The notes below the pieces were generated by a model. It was not told the origin of the DNA and did not search any database. It saw only the letters and a list, made by a program, of their open reading frames with translations. From the NCBI RefSeq assembly GCF_000215085.1, contig NC_015589.1, positions 744,001 through 808,000 of the forward strand: 64,000 nucleotides of DNA, in the 5' to 3' direction. Source of the stretch: Desulforamulus ruminis DSM 2154 (GTDB lineage: Bacteria > Bacillota > Desulfotomaculia > Desulfotomaculales > Desulfotomaculaceae). The translations under genes and the position numbers were made by a program. Below are positions 1 through 64,000 of the stretch, in pieces (the first letter of the stretch is position 1; each line of letters opens with the position of its first letter).

Positions 1-200
1 GAAAAACCGAAGTTTAATAAGGGGCCGTAGATCTGCTCATAATTTCTTACACAATTCATTAATTCCTGGTGTATCTGATTGTACATAGCCAGGGCCTGTT
101 GGTCATTGGGGTGGGTATCTAAAAATAAATTTAGTTCCACCGCCGCAAATTCCAATTGCTGTATTTGCAGGAGCATTTGCGCTTGTTGTCTGTTATCCAC
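1..200 (-). CDS. cotJB: Spore coat protein CotJB (3' end beyond window)
   Basis: Spore coat associated protein, small helical protein deposited in the inner coat of the forespore with CotJA and CotJC. The 66 visible residues start at a GTG (200..198) placed behind a GGAGG site at about 209-213 and contain the family signature LFLDTHPNDQQAL and the later YEQIYGP stretch. The C terminus is cut off by the window edge. It lies 14 bp downstream of cotJA in the usual cotJA-cotJB order; cotJC would be expected just outside the window. Expression in the mother cell late in sporulation is known for the family, not shown here. Assignment rests on recognised family motifs and the gene pair. Confidence 0.85.
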   Translation of the reverse strand, partial: MDNRQQAQMLLQIQQLEFAAVELNLFLDTHPNDQQALAMYNQIHQELMNCVRNYEQIYGPLLNFGF

Positions 201-214
201 AATACTCACCTCCG

Positions 215-493
215 TTAGTAGGGACAGGGTCGATATAAATCAGGAAAGAGAGTTCCCCTTTTTAATGCCTCGGAGCAATTAAATACAGCCCCAAACTGCT
301 GAATAGGCACATAGGCACGGGCTAATTCCAATCCGGGCTGCATTCCGGGGTAACAACCGGGTCCCATGCCTGGCATCGGTTGCACAAAGGGACCGGGCAT
401 TCCCGGGGGCATCATTCCTTGTTTGCCCGGGGCAGGACCCATCAGGGGGACTGCCTGCAGCGGTTGTTCCTGGTGTTTATCTCTTGTAAACAA
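215..493 (-). CDS. cotJA: Spore coat associated protein CotJA
   Basis: Small coat protein of the cotJABC operon. The middle is a Pro/Gly/Met-rich tract (GMMPPGMPGPF, GPGCYPGMQPG), and the C terminus carries the conserved CotJA block LARAYVPIQQFG followed by EALKRGTLFPDLYRP. The frame is open from an ATG at 514, but the only good ribosome site (GGAGG, about 501-505) sits inside that extension and is correctly spaced from a TTG at 493, so a 92-residue product from TTG is preferred. cotJB follows 14 bp later and is probably cotranslated. The Met/Gly-rich region is typical of the family. The start codon is the main uncertainty. Confidence 0.87.
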   Translation of the reverse strand: MFTRDKHQEQPLQAVPLMGPAPGKQGMMPPGMPGPFVQPMPGMGPGCYPGMQPGLELARAYVPIQQFGAVFNCSEALKRGTLFPDLYRPCPY

Positions 494-533
494 AGGGCAT
501 ACCTCCAAATTCATTGGAATTGTATTTTACAAC

Positions 534-541
534 AATCTATG
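534..541 (-). promoter_or_regulatory. Possible SigE-type -10 upstream of cotJA
   Basis: On the minus strand the octamer CATAGATT resembles the mother-cell SigE -10 (CATACAAT-like) about 40 bp ahead of the cotJA start. The -35 region (AACATTTTT, about 15 bp upstream) is a poor match, so this is only a suggestion supported by the known SigE control of cotJ in Bacillus. Confidence 0.25.
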
Positions 542-741
542 GTAACAAATGGAAAAATGTTCCGGAAAGGCGGTTTTTTTCTAGGGGGACACCTGCATTT
601 TTAATTTATGCATCCATTGAGCTGCCGTTAATTGTAGAAAAATTGGGTAAACTAAATTCGTATTGGAGAAGGGTATTTGGTCCGGGGGGAGTAATATCTT
701 CATAATTAAACACAGGATCAATATGGAGGGAGGGAGCAAGT

Positions 742-2175
742 ATGGTGCGGTATCAGGATTTTGATTGGCGGGAGCAAATGAAAATAAAAGTAGACTTTAA
801 TCATATGATGAGTGATTTTTTGGGTTCCCGGGAAGGGTTTTCCCCGGAGGATATGCAGGGACTGGCGGATCGCGTTGGTCAAGCTCACGGGAGTATGGCA
901 GAAAAGAAAAACAACGGTGGAATGGATTGGCGCCGCCTGCCCTTTACCCCGGGGCATATCCTGGAAGAAATTTTAAAAGTTGCCCAAAACCTCCGCAAGG
1001 AATTCGAAACCTTTGTACTCTTGGGAATCGGCGGTTCCGCTTTGGGGCCACTGGCTGTACAAACGGCTTTGAACCATCTTCACTATAATGAATTACCCCG
1101 GGAAAAGCGGGGAGGACCTAAAATATATATATTGGATAATGTGGATCCTGAACGGGTAAGGGCGCTCCTGGATGTGATCGATCCGGCAACAACGGTTTTT
1201 AACGTGGTCAGTAAATCCGGCAGTACTTCCGAAACCATGGCCCAGTTTATGATTGTTCAACAATGGCTCCAAGAAAAGGTGGGGAACCAATATGCCCGGC
1301 ATATCATTGCCACCACCGACCGGGAACGGGGGAACCTGATTAAAATTGCTCAAAAGGAAGGGTATACCACTTTCTATGTCCCCTCCGGAGTGGGAGGACG
1401 GTATTCTGAATTGTCACCGGTAGGCTTGCTGCCGGCAGCCGTGGCCGGTATTGATATTAAGGAAATGCTGGCTGGGGCCGCCTATATGGATCAGTTGTGC
1501 GAGGAAGGAAATGTATGGGCCAATCCTGCTTATCTATTGGCTGTACTGCAGTATTTGGCCATGGGCAGGGGTAAAAATATTTCAGTTATGATGCCCTATG
1601 CGAACTCATTAAAATATTTTGCCGACTGGTACGCCCAATTGTGGGCCGAGAGCCTAGGCAAACGTTTTAACCTGAGGGGCGAAGAGGTTTTTATGGGGCA
1701 AACACCGGTAAAGGCCCTGGGCGCCACCGACCAGCATTCCCAGGTACAGTTATATACCGAGGGTCCCTTTGACAAAGTGGTTGGCTTTTTAGCGGTGGAA
1801 GAATACCGGCAGGAAGTAGCCATTCCCAAAACATTTGAGGAAATACCGGGCATTGCCTTTTTAGGGGGACATACCCTGGGAGAATTAATCAAGGCGGAGC
1901 AAATGGCCACCGAATATGCCCTGCTGAAGGCGCAAAGATTAAATTACACCATTCTTCTGCCCGAGGTTAACGCCTTTACTGTGGGACAATTAATCCAGTT
2001 GCTGGAAATCCAAACGGCATTTTTAGGAGAACTCCTCAATATTAATGCTTTTGACCAACCCGGAGTGGAGGAAGGGAAAAATGCCACCTACGCTTTGCTG
2101 GGTCGGCCAGGATATGAAGAAAAAAGAATGGAACTGGAATCCCGTCCGGCCAAGAAAAAAGAATTTATTATTTAG
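742..2175 (+). CDS. pgi: Glucose-6-phosphate isomerase
   Basis: Cytosolic enzyme that interconverts glucose 6-phosphate and fructose 6-phosphate in glycolysis and gluconeogenesis. The 477-aa length fits bacterial PGI. The phosphate-binding SIS motif GIGGSALGP is at residues 95-103, a second SIS segment (VVSKSGSTSET) lies near residue 155, and the active-site signature ATDQHSQVQ is near residues 326-334. The start ATG is 7 bp behind GGAGGGAGGG (725-734). It stands alone, divergent from cotJA and followed 104 bp later by an unrelated small gene, so it is probably monocistronic. No missing active-site residues were noticed. Confidence 0.96.
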   Translation: MVRYQDFDWREQMKIKVDFNHMMSDFLGSREGFSPEDMQGLADRVGQAHGSMAEKKNNGGMDWRRLPFTPGHILEEILKVAQNLRKEFETFVLLGIGGSALGPLAVQTALNHLHYNELPREKRGGPKIYILDNVDPERVRALLDVIDPATTVFNVVSKSGSTSETMAQFMIVQQWLQEKVGNQYARHIIATTDRERGNLIKIAQKEGYTTFYVPSGVGGRYSELSPVGLLPAAVAGIDIKEMLAGAAYMDQLCEEGNVWANPAYLLAVLQYLAMGRGKNISVMMPYANSLKYFADWYAQLWAESLGKRFNLRGEEVFMGQTPVKALGATDQHSQVQLYTEGPFDKVVGFLAVEEYRQEVAIPKTFEEIPGIAFLGGHTLGELIKAEQMATEYALLKAQRLNYTILLPEVNAFTVGQLIQLLEIQTAFLGELLNINAFDQPGVEEGKNATYALLGRPGYEEKRMELESRPAKKKEFII

Positions 2176-2279
2176 CATCTGCGAATTAAAATGAAGGCCT
2201 TAGAGGAAAATTAAAAGCAATAAAATGCCGGAAAGGACCGGGATTGTTTTTTTAAACAGATGCAGAAGGAGGAATAGCA

Positions 2280-2615
2280 TTGCAGCGTTTACCGGAGCAG
2301 GATATTTATATCTATAAAACCCCCGGAGAAGAAGTTCACAAAATTCTGGTGGGGGATATGGACGGCAAGCGTTTAAAGGCCCTTTCCAAGATTGAAACGG
2401 CCAACGGTGTACTTTTTTATAAAATTATTTCGGAAGATGTCCACAAAAACACAGAAATAGTAAGCGAAGGACAAGGGAGTCCAGAGGATTTTGCAAGGGA
2501 GCTCAAAAAATGGGAACAAAAATTACTGGAGCCTCTTGGCGAATCCTGGAGAGAGGTTCAGCCCAAATATGTGTCCAACCTCGATTCTAGCCACTCCTGC
2601 CCTCATCGTCTATAG
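2280..2615 (+). CDS. Hypothetical protein, 111 aa
   Basis: I do not recognise this protein. It starts at TTG 2280 behind AAGGAGG (2266-2272), which is a good ribosome site, and shows normal codon use, so it is likely real. The product is soluble and rich in Lys and Glu (IYIYKTPGEEVHKILVGDMD near the N terminus, an EFARELKKWEQKLLEPL-like amphipathic helix near residues 70-90); no signal peptide or membrane segment is visible. The last dozen residues (SNLDSSHSCPHRL) look unlike the rest and might reflect a shifted stop. It sits between pgi and a palindromic repeat with no operon partner. Confidence 0.6.
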   Translation: MQRLPEQDIYIYKTPGEEVHKILVGDMDGKRLKALSKIETANGVLFYKIISEDVHKNTEIVSEGQGSPEDFARELKKWEQKLLEPLGESWREVQPKYVSNLDSSHSCPHRL

Positions 2616-2948
2616 TTGAAACGGCAGTGTTGCCAAACTACTTTATTATTAGCGCGCTAAAGAACAGGCAAATAATACAACGAACAACCGGCTATTAGGA
2701 ATAGAACACGGATTGAACGGATGATACGGATTTGCGCGGATTTTAAATATAAATTTAAAAATCCGTGAGAATCAGAAATCCGTATCCTCCGTGTTCTATT
2801 ATTTTTTGTTTTTAGAAAGGAGGGGCGACACAGTAGGAATCTTTCCGGGTTCTTTTGGCAACCGCCCAGCCAGAGTTTTCTCTGCAATAAAATCTTAAGC
2901 AACCTGTAATGTCTTTGGCCATAAGATATTGTATAATAACCAAAAGCA
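2616..2948. other. Intergenic region holding palindromic repeat copy A
   Basis: This 333-bp gap contains no gene I can support. It holds a CGGAT-type palindrome (2700-2800) and, just before it, a 35-bp stretch (about 2665-2699) that is also found before copy C at 49 kb. The rest, 2801-2948, is ordinary AT-rich spacer leading to the rhomboid gene. Confidence 0.6.
2700..2800. repeat. CGGAT-iterated imperfect palindrome, copy A
   Basis: A 101-bp imperfect inverted repeat. It opens with AATAGAACACGGATTGAACG, repeats ACGGAT-like units (GATACGGATTTGCGCGGATT), crosses an AT-rich centre and closes with AATCCGTGAGAATC and CCTCCGTGTTCTATT. Related copies lie at 8911-9004 and 49015-49112. No ORF is present. 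It could fold as a long hairpin in RNA or be a miniature mobile element. Confidence 0.85.
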
Positions 2949-3611
2949 GTGGAGGTGGGTCCCACGATACCATTGAAGGATGATATACCGTCAAGGCGGT
3001 TTCCCATTGTTACGGTTGCCATTATTTTTTTAAATACTCTGGTTTGGATTTATGAAGTTTCTTTAGGGCCTTATATGGATCATTTAATTTATGCCTTTGG
3101 CGCCACACCTTCTGAGCTTTTCCACTATACGCTGCCAGGTCAATTGTTTATATTAACTTCAGCCATGTTCTTGCATGGGGGCTGGATGCATTTTTTAGGT
3201 AACATGTTGTATTTATGGGTTTTCGGGGACAATGTTGAGGATCGCCTGGGAAGGTTTCGCTTTCTTCTTTTCTATTTGCTTACAGGGTATATCGCCACCC
3301 TGGCGCATGTTTGGAGCGACCCCGCTTCACCGGTTCCTTTAATTGGAGCCAGTGGTGCCATTGCCGGGGTTCTGGGAGGATATTTTGTTTTATTTCCCCG
3401 GGCCAGGGTATTAACATTGCTGCCCATCTTTATTTTTATTTCCTTTGTCCATATACCGGCAGTGGTGTTCCTGGGAATCTGGTTTATTCTACAAATATTT
3501 AACCAGGCCATGAATTTGCAAGGGGCGCAGACAGTGGCCTTTTTAGCCCATATTGCCGGATTTGCTGCCGGAGCGCTGCTAATCCGGGTTTTCCAGAAGT
3601 ACCGCTACTAA
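2949..3611 (+). CDS. Rhomboid family intramembrane serine protease
   Basis: Integral membrane protease that cleaves substrates within or beside transmembrane helices. The protein has about six hydrophobic segments. The catalytic dyad is visible as GASGAIAG with Ser at about residue 135 and AHIAGFAAG with His at about residue 201 (counted from GTG 2949), and the HGGWMHFLGNMLYLWVFGDNVED block is a rhomboid hallmark. The start is unclear: GTG 2949 has no ribosome site before it, while GGAGGTG at 2951-2957 points to a start further in, where only ATA 2967 or TTG 2973 are available; family members begin with a sequence like IPLKDDIPSR. The substrate is unknown. Confidence 0.92.
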   Translation: MEVGPTIPLKDDIPSRRFPIVTVAIIFLNTLVWIYEVSLGPYMDHLIYAFGATPSELFHYTLPGQLFILTSAMFLHGGWMHFLGNMLYLWVFGDNVEDRLGRFRFLLFYLLTGYIATLAHVWSDPASPVPLIGASGAIAGVLGGYFVLFPRARVLTLLPIFIFISFVHIPAVVFLGIWFILQIFNQAMNLQGAQTVAFLAHIAGFAAGALLIRVFQKYRY

Positions 3612-3628
3612 CTGCGGTGGCGGTTTTT
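3599..3628 (+). terminator. Weak terminator after rhomboid gene
   Basis: ACCGC pairs with GCGGT just after the stop codon and a second GCGGT is followed at once by TTTTTT. The hairpin overlaps the stop codon and lies between convergent genes. Confidence 0.4.
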
Positions 3629-3963
3629 TATTCCCAGCGTGACCGGGTCATCCCCGAGAAGGAATGAACGTGTTCATCGGCGGTACAAGCCTCGGTCATA
3701 CCGTCTAAAGTATGATAGTGCTCATTTTCCGATAGCCAAATGGGTGGCCCGGTAATTCCTTTCACCCGGTGGCTGTGCATAAACAGGAAAGAACAGTGAG
3801 TTACATGAATTTCATGAATGTGGCCAAGTCCGGAACATTCCGGTAAAAGAATCTCCGGCCCGGTGACTCCTGAAAAACTATGTTCATGTCCATTGGTTAA
3901 AACGGTGGAGCCGATAAAAATATGTTCGTGAAATGGCGCCCGGTTGGGTATAATAGCGGACAC
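3628..3963 (-). CDS. ymaF: YmaF family protein, histidine-rich
   Basis: Small soluble protein of unknown function, related to Bacillus YmaF. It carries repeated His-rich units: HEHIFIGSTVLTNGHEHSFSGVTG, then GHIHEIHV, and near the C terminus DEHVHSFSGMTR. Alternating His-x-His patterns in short beta strands suggest metal binding, but that is inference. Translation starts at GTG 3963 with a purine-rich GGAAGGGGGAAGG just upstream. It is convergent with the rhomboid gene and divergent from the GNAT gene, so it is monocistronic. In other spore formers the family is common and uncharacterised. Confidence 0.8.
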   Translation of the reverse strand: MSAIIPNRAPFHEHIFIGSTVLTNGHEHSFSGVTGPEILLPECSGLGHIHEIHVTHCSFLFMHSHRVKGITGPPIWLSENEHYHTLDGMTEACTADEHVHSFSGMTRSRWE

Positions 3964-4127
3964 AATTCCTTCCCCCTTCCTAACTTATGGTATGCTAAGA
4001 AAATGTTTCCTGTTACTCATGCCTCCTCTTCCAATAAAGCAGCGAATATTGTTGGATTGGGAAGGTTATACGAAAGCCTTGGCGAATATATACGAAAGCG
4101 TAGATTATTGTTGCAGGAGATGTCATC

Positions 4128-4583
4128 ATGCTCATTCGCAAAGCTAAAATATCCGATGTTGAAGAGATTCATAAACTTATTAGTCATTATGCCGCCGAAG
4201 GCCAGATGTTGGCCCGGGCCCGGGCGGTTCTTTATGAAGGAATCCGGGAATTTTCGGTGATCGAGGTTGACGGCAAGCTGGTTGCAATGGGGGCTTTGCA
4301 TGTTTTATGGAATGATCTGGCTGAGATTAGAGCGCTGGCCGTAGCGCCTGAATACATTCGTCGGGGTTTTGGCCGGGCTTTGGTGGAAACCTTTCTTGAG
4401 GAGGCCAGAAGTCTGGAAATGCCCAGAGTGTTTGCCCTTACCTATAAACCGGAGTTTTTTGTCAAGTGTGGTTTCCATAACGTGGAGAAGGACAATCTGC
4501 CCCAAAAGGTTTGGATGGAATGTGTAAATTGTCCGCAATTTCCTAATTGTGAGGAAAGTGCGGTCATTATAGATCTGGAATAA
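4128..4583 (+). CDS. GNAT acetyltransferase, short ArgA-like
   Basis: Acetyl-CoA dependent N-acetyltransferase. The 151-aa protein is a single GNAT domain: the acetyl-CoA pyrophosphate loop is seen as PEYIRRGFGRALVE (about residues 75-88), preceded by the EIRALAV strand. The shared ARARAVLYEGIREF, ALTYKPEFFVKCGF and VWMECVNCPQFPNC motifs match the short N-acetylglutamate synthase-like group (COG1246), so an arginine-pathway role is plausible, but substrate cannot be read from sequence. The cysteines in the C-terminal CVNCPQFPNC may bind metal. ATG 4128 follows CAGGAG. The next gene starts 16 bp later. Confidence 0.85.
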   Translation: MLIRKAKISDVEEIHKLISHYAAEGQMLARARAVLYEGIREFSVIEVDGKLVAMGALHVLWNDLAEIRALAVAPEYIRRGFGRALVETFLEEARSLEMPRVFALTYKPEFFVKCGFHNVEKDNLPQKVWMECVNCPQFPNCEESAVIIDLE

Positions 4584-4599
4584 AAAGGAGGCATGTTCA

Positions 4600-4974
4600 A
4601 TGGAATTTATTAAAAACCTAGGGGAAAAAGCCAAAGACATTGGAGGAATGGCCAAAGATTTAACCAAGCGTTCCGGGGAATTGCTGGAAGTAACCAAGCT
4701 GCGTTTTGAAATCAATAAGCTACAAAAGATTCTTGACAATAATCTGGAAGCCATCGGAGAGTTATCTTACCGCCGTTTTAAGGGTGAAGAAGGGCTGGGT
4801 GAAGAAATTGAACGCCTGCTGCAAAGCACCCAGGTTTTAGAAAAAGATATGGAAAATATGAAGGAACAAATTGAAAAGCTTACGCCCAAAGCCCCTGCTT
4901 GCCCCAAATGCAGCAAGGAGCTGCCTCAGGAGGCAAATTACTGCGCCAACTGCGGCCAGAAAGTGGTGGAATAG
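4600..4974 (+). CDS. Zinc-ribbon protein with coiled coil
   Basis: A 124-aa protein of unknown function with a long helical, heptad-like N-terminal region (about residues 1-90, rich in Leu, Lys and Glu) and a C-terminal zinc ribbon: CPKCSKELPQEANYCANCG gives two CxxC pairs spaced 12 residues apart. The start ATG follows AAGGAGG at an ideal distance. It sits 16 bp after the GNAT gene and could be cotranscribed with it. Similar proteins occur in many Firmicutes; a structural or regulatory role is possible but nothing specific can be stated. Confidence 0.8.
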   Translation: MEFIKNLGEKAKDIGGMAKDLTKRSGELLEVTKLRFEINKLQKILDNNLEAIGELSYRRFKGEEGLGEEIERLLQSTQVLEKDMENMKEQIEKLTPKAPACPKCSKELPQEANYCANCGQKVVE

Positions 4975-4985
4975 AATTTCCATAT

Positions 4986-5015
4986 TTTACATGGGAGTAT
5001 ATACAGGAATATAGA
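4986..5015 (+). promoter_or_regulatory. Candidate SigA promoter of ilvN
   Basis: TTTACA (4986-4991) and TATAGA (5010-5015) are separated by 18 bp, about 95 bp before the ilvN start. Match is moderate (5/6 and 4/6). Confidence 0.4.
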
Positions 5016-5109
5016 CAGGTGGTATAGAAGTACTTGCATAATGTACGCATACTGTGCTTTTTTGCGGCAATAGCTGAAATAACACCTGCCATTTAAAGGG
5101 GGGTTATTT

Positions 5110-5625
5110 GTGCGACATAGTTTGGCCGTGCTGGTATTAAATAAACCCGGGGTACTGGCGAGGATTTCGGGATTGCTGAGTCGCCGCATGTTTAATATTG
5201 AAAGCATTGCAGCCGGATATACCGAGGATCCCAATATTACCCGCATCACCCTGGTTGTTCAGGGAGATGACCACATCCTATACCAGGTGGTCAAGCAGTT
5301 GAGCAAACTGGTGGATGTTATAAAAATCCACGAGTTGGCTGTTTCGGACTCCATTAACCGGGAACTGGCGCTAATTAAAGTAAGGGCGGACGATCCCAGC
5401 CGCCGGGCGGATATTGTCAATATTGTAGACATATTCCGGGCCAGTGTGGTGGATGTGAACCGGGAGACCATGGTGATTGAACTCACCGGTACCGAGGAAA
5501 AAATTGATGCCCTGTGCGGGGTACTGGGAGAGCACGGCATTGTAGAAATGGTGCGGACCGGGAAGATCTGTCTGGATCGTGGACCTGGAGCTGCCAAAGA
5601 TCCTTCTGATAGTAGTTTGACATAA
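5110..5625 (+). CDS. ilvN: Acetolactate synthase small (regulatory) subunit
   Basis: Regulatory subunit of acetohydroxyacid synthase, the first common enzyme of branched-chain amino acid synthesis; it binds valine and stimulates the catalytic IlvB subunit. The 171-aa length is standard. An N-terminal ACT domain (LAVLVLNKPGVLARISGLLS, with the NIES motif after it) is followed by the C-terminal dimer domain (INRELALIKV and the FRASVVDV segment). GTG 5110 follows AAGGGGGG. Unusually there is no ilvB or ilvC beside it; the neighbours are a zinc-ribbon protein and the ndoAI toxin-antitoxin pair, so the catalytic subunit must be elsewhere. A free-standing ACT-domain regulator is the alternative reading. 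Confidence 0.92.
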   Translation: MRHSLAVLVLNKPGVLARISGLLSRRMFNIESIAAGYTEDPNITRITLVVQGDDHILYQVVKQLSKLVDVIKIHELAVSDSINRELALIKVRADDPSRRADIVNIVDIFRASVVDVNRETMVIELTGTEEKIDALCGVLGEHGIVEMVRTGKICLDRGPGAAKDPSDSSLT

Positions 5626-5647
5626 ATTTTCCGTTTTTGGGTATATA
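5617..5647 (+). promoter_or_regulatory. Candidate SigA promoter of ndoAI-ndoA
   Basis: A perfect TTGACA (5617-5622) overlaps the ilvN stop codon, followed after 19 bp by TATATA (5642-5647). The spacing is slightly long. It would drive the toxin-antitoxin pair beginning at 5692. Confidence 0.5.
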
Positions 5648-5691
5648 TTTAGTGTATATATGGCGTATTAAAGAACAAGGGGGTCCGGTAG

Positions 5692-5967
5692 GTGGCTCAG
5701 GCACAGGTTAGACGAATTATGATTAGCCTACCCGACAGTTTGCTGGCGGAGGTAGACGATATTGTCGAGGCAGAAAGGGTTAACCGCAGCGAGTTTATCA
5801 GAGAGGCTATGAAGCTCTATATTGCTGAAAGGAAGCGCCAAATTCTGCGGGAACAGATGAAAAAAGGCTACCTGGAAATGGCTAGATTAAATCTGGCTCT
5901 GGCCCTGGAGTATCAAAAAATTGAGGTCGTTACCACTGGTTATGAGCTCGCTAAAGCGGAGGGATAA
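5692..5967 (+). CDS. ndoAI: Antitoxin EndoAI, ribbon-helix-helix protein
   Basis: Antitoxin of the NdoA (MazF/EndoA) mRNA interferase and probable autorepressor. The 91-aa protein carries an N-terminal ribbon-helix-helix domain (RRIMISLPDSLLAEVD, then NRSEFIREAMKLYI) for DNA binding and a C-terminal tail expected to wrap the toxin. GTG 5692 follows AAGGGGG. The toxin gene begins 6 bp after its stop, the standard antitoxin-toxin order. In Bacillus the pair follows alr; here alr is 48 kb away and ilvN precedes the module. Autoregulation at the upstream promoter is inferred from the family. Confidence 0.92.
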   Translation: MAQAQVRRIMISLPDSLLAEVDDIVEAERVNRSEFIREAMKLYIAERKRQILREQMKKGYLEMARLNLALALEYQKIEVVTTGYELAKAEG

Positions 5968-5973
5968 AAACCC

Positions 5974-6324
5974 ATGCAAGTCCGGCGAGGGGATGTTTTC
6001 TTTGCTGACCTCAGTCCAGTGGTCGGCTCGGAACAAGGGGGCATTAGGCCGGTACTGATCTTACAAAATGATATAGGAAATCAGTACAGTCCTACCACCA
6101 TCATTGCAGCTATTACCTCACAAATTGCCAAGGCTAAACTTCCAACCCACGTGGAGATTCAGGCAAAGGTCAGTGGTTTGGAAAAGGACTCGGTAATCCT
6201 CCTTGAACAACTTAGAACCATTGATAAAAGCAGGCTTTTTGAGAAGGTCTCCGCTTTGAATGATGAACTGATGATCCGAGTCAACCGGGCTGTGGAGATC
6301 AGTCTAGGACTTGTGGACATTTAG
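5974..6324 (+). CDS. ndoA: mRNA interferase EndoA (MazF family toxin)
   Basis: Ribosome-independent endoribonuclease that cuts mRNA at short motifs (UACAU in Bacillus EndoA). The 116-aa protein has the family's N-terminal [21 protein letters not shown], then RPVLILQND and [16 protein letters not shown], with [12 protein letters not shown] toward the C terminus, covering the PemK/MazF fold and its conserved Arg and Thr active-site residues. It is complete and no key residue is missing. It is translationally linked to ndoAI and ends at a clear terminator (6336-6364), so the pair is a two-gene transcript. Confidence 0.95.
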
Positions 6325-6335
6325 TTTTGTTAATG

Positions 6336-6364
6336 AATACACTCCAGTGAGGGGTGTATTTTTA
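6336..6364 (+). terminator. Terminator after ndoA
   Basis: AATACACTCC pairs with GGGGTGTATT around a 5-base loop, followed by a T-rich tail. Confidence 0.85.
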
Positions 6365-6380
6365 TTAAGGAGGAATTCCC

Positions 6381-7079
6381 ATGCTTCCGATTATTGGTAT
6401 TACCAGTTCTTACGACGGGGGATCTGGCAGGATTTTGTTGAGTCACTACTACATTGAAGCGGTGGAGGCTGCCGGCGGCTTGCCCCTGGTACTTCCCTGC
6501 ATCTTGCCGGAAGATCATGTGGAGCAGATTTTAAATTCCATTGATGGCTTGCTTTTATCCGGTGGAGTGGATGTAGACCCGCTGCTTTTCGGAGAGGAGC
6601 CTTTGCCTGCCATGGGGGATATCTGTCCCCGGCGGGACCGCCTGGAACTGATGCTGACCCGCAGGGCCCTGGCTCTAAATATGCCTGTCTTGGGGATTTG
6701 CCGGGGCGTGCAAATTTTGAATATTGCCGCCGGAGGGAAGGTTATTCAGGATATTGATTCCACCATGAAAGGAGCTCTCAAACACCAACAACAGGCACCC
6801 CGGTGGTATGGCACCCATACTATTCGCACCCTGCCTGGAAGCAAACTGGCGACTATTCTGGGAGAAGAGATGGTGGTAAACACTTTTCATCACCAGGCGG
6901 TTGGTGAGGTGGCAGAGGCATTCGAAGTTAGCGCCTGGGCCCTGGATGGTGTGGTGGAAGGCATTGAAAGCAAAAAACACCGGTATGTGCTGGGAGTGCA
7001 AAGTCATCCGGAATGCATGTGGAACCATGATCCCAGGATTCTGGGGTTGTTCCGGTCTTTTATTCAGGCATGTAAATAA
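6381..7079 (+). CDS. Gamma-glutamyl-gamma-aminobutyrate hydrolase-like C26 peptidase
   Basis: Class I glutamine amidotransferase-fold hydrolase of the PuuD/peptidase C26 family, cleaving gamma-glutamyl amide bonds of small molecules. The nucleophile elbow GICRGVQ has Cys at residue 107, and the SHPE motif near the C terminus supplies His and Glu of the triad. The LLLSGGVDVDP block and the RRDRLELML segment are typical of the group. Length (232 aa) is normal. AAGGAGG precedes ATG 6381. An amidohydrolase gene follows 34 bp downstream and may be cotranscribed. No other putrescine genes are nearby, so the natural substrate is uncertain. Confidence 0.9.
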   Translation: MLPIIGITSSYDGGSGRILLSHYYIEAVEAAGGLPLVLPCILPEDHVEQILNSIDGLLLSGGVDVDPLLFGEEPLPAMGDICPRRDRLELMLTRRALALNMPVLGICRGVQILNIAAGGKVIQDIDSTMKGALKHQQQAPRWYGTHTIRTLPGSKLATILGEEMVVNTFHHQAVGEVAEAFEVSAWALDGVVEGIESKKHRYVLGVQSHPECMWNHDPRILGLFRSFIQACK

Positions 7080-7113
7080 TTGATTGATTGATTAATCTAG
7101 GGAGGTTATGGTT

Positions 7114-8265
7114 TTGTTAGCCATTATAAACGGCAATATTTTTACTATGGCAGGGCCGCCGCTGAAAAAAGGAACCCTGTTAATTGAAGGAAAGAAGATT
7201 TTAAAAGTCGGGCTGGAGGTACCGGTTCCCATCGGCACGGAAATCATTGACGCTTCCGGAAAGATTGTCATGCCGGGATTGATTGATGCCCATACTCATG
7301 TGGGGATTGCCGAAGAAATTTACCGCATTGAGGGAGACGACACCAATGAAACCACAGATCCGGTAACCGCTCATTTGAGAGCGGTCGATGCGGTCAATCC
7401 CGCTGATCTTGCTTTTCAGGACGCCCTGACCGGAGGGGTTACCACCCTGGTGACCGGTCCGGGAAGCGCCAACATTGTGGGTGGCGAGATGGTAACCATG
7501 AAAACCCACGGGGCGGTGGTGGATGATATGGTCCTCCGTTTTCCTGCGGGTCTGAAATGTGCTCTGGGGGAAAACCCCAAGCGGGTTTATGGCGGCGGTC
7601 AAAAAATGCCTGTGACCCGGATGGCCTCGGCGGCACTGTTAAGAGATACTTTGGTGGCGGCACAAAACTACCTGGATAAAATACAACACTCCGTAACCCA
7701 TGAAAGCAGTCCGCCGGAACGGAGCTTAAAAATGGAAGCGGTGGTTCGGGTTCTGAAGGGTGAGGTGCCCTTAAGGGTTCACGCTCATCGGGCCGATGAC
7801 ATTATGACGGCGGTGCGGATTGCCAAAGAATTTAGCCTGGAATTAATTGTTGAACACTGTACAGAAGGACATTTAATTGCACCCTGGCTGGCTTCCGCCG
7901 GAATCAAGGCGGTGGTTGGCCCCATTATCAGCAACCGGGCCAAAGTGGAACTGATGAACCGGAGCCTGGAGACGGCTTTATCCTTATATCAGGCGGGAGT
8001 TCCCTTTGCCATTATGACCGATCATCCGGTTGTTCCCATTCATTACCTGAGTCTTTCTGCGGCCCTGGCGGTAAAAGGCGGTCTGCCTGAAGAAGAAGGA
8101 TTGAAGGCGATCACCATTTATGCTGCCAAAATATTGGGCATCGACCACCGGGTGGGTTCTCTGGAACCCGGGAAAGACGCCGATATTATCATTCTTGACC
8201 GTTCCGTATTGGATCCTGCCCACCGGGTTGAGCAGGTACTGGTTGAAGGATGTCGGGTTATATAA
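7114..8265 (+). CDS. Amidohydrolase (metal-dependent hydrolase)
   Basis: Amidohydrolase-superfamily enzyme of the imidazolonepropionase-like group (COG1228), cytosolic. Metal ligands are visible: the DAHTHVG motif (HxH near residue 57), His in RVHAHRADD, His in VEHCTEGH and the Asp of MTDHPV. The C-terminal GSLEPGKDADIIILD returns to the composite beta domain as usual. An ATG at 7108 is only 2 bp from GGAGG (7101-7105), whereas TTG 7114 is 8 bp away and yields MLAIINGN, the more typical start, so TTG is chosen. It probably forms an operon with the upstream C26 hydrolase. The substrate is unknown. Confidence 0.88.
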   Translation: MLAIINGNIFTMAGPPLKKGTLLIEGKKILKVGLEVPVPIGTEIIDASGKIVMPGLIDAHTHVGIAEEIYRIEGDDTNETTDPVTAHLRAVDAVNPADLAFQDALTGGVTTLVTGPGSANIVGGEMVTMKTHGAVVDDMVLRFPAGLKCALGENPKRVYGGGQKMPVTRMASAALLRDTLVAAQNYLDKIQHSVTHESSPPERSLKMEAVVRVLKGEVPLRVHAHRADDIMTAVRIAKEFSLELIVEHCTEGHLIAPWLASAGIKAVVGPIISNRAKVELMNRSLETALSLYQAGVPFAIMTDHPVVPIHYLSLSAALAVKGGLPEEEGLKAITIYAAKILGIDHRVGSLEPGKDADIIILDRSVLDPAHRVEQVLVEGCRVI

Positions 8266-8300
8266 GAACGTGAAAAATTTTCCAAAAAAATTTTTTTCTT

Positions 8301-8328
8301 GAAGGAATTACAGTACTTCCCGTCGAAA
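8301..8328 (+). promoter_or_regulatory. SigH-type promoter with a 0A-box-like site ahead of spo0F
   Basis: GAAGGAATT (8301-8309) fits the SigH -35 pattern RNAGGAWWW exactly; after 12 bp GTCGAAA (8322-8328) fits RNNGAAT in all but one base. CGTCGAA (8321-8327), within the -10, differs by one base from the Spo0A box TGTCGAA. Bacillus spo0F is known to be transcribed by SigH and controlled by Spo0A. Confidence 0.55.
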
Positions 8329-8398
8329 AGAAAAACCATAAATGGTAATAAGTGACTTTTATACCATTTTGTCACAAAATGTCGGGAGGAGTAGAAAA

Positions 8399-8806
8399 AT
8401 GAAAAATACCCTTGATGTTTTGATAGTGGACGATCAGGCAGGCGTTCGATATCTTCTGGAAATACTGGTCAAAGAATCAGGTCATAATGCTTATACCGCG
8501 CAAAATGGTGTTGAAGCAGTGGAAAAAGTTCAAATTATTAAACCGGATCTAATTTTTATGGATGTTCGCATGCCGGTAATGGGTGGGCTTGAAGCACTGG
8601 GAAACATTAAGAGAATATCACCGAATACCGAGGTAGTCATGATGACGGCTTACAGTTCTGAGGATACGGCCGCCGTGGCCCTGCAAAAGGGTGCGTTGAA
8701 GTGTATGAGCAAACCTTTTGATGTTGAGGAGATTAAAGCCTTACTAGAGAATTTTGTCTGGAATTCCGATCCTTATGAACAGGCCTGTTTGGAAAACTAT
8801 GCCTAA
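8399..8806 (+). CDS. spo0F: Sporulation phosphotransferase Spo0F-like response regulator
   Basis: Single-domain receiver protein, 135 aa, resembling Spo0F of the sporulation phosphorelay. Phosphorylation pocket: D11, D12, phosphoacceptor D55 (IFMD), T83 (MMTAY) and K105 (SKPFDVEEI). The DDQAGVRYLLE opening, the KPDLIFMDVRMP block and the GALKCMSKPFD end are close to Bacillus Spo0F. The frame is open back to 8342, but GGGAGGAG (8384-8391) sets ATG 8399 as start. It is monocistronic with a SigH-type promoter and a strong terminator. A CheY-like role is the alternative; Clostridia often lack a classical phosphorelay. Confidence 0.85.
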   Translation: MKNTLDVLIVDDQAGVRYLLEILVKESGHNAYTAQNGVEAVEKVQIIKPDLIFMDVRMPVMGGLEALGNIKRISPNTEVVMMTAYSSEDTAAVALQKGALKCMSKPFDVEEIKALLENFVWNSDPYEQACLENYA

Positions 8807-8809
8807 CGT

Positions 8810-8857
8810 AAGTTCTCGTCAGATTTCAAAGGAGATCACTGACGGGAGCTTTTTTTT
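8810..8857 (+). terminator. Terminator after spo0F
   Basis: AAGTTCTCGTCAG pairs with CTGACGGGAGCTT across a 16-base loop, followed by seven T. Confidence 0.9.
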
Positions 8858-8910
8858 AGGCTGGTTCCTCCATGATCCAAAATCCATTTATAAGAGATGG
8901 TGCTAGTTTA

Positions 8911-9004
8911 AATAGAACACGGATTTAACGGATTATACGGATTTTCACGGATATTAAAAAAATCCGTGAGAATCCGTGGAAATGCGCAAAATCCGTGTTC
9001 TATT
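8911..9004. repeat. CGGAT-iterated imperfect palindrome, copy B
   Basis: A 94-bp element that begins AATAGAACACGGATTTAACG and ends AATCCGTGTTCTATT, with inner units GATTATACGGATTTTCACGG and AATCCGTGAGAATCCG. It is the cleanest of the three copies and near-perfectly self-complementary. It sits between the spo0F terminator and a small membrane protein gene and interrupts no gene. Confidence 0.9.
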
Positions 9005-9076
9005 GGTTTTTCTTTGTTTTGGCGCTTTATAAACTGGTAATACTACAAGTATTTACTAGTGGGGTTGGTTATCATA

Positions 9077-9295
9077 ATGATGCAACAGTTTGCCCATCAG
9101 GCCTTCGCTCTGATCCTGGTAGCCCTGATCTTTTTGACTTGGGTTTGGCTGGGCTGTAAAATGATGAAAACCATTCCGTCCATCACTCAAAGACTGGGTT
9201 GGGGTGAAACCCCGGGACTGGTGGCGGCAGTCTTTGCCCTCTGGCCGTTGTTCGCCCTAACGTACCAGCTTTTTCGATTTATTCTTCCCTCCTAG
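9077..9295 (+). CDS. Small membrane protein
   Basis: I do not recognise this 72-residue protein. It has a hydrophobic stretch from about residue 8 to 27 (FALILVALIFLTWVWLG) and a second near the C terminus (GLVAAVFALWPLFALTYQLF), separated by a short basic loop, so it is likely a two-span membrane protein. The frame is open from GTG 9059, but neither start has a strong ribosome site; ATG 9077 with GGGG upstream is slightly better. A good terminator follows directly. No operon partner is close. Confidence 0.5.
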   Translation: MMQQFAHQAFALILVALIFLTWVWLGCKMMKTIPSITQRLGWGETPGLVAAVFALWPLFALTYQLFRFILPS

Positions 9296-9307
9296 AATTT
9301 TAGCCGA

Positions 9308-9336
9308 GACCCCTGCTTTTACAGGCGGGGGTCTTT
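9308..9336 (+). terminator. Terminator after small membrane protein gene
   Basis: GACCCC pairs with GGGGTC (with extra G-C pairs at the top) followed by a short T run. The hairpin loop also carries the -35 of the next promoter. Confidence 0.75.
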
Positions 9337-9346
9337 GCTATATAAT
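9318..9346 (+). promoter_or_regulatory. SigA promoter of the tsaE operon
   Basis: TTTACA (9318-9323), 17 bp, then TATAAT (9341-9346). The -35 lies inside the loop of the preceding terminator. Expected start of transcription is near 9353, about 55 bp ahead of tsaE. Confidence 0.75.
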
Positions 9347-9406
9347 AACCATAGTCTTGTTGTAAGAGCATATTTTAAATGGAATTCATAATATGAGGTT
9401 AAATGA

Positions 9407-9913
9407 ATGGAAAATATTGTAGCACAGAGAGAACCACTGATGGTTGAAACCTTTTCCCCGGCAGGGACGGCTGCCCTGGGGGAAAAACTGGCTCCACTCC
9501 TGCAAGCTGGAGATATCCTTTGCCTCAATGGCGATCTGGGAGCCGGCAAGACCTCCTTTTCCCAAGGAGTTGCCTTGGGGCTGGGGGTGAGGGACCACGT
9601 AACCAGTCCTACCTTTACCTTAATTAATGAATACCAAGGCCGGTTGCCTTTGTATCACTTTGATGTCTATCGTCTTGAAGTTCCGGAAGACATGGAGGAT
9701 CTGGGCTATGAGGAATATTTTTATGGCTCGGGTGTATGTCTTATTGAGTGGGCCAACAAGATTGAGCCCTTACTGCCCCGGGAACGATTGGTGATAACCC
9801 TAACCAGGGAAGAGACGGCGGAGGACCGCAGAAGGATCACCTTTTCCCCCTTAGGAGAACGGTATCAACCGCTGGTGGAGGAGTTGAGCAAACTTGTTCG
9901 TACTGGGAATTGA
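9407..9913 (+). CDS. tsaE: tRNA threonylcarbamoyladenosine biosynthesis ATPase TsaE
   Basis: P-loop ATPase that drives the TsaB-TsaD complex which places threonylcarbamoyl on A37 of ANN-decoding tRNAs (t6A). The Walker A motif is seen as GDLGAGKTSFSQG near residues 44-56, followed by VTSPTFTLINEY and YHFDVYRL, both typical of the family, and the GVCLIEWANKIEPLLP segment. Length (168 aa) is slightly above the usual 150. ATG 9407 follows GAGGTT. tsaB starts within its last 20 bp, and rimI and tsaD follow, forming the conserved tsaE-tsaB-rimI-tsaD operon. Confidence 0.95.
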   Translation: MENIVAQREPLMVETFSPAGTAALGEKLAPLLQAGDILCLNGDLGAGKTSFSQGVALGLGVRDHVTSPTFTLINEYQGRLPLYHFDVYRLEVPEDMEDLGYEEYFYGSGVCLIEWANKIEPLLPRERLVITLTREETAEDRRRITFSPLGERYQPLVEELSKLVRTGN

Positions 9914-10607
9914 AGCAGCCACACCGGTGGCCGGGGTGGCTGTTGTGGAGAAGGGCAGGATTATGGCCGAACGATTGGTCAACAACCGCCGTACTCATTC
10001 CGTTAACTTGCTGCCCATGATCAAAGCAGTGATTGAAGAGTCCGGAATTACCCCTGCTCAAATTAACGGCATTGCCGTGTCCTCAGGGCCGGGTTCCTTT
10101 ACCGGGCTTCGTATTGGCATGACTACGGCAAAAACCCTGGCACTGGTTTGGCAGGTTCCGATCATCGGGGTATCCACCCTGGAGGCTCTGGCCCTGCCGC
10201 TGGCGGCCCGGGGACAGGTGGTTTGTCCTATTCTAAACGCAAGGAAGAATGAGGTTTATGCCGCTATCTATAAAGGCACCGCAGACCGACCTCAATTGCT
10301 GCTGGGTCCCCTGGCAGTGAGCATCAAAGAACTGGCGCATGGGCTGGAAGCATGGGCTGGCGCCGTTACCTTCCTGGGTGACGGGGTACCCGAATTTAAG
10401 GAGCAGCTCCTGCAATTGCTGGGGGAGCGGGCTCTGTTTGCGCCTCAGTCGGCTCTGCTGCCCAGAGGGGGCGCGGTAGCTGAGCTGGGCTACCTTGAGT
10501 TGGCCCGCCATGGAGGCATGACGCCTTTGGCATTGACTCCCGAATACATTCGACCTTCCGAAGCGGAAGTGAAATTATCGGCCCAATGTAACAAAGTAGG
10601 TGAATAA
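9894..10607 (+). CDS. tsaB: t6A biosynthesis protein TsaB
   Basis: Inactive paralogue of TsaD and its dimerisation partner in t6A synthesis. The protein (237 aa) has the ASKHA-fold opening FVLGIEAATP and the GSFTGLRIGMTTAKTLA segment diagnostic of TsaB/YeaZ, followed by NARKNEVYAAIY. TTG 9894 lies 10 bp behind GGAGGAG (9877-9883) inside the end of tsaE, giving a 20-bp overlap and likely translational coupling. rimI begins directly at the base after its stop codon. Confidence 0.95.
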   Translation: MFVLGIEAATPVAGVAVVEKGRIMAERLVNNRRTHSVNLLPMIKAVIEESGITPAQINGIAVSSGPGSFTGLRIGMTTAKTLALVWQVPIIGVSTLEALALPLAARGQVVCPILNARKNEVYAAIYKGTADRPQLLLGPLAVSIKELAHGLEAWAGAVTFLGDGVPEFKEQLLQLLGERALFAPQSALLPRGGAVAELGYLELARHGGMTPLALTPEYIRPSEAEVKLSAQCNKVGE

Positions 10608-11141
10608 ATGAGTTATCAACTGGTGGATATGATCCCGGAGCATATTCCCGCAGTGTTGCAGATTGAACAAATTTCTTTTCCTACTCCCTGGTCCCAGCAG
10701 GCCTTTACTTATGAAATAACCAACAATCATTTTGCCCATTATTTGGTTGCCCTGCAGGGGGAGGAAGTAGCCGGCTATGCCGGCATGTGGATGGTGCTGG
10801 ATGAAGCCCATATCACCAATGTGGCGGTTCACCCGGAGCACCGGGGGAAGAAGCTGGGGCAGGCCTTGATGTGCGAAATGATGAGAAGGGCCGTCTTAAG
10901 GGGGGCGGTTCGCATGACCCTGGAGGTAAGGCCCTCCAACACAGTGGCCCGGGAATTGTATAAAAAGCTGGGTTTTAAGGAAAAGGGACTTCGCAAGCGT
11001 TATTATACGGATACCAACGAGGATGCCATTATTATGTGGGTTGATTTAAGCGGCGGGGACAGTGCTTCCGCGTCCGGCGACAACCTGCAGCATCCAGAAA
11101 AGACCGGAGGAAAAGATGAGCATAACCGTTCTAGGCATTGA
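10608..11141 (+). CDS. rimI: Ribosomal protein S18 alanine N-acetyltransferase RimI
   Basis: GNAT acetyltransferase that acetylates the N-terminal Ala of ribosomal protein S18. The domain spans about residues 3-145: [10 protein letters not shown] at the front, [19 protein letters not shown] for the acetyl-CoA loop, [19 protein letters not shown] and the [13 protein letters not shown] end are all RimI hallmarks. The last 30 residues ([18 protein letters not shown] and on) are a non-conserved tail that exists because the frame runs 26 bp into tsaD. ATG 10608 follows tsaB immediately. Confidence 0.94.
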
Positions 11142-12198
11142 AACATCCTGTGATGAAACCTCTGCGGCCATACTGGTGGACGGGGTGGATTTGCGATCCA
11201 ATATCATTGCCTCTCAGATTGATACACATAAAAAATTTGGCGGTGTGGTTCCCGAGGTGGCTTCCCGGAAGCACCTGGAAAATGTGAACCCGGTTATCCT
11301 GGAAGCGCTGGACAAAGCCGGTGCGACCCTGGCTGATCTGGATGCTGTGGCGGTAACTTACGGGCCCGGCCTGGTAGGGGCCCTGCTGGTGGGTGTGGCA
11401 GCGGCCAAAGCGCTGGCCTATGCGCTGGACATTCCGCTGATTGGCGTTAACCACCTGGAAGGTCATATTTCAGCCAATTTTCTGGTTCGTCCGGAGCTGG
11501 AATTTCCTTTGCTTTGCCTGGTGGTTTCCGGGGGACACACGGACCTGGTTTACATGCCTCACCGGGGAAGTTACCAGCTTCTTGGGCGTACCCGGGATGA
11601 TGCGGCCGGAGAGGCTTTTGACAAAGTAGCCAGGGCCATGGGGCTGGGTTACCCCGGAGGCCCCCTGATTGATAAACTGTCCAAGGAAGGAGACCCCAAC
11701 GCCATAAAGCTTCCCCGGGCATTTCTCGAGGAGGGAAGCTTGGATTTCAGCTTCAGCGGCCTCAAATCGGCGGTGCTCAACTATTTAAACCGGGCCGGCC
11801 AGCGAAAAGAAGAAGTGAACAAGGCCGATCTTGCCGCCAGCTTCCAGCGGGCGGTGGTGGAAGTTTTGGTAGAGAAGACCTTTATCGCTGCCCAGGGCTG
11901 CGGGGTGAAAACCATTATGCTGGCGGGAGGTGTGGCAGCCAACCGGAGCCTGCGGGAACGGCTGCTGCTAAGGGCGGCAGAGGCGGGCTGCCGGGTGGTC
12001 TTTCCACCCTTGGACCTGTGTACCGATAATGCGGCTATGATTGCCTGTGCCGGTTACTATAAATACTTGAGAAGTGATTTTGCCGGTTTAACCCTGAACG
12101 CAGTTCCGGGTTTAGCCCTTGGGCAGGATCAGTATGAGGGACCGGAGAATCAGGGACAAATGTCCTTGGAAAGTAGACATAAAGAGAAGAAAATTTGA
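11116..12198 (+). CDS. tsaD: t6A synthase subunit TsaD
   Basis: Catalytic metal-binding subunit of tRNA N6-adenosine threonylcarbamoyltransferase (formerly Gcp). The sequence has [13 protein letters not shown] at the N terminus, the metal ligands in [10 protein letters not shown] (HxxxH), [10 protein letters not shown], the [17 protein letters not shown] signature, FSFSGLKSA and [12 protein letters not shown]. The frame is open from 11062, but CGGAGGA fixes the start at ATG 11116, giving 360 aa, overlapping rimI by 26 bp. It ends the operon; no clear terminator is seen in the next 250 bp. Confidence 0.96.
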
Positions 12199-12228
12199 AT
12201 TAAAAACTTTGTTCTGTGGAAGATTCTC

Positions 12229-12246
12229 TGTGGATAATGTGGATAA
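12229..12246. other. Two abutting consensus DnaA boxes
   Basis: TGTGGATAA occurs twice without a gap (12229-12237 and 12238-12246); both are exact complements of the DnaA box TTATCCACA. A third weaker relative, CTGTGGAAG, lies 20 bp upstream and TGTTAATAA lies downstream. The 12199-12444 gap is otherwise AT-rich spacer. There is no dnaA/dnaN context, so this would be an accessory DnaA cluster. Confidence 0.5.
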
Positions 12247-12444
12247 GTCTGTTAATAACTTGATAAATAAGGACTTTTCTTGTGTATATCAATGAGCTTT
12301 AAAATCCGAACGATGGCTGGGAAAGGGGTATTAATTTTTTATTATATTGTTATACAAGGTAGGAACTACAAGCTTTCTGTAGAATACATTTAAATTTATA
12401 CAGCATACTTTAATTTTAGTACGGGAGTACGGAGGTGTAGAGAC

Positions 12445-13749
12445 TTGAGCACATACTGGGATGCCCATCATGAAACCATGTCCCGGGACCAGTTGGCGGA
12501 GATTCAATTAAAAAGATTAAAAGCATTGGTGGAAAAGGTTTATACTTCGGTGCCTTTTTATCGTCAGGCTTTTCAAGAAAAGGGGATTACCCCGGGGGAG
12601 ATTCATTCCCTGGAGGATTTAAGAAAATTGCCCTTTACAACCAAGAAAGATTTAAGAGATACTTATCCCTTCGGCCTTTTTGCAGTGCCCCGCAGTGAAA
12701 TTGTGCGGATGCATGCCTCTTCGGGTACCACCGGTAAACCCATTGTGGTGGGTTATACTAAAAAGGACCTGGATAACTGGGCCGACCTGGTGGCCCGTTG
12801 TTTTGTGATGGCCGGGGGCACCCGGGAAGATGTGGTTCAGAACGCCTATGGCTACGGTTTGTTTACCGGGGGACTGGGCATTCATTATGGGGCCGAGCGG
12901 CTGGGAGCCACCATTGTTCCCATTTCCGGCGGCAATACCGCCCGTCAGATCATGCTGATGCAGGATTTTGGCACCACCATTTTAACAGCCACCCCGTCCT
13001 ACACCCTGTTCCTGGCGGATGAAATGATTGCTCAGGGACTGGACCCCCATACCCTGCCATTGAAGGCCGGCATTTTTGGTGCTGAACCCTGGTCCAACAA
13101 TATGCGTGTGCAATTAGAGGAAAAGCTGGGGATCATCGCCCACGATATCTATGGTTTAAGCGAAGTGCTGGGACCCGGGGTAGCCATGGAGTGCCCCTAT
13201 AAAAACGGGCTCCATATTTTCGAAGATCATTTTATTCCGGAAATCATTGATCCGGAGACAGAGCAACCGCTACCTTACGGCCAAAGGGGTGAACTGGTCT
13301 TTACCACCTTAACCAAAGAGGGTTTCCCTGTCATCCGTTACCGTACCAGGGACATTTCCGCTTTATATCCTGAGAAATGCGCCTGCGGACGCACTCATAT
13401 CCGCATGGAGAGAATTACCGGACGTACCGACGATATGCTCATTATCCGGGGTGTGAATGTATTCCCGTCCCAAATTGAAAGCGTATTGCTGGAGTTCGGG
13501 GAAACCGAACCTCATTACCTGCTGGTGGTGGACCGGAAGGCTGCCATGGATGATCTGGAGATCCAAGTTGAATTATCCAGTTCCATGTTTTCGGATAAAA
13601 TCGCCGGCCTGGAGGTTCTGGAAAGAAGGCTCAGAGAGCGAATTCTAAGTGTTCTAGGAATTTCTGCTAAGATCAAGCTGGTGGAACCGAAATCTTTACC
13701 ACGCAGTGAAGGGAAAGCGAAACGAATTATTGATAAGAGGGAAATATAA
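12445..13749 (+). CDS. paaK: Phenylacetate-CoA ligase
   Basis: AMP-forming ligase that makes arylacetyl-CoA from an aryl acetate, CoA and ATP. The 434-aa length is standard. ATP-binding motif: [14 protein letters not shown] (around residue 91). Other features are [15 protein letters not shown], the [10 protein letters not shown] segment, the zinc-like [22 protein letters not shown] hinge and an [12 protein letters not shown] end with the catalytic-type Lys. TTG 12445 is 7 bp behind GGAGGTG (12431-12437). An ACT-domain gene follows 26 bp later, the pair seen in anaerobes that process arylpyruvates with indolepyruvate oxidoreductase; that oxidoreductase is not here. Confidence 0.93.
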
Positions 13750-13775
13750 TCCAAGAAGATAAGGGGGGCGTTAAG

Positions 13776-14207
13776 GTGCGCGTGCAGCAGATTTCCATTT
13801 TTCTGGAAAACAAGAAGGGTCGCCTGGCCAAAGTAACGGAAGTGCTTGGAGAAAACGATATTAACATTCGTGCCCTTTCCATCGCGGATACCACGGACTT
13901 TGGTATTCTTCGTCTCATTGTGAATAAACCCCAGTTGGCCTATCAGGTGTTACGGGAAAACGGGTTTACGGTAAGTACCACCGATGTGATTGCTGTGGAA
14001 GTTACGGATGAGCCGGGAGGCTTAAGCAATATCCTCCAGCACCTGGATCAGGTGGGCATCAACATTGAATATCTTTATGCTTTTGTAACCCAGACAGCCA
14101 GCGCTGCTTTAATCGTATTCCGGGTTGAGCAGGTAGACGAGGCGATCAAAGTACTTCAGAAAAACGGGGTGCGCATTGTTTCTGGAGAAGAAGTTTATCA
14201 AATGTGA
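13776..14207 (+). CDS. Tandem ACT-domain protein
   Basis: A 143-aa protein built of two ACT domains in tandem: residues about 3-68 ([21 protein letters not shown]) and about 70-140 ([20 protein letters not shown]). ACT pairs bind amino acids and usually regulate metabolic enzymes. GTG 13776 follows AAGGGGG. It lies 26 bp after paaK, an arrangement common in anaerobes, so it likely senses an aromatic amino acid and modulates CoA ligase or its partners; that role is inference. A terminator follows. Confidence 0.88.
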
Positions 14208-14213
14208 TGAAAC

Positions 14214-14241
14214 AAAAATCCTTCCTCCGGGAAGGGTTTTT
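14214..14241 (+). terminator. Terminator after ACT gene
   Basis: AAAAATCCTTCC pairs with GGAAGGGTTTTT around a 4-base loop. Confidence 0.85.
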
Positions 14242-14308
14242 GATCTTTTTATCAAGGGAATGTTCACTGTGAACCTGGGCCAGACTAAAATTTTTTAGAG
14301 GAGAACCA

Positions 14309-14911
14309 TTGAATAGCAAAGAGCAAATCCGCAAGCAAATGATAAAAATGAGGGATTCATTGGACCAGCGGCAGGTTCGGGAAAAAAGCCGGCTGATCCA
14401 GGAACATTTGGTGAACCTGGATATTTACCGTGCCGCCAATAAAATGATGGTTTATCTTGACTTCCGCCAAGAGGTTTATACCGGCGACCTGGTCAGGGAA
14501 GCGCTGAAAGAAGGCAGGGCCGTAATGGTACCGGTGGCCAGGGCCAACGATAAATCCATAACTCCTTCCCGGCTGCTGAATCCCTCCGAAGACTTAATCC
14601 CGGGCTTGTACGGCATCCTGGAGCCCCGTTCCGGCGCTTTCAGACCGGTAAAGCCCGAGGAACTGGATCTGGTGCTTGTACCCGGCGTGGCTTTTGATCC
14701 CGCGGGAAACCGCCTGGGCTATGGCGGCGGATACTTTGACCGGTTTATACCCCGGTTGAAAAAGGAAGCCGTTACCGTGGCCTTAGCCTATGAATTTCAA
14801 ATGGTGCCGGACTTAAGTTCCATAACCGGGCCCCATGACCAGCCGGTTCATTATATCATCACCGAAGACCGGGTAAGGCAATGTTTTCCCCGGCAAAATA
14901 CCCTCCCATGA
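14309..14911 (+). CDS. 5-formyltetrahydrofolate cyclo-ligase
   Basis: ATP-dependent enzyme (MTHFS, YgfA family) that converts 5-formyl-THF to 5,10-methenyl-THF in one-carbon metabolism. The 200-aa protein shows the family features: an N-terminal Arg-rich helix (KEQIRKQMIKMRDSL), MMVYLDFRQEV, the VPGVAFDPAGNRLGYGGGYFDRF signature with the ATP-binding GYGGGYFDR and the C-terminal HDQPVHYIIT. TTG 14309 follows AGAGGAG. It ends at a strong terminator shared with the opposing operon. It is probably monocistronic. Confidence 0.94.
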   Translation: MNSKEQIRKQMIKMRDSLDQRQVREKSRLIQEHLVNLDIYRAANKMMVYLDFRQEVYTGDLVREALKEGRAVMVPVARANDKSITPSRLLNPSEDLIPGLYGILEPRSGAFRPVKPEELDLVLVPGVAFDPAGNRLGYGGGYFDRFIPRLKKEAVTVALAYEFQMVPDLSSITGPHDQPVHYIITEDRVRQCFPRQNTLP

Positions 14912-14946
14912 TGGCGAGCATTCATTGCCAGGGGAGGGTATTTTTT
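14897..14946 (+). terminator. Terminator after 5-FTHF cyclo-ligase gene
   Basis: AATACCCTCCC pairs with GGGAGGGTATT over a long loop, then six T. It overlaps the stop codon and stands between convergent transcripts. Confidence 0.9.
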
Positions 14947-14994
14947 CATGTGACCTCAATGTGGGGTCAAGTGTTTAATAGATTCGCTTTTTCC

Positions 14995-16437
14995 TTATTC
15001 CCGTTTATTTTCGTCGTCGCTTTCTTCAATCGGAGAGGGCTCTTCTAACTTATGCTCCGCTTCCTTTGTCCGGCGGGACTCCCGCCACCGGGACCAGTGG
15101 TTTTTGAAACGTGGGTACCAAATCATAATGACGCTGCCCAGTCCCATGACACCCAGCACCATCAAGAATAACCAGCCCAGCACCGGAATCCAGATCAAAT
15201 GGGCCACCAGCAATACTCCCAGCAGCATTTCTTTAACCTGGGAAAGATTCAGGCCAAAAGAGGCACTCACCTTGCGGCCAATTTTTAGGCAGACTCCGGA
15301 CGAACCTACCAGAATTGCCAAGAGCAGAGCGATGCTGAGGGCCAGGGAAAAGGGGATGCCCAGAATGGTAATGAACAGCAGGAAGCACAGGGGGACTCCC
15401 AGAGCAGCCGTTACAAAACCGATCCATAATGTTCGCAAGGGACGAAGCGTCAGATTTTCCATGCCTTCAGCCACATCACCGGGAAAGAAACCGTAGGTAA
15501 TGAACTGAGTTGCCAAAATACCCAGTAAAACAGGAATCCAGAGCAGGAATAAAAACCCCTTGCTATCCTCTTGGACAACAACCCTTTCATAAGATGGACC
15601 AAAGTCCGCTGCCCCGGATGGATTGTTGTGATAGCTTCTTTCGGACGAAGTTTCTCCTTTGACAATCTTGACGGGTTTATCATCCAGGTTTCTTATTTTG
15701 CCTAATATACTGGCACCGGGCTCCATGATCACCGAGTCACTGCTGATAACCACATCACCATGAATCAGCGCGGTGGACCGGAGGATAATTTGCTTTCCGG
15801 TAACATTGCCCTGTACGACGCCGGCCAGATCCAATTGGCTTTCAACGGTACCCACGTCTCCTAGGACGGTGGTGCCATCCAGGGCTAGAATTTCATTCCC
15901 GGTTAGATTGCCGTAGACGGTTCCGCGGTCTCCCTTTTGTTCCCTATCATCCTTAAATGCCTGATAGGGATGGGAATAGAGATTAAACTCAGACTGTTCA
16001 TCCGGGGCCAGTATAATCCTGGCGCCCTGGACATTTTGTTTAACCGAACCGCCGTAAATGGCAGCCGTTTCATTGGCGATCACAGAGCCGGCAGTGGCGT
16101 TTTCATAGAGTCGTACTTCCTTGGCTTCTACGATGCCGATAACCTGAGTAGCGCGGATTTTCAGCCGTTTGTTCGGTTCCTTCAGCTCAGGCAGCGATTG
16201 GTTGGGGGGGAGGTTAATTTCCTTCCATTCATCCTGAATTTCCACTACCTGTGGGGATGGAGTTTCTTGAAATTCCGGCTGCCACCATTCTTGTGTTGGC
16301 AGGTTAAGAGCGTAAGAAATTTCCTTGGCCAACTGGCCCCGTTCAAGAAAACTGAAGCCTAGTATGATTAAGGCAATTACAGCCATAAGGAGGGTCCATT
16401 TAAGCAGCCATAAGGCGATGCCTTTTATTTTTGACAA
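14995..16437 (-). CDS. Membrane protein with bactofilin-like domain
   Basis: 480-aa protein of the polymer-forming (bactofilin, DUF583-like) class with membrane anchors. One N-terminal TM helix lies at about residues 8-30; a beta-rich central region (about 90-255) repeats short hydrophobic strands such as TVYGNLTGNEILALDG, VVQGNVTGKQIILRS, LIHGDVVISS and GASILGKIRN, the bactofilin right-handed helix pattern; four to five TM helices follow (about 298-445) and a charged tail. If the N terminus is cytosolic, the bactofilin region would be outside the membrane. TTG 16437 follows GAGAGGAGAG and overlaps the anti-sigma gene by 13 bp, so it belongs to the sigma operon. Function unknown. Confidence 0.85.
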   Translation of the reverse strand: MSKIKGIALWLLKWTLLMAVIALIILGFSFLERGQLAKEISYALNLPTQEWWQPEFQETPSPQVVEIQDEWKEINLPPNQSLPELKEPNKRLKIRATQVIGIVEAKEVRLYENATAGSVIANETAAIYGGSVKQNVQGARIILAPDEQSEFNLYSHPYQAFKDDREQKGDRGTVYGNLTGNEILALDGTTVLGDVGTVESQLDLAGVVQGNVTGKQIILRSTALIHGDVVISSDSVIMEPGASILGKIRNLDDKPVKIVKGETSSERSYHNNPSGAADFGPSYERVVVQEDSKGFLFLLWIPVLLGILATQFITYGFFPGDVAEGMENLTLRPLRTLWIGFVTAALGVPLCFLLFITILGIPFSLALSIALLLAILVGSSGVCLKIGRKVSASFGLNLSQVKEMLLGVLLVAHLIWIPVLGWLFLMVLGVMGLGSVIMIWYPRFKNHWSRWRESRRTKEAEHKLEEPSPIEESDDENKRE

Positions 16438-17111
16438 TTCGTTCTCTCCTCTCCGCGATTAAAAATAATCCTGGAACCAAGATGAGCGGTGATAAGGGTC
16501 AGGAGTATCCAAATGACCAAAATAATCAACGCCGTTCCCAGAGCACCCTGGTGGGAGGCAAAGTGTTCCCGCACCGAGACAATACCCTGCAGCAATGAGG
16601 TTCCTGAGCTCGCCGGCCAGTTTACAGCCGAGTTCCAGGTATGGTAGAACCATTGCAGCAAACTCAGGTACCATAAATCCACCGTGTTCCAGATTTGTTC
16701 CCATCCCTTGGCCATTTTCCAGCGGATGAGTCCTGCTGCTTGCAACCAGCCGTACCGCTGCTCCAGGTAGATCCAGACGGACACCAGAAGAACCGTTGTA
16801 CCTGTAAGCAGCAGCAGAAAACTTCTGAGGGTAAAGTCCCACCAGGAATATTCCTGTACCTGAAGGGCCCCGTTCCGGACCGGAGGCAGGGACTCAATGG
16901 CTGTCATAATCTGACCGGTTAGTTCGGGCGGAGGTTCCTCCATAACGAGGTTATCCAACCAGTGATTTAAGGCTTGTTGTTCCTGCCAGTAGGCCTGGCA
17001 TTCCGGACAGTGTTTCAGGTGTTTATCTATCCGGGTCTGATCTTCCGGCGTCAACTGGTGATCGCCGTAGGCTGCTAGATTTTTTTTAATCCATAGGCAG
17101 GTCTGGTTCAT
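16425..17111 (-). CDS. Putative anti-sigma factor, zinc-finger type
   Basis: 228-aa membrane protein with an N-terminal zf-HC2 / ZAS domain: HLKHCPECQAYW (HxxxCxxC, about residues 31-38) lies near the N terminus as in RsrA/RseA-like anti-sigma factors. Two TM segments are visible, at about residues 93-112 (LLLLTGTTVLLVSVWIYL) and about 192-212 (ALGTALIILVIWILLTLI), separated by a Trp-rich extracytoplasmic stretch. GGGGG precedes ATG 17111. Its start overlaps the upstream sigma gene by 26 bp, which is usual for sigma/anti-sigma pairs. The signal sensed is unknown. Confidence 0.88.
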   Translation of the reverse strand: MNQTCLWIKKNLAAYGDHQLTPEDQTRIDKHLKHCPECQAYWQEQQALNHWLDNLVMEEPPPELTGQIMTAIESLPPVRNGALQVQEYSWWDFTLRSFLLLLTGTTVLLVSVWIYLEQRYGWLQAAGLIRWKMAKGWEQIWNTVDLWYLSLLQWFYHTWNSAVNWPASSGTSLLQGIVSVREHFASHQGALGTALIILVIWILLTLITAHLGSRIIFNRGEERTNCQK

Positions 17112-17730
17112 GGGAGATACCCCCTTTGTGGATGGGTTTCATTTTCTTCTGTAAAACTGCCTTGGCACGATGAATTTGAGTACCGACGGTTTGTACCGGT
17201 ATTTCCATAATGTCTGCGATTTCCTGATAACTAAGGCCTTCCAGATGGCGTAAAATAAGGACGGTGCGGTATTTTACAGGCAGATCGGCGATGAGTTCCT
17301 GAAGTGCTGACAGGGATTCCTTCTGCTGATATATTTCCGCCGGATCGTCCCTTGCCGTGGTGGGGGCCCTTGGCGCGATATCCTCATAGCGGTCCTGAAT
17401 CGTGTGGGCCCTTGATTTTTTGTTCCTGCGGTAGCGGTCCAAACAAACATTGGTGGCAATTCGGTAAAACCAACTGGTGAATTTTGCTTCACCCCGGAAA
17501 GAGGCCAGGGCAGAGTACAACTTGATAAAGACCTCCTGGGTGGCATCCCGGGCTTCTTCCCGGTCATTCAAGATGCGAAAGGCCACATTGAAAATACCGG
17601 GCTGATACCACCTGACGATGGCCTCAAAGGCTCCTGTATCGCCCGTTCTCGCCTTTTCTATGATGTCCTGCGGCACATCCGGTGTTCCGATAGCCTTTCG
17701 CCTCCTTCCTGACCGTTTCTTCACGCTCAC
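17086..17730 (-). CDS. ECF-type RNA polymerase sigma factor
   Basis: Sigma-70 family ECF regulator (214 aa). Region 2 is seen as IVRWYQPGIFNVAFRIL and DATQEVFIKLYSALASFRG (about residues 39-80), with KFTSWFYRIATNVCLDRYR for 2.3-2.4; region 4 is LPVKYRTVLILRHLEGLSYQ and VGTQIHRAKAVLQKKM. The linker contains QDRYEDIAP. GTG 17730 has no good ribosome site, while AAGGAGG inside the frame points to a start further in where no ATG/GTG/TTG is well placed, so the start is uncertain. The anti-sigma gene overlaps it and the bactofilin-like gene follows, so all three are probably autoregulated together. Confidence 0.92.
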   Translation of the reverse strand: MSVKKRSGRRRKAIGTPDVPQDIIEKARTGDTGAFEAIVRWYQPGIFNVAFRILNDREEARDATQEVFIKLYSALASFRGEAKFTSWFYRIATNVCLDRYRRNKKSRAHTIQDRYEDIAPRAPTTARDDPAEIYQQKESLSALQELIADLPVKYRTVLILRHLEGLSYQEIADIMEIPVQTVGTQIHRAKAVLQKKMKPIHKGGISHEPDLPMD

Positions 17731-17794
17731 TTTGACGTAGCGGGGAGTTCTTTTATTTCATAACTTTAAAAATAATTTTATGGAAATTTTTTCA

Positions 17795-17821
17795 TATAAA
17801 AAGACGGGGCTTCTCCCGTCT
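17795..17821 (-). terminator. Terminator after hemZ
   Basis: On the minus strand AGACGGG pairs with CCCGTCT around a 6-base loop and is followed by TTTTTA. It separates hemZ from the sigma operon. Confidence 0.85.
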
Positions 17822-17838
17822 GTGTACCAATATGCAAA

Positions 17839-19323
17839 TTAACTTCCGGCTCCCATCTGTTGAATGTGCTGTACCTTCCGTTCCAGGTATTCCCTTAACC
17901 GCTCGGTGTACTGCCTTGGCTCTTTGGCATTGTAGTCATTCACCAGCCTCCAGGTATCGGAATCCACCCACTTGGAACTGGCTCCCACCCCCAGTCCGAT
18001 AATGGTTTGCCTTTCTTCGATCATTTGAATGTTATAAATACAGAGATGATCCGCCAGGGCATAACCGATATTCTCCAGATTACCGACCATTTGCTTTTGC
18101 CTGTACAGATAATAGGGTTCCAGACCAAGGCTGCGGGCACCCCGGTGGGTCTCCTGCCACATGGCTGTGGTCTCGGAGGCGGAAGTCAAAGGAAACTGAT
18201 CCAGTCTTTGCTTTAAATCCGAGGCCCGCTTTAAGGCCAGGGCGTGAACCGTCAGATTTTGCGGGTGCAGCTTGGCAATGCGGTCCATGGTTTGGGTTAC
18301 GTCGGCTGCAGTTTCCCCAGGCAGACCAATAATTAAATCCATATTGATGGTGGGGAATTTTAATTGCCTGGCCGTTTCCACAGCCTGGTAGATATCTTCC
18401 ACCGTGTGCTGGCGGCCGATGGTCTCCAGGGTTTTCTGATTCATGCTCTGGGGGTTGATACTGAGGCGGCTGACTCCCTGCTCCGCCAGCAGGGAAAGCA
18501 TCTCACGGCTTAACGTATCCGGTCTGCCTCCCTCCACCGTTACTTCACGGGTACAGGGACCCTTTAAGCAGCGGTTGATGGTTTCCAGCAGCAGGTGTAC
18601 TTGATCCGGTTGCAGGCTGGTGGGGGTACCACCGCCCAGGTAAAGGGTCTGCACGGCGATGCCTCTGGATTGCAGGGCTTCTCCCACCACCTTGATTTCT
18701 TCCAGAAGCGCTTTCAGGAAGGGTTCCACCATAGCGCGGTGCTTTTTTAGCGGGTAAGAAGGGAAAGAGCAATAAAGGCAGCGGGATGGACAAAAGGGAA
18801 TGCCTATATAAACCGACACCAATTTTTTGGCCTGTTCCCTGGAAAGCAGCCAGGAACGCTGGGTCCGGGCAACAGTGGTAATAAGTTCGGCTTTGTCTTC
18901 CCGCAGGGCATAGCCCGCCATCAGGTAGGCCTTTACCTGCTCTTGGGACCAGCCTTCATCCATCAGCCGGTGAACCACTTTGGTGGGGCGAATGCCGGTC
19001 ATAATGCCCCAAGGGCTGGGGTTTTTTCCGGTGGCGGCTTCCAGAGCCCGGAAAACAGCCAGCCGGGCCAATCTTTTTAGTTCAATAAGGGATTCTTCGG
19101 CAATAACCGGCTGCCAGCCTGTAGCCCTGTGAGTTATGGCCGCCGGCTGGTCGTAAAACCGGGCCTCTGCCCAAAGGACCGGTCCTTCCTGCCCCAACTC
19201 TAAATGAAGACGGGGTTCCGGCCCGGAATGAACCAATTGTGCACCGGGATAAAAAAGCCAGATCACATCCTGGATGGTTCCCTGGTAAAGAACGGCTGCG
19301 CCGGTAAGTTCAATGGCAATCAT
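17839..19323 (-). CDS. hemZ: Radical SAM coproporphyrinogen dehydrogenase-like HemZ
   Basis: Radical SAM protein of the HemZ family. The cluster motif is CPSRCLYC (C178, C182, C185). Around it are GIPFCPSRCLYCSFPSYPL, LYLGGGTPTSL and the Glu-Gly-Gly motif VEGGRPDTL, with MDLIIGLPGET and the HemN/HemZ C-terminal region KQMVGNLENIGYA. The frame is open from 19353, but AAGGAGAGAG supports ATG 19323 (494 aa). It is separated from the downstream sigma operon by a terminator. Oxygen-independent porphyrinogen oxidation is the recorded family role; other HemN-like proteins are heme chaperones. Confidence 0.9.
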   Translation of the reverse strand: MIAIELTGAAVLYQGTIQDVIWLFYPGAQLVHSGPEPRLHLELGQEGPVLWAEARFYDQPAAITHRATGWQPVIAEESLIELKRLARLAVFRALEAATGKNPSPWGIMTGIRPTKVVHRLMDEGWSQEQVKAYLMAGYALREDKAELITTVARTQRSWLLSREQAKKLVSVYIGIPFCPSRCLYCSFPSYPLKKHRAMVEPFLKALLEEIKVVGEALQSRGIAVQTLYLGGGTPTSLQPDQVHLLLETINRCLKGPCTREVTVEGGRPDTLSREMLSLLAEQGVSRLSINPQSMNQKTLETIGRQHTVEDIYQAVETARQLKFPTINMDLIIGLPGETAADVTQTMDRIAKLHPQNLTVHALALKRASDLKQRLDQFPLTSASETTAMWQETHRGARSLGLEPYYLYRQKQMVGNLENIGYALADHLCIYNIQMIEERQTIIGLGVGASSKWVDSDTWRLVNDYNAKEPRQYTERLREYLERKVQHIQQMGAGS

Positions 19324-19471
19324 TTTCTCTCTCCTTAGAAACGGGTTGTCCATAAAATAAAGGCTCGTTTTTATAAAAGATCAATAAGAGTCTCTGGGTA
19401 TGGCAGGATATTTTACCATTCCAATGTAATAATAACACAAATAAAAGGTTAATCGAAAAGGGGAGAATATT

Positions 19472-19651
19472 GTGGAGCAAACTCAGGAGAAAATTGTAGA
19501 GGCCGTGAAAAAAGCAGCCCGGGAAGGAAAACTTTCCTGCACGGCGGCCCGTAAAATAGCCGGGGAATTTGCTGTAGCCCCGGGAGTGGTGGGCAAGGTT
19601 TGTGATGAACTAAAAATTAAGATTAAAGCCTGCGAACTGGGCTGTTTTTAA
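19472..19651 (+). CDS. Small (59-aa) protein ahead of moeA
   Basis: Short protein too small for most gene callers. GTG 19472 follows AAGGGGAG, and the frame ends 14 bp before moeA. It has an amphipathic opening (EKIVEAVKKAAREGKL), then a helix-turn-helix-like stretch (SCTAARKIAGEFAVAPGVV) and a C-terminal ACELGCF with two Cys spaced by three residues, plus a third in VGKVCDEL. I recall small homologues ending LGCF in anaerobes but cannot name a family. The position in a molybdenum cofactor island suggests a role in Moco or formate dehydrogenase gene control; inference only. Codon use looks normal. Confidence 0.75.
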   Translation: MEQTQEKIVEAVKKAAREGKLSCTAARKIAGEFAVAPGVVGKVCDELKIKIKACELGCF

Positions 19652-19665
19652 ACGGGAGGGTTATC

Positions 19666-20892
19666 TTGGAACTATTTAATGTATTGACGGTACAGCAGGC
19701 GCGGCAAACCCTGTCCAAGCATGTTATTCGCCGTGAAGAGGAAACCGTTCCCCTGTTGGAGGGATTAAACCGGGTGTTATCCCGGGATATCGTATCTTTG
19801 GAGGAGGTTCCCGGCTTTGACCGGTCCACTATGGACGGCTATGCGGTCCGAGCCCGGGATATCTTTGGCGCCGCCGAATCCCTGCCTGCCTATGTGAACA
19901 TTGCCGGTGAAGTTATTATGGGCAGGGAAGCCGCCGGGTTCCTGGAACCGGGCCAAGCCTGGGCCATTCCAACCGGGGGCATGCTCCCGGCCGGAGCGGA
20001 TGCCGTGGTAATGGTGGAATATACGGAAGAGCTGGATGAAAAGACCATTGGTATTACCAGGCCGGTTGCTCCCGGAGAAAATGTCGTACGCCGGGGGGAA
20101 GACGTCATGGCGGGTTTGACCATCCTGACAGCGGGACACCGCCTGCGCCCTCAGGATTTGGGCCTGCTGGCGGCAGTGGGTGTAACCCGGGTTCCGGTTC
20201 TGATGCCCCTGAAGGTGGGCATTCTTTCCACCGGCGATGAACTGACGGAACCAAACCAACCGGTGCCTCCGGGGAAAGTCAGGGATATCAATTCCTATGC
20301 CTTGTACGGACAGGTTCTGGAAGCTGGGGGAATGCCCAGGCTTTACGGCATTGTTGAAGATGATTTTGACACCTTGCGGAATACCATGGTTCAGGCCCTG
20401 GCGGAAAACGATATGATCCTGATCTCCGGGGGCAGTTCCGTAGGAACCCGGGATGTAACGGCCCGGGTTATTGATACCCTTGGTAAACCGGGAGTGCTGT
20501 TCCATGGTATGGCCATTAAACCCGGCAAGCCTTCCATCGGCGCCATGGTGGACGGTAAGGCTGTTTTTGGGCTGCCGGGTCATCCGGTTTCGGCTATGGT
20601 AGTTTTCAACCTGCTGGCACGGCCATTCATTGAATCCCTGGATATTTCCGGGGATCTCAGAAAATTCCCCCTGCGGGCTGTGATGACCCGTAATGTACAT
20701 TCGGCCACCGGAAGGGATGACTTCCTGCGGGTGGTTCTACGCCGGGGAGAGGACGGAACCCTACTGGCCGAGCCTGTCCTGGGCAAGTCAGGTCTAATCA
20801 GCACCATGGTCAAGGCGGACGGTGTGGCTCATCTGCCCCTGAATAAGGAGGGGGTGGAGGCCGGGGAATGGGTGGATGTGTGGTTGTTCTAG
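19666..20892 (+). CDS. moeA: Molybdopterin molybdotransferase MoeA
   Basis: Inserts molybdate into adenylated molybdopterin to form Moco. The 408-aa protein has the MoeA order: N-terminal FDRSTMDGYAVRA, ARDIFGAAESLPA, AIPTGGMLPAGADAVVMVEYT, then the MoCF-like domain with LSTGDEL and ISGGSSVGTRDVT, FHGMAIKPGKPS and GLPGHPVSA, and a C-terminal beta barrel. TTG 19666 follows GGGAGGG. It comes 14 bp after the 59-aa gene and 63 bp before a second moeA-like gene, all likely one operon. Confidence 0.95.
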   Translation: MELFNVLTVQQARQTLSKHVIRREEETVPLLEGLNRVLSRDIVSLEEVPGFDRSTMDGYAVRARDIFGAAESLPAYVNIAGEVIMGREAAGFLEPGQAWAIPTGGMLPAGADAVVMVEYTEELDEKTIGITRPVAPGENVVRRGEDVMAGLTILTAGHRLRPQDLGLLAAVGVTRVPVLMPLKVGILSTGDELTEPNQPVPPGKVRDINSYALYGQVLEAGGMPRLYGIVEDDFDTLRNTMVQALAENDMILISGGSSVGTRDVTARVIDTLGKPGVLFHGMAIKPGKPSIGAMVDGKAVFGLPGHPVSAMVVFNLLARPFIESLDISGDLRKFPLRAVMTRNVHSATGRDDFLRVVLRRGEDGTLLAEPVLGKSGLISTMVKADGVAHLPLNKEGVEAGEWVDVWLF

Positions 20893-20955
20893 CGGTTCTG
20901 CCTTTTAAATTAAAGTTACCATAAATTCTAAAATTAAAGATAGGAGAAGACGTCC

Positions 20956-22890
20956 ATGAGAAATAAAAGAGATGTCTACCTGGACAATCGTCCCTGGGAA
21001 GAGGCCCTGGAGGGCTGGCTTCATCACCTACAAACCAAAGGGGCTCTGAGCCCGGGGCCGCCGGAGATTCTGGCCACCGAGCAAGCCCTGGGACGGGTCA
21101 CGGCGGAGCCGATTTTTGCCGTGAACTCTTCCCCCCATTATCATGCTTCGGCCATGGACGGGATTGCGGTGGACTCATCCCTGACCTTTGGTGCTTCCGA
21201 TGCCATGCCCAAACAGATCCGGTTGGGAGAAAAGGCTCAGGTGGTGGATACCGGCGATCCAATCCCCGCAGGCTGCGATGCGGTAATCATGATTGAAGAT
21301 GTCCACTTTGTGGAAGACGAAGCCTTTGAAATTACTTCTGCTGCGGCTCCCTGGCAACATGTGCGTGCCATTGGGGAAGACGTGGTGGCCACCGAGATGA
21401 TTTTACCCGCGAACCACACCCTGCGTCCGGTGGATATTGGCGGTATTTTGGCCGGCGGAGTGGGAACCGTTGCGGTTCATCCCAGACCCAGGGTGGCGCT
21501 GCTTCCCACCGGAACCGAGCTGGTGCAGCCGGGGTCCCAGTTAAAACCGGGGGATATCGTGGAATACAATACCCGGGTGTTGGGGGCCATGGTGCAGACC
21601 TGGGGCGGTGAACCTCTCCGGCGGTCCATTACGATGGATCAGTGGGACCAACTGAAGGCCACCATTACCAGCGCCCTGGAGGAAGTGGACGTGGTGGTGG
21701 TCAATGCCGGCTCCTCGGCCGGAAGGGAAGATTTTACCGCGGCGTTGATCCGTGAATTGGGTACGGTTTTAACCCACGGGGTAGCCATTAAGCCCGGCAA
21801 ACCGGTGATCCTGGGAGAAATTAAAGGCAAGCCGGTCATCGGTATTCCAGGTTACCCGGTTTCTGCGGCCCTGACCATGGAACTGTTTGTTAAACCGGTT
21901 ATTTATAAAAAACTAGGCTCGGTTCCACCGGCTACTCCAACCGCCGATGCCATTATCTCCCGTAAAATGCCCTCTCCCATGGGCGTGGAAGAATTCATTC
22001 GGGTTAAACTGGGTCAAGTAGGGGACAAATTTGTTGCCACACCCATTTCCCGCGGGGCCGGCATTATCATGTCTATGGTCCGGGCTGACGGCATGCTGCG
22101 GGTTCCCCGGCCTTCCGAGGGATTTCGGGCAGGAGAAACGGTAAAGATTGAACTGATGCGCTCCCTGGAAGAAGTGAGCCAGACCACCGTGGTTATCGGA
22201 AGCCACGATATGGCCCTGGACATTTTAGCCAACCACCTGCGCAGGAGTTTTCCGGAGGCCAGTCTTTCCAGTGCCAATGTAGGGAGCCTGGGGGGACTGA
22301 ATGCCATTAAACGGGGAGAATGCCACTGCGCCGGCACGCATCTGCTGGATGAGGAAACCGGTGATTACAACATCTCTTATATTCAAAAGCTGCTGGGAGA
22401 TCGCCCGGTGGTGCTGGTAAATCTGGTTTACCGGCAACAGGGTTTAATGGTGGCCAAGGGCAATCCTCTGGGAATTGGCGGACTGGAAGATCTGGTCCGG
22501 GAAGGAGTCCGCTTTATCAACCGGCAGAGAGGTGCCGGTACCAGGATATTGCTGGATTTCCGTTTAAAACAACTGGGCATAAACCCGGACAGCATCTATG
22601 GTTATAACCGGGAGGAATATACTCATATGGCGGTTGCCGCCGCTGTAGCCAGCGGAGCGGCTGATGCCGGTCTGGGTATTTTAGCGGCGGCCAATGCCCT
22701 GGAATTGGATTTTGTTCCGGTGGTGGAGGAACGTTATGACCTTTGTATTCCGGGAGAGTACTGGGATACCCCTTACATCACTCGGCTGTTGGAAGTTATT
22801 GACACACCGGAATTCCGGCAGCAGGTGGAGAAATTGGGCGGGTATGATCTAAGAGATTGCGGCGGCGTGATGTACCGGCAGGGAATCTAG
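20956..22890 (+). CDS. MoeA fused to a substrate-binding protein domain
   Basis: 644-aa two-part protein. Residues about 1-410 repeat the MoeA architecture (PHYHASAMDGIAVDS, DTGDPIPAGCDAVIMIEDV, TGTELV, VNAGSSAGREDFT, THGVAIKPGKPVILG, GIPGYPVSA). Residues about 415-640 are a periplasmic-binding-protein-like domain (LysR-substrate/PBP type: VVIGSHDMALDILANHL, RQRGAGTRILLDFRLK, DAGLGILAAANALELDFVPV). No signal peptide is present, so the binding domain acts in the cytosol, perhaps handling molybdate or tungstate. Such fusions are known in Clostridia. ATG 20956 follows AGGAGA. It is followed by a ModE-like gene. Confidence 0.92.
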   Translation: MRNKRDVYLDNRPWEEALEGWLHHLQTKGALSPGPPEILATEQALGRVTAEPIFAVNSSPHYHASAMDGIAVDSSLTFGASDAMPKQIRLGEKAQVVDTGDPIPAGCDAVIMIEDVHFVEDEAFEITSAAAPWQHVRAIGEDVVATEMILPANHTLRPVDIGGILAGGVGTVAVHPRPRVALLPTGTELVQPGSQLKPGDIVEYNTRVLGAMVQTWGGEPLRRSITMDQWDQLKATITSALEEVDVVVVNAGSSAGREDFTAALIRELGTVLTHGVAIKPGKPVILGEIKGKPVIGIPGYPVSAALTMELFVKPVIYKKLGSVPPATPTADAIISRKMPSPMGVEEFIRVKLGQVGDKFVATPISRGAGIIMSMVRADGMLRVPRPSEGFRAGETVKIELMRSLEEVSQTTVVIGSHDMALDILANHLRRSFPEASLSSANVGSLGGLNAIKRGECHCAGTHLLDEETGDYNISYIQKLLGDRPVVLVNLVYRQQGLMVAKGNPLGIGGLEDLVREGVRFINRQRGAGTRILLDFRLKQLGINPDSIYGYNREEYTHMAVAAAVASGAADAGLGILAAANALELDFVPVVEERYDLCIPGEYWDTPYITRLLEVIDTPEFRQQVEKLGGYDLRDCGGVMYRQGI

Positions 22891-22898
22891 GTGAATTT

Positions 22899-23273
22899 AT
22901 GAAAAAGGAGCCTGGAGAATTTCTAAACAAGCCCCCGCTGGAACTTTTTGAACCGGGCTGCAAGGTCTGGCTGGAGCGGGGAGGCACCAATTTTGGTGAC
23001 GGGTTGTATTACCTGCTCACCTATGTCCAAGAGTACGGCTCCATTTCCCGGTCAGCCAGAGAGATGGGCATGTCCTACCGGGCCGCCTGGGGTAAAATTA
23101 AGCGTGCGGAAAAAAACTGGGGCATTCAACTGGTGGCCACCCAGGTAGGCGGGGATACCGGCGGGGGAGCCAGCCTTACGGAAGTTGGTCAAAAGCTGGT
23201 GGTCTCCTTTGGAAATTTCCGGACGGAGATGGAAAGGGCCGTTAAAAGGATTTTTAAAGAAAGCTTTCATTAG
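22899..23273 (+). CDS. ModE-like winged-helix regulator
   Basis: Short ModE N-terminal-domain protein (124 aa) with a winged helix-turn-helix but no C-terminal molybdate-binding TOBE domains. The hallmark LTYVQEYGSISRSAREMGMSYRAAWGKIKRAEK (in parts) and TGGGASLTEVGQKLV are seen. The frame is open from 22857, but ATG 22899 with AGGTG upstream is the natural start and lies 8 bp after the moeA-fusion stop codon. It may sense molybdate via the partner binding protein, or act as a DNA-binding factor only. A hairpin follows. Confidence 0.88.
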   Translation: MKKEPGEFLNKPPLELFEPGCKVWLERGGTNFGDGLYYLLTYVQEYGSISRSAREMGMSYRAAWGKIKRAEKNWGIQLVATQVGGDTGGGASLTEVGQKLVVSFGNFRTEMERAVKRIFKESFH

Positions 23274-23303
23274 GAATATTTCCTTTTGCGTTGAACCTAA
23301 AAG

Positions 23304-23325
23304 AGGGTGAGGAAAACCTCACCCT
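23304..23325 (+). terminator. Hairpin after the ModE-like gene
   Basis: AGGGTGAGG, loop AAAA, CCTCACCCT: a perfect 9-bp stem. No T run follows immediately, so termination is uncertain; it stands between convergent genes. Confidence 0.45.
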
Positions 23326-23377
23326 GCTGAGAAAATTTTTAGAAAAGAACAGGCAAAGAGAACCGAAGGCAGCCCGA

Positions 23378-24166
23378 TCAGCCTAAAATGCGCTCCGGAT
23401 AGGTGTATACATTCATCCGCTCCCCCTTGGCGAAACCAACGATGGTGATACCCAGTTTTTCAGCCATTTCAATTCCCAGGTCGGTGGGGGCGGAGCGGGA
23501 AATGATAACCGGCAGGCCCATTTTGCCTACCTTGATAACAATTTCAGAAGAAACCCTGCCGCTGAAGACCAGAATTTTGTCCTCCAGAGAGATGCCGTTC
23601 AAGAAAGCCCGGCCAAAGATTTTGTCTACGGCATTGTGCCGACCCACGTCTTCATAAAACAAAATCACTTCGGTGGGAGCGCAAAGGGCAGCATTGTGAA
23701 CCCCGCCGGTTTGTTGGAATAAAACGGACATTTCTTCCAGACGGTCGGATAAATTCCAAACCTGTCCGGGAGTTACCAAAAGCGGAGTGGTGATCTTGTT
23801 CATGCTCTTGGCATCATTCACAAAATAAAAAACCGGACGCCCCCTGCCGCAGCAGGAAGTAATGTTTCTTTTAAGAAATTTTTTTTCCGATTCGCCTTCC
23901 AAAGCTTCAATATGAACGGTTCCATTCTCGTAATCAATTTGAATATTGTTGAGATCCTCCGGACTCTGAAGCAGTCCTTCGGAGCAAAGAAAGCCTACGG
24001 CCAGTTCTTCCAAACCTTCCGGGGAACAAACCATGGTCACAAACTCCCTGCCGTTGAGGAACAGGGTTACGGGAACTTCGCGAACAATAGGATCTTCGGT
24101 ATGAAGGATTTTATCCCCTTTGATTTTAACGATATTTATGGATGTTCTGTTAATCTGCCAGGTCAT
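23378..24166 (-). CDS. fdhD: Formate dehydrogenase accessory sulfurtransferase FdhD
   Basis: Sulfurtransferase needed to sulfurate the Mo/W-bis-MGD cofactor of formate dehydrogenase. The 262-aa protein has EVPVTLFLNGREFVTMVCSP, the VGFLCSEG segment, paired Cys C105-C106 in TSCCGRGR, the TGGVHNAALC motif, the DVGRHNAVDK motif and VFSGRVSSEIV, then SRSAPT. The catalytic loop has CC rather than the CxxC of E. coli. AGGAGG precedes ATG 24166. It lies opposite the moeA operon and divergent from mogA; a selenocysteine or Mo/W formate dehydrogenase elsewhere is implied. Confidence 0.95.
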   Translation of the reverse strand: MTWQINRTSINIVKIKGDKILHTEDPIVREVPVTLFLNGREFVTMVCSPEGLEELAVGFLCSEGLLQSPEDLNNIQIDYENGTVHIEALEGESEKKFLKRNITSCCGRGRPVFYFVNDAKSMNKITTPLLVTPGQVWNLSDRLEEMSVLFQQTGGVHNAALCAPTEVILFYEDVGRHNAVDKIFGRAFLNGISLEDKILVFSGRVSSEIVIKVGKMGLPVIISRSAPTDLGIEMAEKLGITIVGFAKGERMNVYTYPERILG

Positions 24167-24261
24167 TTCCCAGCCTCCTTATAAAATATCGCAATATTTA
24201 TTTTATTGTATCTTAACCGGAGGCTGTTGTGAAGGCCGGCAAAATCCTTGGAGGTGAAAGC

Positions 24262-24750
24262 ATGTATAAAATAGGTATTGTAACCATGAGCGACAAGGGG
24301 GCCCGGGGAGAACGGGAGGATACCAGCGGCGCCGCCATTAAAGAGCTGGTGGCGGGTCTTGGCCGGGTGGAGCAATACCGGGTGGTACCCGATGATCCGG
24401 AAGTGATAAAGAATACTTTGATTGAATTTGCCGACCAACATGCCCTGGATCTTATTTTAACCACCGGTGGAACCGGGCTGGGGCCAAGGGATAACACCCC
24501 CGAAGCCACCCTGGCCGTCATCCACCGGCAGGTGCCGGGATTGGCGGAAGCCATCCGGGCGGAAAGTCTGAAAAAAACGCCCAAGGCCATGCTGTCCAGA
24601 GCAATCAGCGGTATCCGGGGCAAAACCTTAATTATTAACCTGCCCGGCAGTGTAAAGGGGGTAAGGGAATGCCTGGAGGTGGTTCTGCCGGTGCTGCCCC
24701 ATGGTTTGGAGATCCTTACCGGACGGGGTGGCGAGTGTGGTTCCGGCTAA
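24262..24750 (+). CDS. mogA: Molybdopterin adenylyltransferase MogA/MoaB family
   Basis: Adenylates molybdopterin before MoeA acts. The 162-aa protein has the family's GIVTMSDKGARGEREDTSG, the VPDDPEVIKNTL region, TTGGTGLGPRDNTPEAT (active loop) and LINLPGSVKGVRECLEV. The frame extends upstream to GTG 24229, but GGAGGTGA directly before ATG 24262 fixes the start. It completes the Moco island (moeA, moeA-fusion, ModE-like, fdhD). No terminator is evident in the 290-bp gap to groES. Confidence 0.94.
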   Translation: MYKIGIVTMSDKGARGEREDTSGAAIKELVAGLGRVEQYRVVPDDPEVIKNTLIEFADQHALDLILTTGGTGLGPRDNTPEATLAVIHRQVPGLAEAIRAESLKKTPKAMLSRAISGIRGKTLIINLPGSVKGVRECLEVVLPVLPHGLEILTGRGGECGSG

Positions 24751-24920
24751 ATGAAAAAATTTTTAAAAATTGCATAAAATAACCAGGTATAGGTTAAGAT
24801 ATCTTGTGGGTAAAAAAAATGATAGGGCTGAAAATCTAATATAGAGGGAGAAATTAAAAGATAAATGTACCAAATTAAATTTTTTCTAGGCCATTTTGGT
24901 ATATTTGCCATTGTAGGTAG

Positions 24921-24949
24921 TTGCTTTTAATCTTCTCGTTCTATATTAT
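24921..24949 (+). promoter_or_regulatory. SigA promoter of groESL
   Basis: TTGCTT (24921-24926), 17 bp, then TATTAT (24944-24949), directly ahead of the CIRCE operator. Confidence 0.6.
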
Positions 24950-24961
24950 ATTAACTGGGTG

Positions 24962-24988
24962 TTAGCACTCAATATTAATGAGTGCTAA
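24962..24988. promoter_or_regulatory. CIRCE operator (HrcA site)
   Basis: TTAGCACTC, 9-bp spacer, GAGTGCTAA: exact consensus of the HrcA-binding heat-shock operator, positioned at or just after the groESL transcription start. Confidence 0.98.
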
Positions 24989-25040
24989 CAACACAACCCG
25001 CAAATTAAAAAACCTTAATAATTTTAAAGGAGGGTTTTTT

Positions 25041-25325
25041 GTGATTAAACCATTAGGTGACAGGGTAGTTGTAAAGGCACTGCCCCAGGAAGAAAAAACC
25101 AAGAGCGGCATCGTACTGCCGGATACTGCCAAAGAGAAGCCTCAGCAGGGCGAAGTGATTGCCGTAGGTCCCGGCCGCCTGCTGGAAAACGGCCAGCGCG
25201 CCACCATTGATCTTAAGGCCGGTGACAAAGTATTCTTCTCCAAATATGCCGGCAACGAGGTTAAAATTGAAGAAGAAGAATTCCTGATCTTAAGAGAGAT
25301 GGATATTCTGGCTATTGTTGAATAA
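25041..25325 (+). CDS. groES: Co-chaperonin GroES
   Basis: 10-kDa lid of the GroEL folding chamber. The 94-aa protein has [11 protein letters not shown], the mobile-loop region [30 protein letters not shown] and the [15 protein letters not shown] strand. The frame is open from 24978 inside the CIRCE site, but AAAGGAGGG (25026-25034) puts the start at GTG 25041. groEL follows 48 bp later. HrcA repression through the upstream CIRCE operator is the expected control. Confidence 0.97.
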
Positions 25326-25343
25326 GTTTATTTTTGTACTTAA

Positions 25344-27008
<1,665 letters not shown>

Positions 27009-27095
27009 GATCCTCCCGGAATCCTCTGTTGATAGGGGATTATGAGGAGCCCGCTGCCTTAAAAGTAACGAAAAAATAACAATGAGTCTATTAGG

Positions 27096-27137
27096 GACCT
27101 TTCAGAAGTTCGCCGAGCTTTTGAAAGGTCTCTTTCT
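27096..27137 (+). terminator. Terminator after groEL
   Basis: GACCTTTCAGAAG pairs with CTTTTGAAAGGTC (13 bp, one G-T), 9-base loop, then TCTTTCT. Confidence 0.85.
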
Positions 27138-27261
27138 GTTGGCATTTTTCCATTGGAGAACCAACAAAAAGACCGGGTTTAGAATAATTTATGGATGGCA
27201 GGTACTTTTAAAAGCCTTGAACAAAGGAACTTGCAGGAACACGCTCAGGTTTTCTATATTC

Positions 27262-27283
27262 TGTTATAATATTCCTTATAAGG
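27262..27283 (+). promoter_or_regulatory. Extended -10 and palindrome ahead of cysK
   Basis: TGTTATAAT (27262-27270) is an extended -10. The perfect palindrome CCTTATAAGG (27274-27283) follows at the likely transcription start, a position suited to a repressor such as an Rrf2/CymR-type cysteine regulator. No -35 was found at the usual spacing. Confidence 0.4.
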
Positions 27284-27343
27284 TAGAATAATTTTAGGGA
27301 ATGCCTTGGTAAAGGGTCTAAAATAAAAACGGGGGCGGTAAAA

Positions 27344-28279
27344 ATGACCATTTATAATAATATTTTAGAAACCATTGGCGGCACTCCGCTGGTGCGGGTA
27401 AACCGGTTGGCTGCGGGGACGGCGGCCGAGGTGCTGGCCAAAGTGGAATTTTTTAATCCCGGGGGAAGTGTCAAGGACCGTATCGGTTACGCTATGATTA
27501 TGGATGCGCTGGAAAGGGGCGTTATTGACAAGGACAGCGTTCTGGTGGAGCCCACCAGCGGCAATACCGGGGTGGGGCTGGCTCTTACCTGCGCGGCTCT
27601 GGGGCTGCGATTAATTTTAACCATGCCGGAGACCATGAGCCAAGAGCGGCGCAGCCTGCTGCAGGCCTACGGGGCGGAGCTGATTCTTACTCCCGGCCGG
27701 GAAGGGATGAATGGGGCCATTGCCAGAGCGGAAGAACTGGTAAAAAGTACACCTGGAGCCCTCATGCTGCAGCAGTTTGCCAACCCCGCCAATCCCCGGG
27801 CCCATGTGCGGAACACCGCCGTTGAAATCTGGGAGCATACCGGCGGCAAGGTGGATATCTTTGTGGCTGGTGTTGGCACAGGGGGAACCATCACCGGAGT
27901 GTCCACCTATATCAAAGAAAGAAAACCTTCCTTTCAGGCCATCGCGGTGGAACCGGCAGAATCCCCGGTCCTTTCCGGAGGACAGCCGGGCAGTCATCCC
28001 ATTCAGGGGATTGGAGCGGGTTTTGTACCGAAGGTTTTAAACCTCGCGATGATTGATGAAATTTTTCAGGTTAACGGTGAAAAAGCCATGGAAACGGCCA
28101 GAAGAGTGGCCCGGGAGGAAGGAATGTTAGTGGGAATTTCCGGAGGGGCGGCCATGTATGCTGCTTTGGAAGTGGCCCGCCGCCCGGAGAATGCCGGGAA
28201 AACGGTGGTGGTGCTGTTACCGGATACCGGCGAACGGTACTTGTCCACCCCTTTGTTTAAAGCGGAGCCGGCTCAATAG
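27344..28279 (+). CDS. cysK: Cysteine synthase A (O-acetylserine sulfhydrylase)
   Basis: PLP enzyme that makes cysteine from O-acetylserine and sulfide. The 311-aa protein has the PLP Lys in NPGGSVKDR (K44), the TSGNTGVG substrate loop, [14 protein letters not shown] (phosphate loop), GIGAGFVP and the end region [14 protein letters not shown]. The start ATG 27344 is preceded by GGGGGCGG rather than a classical GGAGG. The last 7 bp overlap the convergent EAL/GGDEF gene. It stands alone, without cysE nearby. Confidence 0.95.
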
Positions 28280-30597
28280 GAAGGAGGGTAGGGCGGAGCA
28301 GTGCAGCGGCGGTCCCGGACATACACGCTGCCAATTTTGGATTTAGCGTACTTTTTGAGCTGAGCGGCCGTTTCCGCCAAACCTTCGGCGGAACAGTGGC
28401 TGGCGCACTCTACAATAGCCAGGGAAACCGACACAAAGGGGAACCAGGTTTCCTGTCCCTGCCGGTCCCTGCCGTAAAATCCCCCGATGACCCTGTCTTC
28501 GGCGGAATAAAGACTTTTCACCAGCCGGTCAAAATACCGAATGTATTGCTGGCAAAGGTTATCGGCTTTATCCTTATGGGTTAATATCACAAAATCATCG
28601 CCTCCAATGTGCCCTATAAAATCCGTGGCTGAGCCAAATTTCCGGACTACACTGGTCAGCAGCCTGGCCGCCAGCAGCAGCAGGCGGTCTCCGTTTTCGA
28701 AGCCGTAACGGTCATTATAGGACTTGAAATGATCCAAGTCCATATAGATGCAGACAAACGGGGAGTTTTCCGTAAGACGGTTATTTAATTCTCCTTCTAT
28801 GGTCAAGTTTCCAGGCAGGCCGGTCAAAGGGTTGGCTCCCTTGGCCACCTCCATCCGGATCTTGGTCATGGTATCCAGCAGGGTTTGCACCGAAACCACT
28901 CCGTAAAGGCTGGTGTCCCTGGTAATCACAATATCATCATAAAGCTTGAGCTTGTCCCGGCTCATGGATTGTTGGGAGGCATGCTCAATGGGTACGGAGA
29001 TGTCCACCACCAGGGGGTCCGGGTCCATGATGGTGGATACCGGCCGCTCAAAATAAAGAGCCACACCGTATTGGGTGCCCAGGTAACGGTCCAGATGATG
29101 CCGCATAATGAGGCCAACAGGCCGTTCTCCTTGGGTGATGACCACGCCGCTGATAAGTTGGTTGGCATCCAATATTTTTTTCAACTGCCGCACAGGCGTA
29201 TGGGCGTTTACCTGTACGGCAGGTTCACTGATATCACCGATGGGGAAGGCTTTTTGCCAGACCCCCGTGGGATTGCGGGAGGCCAGAGAGAGGATTTTCG
29301 CTAATGCCTCGGCACGAACCTCCGGCTTGGGAAAAGACGGGCGGGCCAGATAGTACCCCTGGCCGTAGTGCACACCCAGAGTGCGCAAGGTAGTCAACTC
29401 CTGATCGGTTTCAATGCCCTCAGCAATAATGTAGCAGCCAATTTTTTGGGCAAAGGTGACAAAGGTTTCCAGCAAGGCCTGCTTTACCCGGTTGCTATGG
29501 ATATTCCGCACCAGGGAGGAATCAATTTTAATGTATTCGGGCTTTACCTCGGCGATGGCCTGCAGGCTGGAAAACCCGGCGCCGGCATCGTCCACGGCAA
29601 TGCGGTAGCCCTGGTTCCGGTAATGGGACAGGGTTTTGTTAAACTGGCTAAAGTCATGGATGCCCTGCCGCTCGGTAATTTCAAAAACAATATTGGTGGC
29701 ACTCAGGAAACGGTCCTTTAAAAATTTCCTGGTTTCCCCCTTGGCGAATTGCGTGTCATTGACGGTCTGAGGGTGGATGTTGAGAAAAAGCCGCTGCTCC
29801 TTTTCCATCTTGCCGAAGTTTATTATAGACAACTCCCGGCAAATTTTTTCCAGTGGAAATAATAATCCCACTTCTTCAGCAAAGTTAAAGATAACCATTG
29901 GAGTTTCAAAATAGCTGCCCCGGGGTCCCCGGGTCAAGGCTTCCCAGCCTAATATCTCACCGGTTTGCAAAGAAGCAATAGGCTGGTACACAATGAGAAA
30001 ATCCCTCTTTTCTAAAAGCCCTTCAAACTCCTCTCTCAAATGCAGTGTTTGTTGATTCAGGGCGCCTTTCGCCACCTTTTGGGCATCCCGCAAAGCCGTA
30101 TACAGGGCGTATTCGGCTTTCTTGGCGCGGCTCTTGGCTATGGTGGCATAGCCCACATGAAGTTTCACGGTGCTGCCGGTAAGTTTAAAAAGCTCGGCTT
30201 TTAAGCTTTCCTCCAAGGCCAGACGCAGGGCGGTGGACATTTTGGTCAAATGCTCGGGGGAAGTGGTTTTATAACGGCACAGGACCAGAAAATCATCCCC
30301 CCATAGGTTTTCCACCACCAAATCTCCCAAACAATCCATGAATTGAGAGGCCCGCTGGCGCAGGGCGGCACGGAGGACATGCAGCACCCGGTTGGCCAGG
30401 GCATCGCCGTGCAACTGTGCCACTTGCTGAAAATTTACCACATCCACATAAAGAAGAAGGACCGAAGGGCCCTGAACCATCATCTTCTGGAGCTTTTCCA
30501 TTAGATTAGAGCCTTTGAGCAAATGAACCAGCAGAGAATTGCTTCCCATCATCATCAGAGAGGCCCGGATGCTGCCGAGGAGATTTACCAGCTTCAA
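28273..30597 (-). CDS. EAL/CBS/GGDEF signalling protein
   Basis: 774-aa cytosolic c-di-GMP signalling protein without a membrane segment. Order: N-terminal degenerate GGDEF-like domain (about residues 40-190; LWGDDFLVL replaces the GGDEF loop), EAL phosphodiesterase domain (about 200-440), two CBS motifs (about 465-590; [31 protein letters not shown]), and a C-terminal GGDEF with [11 protein letters not shown] (about 610-760). EAL catalytic residues are seen in [46 protein letters not shown] and GQGYYLARP, so hydrolysis is plausible. The CBS pair may bind adenine nucleotide. TTG 30597 follows AGGAGG. Whether GGDDF makes c-di-GMP is uncertain. Confidence 0.9.
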
Positions 30598-30910
30598 AGA
30601 ATGAACCTCCTGCCATAAGTTGGTTATTTCATTTTACGGCAGTACCGTTATGTTCCTGTTAATATCCGGTTAATGGCGGGTAAATGTTTCTGTTTTTTTC
30701 CTTTAACGGTCAATATCCATGCCGAACGGTAGATTTGGCGATCCAAGCGGTAATTTTTCAGATTTAAATGAGCCGGGCCTTTTCCTTAGCCGTTTAGTGG
30801 TCCAGCCATCAGAAAAAAAGGGGATTCCTTCAATTAACGGAAAAAACATTACCCCCGGGCTCTTTCTTCGATAAGATAAAATCAAATAAATCGGCTTGGG
30901 GGTTTTGGTT
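30598..30910. other. Divergent intergenic region
   Basis: 313 bp between the EAL/GGDEF gene (minus strand) and acs (plus strand). It is AT-rich, must hold two divergent promoters, and shows no RNA element that I recognise. A 60-codon open frame on the minus strand (30703-30885) has no ribosome site and no family resemblance. Confidence 0.4.
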
Positions 30911-32848
30911 ATGGCTGTTGAAAAAGTTCATGAGTGTGCTCAGGAGGAGCAAGTTTATCATCCCTCTTTATCCTTTTCCGCCCGGGCCAATGTCCGGGAT
31001 GCCCGGATTTATGACTGGGCCGGCATGGATTATCAAAGCTTCTGGGCTTCAGAAGCGGAAAAACTGCACTGGATCAAGCCCTGGGAAAAGGTGCTGGAGT
31101 GGCAGAGTCCCTTTGCCCAGTGGTTCGTCGGAGGCAAGCTGAATGCTTGTTATAATTGTGTGGACCGCCACTTGGACGGCTGGCGTAAAAATAAAGCGGC
31201 CATTATCTTTGAAGGTGAACCGGGCGATCAGATGGTTTTAACTTATCAGGATCTGTACCGGGAAGTAACTAAATTTGCCAATGTACTGCGGGGCATGGGA
31301 ATCCAAAAGGGCGATACGGTCAGTATTTACATGCCCATGATTCCCCAGGCGGTGATTGCCATGCTGGCCTGCGCCCGTATCGGCGTGCCTCACAGTCTGG
31401 TATTTGGAGGCTTTTCTTCCGAAGCCTTGCGGGACCGGATTAATGACGCGGCCTCCAAGGTTGTCGTTACAACCGATGCCTGCTGGCGCCGGGGCAAGGC
31501 TATTCCTTTGAAGCAGAGCGTGGATGTGGCTTTACAAAGCTGCTCCAGCGTAGAGAAGGTTGTGGTGGTTCAGCGAACCGGCATGGAAGTTGCCATGGAA
31601 CCGGGCCGAGATCTCTGGTACCATGAATTGATGGAGAGCGCACGGGCAGGCTGTGAGCCCGAAGTGATGGATGCCGAAGATATTCTTTTTATTCTCTACA
31701 CCAGCGGCACCACCGGAAAACCCAAAGGCATTGTGCATACAACCGGGGGTTACTTAACCGGAGTTTCTTCCACCCACCGCAATATTTTTGACCTTAAGGA
31801 AGAAGACGTATATTGGTGCACGGCGGATATCGGCTGGATTACCGGACACAGCTACATTGTTTACGGACCTCTGGCCAACGGCAGTACCGTTTTGATGTTT
31901 GAAGGGGCACCGGACTACCCTGAGAAGGATCGTTTCTGGGAAATCATAGAAAAGTACCAGGTCAGCATTTTTTACACGGCTCCCACGGCCATCCGTATGT
32001 TCATGAAGTGGGGAGAGCAGTGGCCCGCCGGCAGAGATTTATCCTCTCTGCGTTTACTGGGTTCGGTGGGCGAGCCCATTAACCCCGAGGCCTGGTCCTG
32101 GTATCATAGAAATATCGGCAGAGAAAATTGTCCCATTGTGGATACCTGGTGGCAGACGGAGACCGGTAGTGTGATGGTTGCTCCCCTGCCGGGCTTAACT
32201 CCCACCAAAGCCGGATCCGCCACCCTGCCTTTGCCCGGCGTATTCGTGGATGTAGTGGATGAATCAGGCAACCCGGTGGGAGCCGGCGGCAACGGCTATC
32301 TGGTGATCAAGCAGCCCTGGCCCTCCATGCTGCGGACCATTTACAAGGATCCCCAGCGTTATGTGGATACCTACTGGTCCCATTTCGACGGTATGTATTT
32401 TACCGGCGACGGCGCTCGCCGGGATGAAGACGGCTATATTTGGGTGCTGGGGCGGGTGGATGATGTAATTAATGTTTCCGGTCACAGAATCGGTACGGCC
32501 GAAGTGGAAAGTGCCCTGGTTGAACATCCCACGGTGGCTGAAGCGGCTGTTATCGGGCGCTACCATGAATTAAAGGGTCAGGCGGTTTCCGCCTTTGTTA
32601 CCCTGAGGGAAGGAATTGCCTGGTCTCCTGAACTGGAAAGGGATTTAAAGACCCACGTGGCCAAAAAGATTGGCGGCCTGGCCAGGCCGGAGGAAATTGT
32701 CTGTGCCTGGGAATTGCCGAAAACCCGCAGCGGTAAAATTATGCGGCGCTTACTCAGGGATATTGCCGAGGGCAGGGTGCTGGGCGACACTTCAACCTTA
32801 GCGGACCCTTCGGTGGTTAGCCAATTGATGAAACAAAAAACCCTGTAA
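30911..32848 (+). CDS. acsA: Acetyl-CoA synthetase
   Basis: AMP-forming acetate:CoA ligase, activating acetate for biosynthesis or energy metabolism. The 645-aa protein has the ANL motifs: [14 protein letters not shown], the [16 protein letters not shown] segment (acetate pocket), WWQTETGS (around residue 420), [31 protein letters not shown] (in pieces) and the catalytic C-terminal [13 protein letters not shown] with the acetylation-prone Lys. TTG 30896 lies upstream in frame, but ATG 30911 is set by the GGGGG run. It ends with a strong terminator. The LytS/LytR pair lies beyond it. Confidence 0.95.
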
Positions 32849-32872
32849 TTTTTTCATCAAAACTTGACAAGC

Positions 32873-32900
32873 AACCTCCAGAATTTTTCTGGAGGTTTTT
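32873..32900 (+). terminator. Terminator after acs
   Basis: AACCTCCAGAA pairs with TTCTGGAGGTT (11 bp), loop TTT, then a T run. Confidence 0.92.
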
Positions 32901-32927
32901 CCTTATCATTTTCCGCCACAGGTATAC

Positions 32928-32948
32928 AAGACCAGACGGTCTTTTTTT
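32928..32948 (+). terminator. Terminator hairpin in the lytS leader
   Basis: AAGACC, loop AGAC, GGTCTT then TTTTT, ending 9 bp before the lytS start ATG and covering the space before its GAAGGA site. It could be a second terminator for acs or an attenuator of lytS. Confidence 0.7.
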
Positions 32949-32957
32949 GAAGGAACT

Positions 32958-34325
32958 ATGTACTTAGGTGTAGAAATAAAAAGCATGGAAATATTACGAT
33001 TATTAAGTCAATGGCTAAATAAAAAATTAAATTTCCGAACGCCGGAAGCGCAAACTGTGCTTCGTTTAGCCGTAGTGCAGATCGTGGTCGGCGTCGGGGT
33101 GGGTCTCTGGCGTCCGGCCATTTGGACGGAGGTGCTGGTCCTTTGCGGGCTTAGTTTTCTGGCGGCGGTTGTGGTCATGGGCTATCGTCCCCTGCGGCGG
33201 GTACTGACGGTAAGAATTGACGAGAAATCCGTGGCTCCCACCCTGCAAATTGCCAATGAAACGCTGCCCTTTCTGCGCCGGGGCTTAAACGAAGAAACCG
33301 CCCGTCAAACGGCGGAGATCATTCAAAAGATCAGTGATGTAGCAGCGGTAGCCATTACCGACCGGGAGAAAGTACTGGTCTTTTTAGGCCCCGGCTGTGA
33401 GAATCACCCGGTGGGAGGGTCCATTGTAACCCGGGCCACCCATGAGGTGATTGCCACCGGTGAATTAAAGGTGGTTCAAAATAAAAGCGAATTTAATTGT
33501 CCTGTCAAGGATTGCATCTGCCCTTTGGAAGCCGCGGTGATTGCCCCCTTGACCTGCAAAGGAAAAGTGGTGGGGACGGTAAAGCTTTACCAAACCCATA
33601 AGGGTCAAATTCCGGGCAGTGTGGTGAAACTGGCGGTGGGCGTGGCCCAACTGCTGGGTGTGCAAATGGAGCTGGCGGAATTGGACCGTCAGGCCCAACT
33701 GGTCACCCGGGCGGAATTGGATGCCCTGCAGGCTCAAATTAACCCTCACTTTTTATTTAACACCCTGAACACCATCAGCATGTTTATCCGCACCAACCCG
33801 GAGACGGCCCGGCGTTTGCTGATCCGTTTGGCTGCTTTTTTCCGGCATTCCTTAAAAAGATACGGCCGCTTTATCACCCTGGAAGAAGAAATGGAATACA
33901 TTCATACCTACCTGGTGTTGGAAAAGGCGCGTTTCCGGGAGAAGCTTCGCATTTTAAGAAATATTGATAAATCCCTCCTGCAATACCGTATTCCCGTGTT
34001 AACGGTACAGCCTCTGGTGGAAAACGCCATTCGTCACGGCATTACCCCCAAAGAAGGGCAGGGCACGGTACAAATATCCGCCCAGCTTCGGGGGGATGAA
34101 ATTGAAATTGCCATTACCGACGATGGGGTGGGCATTCCCCCGGAGATCATGCCCAAAATATTTACTCCTGGTTTTGGTTCGGGCAGTGGAGTAGGGTTGT
34201 CCAATGTTCATGAAAGATTAAAAATCCTGTTTGGCGAGGAGCATGGTTTAAACATTGAAAGTGAACCGGGCAACGGTACCGCTGTCTGGCTTCGGGTGCC
34301 CCTTGTACTGGAAGACTTTGAGTAG
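32958..34325 (+). CDS. LytS-type sensor histidine kinase
   Basis: 455-aa membrane histidine kinase. Two TM helices lie near residues 37-50 and 54-73 (LRLAVVQIVVGVGVGLW, LVLCGLSFLAAVVVMGY). A GAF-like sensor region spans about 95-245 with a Cys cluster (CENHP, NCPVKDCICPLE). The His_kinase domain has the phospho-acceptor in AQINPHFLFNTLNTISMF and the ATPase N-box in QPLVENAIRHGITPKEGQG, with DDGVGIPPEI and GSGVGLSNVHERL. The partner LytR gene follows 12 bp later. The start ATG is preceded by GAAGGA. The cysteines might bind an Fe-S cluster or a redox signal; inference. Confidence 0.93.
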   Translation: MYLGVEIKSMEILRLLSQWLNKKLNFRTPEAQTVLRLAVVQIVVGVGVGLWRPAIWTEVLVLCGLSFLAAVVVMGYRPLRRVLTVRIDEKSVAPTLQIANETLPFLRRGLNEETARQTAEIIQKISDVAAVAITDREKVLVFLGPGCENHPVGGSIVTRATHEVIATGELKVVQNKSEFNCPVKDCICPLEAAVIAPLTCKGKVVGTVKLYQTHKGQIPGSVVKLAVGVAQLLGVQMELAELDRQAQLVTRAELDALQAQINPHFLFNTLNTISMFIRTNPETARRLLIRLAAFFRHSLKRYGRFITLEEEMEYIHTYLVLEKARFREKLRILRNIDKSLLQYRIPVLTVQPLVENAIRHGITPKEGQGTVQISAQLRGDEIEIAITDDGVGIPPEIMPKIFTPGFGSGSGVGLSNVHERLKILFGEEHGLNIESEPGNGTAVWLRVPLVLEDFE

Positions 34326-34337
34326 GGAGGGTTTGTC

Positions 34338-35120
34338 GTGTTATTAAAAGCCCTGATTGTGGATGACGAATACCCTGCCCGGCAGGAGCTGCGCTTTATG
34401 CTGGGGCGGTTTGACAATATTGAAATTGTTGGGGAAGCCACCAGTGCCAATGAGGCGCTGGCTCTCATCAGGGCGCTTGACTATCAGGTATTGTTTTTAG
34501 ATATTAATCTGCCCGGAATGAATGGCCTGGAGTTAGGGGCGGTGATCCAGGAATTGCCCAAGCCTCCCTTTGTCATCTTTGTTTCGGCTTATGACGAACA
34601 TGCCCTAAAAGCCTTTGATGTGAATGCAGTGGATTACATCTTAAAACCCATTGATGAGAAAAGATTGAAAAGGGCCATCGACCGGGTTATCAAGGCCCAT
34701 CAGGAACGGGACGCCTCGGTAGCTTCGGGCGGCAGTGCAGTGCCCGGAACTTCCAAAGGTTTGCCGGGAACTACGGATGAAATTAAGATCAACCGGATTC
34801 CCGCAGAAAAACTGGGCAAAACCATTTTAGTGGATATTGAGGAAATCTTTTATGCTTTTACCGAACAGGATTACGTTTATATTAAAACCTTTGCCGATAA
34901 ACTGTTTACCCGCTTTACCCTGAAAGAGCTGGATGTCCGGCTGGGGGGAGGCATGTTTTTCCGAACCCATCGCTGTTACATTGTCAACCTGCAAAAGGTA
35001 AAAGAAATAGTCCCCTTCTTTAACGGTACTTATAATCTTGTTTTGGAAGATAAAGAACGCAGCGAAGTCCCAGTGAGCCGGGCCCAGGCAAAAAAACTGA
35101 GAAAGATTTTAGGCTTTTAG
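34338..35120 (+). CDS. LytR/AlgR-family response regulator
   Basis: 260-aa response regulator, partner of the LytS-type kinase. Receiver (about 1-120): LIVDDEYPARQELRFML gives the acidic pair, phospho-Asp in VLFLDINLPGMNG, then VFVSAYDEHALKAFDV and DYILKPIDEKRLKRAID with the conserved Lys. A linker rich in Gly/Ser leads to a C-terminal LytTR DNA-binding domain (about 150-258; DYVYIKTFADKLFTRFTL, FFRTHRCYIVNLQKV). GTG 34338 follows AGGGAGGG. acs upstream of the pair is a plausible target by analogy; targets cannot be read here. Confidence 0.94.
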   Translation: MLLKALIVDDEYPARQELRFMLGRFDNIEIVGEATSANEALALIRALDYQVLFLDINLPGMNGLELGAVIQELPKPPFVIFVSAYDEHALKAFDVNAVDYILKPIDEKRLKRAIDRVIKAHQERDASVASGGSAVPGTSKGLPGTTDEIKINRIPAEKLGKTILVDIEEIFYAFTEQDYVYIKTFADKLFTRFTLKELDVRLGGGMFFRTHRCYIVNLQKVKEIVPFFNGTYNLVLEDKERSEVPVSRAQAKKLRKILGF

Positions 35121-35197
35121 CACAAAGTCTGCCCAGCCGATGGGTGGACTTTTTGATGTAAAAATCCAAGTCAGCTTAATTTCCGGGGGTGTATGCG

Positions 35198-35569
35198 ATG
35201 AAAGGGATTGGTACGGACATTATCGAAATAGAGAGAATCGAGCTGGCTATCAGCCGCTCAGGACAACAATTTTTAGACCGGGTTTTTACCCCTGCGGAAC
35301 AAGAATACTGCGGGGGCAAGATTTACTGCCTGGCCGGTCGATTTGCTGCCAAAGAGGCCATATTAAAGGCCCTGGGTACCGGTCTGAGGGGTCTGCGCTG
35401 GACCAACATCGAAGTTTTGCCCAATTACCAGGGTAAACCCGAGGTTCGGCTTTCCGGAGGAGCCCTGGAAATGGCCGAGGCCATGGAAATTAGCAAAATC
35501 CTGGTTAGCATATCCCACGACCGGGGACGGGCAGTGGCCTTTGCGGTGGCCGTGGGGGAGGAGGGGTAA
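35198..35569 (+). CDS. acpS: Holo-[acyl-carrier-protein] synthase
   Basis: Transfers the phosphopantetheine arm of CoA to ACP Ser for fatty acid synthesis. The 123-aa protein has the Mg-binding Asp in [13 protein letters not shown], the [11 protein letters not shown] segment and the active-site Glu in [17 protein letters not shown], then the [16 protein letters not shown] end. The frame is open from 35189 but ATG 35198 with GGGGGTG is the right start. The nnr gene follows 4 bp after the stop codon, the usual acpS-nnr pairing. Confidence 0.95.
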
Positions 35570-35573
35570 TGGA

Positions 35574-37130
35574 GTGCGAGTAGTGACTGCTGCGGAGATG
35601 AAAAAAATAGATCAACTGGCTGTGGAACAATATGGCATTCCCGGGATTATTTTAATGGAGAATGCAGGTCTTCGGGCGGTGGAAGTCATTGAAAGCCTGG
35701 CAGGACCGATCCAGGGCAAAACCTTTACCATTTTGGTGGGCAAAGGGAATAACGGCGGCGACGGGTTGGTGGTAGCCAGACATCTCCATAATAAAGGGGC
35801 CCGAGTTAAGCTATTGCTGGCCGTGAAGCCCGATGACCTGCAGGGGGATGCCCGGATCAATTTAAACATCTGGCAGAAAATGTCCCAGCCGGTGTTCCAG
35901 ATAAACCAAACCAACGGCATTAATGTATTGAAGATGGCCCTGCTGAATACCCACATGGTTGTGGACGCTCTCTTTGGCACCGGTTTCCGCGGCCGGGTTA
36001 ATGACAAATTGGGCCAGGTGATGAATATGGTCAATGCCAGCCCGGCCCCGGTTATCTCTATTGATATTCCTTCGGGCCTGGAAGCGGACACCGGACGCAG
36101 TCACGGTCCCTGTATCCGGGCGGCACACACGGTGACCTTTGGTCTGCCCAAGGTAGGGCTGGTGCTGGAGCCGGGGGCAACCTATGCCGGAACCCTGCAT
36201 ATCGTAGATATTTCCCTGCCCAAAGTGCTTACCGAGAGTTCGGAGATTTACCGGCAGCTTCTGACTGCCGAGGGTGTTGCCGCCTGGTTTGCTCCCCGGA
36301 AACCCGACAGTCACAAGGGCATCTACGGCCGGGTTTTGGTTGTGGCCGGTTGCAGGGGCATGGTAGGTGCAGCCCGTTTGGCCTCCATGGGCGCTCTCCG
36401 GGCCGGGGCCGGCCTGGTGACGCTGGCTTTGCCCGGCAGCCTGCAGCCCGTTGCCGCTTCACAGATGGACGAAGTCATGACCCTGGGCCTGCCGGAGACC
36501 GGGGAAGGCTCACTGGCAGGCGCCGCCCTGGACCTCATTTTAGAACGCTGTCAGCAAGCGGATGCCCTTGTGTTGGGTCCGGGGATCGGCACGGAGCCTG
36601 AAACCCGGCAATGGGTGCAGGAACTGCTGCCCCAATTAGCCCTTCCTTCCGTCATTGACGCGGATGGCCTAAACGCCCTGGCAGGTGCAGCGGAATTATG
36701 GAAACAAGCAAAGGCTCCCATGATTATCACCCCGCACCCCGGCGAACTGAGCCGCCTTCTGAATACTCCTGTGCAGGAAATTCAAAAGGACCGCATCGAG
36801 ACCGCCAGAGACGCAGCGCACCAATGGAAGCTGGTGACAGTGCTGAAGGGTGCCGGCACGGTGATCGCCACTCCGGACGGGGATGTTTATATTAACCCCA
36901 CCGGCAACCCCGGAATGGCCACCGGAGGCAGCGGAGACATCCTGGCCGGCATGACCGCCAGCCTGCTGGCCCAGGGCTTCCAGCCCGAACGAGCCGCCGC
37001 TGCGGCAGTCTACCTGCACGGATTGGCCGGCGACCTGGCTGCCCGTGAACTGGGGCAGGCCGGTATGATTGCCGGGGATATACTTAGATATGTGCCCGCT
37101 GCTTTTAAAAGCATGGAGGAAGGTATATAG
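35574..37130 (+). CDS. nnr: Bifunctional NAD(P)H-hydrate repair enzyme
   Basis: Two-domain protein (518 aa) that repairs hydrated NAD(P)H: an epimerase (YjeF_N, about residues 1-215) with AVEQYGIPGIILMENAG, LVGKGNNGGDGLVVARHL and DALFGTGFRG, and an ADP-dependent dehydratase (carbohydrate-kinase fold, about 225-515) with KGIYGRVLVVAG, VLGPGIGTEPE, ITPHPGELSRLL and the catalytic GGSGDILAGM. GTG 35574 sits 7 bp behind GAGGGG (35557-35566) and 4 bp after acpS. It ends the operon with a terminator. Confidence 0.96.
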   Translation: MRVVTAAEMKKIDQLAVEQYGIPGIILMENAGLRAVEVIESLAGPIQGKTFTILVGKGNNGGDGLVVARHLHNKGARVKLLLAVKPDDLQGDARINLNIWQKMSQPVFQINQTNGINVLKMALLNTHMVVDALFGTGFRGRVNDKLGQVMNMVNASPAPVISIDIPSGLEADTGRSHGPCIRAAHTVTFGLPKVGLVLEPGATYAGTLHIVDISLPKVLTESSEIYRQLLTAEGVAAWFAPRKPDSHKGIYGRVLVVAGCRGMVGAARLASMGALRAGAGLVTLALPGSLQPVAASQMDEVMTLGLPETGEGSLAGAALDLILERCQQADALVLGPGIGTEPETRQWVQELLPQLALPSVIDADGLNALAGAAELWKQAKAPMIITPHPGELSRLLNTPVQEIQKDRIETARDAAHQWKLVTVLKGAGTVIATPDGDVYINPTGNPGMATGGSGDILAGMTASLLAQGFQPERAAAAAVYLHGLAGDLAARELGQAGMIAGDILRYVPAAFKSMEEGI

Positions 37131-37144
37131 AGTCAGAGAAAACG

Positions 37145-37170
37145 CCTGCCTGTCTATAAGGCAGGTTTTT
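37145..37170 (+). terminator. Terminator after nnr
   Basis: CCTGCCT, 7-base loop, AGGCAGG, then five T. Confidence 0.92.
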
Positions 37171-37311
37171 ATTTCTTTAAGGTGTAGAACGGCAGTAATA
37201 GGGATAGGTAAAGCTGCTTTTTTTGTCGAAACCTAGAAGAATTTTGTTAAAGGAAGAGGAAAAAGCAAGATGAATTAATACTATATTTCCTGCTTTTGGA
37301 GGGACAATATT

Positions 37312-38313
37312 ATGTATTTAACCTCGGAGACTGTTTTAGAAGACTTGTTAAACTACGTTAAGGATCAAGGATTTGTTTTTTCAACGGAAGCACTAAAAAT
37401 TTTTTCAAAGGTTGAACATTTATGCCGGAGCTATAATGTTTGTCCGTTTTCTCAGGAATATCTTTTGATTTTGCTTGAAGAGGTTCCGTTATTTCAACAA
37501 ATTATTAGAAAATATGGCGGGCAGCCTGATTTAGCCTTATCTGAGCTATATAAAAATCTCCAAGGTAGGGATGAATCTGATGGAGGTTTTGATTACGACT
37601 CATCAGATTTATATTCTAATTTATTAAAAAGGGAGCTGATAACCCGTTCGCGTATTTTGGATTTGACTCTCGACAATGTTAAAAGAAATAATCGAAAGCA
37701 AATTTATGATACCGATATAATTGAAGCTCTTTTAAATATTCACGACGAATACTCTCCTGTTTGGAATAATGGAGATTATCGGGAAAGACGGCTTCATACC
37801 TCCTTTAACACATTGGCTCATATTACCGGTTTTTATTGTGACTACTTATGGGTAAGATTTGAGGATATACGCAGGGAATTAAATGAAATTGATATTTATG
37901 ACTTGGCTATATCTTTTGCTGGAGAGGATAGGGAAGTAGCAAAATCAATAGCCCACTTGGTAACGAAACAAGGGTTAAGAACGTTTTATGATGAATATGA
38001 AAAAGGAGATTTATGGGGTAAAGATTTATTTACACACCTTACCGAAGTTTATTCAAAAAAGGCAAGGTTTTGTCTAATGATTGTATCTGAGTTCTATGCT
38101 CGTAAAAAGTGGACAACGGTTGAAAGAAAAGCTGCCCAAGCGAAAGCTTTTCAGGAAGATATAGAATACATACTTCCCCTAAGGCTTGACGATACAGAAA
38201 TACCCGGGTTGCTGCCTACAATAGGATATATTGACTTAAGGCAGTCTTCCATTGAGGAGGTAGCTGTGTTGCTGAAAAGGAAACTGATTGCAGACCAATG
38301 CATCGAGAAATAG
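37312..38313 (+). CDS. TIR-domain protein with Clp-N-like N-terminal region
   Basis: 333-aa soluble protein. Residues about 196-325 are a TIR_2-type domain: YDLAISFAGEDREVA, FYDEYEKGDLWGKDLFTHL, YSKKARFCLMIVSE, and KKWTTVERKAAQAKAF with Trp267 and candidate catalytic Glu271 of TIR NADases, then the conserved YILPLRLDDTEIPGL. The first half resembles two ClpA/B N-terminal repeats (about 20-85, with STEALKIFSKVEHL and FSQEYLLILLEE; about 108-152, with SRILDLTLDNVKRN and TDIIEALL). The gene is more AT-rich than its neighbours, has GGAGGG before ATG 37312 and stands alone. A role in anti-phage or stress NAD depletion is inference. Confidence 0.8.
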   Translation: MYLTSETVLEDLLNYVKDQGFVFSTEALKIFSKVEHLCRSYNVCPFSQEYLLILLEEVPLFQQIIRKYGGQPDLALSELYKNLQGRDESDGGFDYDSSDLYSNLLKRELITRSRILDLTLDNVKRNNRKQIYDTDIIEALLNIHDEYSPVWNNGDYRERRLHTSFNTLAHITGFYCDYLWVRFEDIRRELNEIDIYDLAISFAGEDREVAKSIAHLVTKQGLRTFYDEYEKGDLWGKDLFTHLTEVYSKKARFCLMIVSEFYARKKWTTVERKAAQAKAFQEDIEYILPLRLDDTEIPGLLPTIGYIDLRQSSIEEVAVLLKRKLIADQCIEK

Positions 38314-38396
38314 GCCTGGGCGAACCTAAGAACAGGCAGACCCAGGGAATAATTAAGATCTACCTTTCTTTCTAAATTTAATGAAATTGTTTTTAG

Positions 38397-38430
38397 GAAA
38401 AACTCCAGCCTGGAAGCAGGGGTTTTTCTT
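38397..38430 (+). terminator. Terminator after the TIR gene
   Basis: GAAAAACTCC pairs with GGGGTTTTTC around a 12-base loop. An additional short hairpin (CCTGGG 38315-38320 with CCCAGG 38341-38346) lies just after the stop codon. Confidence 0.75.
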
Positions 38431-38542
38431 GAGATTTTAGAAATAATCAGATATAGGACTTTTGTTAAACAAATTTTCTTTGTGGATAGAGTTAGAAAAA
38501 ATTGATTAAATGATTGACTAAACGGATGAAGGGAGTTTTAGC

Positions 38543-38923
38543 ATGCCTAGAAAAGCCTTTAGTGCAGCAGGAGCAGTGGCGGTAGGTCCCTATTCCCATG
38601 CTGTGGAATCCGGCGAGCTGATTTTTTTCTCCGGTCAGACCCCTATGGATTCTAAAACAGGGAAACTGGTGGAGGGTGACATAACGGCGCAAACGGAGCA
38701 ATGTTTTAAAAATTTGTTTGCCGTGCTGCATGCCGCCGAATTAACTCCCGATGACATTGTTAAGGTAAACATCTTTTTAACCGATATGAACGATTTTTCT
38801 GCCATGAACACAGTGTATGCCAAGCAATTCTCCTCTCCCTATCCTGCCCGGACCACCATCGGTGTTGCCTCCCTGCCCTTGGGCGCCCGGGTGGAAATCG
38901 AAATGATTGCACGGAAGGGGTAA
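38543..38923 (+). CDS. ridA: RidA family reactive-intermediate deaminase
   Basis: Small trimeric enzyme (126 aa) that hydrolyses reactive enamine/imine intermediates made by PLP enzymes. It shows the family pattern: GAVAVGPYSHAVE, SGELIFFSGQTPMD, EQCFKNLFAVLHAA and the closing PYPARTTIGVASLPLGARVEIEMIA, containing the conserved Arg that binds the carboxylate. GAAGGGAG precedes ATG 38543. mgsA follows 48 bp later. Probably housekeeping; no special pathway genes are close. Confidence 0.95.
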   Translation: MPRKAFSAAGAVAVGPYSHAVESGELIFFSGQTPMDSKTGKLVEGDITAQTEQCFKNLFAVLHAAELTPDDIVKVNIFLTDMNDFSAMNTVYAKQFSSPYPARTTIGVASLPLGARVEIEMIARKG

Positions 38924-38971
38924 AAAGATTCCAGTTACAAGGACAATTCCTTCCAGAAAGGGTTGGTTTAT

Positions 38972-39352
38972 ATGCTTAGAATTGCTTTAATTGCCCATGA
39001 TGCCAAGAAGCAACAGATGATTGATTTGGTGGCCCGGGAAAAGGAGATATTTTGCCGGTGTGAGTTGGTAGCTACCGGAACAACCGGAGAACTGATTCGG
39101 AGCCGCGTAGGAATACAAATTTCAACGGTTTTATCAGGGCCTTTAGGCGGCGACCAGCAAATCGGCAGTCGTATTGCATGCCAAACCCTGGATATGGTGA
39201 TTTTTTTCCGTGATCCATTGACGGCTCAGCCCCATGAGCCGGATGTTTCGGCCCTCTTGCGCTTATGTGACGTACATAATATTCCGGTGGCTACCAATTG
39301 GAGCAGCGCTGAAATATTGCTGGAGCATGTTAAGCGGAGGCTGGGCTATTGA
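38972..39352 (+). CDS. mgsA: Methylglyoxal synthase
   Basis: Converts dihydroxyacetone phosphate to methylglyoxal and phosphate, a phosphate-releasing bypass of lower glycolysis. The protein (126 aa) has [27 protein letters not shown], the phosphate-binding [19 protein letters not shown] with the catalytic Asp, and [14 protein letters not shown]. The frame is open from TTG 38963 but ATG 38972 (AAGGG upstream) is preferred. It follows ridA by 48 bp, so the two may share a transcript. Length is slightly short of the usual 130-150. Confidence 0.92.
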
Positions 39353-39691
39353 AACAAATTCATTGATGAACAGGGATAAAGCAGAAAAGTTAATTCGTTA
39401 TGCTTTGAAATAAACAGAGAAACCAAGACTCTTTATGAACGGCAGAAAACAAAAGGATCTGGTTAAAAACACCTGATTAACGTCAGGTGTTTTCGTTTTA
39501 ACGGGCTTAGAGATCATGGCAATAAGTACCTCATGCTTTTTGGCAATAAATTCCCCCTTTCTTATCACCCTATAGCGCATTATAGTAAAGGAGGACAAAA
39601 ATAAAGGGAATCATAAAAGTTTAGATAAGGTAAATTGCATGGGCTTTTCTTGCCGAGGAAATGTGCAGTATAAAGTAGGGGTGGATAAAGG
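39353..39691. other. Intergenic region after mgsA
   Basis: 339 bp with one clear terminator (39466-39493). The rest is AT-rich; AAAGGAGGAC at about 39588 is not followed by a usable start. I see no gene and no RNA family that I recognise. Confidence 0.5.
39466..39497 (+). terminator. Terminator after mgsA
   Basis: AAAACACCTGA, loop TTAACG, TCAGGTGTTTT: an 11-bp perfect stem ending in T residues. It also reads as a terminator on the minus strand. Confidence 0.85.
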
Positions 39692-40372
39692 TTGAAAAGA
39701 ATACTGGTTGTAGATGATGAGCCGGCGATTCGGGATTTGGTGCAGATGGTTTTAAGCCGGGAGGGTTACCAGGTAATGACCGCTTCAGACGGACAAAGCG
39801 CTTTAGTGGCAGCAGATGCCGTTAAACCGGATTTAATTGTGCTGGACCTGATGCTGCCGGATATTAGCGGCCACGAGGTATGCAGGAAAATTACCGAGCA
39901 ATACCAAACACCGGTGATCATGCTCACTGCAAAAAATGATGTGGTGGATAAGGTATTAGGTTTGGAATTTGGCGCCGATGATTACATTACCAAACCCTTT
40001 GATGCCCGGGAACTCCTTGCCAGAGTCAAGGCGCTGCTGCGGCGCTTGGATAAGCGGCAGGGGCCCCAAGAAACCATTGTTTATAAAGATTTGCTTATAA
40101 ATTTAATGAATAAAACCGTAACCAAGAGCCAGCAGTCCCTTTCTCTGACACCCAAAGAATTTCAGCTTTTAGAAGTGCTGGCGGCGCACCCTCGGCGGAT
40201 TTTCAGCAGAGATGAACTGATGACGCTGGCCTGGGGTTACGATTATACCGGTGACAGCAGAGCCGTAGATATTCATATTACCCGTTTACGCAAAAAAATT
40301 GAGGACAATACCAGCCAACCTCAATACATTATTACGGTTTACGGATTTGGTTATCGTTTCGGAGGGGTGTAA
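39692..40372 (+). CDS. OmpR/PhoB-family response regulator
   Basis: 226-aa winged-helix response regulator. Receiver: LVVDDEPAIRDLVQ (acidic pair), phospho-Asp in LIVLDLMLPDISGHEVC, LTAKNDVVDKV and DYITKPFDARELLARV with the conserved Lys. The C-terminal DNA-binding domain (about 125-226) has SLTPKEFQLLEVLAAHPRRIFSRDEL and the RAVDIHITRLRKKIED helix. TTG 39692 is preceded by GGGGTGG and AAAGG. The histidine kinase gene starts 2 bp after the stop codon and a run of lipoprotein genes follows. Confidence 0.95.
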   Translation: MKRILVVDDEPAIRDLVQMVLSREGYQVMTASDGQSALVAADAVKPDLIVLDLMLPDISGHEVCRKITEQYQTPVIMLTAKNDVVDKVLGLEFGADDYITKPFDARELLARVKALLRRLDKRQGPQETIVYKDLLINLMNKTVTKSQQSLSLTPKEFQLLEVLAAHPRRIFSRDELMTLAWGYDYTGDSRAVDIHITRLRKKIEDNTSQPQYIITVYGFGYRFGGV

Positions 40373-40373
40373 A

Positions 40374-41759
40374 TTGAAACTAAGCACCCGCTTAATGCTC
40401 TATTATTTAACCGCCACCTTACTTTCCCTGGCCCTGGTGGGCTTTGCCATTTTAAAAGCCATTGAGCATTACGGCATGGAGACGGTGGAGGAACAATTAA
40501 AAACACAAAGTGATTCTGCTTCCGTTTATGTGGCTCAAAGTCTCTTATTGGAAAAACTGGGCCCTCAGGAATTGGCTGCAATAGCTCCCCGGCTAACCGG
40601 CAACTTGAGTGCCGGCAGCCGTGAGATTCGCATTTATGATGAACAGGTGCAACTGTTAAGTGCGGCGGTGGATGGGGTGCAGCAGACCGTCCAGGTTGAA
40701 AAACCTTTTACCGATACTCTGACTGCCGCCCTTAAGGGCAACTATGCCTACGGTATTCACAATAATGACGTCTATTTTGCCTCGCCCATTGAGTTACAGG
40801 GGGCTGTCATTGGTGTGCTGGAATTTGTATATCCTTTACATTTTTTGAATCAAATCCTTACAGCCACCCAAAAGGTTCTCTATGCCGGCGCCGTTGTTTT
40901 TGGCATCCTAATTACCATTTTAAGCATTTATATCGCACGGAAGGTAGTCAAACCCATTAAGCAACTGGTGGAAGTAACCCAGCGTTTTGCCCGGCGGGAT
41001 TTTACACCGGTTCATTTACCGAGAAATGATGAAATTGGGCAGCTTAGCCGGAGCTTCAGTGAGATGGGAAGCCAGTTGCAGGATTATATCCAAAGACAGC
41101 GGCAGTTTGTGGCCAATGTGTCCCATGAGCTGCGCACGCCTCTTACCGCCATTAAGGGCTATTCGGAATATCTGATTGATGAGGTAAAGGGCAGAGCCGA
41201 TCTGGAAAAGGCGGTTTACCATTTAAACAATGAATCTACCCGACTGGCCAAACTGGTAAATGAGCTTCTGTTTTTATCCCGTGTGGATGCCCGGCGGGAG
41301 CCCTTTTACTTTAGCCGGGTAGACTTTTCCTTACTGATGCGGGAGACGCTGGAGAAATTGCAGATCAGAACCTTAAAATATGAAGTGAGACTGCAGGCCA
41401 ATTTGCAGCCAAACCTTTATATTTGGGCTGATGAAGAGAAAATAACCCAGGCGGTTATGAATTTACTGGATAACGCCATAAAATACTCTCCTCCCCAGGG
41501 AAGCGTGGAGATAGAATGGTATTTGGAAGGAACCCGGGGGATATTGGCAATCATGGACCGGGGCATGGGGATACCCGCAGAAGATTTACATAAAATCTTT
41601 GAACGTTTTTACCGGTCGTCTAATACCAAGGCCATTGGCGGAACGGGTTTGGGATTAGCCATTACCCGGGAGATTATAACCGCCCATAAGGGGTCCTTGG
41701 ATATAACCAACCGCCCTGGGGGCGGAACCGTGGTTAAAATCACCCTTCCTGCGGTCTAA
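40374..41759 (+). CDS. Sensor histidine kinase with HAMP domain
   Basis: 461-aa membrane sensor kinase. TM1 is near residues 8-28; a periplasm-facing region of about 130 residues precedes TM2 (about 160-180, AGAVVFGILITILSIYI), a HAMP linker follows (ARKVVKPIKQLVEVTQRFA), then the H-box FVANVSHELRTPLTAIKGYSE and the ATPase N, G1, F and G2 boxes (NLLDNAIKYSPP, DRGMGIP, FERFYR, GGTGLGLAI). The frame extends upstream to 40299 within the regulator gene, but GGAGGGG (40361-40367) fixes TTG 40374. The regulator overlaps upstream by nearly nothing, so translational coupling is likely. Confidence 0.93.
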   Translation: MKLSTRLMLYYLTATLLSLALVGFAILKAIEHYGMETVEEQLKTQSDSASVYVAQSLLLEKLGPQELAAIAPRLTGNLSAGSREIRIYDEQVQLLSAAVDGVQQTVQVEKPFTDTLTAALKGNYAYGIHNNDVYFASPIELQGAVIGVLEFVYPLHFLNQILTATQKVLYAGAVVFGILITILSIYIARKVVKPIKQLVEVTQRFARRDFTPVHLPRNDEIGQLSRSFSEMGSQLQDYIQRQRQFVANVSHELRTPLTAIKGYSEYLIDEVKGRADLEKAVYHLNNESTRLAKLVNELLFLSRVDARREPFYFSRVDFSLLMRETLEKLQIRTLKYEVRLQANLQPNLYIWADEEKITQAVMNLLDNAIKYSPPQGSVEIEWYLEGTRGILAIMDRGMGIPAEDLHKIFERFYRSSNTKAIGGTGLGLAITREIITAHKGSLDITNRPGGGTVVKITLPAV

Positions 41760-41865
41760 AATGTTACAGTTTTGAAACATAATTGCAGTATGGTTGAAAT
41801 AACCGTTTGCTAGGATTAGGATATAGCAGGTGCCCCCAATAAATGGCTTTAGGAGGAATTTTCCA

Positions 41866-42957
41866 TTGAAACGGTTATTCGTTTTCATGCTGGGATCACT
41901 GTTAATCTTGGCTATCTCCGGCTGTGGTACAATGAAGGAGAAGGATCAGGAGGTAAAGGTTCTGCCAAAGGAGCCTAAGCAGGAATTGTCTGTGGCCGGT
42001 ATTGAAAAGCTGCATGAAGGTTATGCCCAGGATGTTTCCCCAGATGGAGAAATTCTCCTGTTTAACTGGGACGAGGGCATACCGGACCAGGAACCCTATG
42101 ATGAAATGTCTTCACCGAGGACCCTGCACACGTTGAAATTATCCGACCGGTCCGTGGCCAAGATGGGCAATTCCGAAATCCATCAGGGCAATGCCAAATA
42201 CTCTCCGGATACTAAAAATATCGCTTTTTTAGAGAATATCGAGACCTTTACCCAAACCTATATCATGGAAAACAAAGCGGGTGCTGCTAAAAAGTTAATC
42301 CATAAATCCGATGATATAGCGGTTTCTGTGGCCTGGTCCCCGGATGGCAAACAGTTTGCCGTTCCTTATTTCCTGGCCAACGACGCCAAAATTATTTTAT
42401 ACGATGCCCAGGGTAAAGAAATAAAAACAGTGGCACAAAGTAAAGGAACGAAAATAAACCCGTATTTTTTCGATAACCATACCTTGTTATACGCTTCCCT
42501 GAATCCAACCGGCCCGGTAACCATCATGGCGCTGGACTTAAATAATGAGTCTGACCCTAAGGAAATTGTAAAGGGTACAAACTTTGCAGTATCTCCCAAC
42601 AAAAGAAGCATCGCTTACCTTTCTGTTAACCAGGACCGCAGCCGGTGGAGTATAAAGGTAGATGCTTTTAACAGTGATTTTAAAATTGGCTCTACGCTGT
42701 CCGAAATCAGCGTCAAAGATGGGACGGCTCAAATGGTCTGGTCCCCGGACAGCCGGTATTTGGTTTATTCTAACGGGACGGATCTATGGGTTTTAAATCC
42801 GGAAACCGGAGATAAAAAGCAGGTAGTTTCGAATATGTCCAGCATTTTAAATATACTTTGGGCCGGCAACCAGGACATTATTTTTAGCGGTATCGCCAAA
42901 GAAATGGCAGAAAAGGATAACCATAAGATAGAGATGTATCGTATTAAATTAAGCTAG
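41866..42957 (+). CDS. Lipoprotein with WD40/TolB-like repeats
   Basis: 363-aa secreted protein anchored by a lipobox: hydrophobic signal then LAISGC near residue 18. The mature part carries beta-propeller type repeats (YAQDVSPDGEILLFNWD, AKYSPDTKNIAFL, VAWSPDGKQFAVPY, MVWSPDSRYLVYSNG) of the PD40/TolB kind. The frame is open from 41830, but AGGAGGA (41851-41857) sets TTG 41866. It follows the two-component pair by 106 bp, with two further lipoprotein genes behind, so a shared regulon is likely. Function unknown. Confidence 0.85.
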   Translation: MKRLFVFMLGSLLILAISGCGTMKEKDQEVKVLPKEPKQELSVAGIEKLHEGYAQDVSPDGEILLFNWDEGIPDQEPYDEMSSPRTLHTLKLSDRSVAKMGNSEIHQGNAKYSPDTKNIAFLENIETFTQTYIMENKAGAAKKLIHKSDDIAVSVAWSPDGKQFAVPYFLANDAKIILYDAQGKEIKTVAQSKGTKINPYFFDNHTLLYASLNPTGPVTIMALDLNNESDPKEIVKGTNFAVSPNKRSIAYLSVNQDRSRWSIKVDAFNSDFKIGSTLSEISVKDGTAQMVWSPDSRYLVYSNGTDLWVLNPETGDKKQVVSNMSSILNILWAGNQDIIFSGIAKEMAEKDNHKIEMYRIKLS

Positions 42958-42997
42958 CATTTTTTAAAATTTATTAGTGGGTAAATAGGAGGTTTAA

Positions 42998-43915
42998 ATG
43001 TTTTTTAAAAAGATTATTTTACCGATTTTTTTCATTGCGGTCCTTTTAGCAACAAGCGGTTGTTCCGGTTCAACGGACGGTAAAGCGGAGCAAAAGGATC
43101 AGGAGAAAGAGCAGGCAAGAGTGGAAAGTGTTTTAAAAGAATTTCATTCCCTGACGGCAGAAGGTGGAACAATAAAACAACAAATTCAATTTATTGACGA
43201 TAATATAAAAACGTTGCCGCAGGAAGCGGCTTCAGAGATGATTTTGTCTTTGGAGAAAAACCTGATGGATTACCAGCCGGTGCTGGAAGAAAAGTATTGG
43301 CAGGAGGAGGTTCAGTCAGGATTGTTTGAAGCTTTTACCACAGGAATTGACATAAACAAGGGGGATCTTATGAAAGACCCCGCCCTAAAGGATCTCTTAA
43401 ATGAAACCCGGGCAAGCGGGTTTAAGATTGAAACCGCGGAAGGAACCTTTTTCCCCATTATAAATTATGAAATGTTTAAACAGTATACGCCCCGGCTAAC
43501 CCCGGACATTCAAGAATACCTGAACATTATGGCTGAAGAATCCAATCAGGCTCCGGCAAAGGATGCCGCCCTGGTTATTGGCTGGGAAGAAGTCCTGCAA
43601 AGGGCTTTAAAGCAAGAAAAATTTATCGCTGATTATAAAGAATCGAAAAAAGTGAATGACATTAAACAGCTCTATAAAAAGTATATGACTTTTACTTATT
43701 ATGGAGCAAACAATACCCCTCTCTTTGATTATGATACAAACACCTTGAATTCTAAGGCCAAGTCGGTTTACCTTAATGCTGTAAAAAATAACGGCAGCAG
43801 TGTCTTTCTAAACAATCTGAGTGTTTTCTTAGATATCGCCAAAAAGAATGATTATAAACTTACCGGTGAAGTTGAAAAATACAGGGAGAATATTTTGAAG
43901 GACCTGGGTGAATAG
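42998..43915 (+). CDS. Hypothetical lipoprotein
   Basis: I do not recognise this 305-aa protein beyond its export signal: a hydrophobic leader (IILPIFFIAVLLATSGC) gives a lipobox LATSGC with Cys near residue 22, followed by a charged linker rich in Lys, Glu and Gln. The mature part is helical and polar (YWQEEVQSGLFEAF, KDDLLNET-like stretches, VLQRALKQEKFIADYK). AATAGGAGG precedes ATG 42998. It lies between two other lipoprotein genes 40 bp and 21 bp away, which marks it as part of an operon with them. Extracytoplasmic, role unknown. Confidence 0.7.
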   Translation: MFFKKIILPIFFIAVLLATSGCSGSTDGKAEQKDQEKEQARVESVLKEFHSLTAEGGTIKQQIQFIDDNIKTLPQEAASEMILSLEKNLMDYQPVLEEKYWQEEVQSGLFEAFTTGIDINKGDLMKDPALKDLLNETRASGFKIETAEGTFFPIINYEMFKQYTPRLTPDIQEYLNIMAEESNQAPAKDAALVIGWEEVLQRALKQEKFIADYKESKKVNDIKQLYKKYMTFTYYGANNTPLFDYDTNTLNSKAKSVYLNAVKNNGSSVFLNNLSVFLDIAKKNDYKLTGEVEKYRENILKDLGE

Positions 43916-43936
43916 TGACAGGAGGAGGGAAATCCC

Positions 43937-44593
43937 GTGATAACCGGCGATCAGGTAAAAAGAGTGATGCTTACTTCAATTCTTCTGTGTTCGTTATTTT
44001 TAGGAGGTTGCAGTGAAAAGCCCGGCAGCCCCGAGCAGCCAAAAACGCCTGAAACCTCTGCTAAAACCGAAGAGACAGCCAAGGATTCAGCCCCCCATAA
44101 CACAGAGGTTAAGGATGACGCCCAAGTAGCCCTGTTAAATAAGATCATGCAATTGGCCCGGCAGGGGAAGGTGATCAATTGTGAGTTTACGGCCAACACA
44201 ACGGTCATTGAAACGGTAACGGGGCAATGGGGAGAGCCGGACACCATGGATTACGTGCCCCAAGCCAAGGGTACCTACGCTACTTATACAAAGCACCATG
44301 TTGTTTTCGGGTTTAACAAAGGCTCGCAAATATTTGATGTCCGGTCCTATGACCTGGAAATAAAGAAGCTTACCCTGGCGGAGGTAAAGAAAACCCTTGG
44401 CACCCCGGAAATGAGCCGCACGTACCAGGGGCAGGATATCATCGGATACCGGGCGGGAACGGATTATAAGCTGCTGTTTATTTTTCCCCAGGCAACCCCA
44501 GAAGAAGCAAATCCTTATGTAGATCATGTGAATGTATTTTATCCCCGGGGTACTGTCAATTGGATGGCCGATGATCCCGGCCGGGAGTGGTAA
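43937..44593 (+). CDS. yjgB: YjgB-family lipoprotein (DUF4309)
   Basis: 218-aa lipoprotein. The leader VMLTSILLCSLFLGGC gives the lipobox LGGC; a Pro/Glu/Thr-rich linker follows. The C-terminal domain (about 65-218) matches the YjgB/DUF4309 family: IMQLARQGKVINCEF, TVTGQWGEPD, GTYATYTKHHVVFGFNKGSQ, FDVRSYD, VKKTLGTPE, IIGYRAGTDYKLLFIF and the end VNVFYPRGTVNWMADDPGREW. GGAGGAGGG precedes GTG 43937. Function is unknown in Bacillus, where it is a secreted protein. It is the last of three lipoprotein genes behind a two-component system. Confidence 0.88.
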   Translation: MITGDQVKRVMLTSILLCSLFLGGCSEKPGSPEQPKTPETSAKTEETAKDSAPHNTEVKDDAQVALLNKIMQLARQGKVINCEFTANTTVIETVTGQWGEPDTMDYVPQAKGTYATYTKHHVVFGFNKGSQIFDVRSYDLEIKKLTLAEVKKTLGTPEMSRTYQGQDIIGYRAGTDYKLLFIFPQATPEEANPYVDHVNVFYPRGTVNWMADDPGREW

Positions 44594-44626
44594 GGGACAA
44601 GATATTAGTAGAAAAGACAGCCCTGC

Positions 44627-44662
44627 CAATGTTGATTGGTAAGGGCTGTTTAATCAATTTCT
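44627..44662. terminator. Bidirectional terminator between yjgB and DUF169
   Basis: ACAGCCCTGCCAAT pairs with ATTGGTAAGGGCTGT around GTTG; the stem is flanked by A- and T-rich tails on both sides, fitting its place between convergent genes. Confidence 0.8.
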
Positions 44663-44675
44663 ATTCTCTTTCTAT

Positions 44676-45454
44676 TCATTGATTCCTTTCCTTCACTTTT
44701 AGCCATACATCCTTGGTCAGAAAGCTTTCTTCCACATGGTTTTCCATTTCCAGGAACATTTTATAAGGAACGCTGAAGGAGAGAATGTCTTTTTCCACAT
44801 GTTTGCGGGCAGAAACGTCTGTAAGACCAATAACTCCCCGGGGATGATCCAGGGTTCCTTCATGGAGAGGGATGATCCCGATGCTGTGACAGCCCGCACA
44901 CCAGGGAATGGTGACATTGTCGCCGCCGTGTCTGGCGTAATTGGCCAGCGCCACCAGGGCTGAGATTTGGTCCGGGGTGGCCAGGAAAACCACCACTTCA
45001 GGCTTTTCAGCGGGGGAAAGTTCCTCTAAGGGCTTAAACACAACATATTCAGTGGGAACATCGTAATAGGGGAGATTATCCGCAAAGGATTTGGCGAACT
45101 CGGGAGTTTTTTATAGGCCTCGCCATGGATGAGGGCGGGCATGTTTCTTACGATGTTCTTACCCATTTCACTGTCGCAGAATTCCTTGTTTCCCTTGGAG
45201 AGAAAATACTCAATGCCCCCGGGGAACTTGGTATAAGTATTGCCAAAACCCAGGCCGGAACCGCCGCCGATGCAGCCGTAGGTCTTACGGTCAAAAACTG
45301 CGGTACGTCCTTTGGCTGCAGCGCCCAGCATGGCGATGACACAACCCCAGCGTCCTTCCTTAAACTGGAGCGCTCCTTCGGGTTTTTCATTGGTGAATAC
45401 AATGGCTACGGGAGTATACCTCAGATTAACAGCTTCCGCGATCCTGCTTTGCAT
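44676..45454 (-). pseudogene. DUF169 family protein, frameshifted
   Basis: A DUF169 (predicted heme/Fe-type, unknown function) gene read as two frames: residues ending HGEAYKK from ATG 45454 (behind AAGGGGTG) and a second frame ending at 44676 that begins MFKPLEELSPAEKPE. Between them the reading LPSSPNPLR should be TPEFAKSFADNLPYYDVPTEYVV after adding one base; the switch falls in a run of six A (minus strand, forward 45107-45112). Seven A would restore one continuous protein of about 258 aa. DUF169 motifs seen are FKEGRWGCVIAML, GCIGGGSGLGFGN, LVALANYARHGGDN and WCAGCHSIGI. Real mutation or base-calling error cannot be told from sequence. It overlaps the marR gene by 29 bp. Confidence 0.75.
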
Positions 45455-45893
45455 TTAATTCACCCCTTATTTTTTTTAATAAAGTCAAAAACGTTTCTCT
45501 TTCTTCTGCGGATAAATTCAAAGTGAGTTCCTTGTTAGCCTCCAAGGACAGCAGGGAGAGCACCTGTTCAAGTTTTCTACCGTCCTCCGTCAGGTGAATC
45601 ATAAACACCCGCCTGTCCTCCAGATGCTGTCGCCGGTTGACCAGCCCTTGGTTTTCCAGGCGGTCAATGATACCGCTGATAGTGGTGCGGTCCATTTCCA
45701 TGGTTGTTCCCAGTTGGATTTGAGACTGTCCGTCTTTTTTCCATAGAAAGGCCAAGGTTGCAAACTGAGGAGGGGTTAGATTGTGGGGTAAAAGTTTTTC
45801 CCGGAAAATTTGTAACCCTTTCTGATGGCACTTGGCAAGAAGAAATCCTGCGCTTTTCTCAATATCAAAGTCAATACCTTCTTTATCCTTCAA
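45426..45893 (-). CDS. MarR-family transcriptional regulator
   Basis: 155-aa winged-helix regulator. It has the MarR core: LTPPQFATLAFLWKKDGQSQ, IQLGTTMEMDRTTISGIIDRLENQGLVNRRQHLEDRRVF (in pieces), HLTEDGRKLEQVL. TTG 45893 is 12 bp behind AAAGGAGG, a slightly long spacing. It is followed by the DUF169 gene, overlapping by 29 bp, so the two form an operon. Its own promoter carries an 8-bp inverted repeat (45923-45945) which is a good candidate operator for autoregulation; the ligand is unknown. Confidence 0.92.
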   Translation of the reverse strand: MKDKEGIDFDIEKSAGFLLAKCHQKGLQIFREKLLPHNLTPPQFATLAFLWKKDGQSQIQLGTTMEMDRTTISGIIDRLENQGLVNRRQHLEDRRVFMIHLTEDGRKLEQVLSLLSLEANKELTLNLSAEERETFLTLLKKIRGELNAKQDRGSC

Positions 45894-45922
45894 AAAATGG
45901 GTAAGCCTCCTTTCTTAGTTTG

Positions 45923-45945
45923 CAATTATTATATCACAATAATTG
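45923..45945. promoter_or_regulatory. Inverted-repeat operator and -10 of the marR operon
   Basis: CAATTATT, 7-bp spacer ATATCAC, AATAATTG is a perfect inverted repeat. On the minus strand it covers a perfect TATAAT (45933-45928), so a bound MarR would block this promoter. No convincing -35 was found. Confidence 0.7.
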
Positions 45946-46020
45946 TTTGCATACTGACTATATTTCTTAAAAAAATTTATAATAATCTAGTGTTTTAAAA
46001 CCTAATACCATTAGGGTAAT

Positions 46021-46044
46021 AAAAAAAGCCGGGAAAACCCGGCT
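46021..46044 (-). terminator. Terminator of the tRNA-Lys gene
   Basis: On the minus strand AGCCGGG, loop TTTT, CCCGGCT and a run of T. The stem begins at the terminal A of the encoded CCA. Confidence 0.95.
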
Positions 46045-46119
46045 GGTGGGCCATGAGGGACTCGAACCCGCAACCTGACGATTAAGAGTCGCCTGCTCTA
46101 CCAGTTGAGCTAATGACCC
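46044..46119 (-). tRNA. tRNA-Lys (anticodon CUU)
   Basis: 76 nt including encoded CCA. Acceptor GGGTCAT pairs with ATGGCCC; D arm GCTC/GAGC; anticodon stem GGCGA/TCGTC with loop CTCTTAA giving anticodon CTT; TTCGAGT loop. The T stem GCGGG/CCCTC contains one C-U mismatch. Discriminator A, CCA at 46046-46044. Confidence 0.95.
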
Positions 46120-46456
46120 ATAGATCCGAAAGAAAGGGATTAAATCAATGCCACCAGCTAGTGGAAGCAACCTTTTTCCTTTCGCCTTTTTATTTTACCA
46201 TAACTATATATCATATAACAAATAATTTTTTGTTATAGTTTTAGTTGCAAAGAATTTATGCTCAAAGGACTGTTAGAAGAACGTCCATCAGGCGTATCAC
46301 CATACCAAAGATGTTTAAGCTATGATAATATCTCTTGCCATTTAGGGCGGTAAACTGCTATTCTAAAGTTGTTGCTTAAATTGATAAAGCCGGGAAAACT
46401 AAAAAAGCGGATAATATTGACAAGCTGTGGAATGACTTTAACTGGGGTGAAAGACT
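46120..46456. other. Intergenic region between tRNA-Lys and def
   Basis: 337 bp that must hold two divergent promoters. The tRNA promoter candidate is listed separately. A hairpin ATAACAAA/TTTGTTAT lies at about 46216-46238. No gene is visible. Confidence 0.5.
46192..46221 (-). promoter_or_regulatory. Candidate SigA promoter of tRNA-Lys
   Basis: On the minus strand TTGTTA (46221-46216), 18 bp, TAAAAT (46197-46192), placing the start about 65 bp ahead of the tRNA. Confidence 0.5.
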
Positions 46457-46978
46457 TTGGCGGAACGAGTGATAGGAAAAGTAGGCGATCCCGTTTTACG
46501 TAAAAAATGTAAGCCGGTGACTGAAATAACACCCAATATCCTGCAATTGCTGGATGATATGGCGGATACCTTGGCCGCAGCATCGAATGGCGCAGCATTG
46601 GCCGCTCCCCAGGTGGGAATTTTAAGGAGAATGGTTGTTATCGATAGTGGAGAAGGGTTCATTGAATTAATTAACCCCGAAATAATTGAAAAATCAAAAG
46701 AGCAAATTGGACCGGAGGGATGTTTGTCCCTGCCGGGTATTTGGGGTAGAGTTAAAAGAGCCAAATATGTCAAGGTGAAGGCCGTTAACCGGGACGGAGA
46801 GGAATTTATCATTGAAGGCAGGGGCTTTATGGCCAGGTGTTTACAGCATGAAATTGATCATCTGGACGGGACCTTATTTATCGATTATGTGGCTCCGGGG
46901 CAGCTTTTCCAGGAACACACGGATGAGCCGGTGGATGTTTATCGTTTGCTAAAAGCCTCTAGAGAAAACCAAGATTGA
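46457..46978 (+). CDS. def: Peptide deformylase
   Basis: Metalloenzyme that removes the formyl group from nascent proteins. The 173-aa protein has the three motifs: GAALAAPQVG (motif 1, with Ala where most have GLG), EGCLSLPG (motif 2, metal Cys) and QHEIDHLDG (motif 3, metal His residues and Glu). TTG 46457 follows GGGGTGA. It stands alone, not next to fmt or priA. Terminator follows. Confidence 0.95.
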   Translation: MAERVIGKVGDPVLRKKCKPVTEITPNILQLLDDMADTLAAASNGAALAAPQVGILRRMVVIDSGEGFIELINPEIIEKSKEQIGPEGCLSLPGIWGRVKRAKYVKVKAVNRDGEEFIIEGRGFMARCLQHEIDHLDGTLFIDYVAPGQLFQEHTDEPVDVYRLLKASRENQD

Positions 46979-47013
46979 GCGACTCCCGATGATCGGTGAA
47001 GAGATAAATAACT

Positions 47014-47060
47014 GCAGCAAATATCTTATCGGGTAGATAAAGTATTTAGGCTGCTTTTTT
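47014..47060 (+). terminator. Terminator after def
   Basis: GCAGC, AAATA and TCTTATC pair with GATAAAG, TATTT and GCTGC respectively to form a long broken stem, followed by six T. Confidence 0.85.
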
Positions 47061-47184
47061 ATTATCGTGCAAAATGGATCCCTTTGTTTTTACACATAAT
47101 AAATCAACGGATTGCCTTCCCGGAGAAGGGCTATAAAAAGTACAAGCTGGTTAAGTGAAAAATTCTACTTTATGGAGAAAACAT

Positions 47185-48978
47185 ATGGCAGATAAAATAG
47201 AGAGTATTTATCAAACAAGGAAAGCGGACTTTGAGGACCAACTGGCCCATGAAAAGAAAAAGGACAACACCCTTGTTTTATTTCGTGGTTTAATCGGGTT
47301 AATCATCGTTGCTATTTTGGTTTTTGGTTATTTTTATCAATTATCTTATTATCTTTTTTATCCTGTTCCGCTGATTTTACTATTTCTTATCTTGGTGGTG
47401 AAGCATCAGGGAATCAGAAATAAAATAACTTACTTGATCAAAATGATCCAAATTAATGAGGCTGCCTTGCTGCGTCTTTCCGATCAATGGACCACGTTTA
47501 TAGACACAGGGGAAAAATTTACCGATCCGGATCACCGCTACTCCCAGGATCTAAATATCTTCGGCCGGGGGTCGTTATATCAAAAAGTGAACGCGGCCAC
47601 TTCTTTATTAGGCAAAGAAAGTCTGGCAAAATTATTGAGCAAAGAATCATCCCTGCAGGAAATCGCTCTGCGTCAACCGGCCGTCCAGGAGCTGGGGCGT
47701 AAACTGGATTGGCGTCAGCATTTTCAGGCCATCGGTATGGGCAATGAAGGCCAGGATTTTGATCCAATTCCTTTATTTAAGTGGGCTGAGGAAGAGGCCA
47801 TCTTAATCAATAAAAAAACCACTTCTTTTATCTGGCTGCTGCCGCTGCTCACCCTGACTTTATTTATTTTAGCGGGAACCCGACAGGTATCGGTCTATGT
47901 TGCCATCCTACCGTTAATTGCTCAAATTCTCATTGTAGTGTATTGTGAGAAATTTATTCCCCAGGTGTTTAGAAGGACGCAAAGTGCCGTGTCCCATCTG
48001 GAGCGATATTCTTCTTTGTTGAGCCATATTGAGCGGGAAAACTTTCAATCCCCCCTACTGCTGGATTTAAAGGACAAGTTGTTAACTCAACAGCAGGCTT
48101 CCCGGCAGATCCAGGCCCTGGCTAAAATTGCCGACCGGATTAATCTTCGCTATTCACCCTTTGTCTACTTATTGATCAATATAACCACCTTGTGGGATTT
48201 ATCTACCCTGAGGAAGCTGGAACAATGGAAACAGCAGGCCGGACCGTCTTTAAAGGGCTGGTTTCAGGTCGTTGGGGAACTGGAGGCTTTGGCCAGCCTG
48301 GCTATTTTGGCTCATGATCATCCGGAGTGGGTTTATCCGGTGGTTACCGAAGGCAAGCCCAGCTTTGCGGCAACAGACCTGGGCCACCCGTTAATCAGCA
48401 AGAACTCCCGGGTTCATAACGATGTTTCCTTAGCCATTCCCGGCACCATCTTTGTAATCACCGGATCAAACATGTCGGGCAAAAGCACCCTGTTAAGAAC
48501 CATTGGTATTAATTTAGTGCTTGCTTATGCCGGAGCTCCCGTGTGTGCTAAAAATATGAAATGTTCTTTGATGAAAATTTACACCAGCATGCAGGTACAC
48601 GATAATCTTGAGCAAAAAACTTCTACCTTTTATGCGGAATTGAAGCGGGTTAAAATGGTCATTGATTCCGCCAAGGACAAAAAACCGATGATTTTTTTGC
48701 TGGATGAAATTTTTAAAGGAACCAACTCCAAGGATCGCATCTTTGGGGCTAAAACCGTAATTAAAAACTTGTCTAGACTGTCGACCATTGGTCTGGTGAC
48801 CACCCATGATTTAGAACTGGGCACATTGGCGGATGAAGATCCTGAATTCATTAAAAACTATCATTTCACAGATAAAATTGTGAATGGCCAAATCACCTTT
48901 GACTATTGTTTAAAACCGGGTATTTCTCAAAACACCAATGCCATTGCTTTAATGAAGCTCATTGGTATTGAGGTCTGA
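47185..48978 (+). CDS. MutS-like membrane ATPase
   Basis: 597-aa protein with the C-terminal MutS ATPase: Walker A GSNMSGKST (about residues 427-435), QVHDNLEQKTSTFYAEL, Walker B FLLDEIFKGTNSKD (about 503-515) and VTTHDLEL. Unlike MutS, it has hydrophobic segments near residues 30-70 and 213-250, so it is probably membrane-bound, and it lacks the mismatch-recognition domain. The frame is open from GTG 47155, but GGAG upstream of ATG 47185 is preferred. Such MutS-family ATPases of unknown function occur in many Firmicutes. It stands alone; mismatch repair is not supported. Confidence 0.85.
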   Translation: MADKIESIYQTRKADFEDQLAHEKKKDNTLVLFRGLIGLIIVAILVFGYFYQLSYYLFYPVPLILLFLILVVKHQGIRNKITYLIKMIQINEAALLRLSDQWTTFIDTGEKFTDPDHRYSQDLNIFGRGSLYQKVNAATSLLGKESLAKLLSKESSLQEIALRQPAVQELGRKLDWRQHFQAIGMGNEGQDFDPIPLFKWAEEEAILINKKTTSFIWLLPLLTLTLFILAGTRQVSVYVAILPLIAQILIVVYCEKFIPQVFRRTQSAVSHLERYSSLLSHIERENFQSPLLLDLKDKLLTQQQASRQIQALAKIADRINLRYSPFVYLLINITTLWDLSTLRKLEQWKQQAGPSLKGWFQVVGELEALASLAILAHDHPEWVYPVVTEGKPSFAATDLGHPLISKNSRVHNDVSLAIPGTIFVITGSNMSGKSTLLRTIGINLVLAYAGAPVCAKNMKCSLMKIYTSMQVHDNLEQKTSTFYAELKRVKMVIDSAKDKKPMIFLLDEIFKGTNSKDRIFGAKTVIKNLSRLSTIGLVTTHDLELGTLADEDPEFIKNYHFTDKIVNGQITFDYCLKPGISQNTNAIALMKLIGIEV

Positions 48979-49014
48979 AACAGACAAATAACAGCGAACA
49001 ACCGCCTAGAAGAA

Positions 49015-49112
49015 ACAGAACACCGATTTAACGGATAATAAGGATTCTTACGGATTTAATTGATTAAAAATCCGTAAGAATCCGTGAAATCTGTAAAATC
49101 CGTGTTCTATTG
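49015..49112. repeat. CGGAT-iterated imperfect palindrome, copy C
   Basis: 98-bp imperfect palindrome opening CAGAACACCGATTTAACGG, with GGATTCTTACGGATT inside, and closing AAATCCGTGTTCTATTG. It lies immediately after the mutS-like gene. Its upstream 35 bp (CAAATAAC then AGCGAACAACCGCCTA) resemble those before copy A. Confidence 0.85.
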
Positions 49113-49135
49113 TTTTTAGAAATAAGGCCTCGAAA

Positions 49136-49167
49136 AGTCTGTGTTTGCACAGTCCTTTTTATTTTTT
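49136..49167 (+). terminator. Terminator after the MutS-like gene
   Basis: CTGTG, TTTG, CACAG (with partial extension) followed by a T-rich tail. Confidence 0.6.
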
Positions 49168-49301
49168 ATATTGTTTTTGTTTCCTTTATCCTTTTGATAG
49201 AAATGGTTGATGGATTAATAATATATTAGAAAGATATGCCAATAATGCATTTAAATACATATTAATATTATATTAATAAATAACTTGCTAACGAAATATT
49301 G

Positions 49302-49310
49302 TGTTATAAT
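49302..49310 (+). promoter_or_regulatory. Extended -10 promoter of the YKD-repeat gene
   Basis: TGTTATAAT gives an extended -10 (TGn plus a perfect TATAAT) about 70 bp ahead of the start codon; no strong -35 is required in such promoters. Confidence 0.6.
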
Positions 49311-49383
49311 AACTATGGTTCGGGTTTCTGTTAATTAGAAGTTTTTGAGTAAAGAACGCACTAAAATTGGAGGGAGTATGTGC

Positions 49384-49950
49384 ATGAAAAAGAGACTTAG
49401 TATCCTGTTAGCAGTAATTTTTGTGTTTTCTTCCTGTTCCGCAGCTCTGGCCGCTACGTCGGTATCGGTGAGCAAATCCTATTATTTTGCAGATAATTAT
49501 AGTTACAGGGATTATAAGGACTATAAGGACTACAAGGATGTAGCGGAAAAAAGCATTTTTATTCGTTACTCTATTGGCAAAAACGGCAAGATAACAGCCA
49601 ACTATCCTAATAATGCGACCTTTTATGTACAGCCTAACACCAAGATTTATTTATATCGTGATGATTCCTATGGCTCTGGCGGCAAAATTTCTATAAGCAA
49701 TTCGAAAGTACTAAGATCCTATGGCTCCGGCGTTTACAAAGCCATTGCATCCGGAACCAGTAAAATCACAATTTATAATAACAACTGGGGTAAGGCCTTT
49801 TCACTGAATGTGGTTGTAAAAGGCCGGGATTATACAAATTATTACCCCGACAAAAATGTAAGCACCAGCCATGTTTATAAAGTTGGAACGGTCAATGGTG
49901 TAGCCATCTATGTACCGGAAGAAGAGCTTTATAAATATCTTAATAAATAA
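49384..49950 (+). CDS. Secreted protein with YKD repeats
   Basis: 188-aa protein I do not recognise. A signal peptide (basic start, hydrophobic core, CSAALAA cut site) is followed by an Asp/Tyr/Lys-rich stretch with three copies of the tripeptide YKD encoded by near-identical 9-bp units (49514-49540), then a beta-rich region (FYVQPNTKIYLYRDD, SYGSGGKISISNSKVLRSYGSG, ASGTSKITIYNNNWG) suggestive of a bacterial Ig-like domain. The frame is open from 49345 and also offers ATG 49378, but GGAGGGAG at 49369-49376 spaces best to ATG 49384. The IS1182 element lies within its terminator just after the stop. Confidence 0.75.
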   Translation: MKKRLSILLAVIFVFSSCSAALAATSVSVSKSYYFADNYSYRDYKDYKDYKDVAEKSIFIRYSIGKNGKITANYPNNATFYVQPNTKIYLYRDDSYGSGGKISISNSKVLRSYGSGVYKAIASGTSKITIYNNNWGKAFSLNVVVKGRDYTNYYPDKNVSTSHVYKVGTVNGVAIYVPEEELYKYLNK

Positions 49951-49964
49951 GCTAACTAGAGAAA

Positions 49965-49998
49965 AGGTCTGAGAATCCTTAATTGGATTCTCAGACCT
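49965..49998. repeat. Direct repeat (left) flanking the IS, duplicated terminator
   Basis: 34-bp palindrome: AGGTCTGAGAATCC, TTAATT, GGATTCTCAGACCT. It is the terminator hairpin of the upstream gene and is repeated exactly at 51500-51533. Before insertion it would have been followed by a T run, as still seen on the right side. Confidence 0.95.
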
Positions 49999-51499
49999 CA
50001 GACTGTCAAAGAACCTCGTTTCAAACGAAAGAAACGGGGTTCTTGATATAAAAGAGAAAGAAGTGAAGAGAAGAGAGAAAAGAAGAGGAAGCTTTAAACT
50101 TCCACATGGCCAGTTTTTTGAGATTCATGGCAGCAAATTTAAGCCGGACCCAATTGCTAACCTGATCCAGGCCTCGATAGGGAGTATAGCGCATGGCATA
50201 CTTCTCTTTGGCATCTGCGAAGACCCGTTCAATGGTCTGACTTCGCAAGGCATAGGTCTCTTTCCCCAGCGGCGAATGCCGGACATCCTCTGCGCGTTCC
50301 AGATAATCCTGCCACACATGACGGGTGACTGTCTTTTGGCCGCTTCGGTTCCCGACACACCGTTCCCGGGTAGGACACTTTTCGCATCGGTAGCTTCTGC
50401 TCTTGTATTCCCGATAGCCGTAACGGTTGGTGGTGCAATAGCTCAGAGGCTTGTATTCCGGGCAGAGGATTTGATCGTAATATTCATCGTAGACATATTT
50501 GTACCATTCATGGTTTCCCTTTTTAGTCACCGGTCGTTTATAGGGTAAGGACGGCACCCGTCCATCATCAAAAATTCTTTTGCAGATCCAGGGCGTTTTG
50601 TATCCGGCATCGGCGGTGATCACTTGGATTTGAGGATAACGTTGCGTCACTTTTTCATAGACGGTATCAAAGACCACACTGTCATGGACATTCCCGGCCG
50701 TCACTTCCACTTCAAGCACAAAGTTATGCCGGTCGCATACCGTGTGGGCACTGTAGGCAAAACATTGCTTATGCTCTCCTTTGTGGAAAACACCACTTTC
50801 CGGATCGGTTGTGGATTGGGTAAGGATCTTTTCTTTGGGGCTGCCGCTGGAATCGTCGTCATCAAAGGGCTTTTTACCATGGGCCTTCCGGTCGGCATTG
50901 ATCTCTTGTCTCAGTTGCTGTTCATAGACCCGGGCGGCGGTGGGAATGGCCTTTTTTACTTTCTTTTTGAGGTTGGCATTGGCTTTGATATGGGTCGCAT
51001 CAATAAATACCACTTCCGGCTTTAGGTACCCTGCTCGCTCCGCTTCGTAGAGGATCCAGGTGAAGATTTGTTCCACGGTCTGGGGGGTGTAGCGCTGCTT
51101 GAAGTTGTAGCTGATGGTAGCAAAGTGCGGAATGGGTTCATTGAGGGTATAGCCCAGGAACCAGCGGTAGGCGATGTTCATTTCGATGTCTTTTACGGTT
51201 TGCCGCAGCGACCGGATCCCGTACAGATGCTGGATCAGGACCATCTTAAACAGCACTACCGGATCGACGCTGGGTCTGCCGTTATCCGGGCAATAGAGTT
51301 CTTCTACCAAGTCATAGATTCTTGTGAAATCCACGCTTCCGTCGATTTGCCTCAACAAATGATCGTTCGGCACCAGCAGGTCTGTATTCACGATCTCCAT
51401 TACGTTGCGTTCTAGTTTTTCTCTTTTAAGCATCTTTCCATCACCCATTCCATTTTATCAAAAATGGCCGGCCATCGGCCGACCTTTTTTGACAGTCTG
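49999..51499 (-). mobile_element. IS1182-family insertion sequence, 1501 bp
   Basis: Bounded by 12-bp terminal inverted repeats CAGACTGTCAAA (left 49999-50010, right 51488-51499 in inverted form) and by an exact 34-bp direct repeat. It contains one transposase gene on the minus strand. The left end folds into a hairpin (AAGAACCTCGTTTC with GAAACGGGGTTCTT) that overlaps the transposase stop. It is inserted in the terminator of the YKD gene. It looks intact and potentially active. Confidence 0.9.
50021..51448 (-). CDS. IS1182-family transposase
   Basis: 475-aa DDE transposase. The N-terminal DUF772-type region (IYDLVEELYCPDNGRPSVDP, VVLFKMVLIQHLYGIRSLRQ), the acidic residues in FIDATHIKANAN, ITADAGYKTPW and IERVFADAKEKYAMRY, and a Cys-rich zinc-ribbon (YRCEKCPTRERC) are seen. 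The coding frame is intact and complete, which suggests recent insertion. The start is ATG 51448; the next in-frame ATG at 51433 is a possible alternative because neither has a strong ribosome site. The stop overlaps the left-end hairpin. Confidence 0.93.
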   Translation of the reverse strand: MGDGKMLKREKLERNVMEIVNTDLLVPNDHLLRQIDGSVDFTRIYDLVEELYCPDNGRPSVDPVVLFKMVLIQHLYGIRSLRQTVKDIEMNIAYRWFLGYTLNEPIPHFATISYNFKQRYTPQTVEQIFTWILYEAERAGYLKPEVVFIDATHIKANANLKKKVKKAIPTAARVYEQQLRQEINADRKAHGKKPFDDDDSSGSPKEKILTQSTTDPESGVFHKGEHKQCFAYSAHTVCDRHNFVLEVEVTAGNVHDSVVFDTVYEKVTQRYPQIQVITADAGYKTPWICKRIFDDGRVPSLPYKRPVTKKGNHEWYKYVYDEYYDQILCPEYKPLSYCTTNRYGYREYKSRSYRCEKCPTRERCVGNRSGQKTVTRHVWQDYLERAEDVRHSPLGKETYALRSQTIERVFADAKEKYAMRYTPYRGLDQVSNWVRLKFAAMNLKKLAMWKFKASSSFLSSLHFFLFYIKNPVSFV

Positions 51500-51533
51500 A
51501 GGTCTGAGAATCCTTAATTGGATTCTCAGACCT
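51500..51533. repeat. Direct repeat (right) flanking the IS
   Basis: Exact copy of 49965-49998, followed by TTTTTATT, so the right-hand copy remains a functional terminator shape. Confidence 0.95.
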
Positions 51534-51673
51534 TTTTATTTGCTCTTAAGAACAAGGGAAAAATGAAGGATGGGAATCTTAATTTGTTCCATTCTGGCAA
51601 TAATAAAAAGGTTGTGGAAGCAAGAATATAAGTGGATCAAGTTCATAGAAAATATTAATCTCCGGGGGATAAG

Positions 51674-52189
51674 ATGATTTTTATATATAATTGCTACGGA
51701 GGAACCCATTCCTCTTCCTTGGCCTCAGCGATTCATTTAAATAAACTTCCTCAAGATCGAATTCCCACTAAAAGCGAAATATTAAATACGGATTACTTTA
51801 ATAAGCTGTCCTGCAAAGATATGGGCAGGATTATTTACCGGGGTATGGATGAAGAGGGCAATAAGGTATTCAGCCTGGGAAGGGGTACATCCAGGGTATT
51901 GCTGCCCTGTCTAAAAAACCTTATTGTGCTTCTGCAGCAGGAATGGAATGTCAATGAGAAAATATTGCTGTCTAACATGACGCCCACGGTTACTTTACCA
52001 ATGACGGTAGGGGGCTTTTTATCAAGAAGATTGAGAATCGATTCAATCGGCGTGCCCCTTCTGGTGATGGGGGCGCAGCAAGCTTATAAGGAAATTGTTG
52101 AAGTAGTCAATTTTACCAAGGAGTCGGCAAAAACCTTGCAGGAACCGGTATTATTGCTTTTGAACAGCAGAAACGGGCGTACCTACTAG
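51674..52189 (+). CDS. DUF3189 family protein
   Basis: 171-aa protein of a family found in Clostridia and Bacillus with no defined function. It begins MIFIYNCYGGTHSSSLASAIHLNKLP and includes TDYFNKLSCKDMGRIIYRG, VFSLGRGTSR and MTPTVTLPMTVGGFLSRRL, motifs typical of DUF3189. No signal peptide. ATG 51674 follows CCGGGGG. Its neighbours are the IS element on one side and the ald promoter region on the other, so it is likely monocistronic. Confidence 0.8.
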   Translation: MIFIYNCYGGTHSSSLASAIHLNKLPQDRIPTKSEILNTDYFNKLSCKDMGRIIYRGMDEEGNKVFSLGRGTSRVLLPCLKNLIVLLQQEWNVNEKILLSNMTPTVTLPMTVGGFLSRRLRIDSIGVPLLVMGAQQAYKEIVEVVNFTKESAKTLQEPVLLLLNSRNGRTY

Positions 52190-52291
52190 GAATCTGCCGA
52201 GAGAGAACCTTTGAATTTAGTGTGGGTTTTTCTGAATGTATAAGAAATTGTCGATGGGATAATCAGTATTTCGCTCCAATTTCTAATCTTC

Positions 52292-52374
52292 TGGAAATAA
52301 TATTTTCCGATATTGGAACTTTATCTTTCCGTAATTAAGCAAAAAAATGGATTAATGGAAATAAAAATTTCCGT
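52292..52374 (+). promoter_or_regulatory. Three tandem 19-bp inverted-repeat sites upstream of ald
   Basis: TGGAAATAATATTTTCCGA (52292-52310), TGGAACTTTATCTTTCCGT (52314-52332) and TGGAAATAAAAATTTCCGT (52356-52374) share the frame TGGAA-N9-TTTCCGW. Centre spacings of 22 and 42 bp put them on the same DNA face. They lie about 50-130 bp before a sigma-54 promoter, the position of enhancer-binding-protein sites. Confidence 0.75.
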
Positions 52375-52421
52375 TTGTCTTTCTTTTGTTTTTTAGGCCG
52401 GTTTTTTTGCGCCTTTGTTTT

Positions 52422-52439
52422 TTGGCATAAATCTTGCTT
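52422..52439 (+). promoter_or_regulatory. Sigma-54 promoter of ald
   Basis: TTGGCAT then five bases then TTGCTT: the -24 GG and -12 GC are exactly 10 bp apart, matching TGGCAC-N5-TTGCW. It lies about 40 bp ahead of the ald start. Confidence 0.8.
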
Positions 52440-52478
52440 AAGTATAAATCCATACAGAAATCTGAGGAGGCGACTTTT

Positions 52479-53596
52479 ATGATAGTAGGCGTACCAAAGG
52501 AAATTAAAAACAATGAGAACCGGGTTGCCATTACCCCGGCTGGTGTTCATGCCATGGTGAATAGCGGTCATCAGGTTGTTATTGAAAATAATGCCGGTAT
52601 TGGCAGCGGCATTACCAACGAGGCGTATCTGGAAGCCGGCGCTACCATACTTGATACAGCCAAAGAGGTATATAGCCAGGCCGATATGATCATGAAAGTG
52701 AAGGAACCCCTGCCGGCTGAATATGATCTTTTTAAAGAAGGGCAATTGCTTTTTACCTATCTGCATCTGGCTCCGGAACCGGAATTAACCGCAGCTCTTT
52801 TGAAAAAAAGGTGACCGGTGTGGCTTATGAAACCATTCAGTTGGATAATCGTTCCCTGCCCCTTTTGACTCCCATGTCCGAAGTAGCAGGCCGTATGTCC
52901 ATTCAAATTGGCGCCCGCTACCTGGAAAAAACCTATGGCGGCTTGGGTGTGCTGCTGGCTGGGGTTCCCGGAGTTCCCGCAGCCAATGTGGTGATCGTCG
53001 GTGGCGGTATCGTGGGTACCAATGCAGCGAAAATGGCCATGGGCCTGGGAGCCAATGTGACCATCCTGGATGTCAATGTGGACCGTTTGCGTTACCTGGA
53101 TGATTTGTTTGGCGGACGCATTAACACCGTTATGTCTAACAGCTACAACATTGCCGAGGCTGTTAAAAAGGCCGATTTGCTGGTGGGAGCGGTGCTGATC
53201 CCCGGTGCCAAAGCGCCCCGTCTGGTAACAGAGGCGATGGTTAAGACCATGAAACCGGGGTCCGTAATTGTGGACGTGGCCATTGATCAGGGTGGGTCCA
53301 TTGAGACCATTGACCGGGTAACCACCCACAGCGAGCCCATTTATGAGAAATTTGGCGTAATTCATTATTCCGTAGCCAACATGCCCGGTGCTGTTGCCCG
53401 GACCTCTACCTTTGCCTTAACCAACGTCACTCTTCCCTATGCCCTGCAGTTGGCCAACAAAGGCTGGTTAAAGGCGGTTCAGGAGAACGGCGCTTTGGCC
53501 AAGGGTGTTAATGTGACCGGTGGCTATTGCACCTTCAAAGCCGTGGCCGACGCTCTGAATCTGGAATACACTCCCCTAGAAAGAATTATCGGTTAA
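52479..53596 (+). pseudogene. ald: Alanine dehydrogenase, frameshifted
   Basis: NAD-dependent alanine dehydrogenase (alanine to pyruvate and ammonium). Start ATG 52479 follows GAGGAGG. The first frame ([59 protein letters not shown]) hits TGA at 52812, and the second continues with [43 protein letters not shown] (NAD fold), [16 protein letters not shown] and [16 protein letters not shown] to 53596. The break falls in a run of seven A (52803-52809); eight A would restore a normal protein of about 372 aa. It may be a true frameshift, a base-calling error, or slippage. Confidence 0.9.
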
Positions 53597-53615
53597 TCCA
53601 TGCTTTCTGTTTTTG

Positions 53616-53664
53616 AAAACAGGAAGGCTGTTGGTCCAGTGAGATCAATGGTCTTCCTGTTTTT
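53616..53664 (+). terminator. Terminator after ald
   Basis: AAAACAGGAAG pairs with CTTCCTGTTTT across a loop that itself holds a short stem (TTGGTC/GATCAA), ending in T residues. Confidence 0.85.
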
Positions 53665-53760
53665 GATTGGCGGCTGCGCAGCGACGGGGCCAAGCTTTTT
53701 CGAGGATTTTATGTTAAAATAAAAAAAACCTTGCCAAATTACTGAAAGGTGTAGATAAAA

Positions 53761-54873
53761 ATGAACGAGCCTATCTGGGCGGAAGTCAACTTGGGAGCAA
53801 TTCGTCACAATATCCAAGAAGTAAGAAGACTGGTGGGTCCCCACAGAGAGATTATGGCGGTGCTCAAAGCGAACGGTTATGGACATGGCAGTGTTCCGGC
53901 GGCAAGGGCCTCTTTGGAGGCCGGTGCTTCAAGATTGGCGGTTGCCAGACTGGGTGAGGCCTTAGCGCTGCGGGAAGCGGGAATTGATGCGCCCATTCTG
54001 GTCTTTGGCTTCATTTTGCCGGAGGAATTGGAAAAGGCCATTGATAATAAAATATCCATAACGGTATATCGCAGGGATATGGCGGAGACCATTTCCGACG
54101 CAGCCCAGAAGTTGGGCCGGGAAGCGACCGTACATTTAAAGGTGGATACCGGTATGGGTCGACTGGGTTTTTTGCCCGGTAAGGAAGGAATTGAAGAGAT
54201 AAAGAGAGTAAATACTTTGAAGGGCCTTTTTTTGGAAGGGATCTATACTCACTTTGCCACGGCGGATGAAAAAGATAAGCAATATGCCCGCCGGCAATTG
54301 GATCAATTTTTATCCTTTGTTGAAGAACTGAAAACCCAAGGGATTTCCTTTGCCCTTCGTCATTGCGCCAACAGCGCCGCCATCATCGACCTTCCCGAAG
54401 CCCACTTGGATATGGTTCGCCCGGGGATTATAATTTACGGGATGTATCCCTCGGATGAGGTCGACCGCACCAAGGTAAGCTTACAGCCGGCCATGGTACT
54501 AAAGACCCGGGTTTCCCATCTGAAAAAGATGCAGGCCGGGGCTAAAATCAGCTATGGCTGTACTTATACCGTACCGGCGGAAACCATGATCGCCTCCCTG
54601 CCCCTTGGTTATGCCGATGGATATCCCCGGTTGCTTTCTTCCCGGGGACAGGTTCTGATCCGTGGTCAAAAGGCGCCGGTGGTGGGAAGGGTCTGCATGG
54701 ATCAGTGTATGGTGGATGTGGGGCACATACCGGATGTCCAGGTGGGGGATGAAGTGGTTGTTTTTGGTGATGAAAAATTGCCCGTTGAAGAAATGGCCGC
54801 TTGGTTGGGCACAATAAACTACGAAGTGGTATGCCTGGTAGGGAGCAGGGTTCCGCGGATCTTTATTGAGTAA
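53761..54873 (+). CDS. alr: Alanine racemase
   Basis: PLP enzyme that makes D-alanine for peptidoglycan. The 370-aa protein has the PLP Lys36 in MAVLKANGYGHG, catalytic Tyr265 in ISYGCTYTVPAET, the GLYGHG-like REAGIDAPIL region, the phosphate-binding PLGYADGYPR and VGRVCMDQCMVDV. AAAGGTG precedes ATG 53761. It follows ald directly (165 bp, with a terminator between), so alanine interconversion and racemisation sit together. An ANTAR gene starts 17 bp after its stop. Confidence 0.96.
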   Translation: MNEPIWAEVNLGAIRHNIQEVRRLVGPHREIMAVLKANGYGHGSVPAARASLEAGASRLAVARLGEALALREAGIDAPILVFGFILPEELEKAIDNKISITVYRRDMAETISDAAQKLGREATVHLKVDTGMGRLGFLPGKEGIEEIKRVNTLKGLFLEGIYTHFATADEKDKQYARRQLDQFLSFVEELKTQGISFALRHCANSAAIIDLPEAHLDMVRPGIIIYGMYPSDEVDRTKVSLQPAMVLKTRVSHLKKMQAGAKISYGCTYTVPAETMIASLPLGYADGYPRLLSSRGQVLIRGQKAPVVGRVCMDQCMVDVGHIPDVQVGDEVVVFGDEKLPVEEMAAWLGTINYEVVCLVGSRVPRIFIE

Positions 54874-54889
54874 CCGGGAGAGTGAATGT

Positions 54890-55462
54890 GTGAAACGGGT
54901 TGTACTGGCCAGTGGTGATAAAAGTGAGCTGGGAAATATAAAACCAATGTTAATACGAAGCGGTTACAATGTAGTGGCCGAGGCAGCCAACGGCATGGCC
55001 GCACTAAAGGCGATTCGGACGACTTCGCCGGACGTGGTTTTATTGGATGACCGGCTGCCGGTGCTGGACGGCATGCAGGTGGCCAAAATTGTCACCGAAG
55101 AGAATCTGGCGCCTGCGGTTTTAATGGTGTCCAAGGGAAATAAGGCGCTGGTGGAACGAGCCAGGGATGTAACCGCAGCTTTTTTAATGCGTCCTTATCT
55201 GGAAGACCAGGTTTACGCTGCCGTGGAGGCAGCGGCTTCCTCCTATAAACGTTTGGCCCAATTGCAGCAGCAGCTAAATGAACTGCAAGAAAGCCTCAAC
55301 TCCAGGAAAATCGTGGAACGGGCCAAGGGCGTGCTGATGAAACAAAAGGGCTTTACCGAGGAACAGTCCTACAAAGCCATCCAGCAAACGGCTATGAAAA
55401 AGAGGACCACCATGAAGTCTGTGGCGGAAGCCATTTTAACCGCCTATGAAATGGGTATTTAA
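54890..55462 (+). CDS. ANTAR-domain antiterminator regulator
   Basis: 190-aa AmiR/NasT-type protein. The N-terminal receiver (about 1-118) is degenerate: it opens VVLASGDKSE rather than the usual double-Asp, keeps the phosphoacceptor-like D53 in VLLDDRLPV, and has Arg101 (MRPYLEDQ) where Lys is normal. A coiled-coil linker (LQQQLNELQESLNS) leads to the ANTAR RNA-binding domain (about 127-187; KIVERAKGVLMKQKGFTEEQSYKAIQQTAM). The frame reaches TTG 54866 in alr, but GTG 54890 with GGGAG upstream is the start. It should bind two-hairpin RNA elements; such an element lies just downstream, before glnB. Confidence 0.9.
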   Translation: MKRVVLASGDKSELGNIKPMLIRSGYNVVAEAANGMAALKAIRTTSPDVVLLDDRLPVLDGMQVAKIVTEENLAPAVLMVSKGNKALVERARDVTAAFLMRPYLEDQVYAAVEAAASSYKRLAQLQQQLNELQESLNSRKIVERAKGVLMKQKGFTEEQSYKAIQQTAMKKRTTMKSVAEAILTAYEMGI

Positions 55463-55494
55463 TGTATGTATACATTATTTCTAAAAAAAGACCA

Positions 55495-55523
55495 TTGTCA
55501 AAGATGAGGGAAACCCCTATAAT
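55495..55523 (+). promoter_or_regulatory. SigA promoter of the glnB leader
   Basis: TTGTCA (55495-55500), 17 bp, TATAAT (55518-55523). Transcription should begin near 55530, just before the P1 hairpin. Confidence 0.85.
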
Positions 55524-55537
55524 TAACAATAGCAGCA

Positions 55538-55620
55538 GGGGACAATGGCGTACCCCAAGCTTAACTGGCCGATGAAAGCCCAGTGAACGGAACATTCCGT
55601 ACATTGGGTTTTTATAATTT
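55538..55620 (+). promoter_or_regulatory. ANTAR-type attenuator leader of glnB
   Basis: P1 hairpin 55538-55556: GGGGAC and GTACCCC (one bulged A) close a six-base loop AATGGC with A at position 1 and G at 4, as in ANTAR targets. P2 hairpin 55564-55584: ACTGG pairs with CCAGT. Terminator 55579-55620: CCCAGTG and ACGGA pair with TCCGT and CATTGGG, followed by a T-rich run. P2 and the terminator share bases 55579-55584, so only one can form. Confidence 0.75.
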
Positions 55621-55665
55621 TCTGCCACTCCCTGCCTTGCGATCCATTTCGTAGGAGGGGTTATC

Positions 55666-56004
55666 TTGCAAAAAATTGAAGCCGTCATTCGATCCAGCAA
55701 GCTGGAGGAAGTAAAAGAAGCCTTAAATGAGTATGGTATCCAAGGAATGACCGTATCTCAGGTGATGGGCTGCGGCAAACAAAAGGGCCGGGTGAGTGTT
55801 TACCGGGGCCAGGAATATACCATCAATTTGTTGCCGAAAATTAAGCTTGAAATTGTCCTCCGGGATCACCAGGTGGATGAAGTGGTTGAGTTAATTGCCA
55901 AGGTTGCCCGCACCGGAGAAGTGGGAGACGGTAAAATCTTTATTTATCCGGTGGCCAATGCCATTCGGATCCGTACCGGTGAATCGGGCAACGAAGCACT
56001 ATAA
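55666..56004 (+). CDS. glnB: Nitrogen regulatory protein P-II
   Basis: PII signalling protein (112 aa) that reads 2-oxoglutarate and ATP/ADP and controls nitrogen proteins such as AmtB. The T-loop VYRGQEYTINLLPK keeps Tyr51, and GDGKIFIYPVANAIRIRTGE is the C-terminal signature. TTG 55666 follows GTAGGAGGGG. It is preceded by the ANTAR leader and followed by its own terminator, then amtB and a second PII gene, so the three genes are probably separate transcripts in one regulon. Confidence 0.95.
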   Translation: MQKIEAVIRSSKLEEVKEALNEYGIQGMTVSQVMGCGKQKGRVSVYRGQEYTINLLPKIKLEIVLRDHQVDEVVELIAKVARTGEVGDGKIFIYPVANAIRIRTGESGNEAL

Positions 56005-56037
56005 AAGCAAGGTTAAATGAATAATTCTTGGGCAAAG

Positions 56038-56086
56038 ATGCCCTCTGGAGTAAGGTTAGTCCGCCTTTCCCAGAGGGCATTTTTTG
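56038..56086 (+). terminator. Terminator between glnB and amtB
   Basis: ATGCCCTCTGG pairs with CCAGAGGGCAT (11-bp stem, 21-base loop), followed by five T. Confidence 0.9.
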
Positions 56087-56147
56087 TTCCCATCATGAAC
56101 AATCTAAATAAAATACCGGTTAAACACAAAGTAGTGTTATTAGCGAT

Positions 56148-56240
56148 GGCGCTTAATCCAGGGAAAAAATCTTCCCTTGGATTGAACGCCTTCGTTATTA
56201 ATGTGAAGTCCTTTTAGACAAAAGGGTACCCGCTAAAAGG
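56148..56240 (+). promoter_or_regulatory. Two hairpins in the amtB leader
   Basis: A long broken stem (GGCG and TTAATCCA and GGGAA against TTCCC, TGGATT and CGCC; 56148-56190) and an 8-bp stem CCTTTTAG with CTAAAAGG (56210-56240). Neither is followed by a T run. They precede the AGGAGGG site of amtB (56270-56276). Confidence 0.5.
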
Positions 56241-56282
56241 CCTTCTGCAATTATAAAAATCCATATTTAGGAGGGTTTATTT

Positions 56283-57677
56283 ATGAGAAGTCGACTCAAA
56301 ACATTCATGTTGGCAATGCTGGCATTGCTGCTGCTGCCCGGCATAGCCTGGGCCGCCGAAGCACCTGCCATTGACACTGGGGATACGGCCTTCATTCTTA
56401 TCTGTGCAGCCTTAGTTATGATTATGACTCCCGGTCTGGCCTTATTTTACGGTGGCATGGTGCGCAAGAAAAATGTTCTTAGCACCATTATGTTGAGCTT
56501 TATTGTTATTTCTGTAGTAAGTATTGTCTGGGTATTGTTTGGCTACTCCTTTGCCTTTGGTACCGCTGGAAGCGAAGCCCTTAACAGTTGGATCGGCGGC
56601 ACCTCCTTTTTGGGACTTAACGGCGTAGGGCCGGAAGCGGCTCTTGGGGTTATGACCATTCCACACTTTCTTTTTGTAGCTTTTCAGTTGATGTTTGCAA
56701 TTATTACCGTTGCCATTATCAGCGGTTCTATTGCTGAAAGAATGAATTTTCCCGCCTTTATTGCTTTCATTACTTTATGGGTTGCCATTATTTACGCTCC
56801 TTTGGCTCACTGGGTTTGGGGCGGCGGCTGGTTGTTCCAACTGGGAGCTCTGGACTTTGCCGGTGGTACCGTTGTACACATCAGTTCCGGGGTGTCCGGC
56901 TTAGTGGCAGCCCTGGTCATCGGCAGAAGGAAAGGTTACGGCAGTGAACCGCTGGTTCCTCATAATCTGCCCATGACGGTTCTGGGCGCTGCGCTCCTTT
57001 GGTTTGGCTGGTTTGGATTTAACGCGGGCAGTGCCTTGGCCGCCAACGGTTTGGCCGCCAGTGCTTTTCTGGTAACCCACATTTGTGCCGCCGTAGGGGG
57101 TCTCTCTTGGGTAGCGGCAGAATGGATGCATCGCGGCAAACCCACGGTACTAGGTTGTGTTTCCGGTGCGGTAGCCGGCCTGGTGGCCATCACTCCCGCT
57201 GCCGGCTTTGTAACTCCTATGGCCGCTATTCTCCTGGGTCTGGTGGTTGGTCCCCTGTGCTACTTTGCAGTTGCTGTGGTCAAAGCCAAATTTGGTTATG
57301 ACGATTCTTTAGATGCCTTCGGTGTTCACGGCGTTGGTGGTACCTGGGGTGCTATCGCCACCGGATTATTCTGCACCACCACTGTCAATGAAGCGGGTCA
57401 GAATGGCTTGTTTTACGGTAATGCAGCCCAAATGGTTCCTCAAATCATCGGGGTGGTTGCGACGGTTGCCTTTGCCGCCATCGGCACCTTCGTTATCCTG
57501 AAAGTGGTGAGCCTGTTCTGCAGCCTGAGAGTATCCGCCGATGATGAAGTAATTGGTTTGGATGCTACGGTCCATGGTGAAAACGGCTACGTTCTGGGCG
57601 ATGCCCTTGGCGGTTCGTTAATTAGTTCTGCGAAAGAACCCGTATCCGGCATTAGCGGGGTGCCTAAATCCGTATAG
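56283..57677 (+). CDS. amtB: Ammonium transporter
   Basis: AmtB/Mep/Rh channel of 464 aa, carrying ammonium across the membrane. A signal-peptide-like start leads to TM segments with the family features PGLALFYGGMVRKKNVLS, FGYSFAFG, ERMNFPAFI, the DFAGGTVVHISSGVSGLVAAL block with the pore-region His, NLPMTVLGAALLWFGWFGFNAGSA, and the FGVHGVGGTWGAIATGLF block with the second conserved His. The C-terminal tail ends in a Pro/Ser-rich stretch. AGGAGGG precedes ATG 56283. PII from the flanking glnB-type genes is its known regulator. Confidence 0.96.
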   Translation: MRSRLKTFMLAMLALLLLPGIAWAAEAPAIDTGDTAFILICAALVMIMTPGLALFYGGMVRKKNVLSTIMLSFIVISVVSIVWVLFGYSFAFGTAGSEALNSWIGGTSFLGLNGVGPEAALGVMTIPHFLFVAFQLMFAIITVAIISGSIAERMNFPAFIAFITLWVAIIYAPLAHWVWGGGWLFQLGALDFAGGTVVHISSGVSGLVAALVIGRRKGYGSEPLVPHNLPMTVLGAALLWFGWFGFNAGSALAANGLAASAFLVTHICAAVGGLSWVAAEWMHRGKPTVLGCVSGAVAGLVAITPAAGFVTPMAAILLGLVVGPLCYFAVAVVKAKFGYDDSLDAFGVHGVGGTWGAIATGLFCTTTVNEAGQNGLFYGNAAQMVPQIIGVVATVAFAAIGTFVILKVVSLFCSLRVSADDEVIGLDATVHGENGYVLGDALGGSLISSAKEPVSGISGVPKSV

Positions 57678-57712
57678 GTTTAATCCAGATGCGATGATAA
57701 GGAGGAATTTAA

Positions 57713-58051
57713 ATGACGAAAATTGAAGCAATCGTCCGCCCCGGTAAACTGGAAGATGTAAAGGATGCGCTCAATAACGCCGGCATTCATGGTATGACGG
57801 TTTCCCAGGTAATTGGTTGCGGTCATCAAAAGGGCCGCAAAGAAGTATACAGGGGCACAGAATACAGCATTAACCTGCTGCCCAAAATTAAGGTTGAGGT
57901 CATTGTGCAGGACAGCAAAGTGGATGGATGTGTAAAGGTTATTTGTGACGCGGCCCGTAGCGGCGAAATCGGTGACGGAAAAATATTTATCTATCCGGTG
58001 ACCAACGCCATTCGTATTCGCACCGGCGATCAAGGTGATTTAGCCATCTAA
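57713..58051 (+). CDS. glnK: Second P-II protein (GlnK-like)
   Basis: PII protein, 112 aa, very like the glnB product upstream. It has the T-loop VYRGTEYSINLLPK with Tyr51, GMTVSQVIGCGHQKG and GDGKIFIYPVTNAIRIRTGD. AAGGAGG precedes ATG 57713. It lies 35 bp after amtB, the classical amtB-glnK order in which the PII trimer plugs the transporter when ammonium is high. The pair of PII genes around amtB allows different control of each. Confidence 0.95.
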   Translation: MTKIEAIVRPGKLEDVKDALNNAGIHGMTVSQVIGCGHQKGRKEVYRGTEYSINLLPKIKVEVIVQDSKVDGCVKVICDAARSGEIGDGKIFIYPVTNAIRIRTGDQGDLAI

Positions 58052-58090
58052 ACCATGTTAAAACATACACTCCTCCATATAAATACCTTC

Positions 58091-58123
58091 TGGCTCCGGG
58101 CAAAGTTCCGGAGCAATTTTTTT
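58091..58123 (+). terminator. Terminator after glnK
   Basis: GCTCCGG, 8-base loop, CCGGAGC, AA and then seven T. Confidence 0.92.
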
Positions 58124-58205
58124 GTAAAAATCTTTCAGGGTTGCAACGAAACCTTTCCATTAAACGTCTTAAAGGTATCAATTTCCTAAAATGGAGGAAT
58201 GGAAC

Positions 58206-60446
58206 TTGTCGAAAAAAGTAGTTCATTCGTTAGTGGCTGGTTGTTTGGCTACCGGTTTGCTGCTGAATCCTCTAACTGCCTATGCGGAAGTGGAGGCAAT
58301 CAAAATGCCGGCTCCGGCTCCGGTTAAGGTGAAGGGGGATGCCGCCCAAGCCAAGGTGCCCTTGGACCAGGCCATTGCAACGGCCAAAAGCTTGTTTGCC
58401 ATTTCCGGTGATTTTGACCGTTTTGAAAGCGGTTTCAACACCGATGCGGCGGGTAGAACCGAGTGGAGTCTGAACTGGAACCGTACCAAGGAGCCCAATG
58501 CCAATGTTTCGGTCCGTGTCAATGCCAGCACCGGCGAAGTGATAGGGATGGACCGCTGGGAATCGCCGCCGCCGGGACAGAAGTACAGCGGCTTACCCCG
58601 CTATTCCTATCAGGATGGGGCAAAGCTGGCTCAGGAATGGCTGCAAAAATTAGCCCCTCGTTACGCTGGACAAACCCAATTAAAGCCTAACCAGGAGCAG
58701 CTTTATTATGGTTATGGCGAACGAGGATCGGTAGAGCATGATTATTCCTTTTCCAGGATGGTTAACGGCATACCCTATGCTGACAATAATATCTATATAC
58801 GGATTAACGGGGATACCGGCCAACTGGTGGGTTTTAACCTGAACTGGGATGAAAACCTGACTTTTCCTGGGGCGGGCCAAAAAATCAGCTTGGATCAAGC
58901 CCAAAAAATCTTTGGCCAGCAGGTGGAATTGGTCTATTTCAGAGCCCGCGTTTACGGAGTGAAGGATGCCCCGGTAAAACTGGTGTACCAGGTCAAGAAC
59001 GGCCGGGATATGGCCATTGACGCCCTGACCGGTAAAGTTCTGGAGAATGACGGTTATTATCGGGCTTTCGACGCCGAGATGATGGCGAAGGCCGCAGGCC
59101 GGAATGGAAGCGCCCCAGCGGACAATTTATCTCCTATCGAACAGGCGGAAGTGGATAAGATTGCAAACCTGCTTACCCGGGAGAAGGCGCTGGAACTGGC
59201 TAAAAGGGCGGTAACCATTCCCGGCGGGTTAAAAGAAGAGGAAAGCCGCTTATCCCAGGATTATCAGTTCCCGGAAGTAAAACTGTGGAATTTCAACTGG
59301 AGCGGGGGGGAGTCTTCCCCCATATCCATGAATGTCAATGTTAATGCGGTAACCGGAGAGTTAATTTCCTTTAGCAAGTGGGATAATGCCAGATATGAAA
59401 AGCTTCTGGACAGTCAGCCCAGCATTACTCTGGAACAGGCCCGGCAGACAGCCGAAGCTTTTATTAAAAAACAGCAGCCTCAACGCTGGACAGAGGTTAA
59501 ACTGGTCCAGAGCCGGGCCGACGACGTGATCCCTTTAAAGGGGAAAATTCTGCCCCGGGCCTACAATTTTTATTATTCCCGGCTGGTTAACGGTCTTTCC
59601 TTCCCCAGTAACGGTTTTAACATCCAGGTGGATCCCTACACCGGAGAAATAACCAGCTATCAGATGAACTGGTGGAAGTTAAATTTTCCAAGTCCCGATA
59701 ATGTATTGAGTCCGGAGAAAGCTGTGCAGGCTTTGTTGGCCAACGGCGGATTGTCGCTGGAATACCAGCGCCTTACCGTGGCGGGTAAAGAAGCACAGAT
59801 GTACCTGGTTTACCGGTTAAAAGACAGCTTCTCCTATGCCTATATGGTGGATGCCGGGACGGGAACCAGCCTGGGCTGGGACGGTGAACCGCTGCCTCCC
59901 CAGCAAACCAGCGAGTTTTCGGATATTGCCGGACATCCGGCGGAAGACGCCATTAAAGCCCTGGCTCAAGCCAATATAGCCCGTAGTGTGGACGGCAAGT
60001 TTTATCCCGACCGGAATATCACTAAGTTAGAGGCCTTAGAACTGCTGGTGGCCAGCCGGGGTGACTACGTTGACTCTCCCTATGAGCTGCTGCAGTCCGA
60101 CAAGGAAAAAGAGGAGCGAAGAAAAAAGATCATTAATGCTGCCGTTCGTCAAGGAATCATCCAGCCCGGAGAGACGGGGAACTTAGACCAAGAGCTGACT
60201 CGTCTGGAGTTTGCCGTACTGCTGATTAACACTTTGGATTACGACGGGGCTGCCAAACTAAAAGACATTTATGTTCTAAAATCCAAGGATGCCGACGCAA
60301 TTCCGGAAGAGCAGCGGGGTTATGTTGCTTTAAGTCTGGGGTTGGGGTTACAAACGGAAAGCGGTGATATGTTTAAGCCCGGAGATAAAATCCCTCGGGG
60401 TTATGCCGCCACCTCCATTGTGCGAATGTTAAATGTGCAAAAATAA
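58206..60446 (+). CDS. Surface protein with YcdB/YcdC repeats and SLH domains
   Basis: 746-aa secreted protein. Signal peptide from TTG 58206 (SKKVVHSLVAGC, LLLNPLTAYA), then repeated YcdB/YcdC-type domains of about 120 residues in which lines such as WSLNWNRTKEPNANVSVRVNASTGEV, FSRMVNGIPYADNNIYIRINGDTG, NFNWSGGESSPISMNVNVNAVTGEL and YYSRLVNGLSFPSNGFNIQVDPYTGE recur. Near the C terminus S-layer homology motifs (FSDIAGHPAEDAIKALAQANI, RLEFAVLLINTL, FKPGDKIPRGYAATSIVRML) anchor it to the cell wall. The frame is open from ATG 58191 but GGAGG at 58193-58197 favours TTG 58206. Role unknown. Confidence 0.9.
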   Translation: MSKKVVHSLVAGCLATGLLLNPLTAYAEVEAIKMPAPAPVKVKGDAAQAKVPLDQAIATAKSLFAISGDFDRFESGFNTDAAGRTEWSLNWNRTKEPNANVSVRVNASTGEVIGMDRWESPPPGQKYSGLPRYSYQDGAKLAQEWLQKLAPRYAGQTQLKPNQEQLYYGYGERGSVEHDYSFSRMVNGIPYADNNIYIRINGDTGQLVGFNLNWDENLTFPGAGQKISLDQAQKIFGQQVELVYFRARVYGVKDAPVKLVYQVKNGRDMAIDALTGKVLENDGYYRAFDAEMMAKAAGRNGSAPADNLSPIEQAEVDKIANLLTREKALELAKRAVTIPGGLKEEESRLSQDYQFPEVKLWNFNWSGGESSPISMNVNVNAVTGELISFSKWDNARYEKLLDSQPSITLEQARQTAEAFIKKQQPQRWTEVKLVQSRADDVIPLKGKILPRAYNFYYSRLVNGLSFPSNGFNIQVDPYTGEITSYQMNWWKLNFPSPDNVLSPEKAVQALLANGGLSLEYQRLTVAGKEAQMYLVYRLKDSFSYAYMVDAGTGTSLGWDGEPLPPQQTSEFSDIAGHPAEDAIKALAQANIARSVDGKFYPDRNITKLEALELLVASRGDYVDSPYELLQSDKEKEERRKKIINAAVRQGIIQPGETGNLDQELTRLEFAVLLINTLDYDGAAKLKDIYVLKSKDADAIPEEQRGYVALSLGLGLQTESGDMFKPGDKIPRGYAATSIVRMLNVQK

Positions 60447-60464
60447 CAAGAGACGATTGTTCCC

Positions 60465-60496
60465 GCACCTGCTTTTAAAGGCAGGTGCTTTTTTAT
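60465..60496 (+). terminator. Terminator after the SLH protein gene
   Basis: GCACCTGC, TTTTAAAG loop, GCAGGTGC, then six T. Confidence 0.95.
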
Positions 60497-60605
60497 TAAG
60501 ATCAAAAGGGGATAAGTTTTTAAGGGCAGTCTGTTGGTATTGATAATGAGTAACCCCGTCCGCACATAGAATGTAGTAGGATAGGACGGAAATGGAGGGG
60601 AATGA

Positions 60606-61484
60606 ATGGCCAGGGCGTCAATCATTATTCCTTGTAAAAATGAGGGAGATCTAATTAAGGCAACCCTTGAGTCAATTATGGAGACCGGCAGTCCGCTGCC
60701 CTACGAAATTATTGTGATTAATGACGGATCAACCGATGGCTGCTGTAAATTTCTGCAGAGCCACAGGAGTTCTTTGCCAGGTGTTAAATTAATCAATACA
60801 ACGGGCATCGGCTCCTCCAACGCCAGAAATTTGGGGGCCAGACGCTCTGACGGTGATGTGCTGGTATTTTGTGATGCGCACATTACCGTGGCACCCGGCT
60901 GGCTGGAAGGTCTTGTTGAGGGGCTCTTGGTCCGGGGGGCTGGGGCAGTGTCTCCGGGTATTGCCAACATGGGAGAAAAATCTGCTGTGGGTTATGGCAT
61001 GACCTGGAATGAGGATCTGGAGGCAAAATGGCTGCCCCATCCGGGGAAGGTGGCGGAAGTGCCCATTGCTCCCGGAGGTTGCCTGGCAGTTACCCGGGAA
61101 ACCTTTAATGAAGTAGGAGGATTTGAACGGGGTTTTCGAGTATACGGTTATGAAGATGCCGAATTTTCCTTAAGACTCTGGTTATTTGGTTACCGGGTGG
61201 AAGTGGATCCGGATATTATTGTAAGGCACCATTTTAGAAAGCGCCATCCCTATCCTGTTACCCTGGGGGAATACGGCTATAACGCCATCCGTATGGCCAT
61301 CAGTCATTTTAACCCCGCGAGAATTGGTAAAGTCATCAATTTGTATAGTGATTTGGAAAACATCGGGCAGTTGGTTGCCGAAGTCATCTTTGAAAGCGAT
61401 GCCTTAGAACAGAGAGCCCTTTACTTTCACCGTAGAAAAAACGATGATAACTGGTTTATGGAAAGATTTCTCATCCCGCTGTAA
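60606..61484 (+). CDS. Family 2 glycosyltransferase, GalNAc-T-like
   Basis: 292-aa GT-A glycosyltransferase. It begins ASIIIPCKNEGDLIKATLESI, with the nucleotide-binding VINDGSTDG near residue 40 and the metal motif as D90-A91-H92 (CDAHITVAPGW). The later GGCLAVTRETFNEVGGF and YGYEDAEFSLRLWLFGYRV resemble polypeptide GalNAc-transferase-type enzymes, where DxH is usual. Donor and acceptor are unknown; the enzyme lacks obvious membrane segments. GGAGGGG precedes ATG 60606. It is followed 101 bp later by a phosphoesterase gene. It could glycosylate a surface protein such as the SLH protein upstream, but this is inference. Confidence 0.85.
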   Translation: MARASIIIPCKNEGDLIKATLESIMETGSPLPYEIIVINDGSTDGCCKFLQSHRSSLPGVKLINTTGIGSSNARNLGARRSDGDVLVFCDAHITVAPGWLEGLVEGLLVRGAGAVSPGIANMGEKSAVGYGMTWNEDLEAKWLPHPGKVAEVPIAPGGCLAVTRETFNEVGGFERGFRVYGYEDAEFSLRLWLFGYRVEVDPDIIVRHHFRKRHPYPVTLGEYGYNAIRMAISHFNPARIGKVINLYSDLENIGQLVAEVIFESDALEQRALYFHRRKNDDNWFMERFLIPL

Positions 61485-61585
61485 TCGGGTTGACAACCCT
61501 TAAACCGGTAGCATAAGATAACCCTAGGTACCAGATAAAGGAAGTGTAAAGGATGGGTTCCAGGACCCAGGAAGGGGGGGATTGA

Positions 61586-62314
61586 TTGAAATTTTTTGGA
61601 ATCAGTGATTTGCACCTTTCCTTAACCAAGCCCTTTGACCCGGAAAACTGGGATGAAGTTGAATTATATAAACCCATGGATGTTTTTAATTACCAGTGGC
61701 ACCAGCACTACCGCAAGATTTATGAGAACTGGCATTCCCTGGTGAACCCCGGGGATATTGTCCTTTTACCCGGGGATATTTCCTGGGCCACCCGGCTGGA
61801 AGAGGCGGAGTATGACATTGGTTATCTGGGAAAATTGCCCGGAACCATTGTTGCCATCCCAGGCAACCATGATTACTGGTGGCAGGGGATTTCCAAAGTG
61901 CGTAAAATGATGCCGGAAAATGTCCAAGTAATTCAAAATGATCATGTGATGGTGGGCAATATCGCTATTTGCGGCAGCAGGGGCTGGGCTTGTCCAAACG
62001 GGTACCAGTTCGATGAACAGGATTTAAAGATATACAAAAGAGAGCTCATTCGTTTGGAAAATTCCCTGCAAAGCGTAAAAGAAAAACCCTACGAAATTGT
62101 TGTCATGATGCATTTTATGCCAACCAATGAAAACCACGACCGATCAGACTTTATCGATATTCTTTGTCATTATGGGGTAAAGACCGTGGTTTACGGACAC
62201 CTGCACGACCGTGCCGGAAAATACCGCTTGCCGGATGAAGCGTGGGGTATTCGGTTTCATCTGGTCAGTGCCGATCATGTTCATTTTAGCCCTGTAATAA
62301 TCAAAGAGATATAG
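61586..62314 (+). CDS. Calcineurin-like metallophosphoesterase
   Basis: 242-aa protein of the metallophosphoesterase superfamily. Metal-binding blocks: ISDLHLSL (D8, H10), LLPGDISWATRL, AIPGNHDYWWQG, VVMMHFMPT and GHLHDRAG. TTG 61586 follows GGGGGG. It resembles the group of uncharacterised Firmicute phosphoesterases (phosphodiesterase or nuclease); substrate unknown. It lies 101 bp after the glycosyltransferase and 119 bp before the chemotaxis receptor, without a shared operon signal. Confidence 0.88.
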   Translation: MKFFGISDLHLSLTKPFDPENWDEVELYKPMDVFNYQWHQHYRKIYENWHSLVNPGDIVLLPGDISWATRLEEAEYDIGYLGKLPGTIVAIPGNHDYWWQGISKVRKMMPENVQVIQNDHVMVGNIAICGSRGWACPNGYQFDEQDLKIYKRELIRLENSLQSVKEKPYEIVVMMHFMPTNENHDRSDFIDILCHYGVKTVVYGHLHDRAGKYRLPDEAWGIRFHLVSADHVHFSPVIIKEI

Positions 62315-62433
62315 AAAATTTGATGAAAAAGAAAATTTAATCCTTGCATAAATTTCATGATTTGTAATATGGTTTTGTCATATAATGTACCTGAAGGTAA
62401 TGTTTTACATGCATCAAAGGAGGGGAAACAGCT

Positions 62434-63996
62434 TTGAAATTGAAATTGACCACCCGTATTATTCTGGGATACTGTACCATACTGGCAATGGCCGGCATAC
62501 TGGCTGCCGTCATGGTGTACAAGGTAAACCAGATAACTCTGCAAATCGACGGTTTACAGCAGCACAATCTCCGCACCATGCAGGGTATCCAGGTATATTT
62601 GGATGAAGAGGCACAGAATTCGATTATTAAAGAATATCTGATTACCGGTTCCCAGGAGGACAAACAGCAATATCAAGAGAAATTTAAGGAAAGCCTGCAA
62701 CGGCAGGAAGAACTGGTAAAAATAACTCGCCAGAAGATTAATTTGGACAGGCTTACCAAAGTTAGAGACCTGAATGTACAAATGGAAAAAGAGTTTACCA
62801 ACGGCATTGTTCCCCTGGTGGAACAGGGAAGGATTGAAGAGGCCCGGCAGATCAAGGACGAAAGGCTGGACCCTCTGTCCACACAGTTAAAGGGAGCCAT
62901 TGACGAATATGTGGCAGGCAAGCAGCAGGAGATTAAGAATGCCGAAACCTTATCTCTGAGTGCCAGCCAGGAGGCTAAGAAAATTGCCCTGATTTTTGCA
63001 GTGGTGTTGGGAATCATGGGCATTGGCTTCAGTATTTTGGCCTCTCGTGCCGTTACGCAGCCCATCAACCGACTGGTGAAGGAAACCGAAGTGGTGGCCT
63101 CCGGCGATTTAACCCAACGGGTGGAGGTAAAAACCCAAGACGAGCTGGGCAAATTAGCCACCGCCTTTAATACCATGATTGAGAATCTCCATCTTATGAC
63201 CCGGCAGGTGGTGGAAAAAAGCAGCGGTTTAGCGGCCCATAGTCAGGAATTATCCGCAGCCAGCCAGGAGGTTAGCGCCAGCGTCGAGGAAATAACCAGT
63301 ACCACCACAGATATGGCCAGCTCCGCCAATCAGGAGGCGGCAGGGGCGGCTAACGCCGTGGAGGCTACCCGCAGTGTGGAAATTTCAGCCGAACAAGGGA
63401 ATCAGGCGGTAGAGCATGCCATGCAAAAGATGAATTCCATTGTCAGCCGGGTGGACAAAAGTGCCGGCCAAGTTCTGCAACTGGGTGAAAGATCCCGGGA
63501 AATTGGCAAGATTACGGATGTTATCACCGGCATTGCCGATCAGACCAACCTGTTGGCCCTGAATGCGGCCATTGAGGCGGCCCGGGCGGGAGATCAGGGG
63601 AGAGGTTTTGCCGTTGTAGCCGAGGAGGTCCGGAAATTAGCCGAACAGTCTTCCCAGGCGGCCAAGGAAATCAGTGCCATAATCAGCCAAATTCAGGGAG
63701 AAACAGAACAAGCGGTTAAGGATATGAAACTGGGGGTTGGAGAAGTTCACGAAGGAACCCGGGTGGTTAGTGCCGCGGGTCAGTCCTTAAAAGAGATTCT
63801 GGAGCAGGTGAAAGACACCGTTTCCATCATTGAAGAAATTGCCCAGGGGGCCGAACGAAACAGCCAAAGCGCTCAAACCCTGGCAGCAGCAACCCAGCAG
63901 GTTAATGCCACGGTGCAACAAATTGCCAGTGCCTCTCAGGATTTGGCCAGAATGGGAGACGAATTTCAAAGTCTGGTTACTCACTTAAAAGTGTAG
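62434..63996 (+). CDS. Methyl-accepting chemotaxis protein
   Basis: 520-aa transmembrane chemoreceptor that controls CheA. TM1 lies near residues 8-28 and TM2 near 183-203 with an extracytoplasmic sensing domain of about 150 residues rich in Gln and Glu helices ([21 protein letters not shown], four-helix-bundle type). A HAMP linker ([22 protein letters not shown]) leads to the signalling bundle; the conserved hairpin tip is [40 protein letters not shown] in parts. TTG 62434 follows AAAGGAGGGG. The gene is complete, ending 4 bp before the window end. The ligand is unknown. Confidence 0.96.
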
Positions 63997-64000
63997 CATT

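Follow-up and report, generated by a model that had tools for sequence, protein, structure and literature searches.

The leader between the ANTAR regulator gene and glnB in Desulforamulus ruminis is most probably (probability about 0.85) a transcription attenuator under ANTAR control and the first in a series of three within a glnB-amtB-glnB operon. This reading had been proposed in the first-pass annotation and was strengthened by the conserved dual hexaloop hairpins, the overlapping terminator, the ANTAR gene upstream and the published P-II and amt targets of this kind of RNA. We infer that a protein binds the leader, that transcription then reads through and that nitrogen limitation activates this circuit.

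The window analyzed here is a stretch of 64,000 nt (744001-808000) from a genome of 3.97 Mb in one contig, and the closest relatives of the host are other Desulforamulus species, namely D. putei, D. aeronauticus and D. aquiferis. Within the window, the gene order is alr, ANTAR gene, glnB, amtB, glnB. The ANTAR gene that had been placed directly upstream of the leader, and the P-II and ammonium transporter genes that had been placed downstream, all show clear Pfam matches (Table 1). For the ANTAR1 reading frame, a start at 54866 is possible and the GTG at 54890 is likelier. Further upstream, alanine dehydrogenase (52434-53596) appears as two overlapping reading frames, possibly due to a frameshift. 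The SigA-type promoter assumed ahead of the leader is near consensus, with 11 of 12 matching positions. A near-consensus promoter on the minus strand (TTGACA-16-AATAAT, 55474-55501) is directed back into the ANTAR gene, and the -35 hexamers of this promoter and of the glnB promoter overlap.

Table 1 Features of the ANTAR1-glnB-amtB locus in the window, followed by attenuator elements elsewhere in the genome
Feature	Position	Strand	Remarks
ANTAR regulator ANTAR1	54890..55462	+	receiver-like domain and ANTAR domain; PF03861 (E 4e-20), PF00072
GTATAC palindrome	55468..55473	.	-10 hexamer 47 bp downstream of its centre; candidate binding site of an activator
SigA-type promoter	55495..55523	+	TTGTCA (55495-55500), 17-bp spacer, TATAAT (55518-55523)
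Attenuator 1 P1 hairpin	55538..55556	+	GGGGAC[AATGGC]GU(A)CCCC; loop 55544-55549, A1 and G4
Attenuator 1 P2 antiterminator hairpin	55565..55583	+	CUGGC C[GAUGAA]A GCCCAG; loop 55571-55576
Attenuator 1 intrinsic terminator	55578..55613	+	GCCCAGUG..CAUUGGGUUUUU; 5' arm = 3' arm of P2
Hairpin pairing the glnB Shine-Dalgarno	55628..55659	+	CUCCCUGC..GUAGGAGGG; kept in 3 genomes with glnB here (G000, G002, G007)
glnB1, P-II protein	55666..56004	+	PF00543 (E 1.6e-31)
Attenuator 2 ANTAR-like single-hexaloop hairpin	56030..56043	+	GGGC[AAAGAU]GCCC; conserved in G000, G002, G006, G007, G009
Attenuator 2 strong terminator	56035..56085	+	5' arm = loop and 3' arm of the 56030..56043 hairpin
Attenuator 3 P1	56123..56138	+	ACAC[AAAGTA]GUGU
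Attenuator 3 long hairpin	56140..56201	+	overlaps P2; U-tract weak in this genome
Attenuator 3 P2	56142..56153	+	AGC[GATGGC]GCU; 10.3 bits, alone below significance
Conserved amtB-leader hairpin	56205..56245	+	palindromic loop GGGUACCC; just before amtB ribosome-binding site
amtB ammonium transporter	56283..57677	+	PF00909 (E 2e-129)
Second P-II gene	57713..58051	+	PF00543 (E 1.4e-30)
Element before ANTAR3-glnA pair	about 451520		single hexaloop
Element before iron alcohol dehydrogenase gene	598221
Element before ANTAR2	850414
Element before glnA	about 851125		one hexaloop here; two in relatives
Element before second glnA	852815
Two elements in eut-like locus (L108)	G000:C1:2436000-2449000		locus with EutV-like protein, kinase, permease, eutB
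Element before chemotaxis-transducer-like gene	2644327	minus
Two elements in a row before nifH	3510538	minus

Published ANTAR targets combine two hairpins, each with a stem of at least 3 bp and a hexaloop carrying A1 and G4, and a linker of about 5-12 nt between them, with an intrinsic terminator overlapping P2. In attenuator 1, P1 with the loop AATGGC has all of these hairpin features, the linker is 8 nt long (55556 to 55565) and lies within the range of 5-12 nt reported for eut leaders (PMC3369931), and the terminator shares the 3' arm of P2, as had been predicted. P2 deviates: the GATGAA loop has G at position 1 and keeps G4, so that A1 is lost, and the loop is closed by a C-A mismatch, both of which the first-pass annotation had already described as less typical. 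Since P2 is off-consensus, attenuator 1 was filed as an atypical member of the ANTAR targets, an assignment that homology rather than strict consensus supports. Folding of the leader revealed the alternative structures that had been expected, and the folding energy of 55495-55665 is 4.3 sd below dinucleotide shuffles. In stepwise folding of the growing transcript, the first structures to appear are P1 and P2, at -15 to -20 kcal/mol; the terminator displaces P2 (-32 to -36) when its transcription is complete. Downstream of the terminator, the hairpin pairing the glnB Shine-Dalgarno is kept in three genomes, and therefore a translational layer may follow attenuator 1.

According to the proposed mechanism, a polymerase starting from the SigA-type promoter would by default form the terminator and halt. 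An active ANTAR protein would capture P1 and then P2 as each emerges; with P2 held by the protein, the 5' arm of the terminator would be withheld and transcription would continue into glnB. To reach amtB, the polymerase would have to pass attenuators 2 and 3 likewise, so that expression of amtB would depend steeply on the antiterminator.

Each of the ten genomes examined from the Desulforamulus family has a homologous leader in front of either glnB or amtB. Of the nine other genomes, five (G002, G004, G006, G007, G009) carry the leader 3' of their ANTAR gene, and the remaining four (G001, G003, G005, G008) have it before amtB at a site apart from that gene. Compensatory changes occur in both the P1 and P2 stems, and the P1 closing pairs A-U and C-G are almost invariant. 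P2 was placed wrongly in a MAFFT alignment of long-linker (A) together with short-linker (B) elements, and therefore the models were based on A-type leaders and on fitted alignments. In 26 sequences from other genomes, whose alignment was fitted to the model and thus leans towards the structure, 90% of cells pair, 37 cells are double-sided compared to 13.5 in shuffles, double-sided changes affect 7 of 10 pairs, and the covariation is 0.378 compared to 0.159 for shuffled and at most 0.179 for slid controls. The same trend was seen in the MAFFT alignment A3. The covariation and alternative folding in homologues on which the initial proposal had been made to depend are thus present. A covariance-model search, also suggested at that stage, detected attenuator 1 with a score of 23.9 bits (E about 0.0004 over 114 kb and 0.015 over the genome) with the model R2, which was built solely from sequences of other genomes and is not the published ANTAR RNA model. 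Scores of the model R1 for the window are circular because it included sequences of the studied genome. A search of Rfam with E-values up to 10 returned chance matches only and no family for the leader.

The atypical P2 is a feature of this genome, whereas the orthologous P2 loops are canonical (AATGAG, AACGAG, AACGAA, AAGGAA, AACGGA or AATGAA) with a C-G closing pair. In EutV targets, a change of A1 in P2 or broken P2 pairing reduced induction (PMC3369931), and therefore attenuator 1, without A1 and with the C-A mismatch, may respond poorly here. An element before an alcohol dehydrogenase gene carries the same atypical P2 and first terminator arm, with 29 identical bases. This copy speaks against a random decay of P2, although recent copying alone may explain the match.

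Attenuators 2 and 3, the atypical receiver domain of ANTAR1 and the shared upstream palindrome go beyond the first-pass annotation. Seven other genomes of the family carry relatives of attenuator 3 in front of amtB, mostly with better U-tracts, and in other families of the order amtB follows two or three such elements in series, according to a reading by eye. In total, about 13 elements of the ANTAR attenuator kind were found in the genome, a lower bound, three of them in the window. In relatives, the same element type also precedes gltB. Alongside the nitrogen ANTAR regulon, the genome contains the eut-like locus, which has ANTAR-like attenuators of its own, and cross-talk between the two is possible.

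Some of these leaders, such as attenuator 2, show a single hexaloop. In the ANTAR3-glnA leaders of nine genomes, a hairpin GGGGC[AAAGRC]GUCCC lies 21-25 nt from the -10 hexamer, and no canonical P1 fits between the two. When 123 kb, mostly stretches picked for ANTAR genes or matches, were scanned for hairpins with a single hexaloop that overlap a terminator, nine were obtained, compared to 0.8 in shuffles. One hexaloop is the minimal binding site and both are required for antitermination (Walshe et al. 2022, PMC8934654). Single-hexaloop leaders therefore provide a test of the two-hexaloop requirement.

Which ANTAR protein acts on attenuator 1 is a question within the attenuator reading. Regulation by ANTAR2 or ANTAR3, which lie beside glnA genes, instead of the adjacent ANTAR1 is a plausible sub-case, to which we give less than even odds. 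The genome encodes three nitrogen-linked ANTAR proteins and one EutV-like protein, the latter being a further possible binder, and in four genomes amtB and its attenuators are located away from the ANTAR1 locus, so that adjacency to ANTAR1 is not essential. Against this sub-case, ANTAR1 is syntenic with glnB or amtB in six genomes and its RNA-contact residues are conserved. A plain intrinsic terminator that acts constitutively behind the ANTAR gene, next to small hairpins of no significance, would fit the frequent occurrence of terminators at gene ends and the degenerate P2 in this genome. Nevertheless, this explanation is very unlikely: P1 lies outside the terminator yet is conserved with compensatory changes, unrelated nitrogen genes at other loci of the genome also have similar leaders, and, since the promoter precedes the terminator, the leader's own transcript is terminated and not that of the ANTAR gene alone. 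A riboswitch-like or translational element sensing a small molecule without a protein is hardly credible, because the Shine-Dalgarno-pairing hairpin 3' of the terminator in three genomes is outweighed by the lack of an Rfam match, by P1 and P2 being too small to form a binding pocket, and by conserved positions that are those of ANTAR targets.

For the ANTAR-dependent attenuator, the properties of the protein are informative. ANTAR1 aligns along its length with 6wsh, presumably EutV judging from the fit of the residue numbering. At the EutV RNA-contact residues K143, K147, Y164 and M172 (PMC8934654), the alignment places K, R, Y and M in ANTAR1, so that the genome encodes an ANTAR protein with its RNA-contact residues kept. 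In the receiver domain, the acid pair D-D is replaced by S-G and the conserved K by R, while the phospho-Asp is kept, and these substitutions are common to the orthologues read. ANTAR1 thus falls outside the EutV-type receivers activated by phosphorylation, which are defined by the acid pair, the phospho-Asp and the Lys. The phospho-Asp position is occupied by Gln in ANTAR2 and Glu in ANTAR3. ANTAR4, the EutV-like protein of the eut-like locus, has an intact receiver and adjoins a kinase gene. Since the receivers of the three nitrogen-linked ANTAR proteins are degenerate, the signal is probably transmitted through a partner protein and not by phosphorylation. A partner-gated control like that of AmiR (PMC3369931, PMC7496416) therefore appears likelier than phosphorylation, and P-II or glutamine synthetase would be natural candidates for the putative partner.

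Two palindromic features flank the attenuators. Across the genus, most ANTAR-controlled promoters have the centre of GTATAC at a distance of exactly 47 bp on the upstream side of the -10 hexamer, and all three occurrences of GTATAC-N44-TATAWT in this genome precede ANTAR attenuators, compared to one occurrence of the reversed-pattern control. This suggests that the palindrome may be the site of a putative regulon-wide activator. Nothing useful was found in the literature on TGTATACA in nitrogen control. In the amtB leader, the loop is GGGUACCC in ten Desulforamulus-family genomes and GGCGCC in several other families, and as in kissing-loop dimers it keeps its palindrome while the centre shifts from UA to CG. 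A palindromic-loop hairpin occurs in 20 of 31 amtB leaders compared to 1.3 expected, with three of the 20 located farther upstream; the alignment of this hairpin is inconsistent. The possibility that the GGGUACCC loop pairs with the P1 arm GUACCC was rejected because this arm is missing in three of ten genomes.

Taken together, these features would allow a tentative model of three joined layers, consisting of an activator at GTATAC, partner-gated pseudo-receiver ANTAR proteins and serial attenuators including single-hexaloop ones, which we consider possible rather than probable. If it is true, the single-hexaloop attenuators (the ANTAR3-glnA leader of nine genomes and attenuator 2) would extend the two-hexaloop antitermination model. 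The single-hexaloop leaders, the GTATAC palindrome and the palindromic-loop hairpin of the amtB leader are possibly new. Attenuator 1 itself belongs to an already known kind, since RNAs of this kind were described by Ramesh et al. (2012), and its site possibly already stands in the supplementary tables of that study. The results confirm that nitrogen control in sulfate-reducing Desulforamulus has ANTAR antitermination as one of its main layers, and they provide a compact operon with three serial attenuators. They also raise two testable questions, namely whether antitermination can work with one hexaloop and how the nitrogen signal reaches an ANTAR protein that is not phosphorylated.

Among the known systems, AmiR-AmiC of Pseudomonas aeruginosa likewise has an ANTAR protein with a pseudo-receiver, for which gating by a partner is expected. 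However, no AmiC-like gene was seen adjoining ANTAR1, and AmiR-AmiC controls amidase whereas the context of ANTAR1 consists of nitrogen genes. With the EutV/eutP leader of Enterococcus faecalis (PMC3369931, PMC8934654), the locus shares serial attenuators within one operon, the RNA-contact residues of the protein, and the P1 closing pairs A-U and C-G, which EutV requires in sequence (PMC3369931). The systems differ in that EutV is phosphorylated by EutW for activation, whereas in ANTAR1 neither the acid pair nor the conserved lysine is present, and no gene for a kinase was seen adjoining that of ANTAR1. Compared to the targets of Ramesh et al. (2012), which include Desulfotomaculum acetoxidans and D. 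reducens, the P2 loop of attenuator 1 has G1 and a C-A closing mismatch, and attenuator 2 and the ANTAR3-glnA leaders show one hexaloop. Common to both are the two-hexaloop hairpins with A1 and G4, the overlap of P2 and terminator, the nitrogen genes downstream, and several elements per genome and per transcription unit. Such RNAs precede P-II, amt, nif, gln and glt genes, and D. acetoxidans has 13 of them in six transcription units (Ramesh et al. 2012, PMC3369931).
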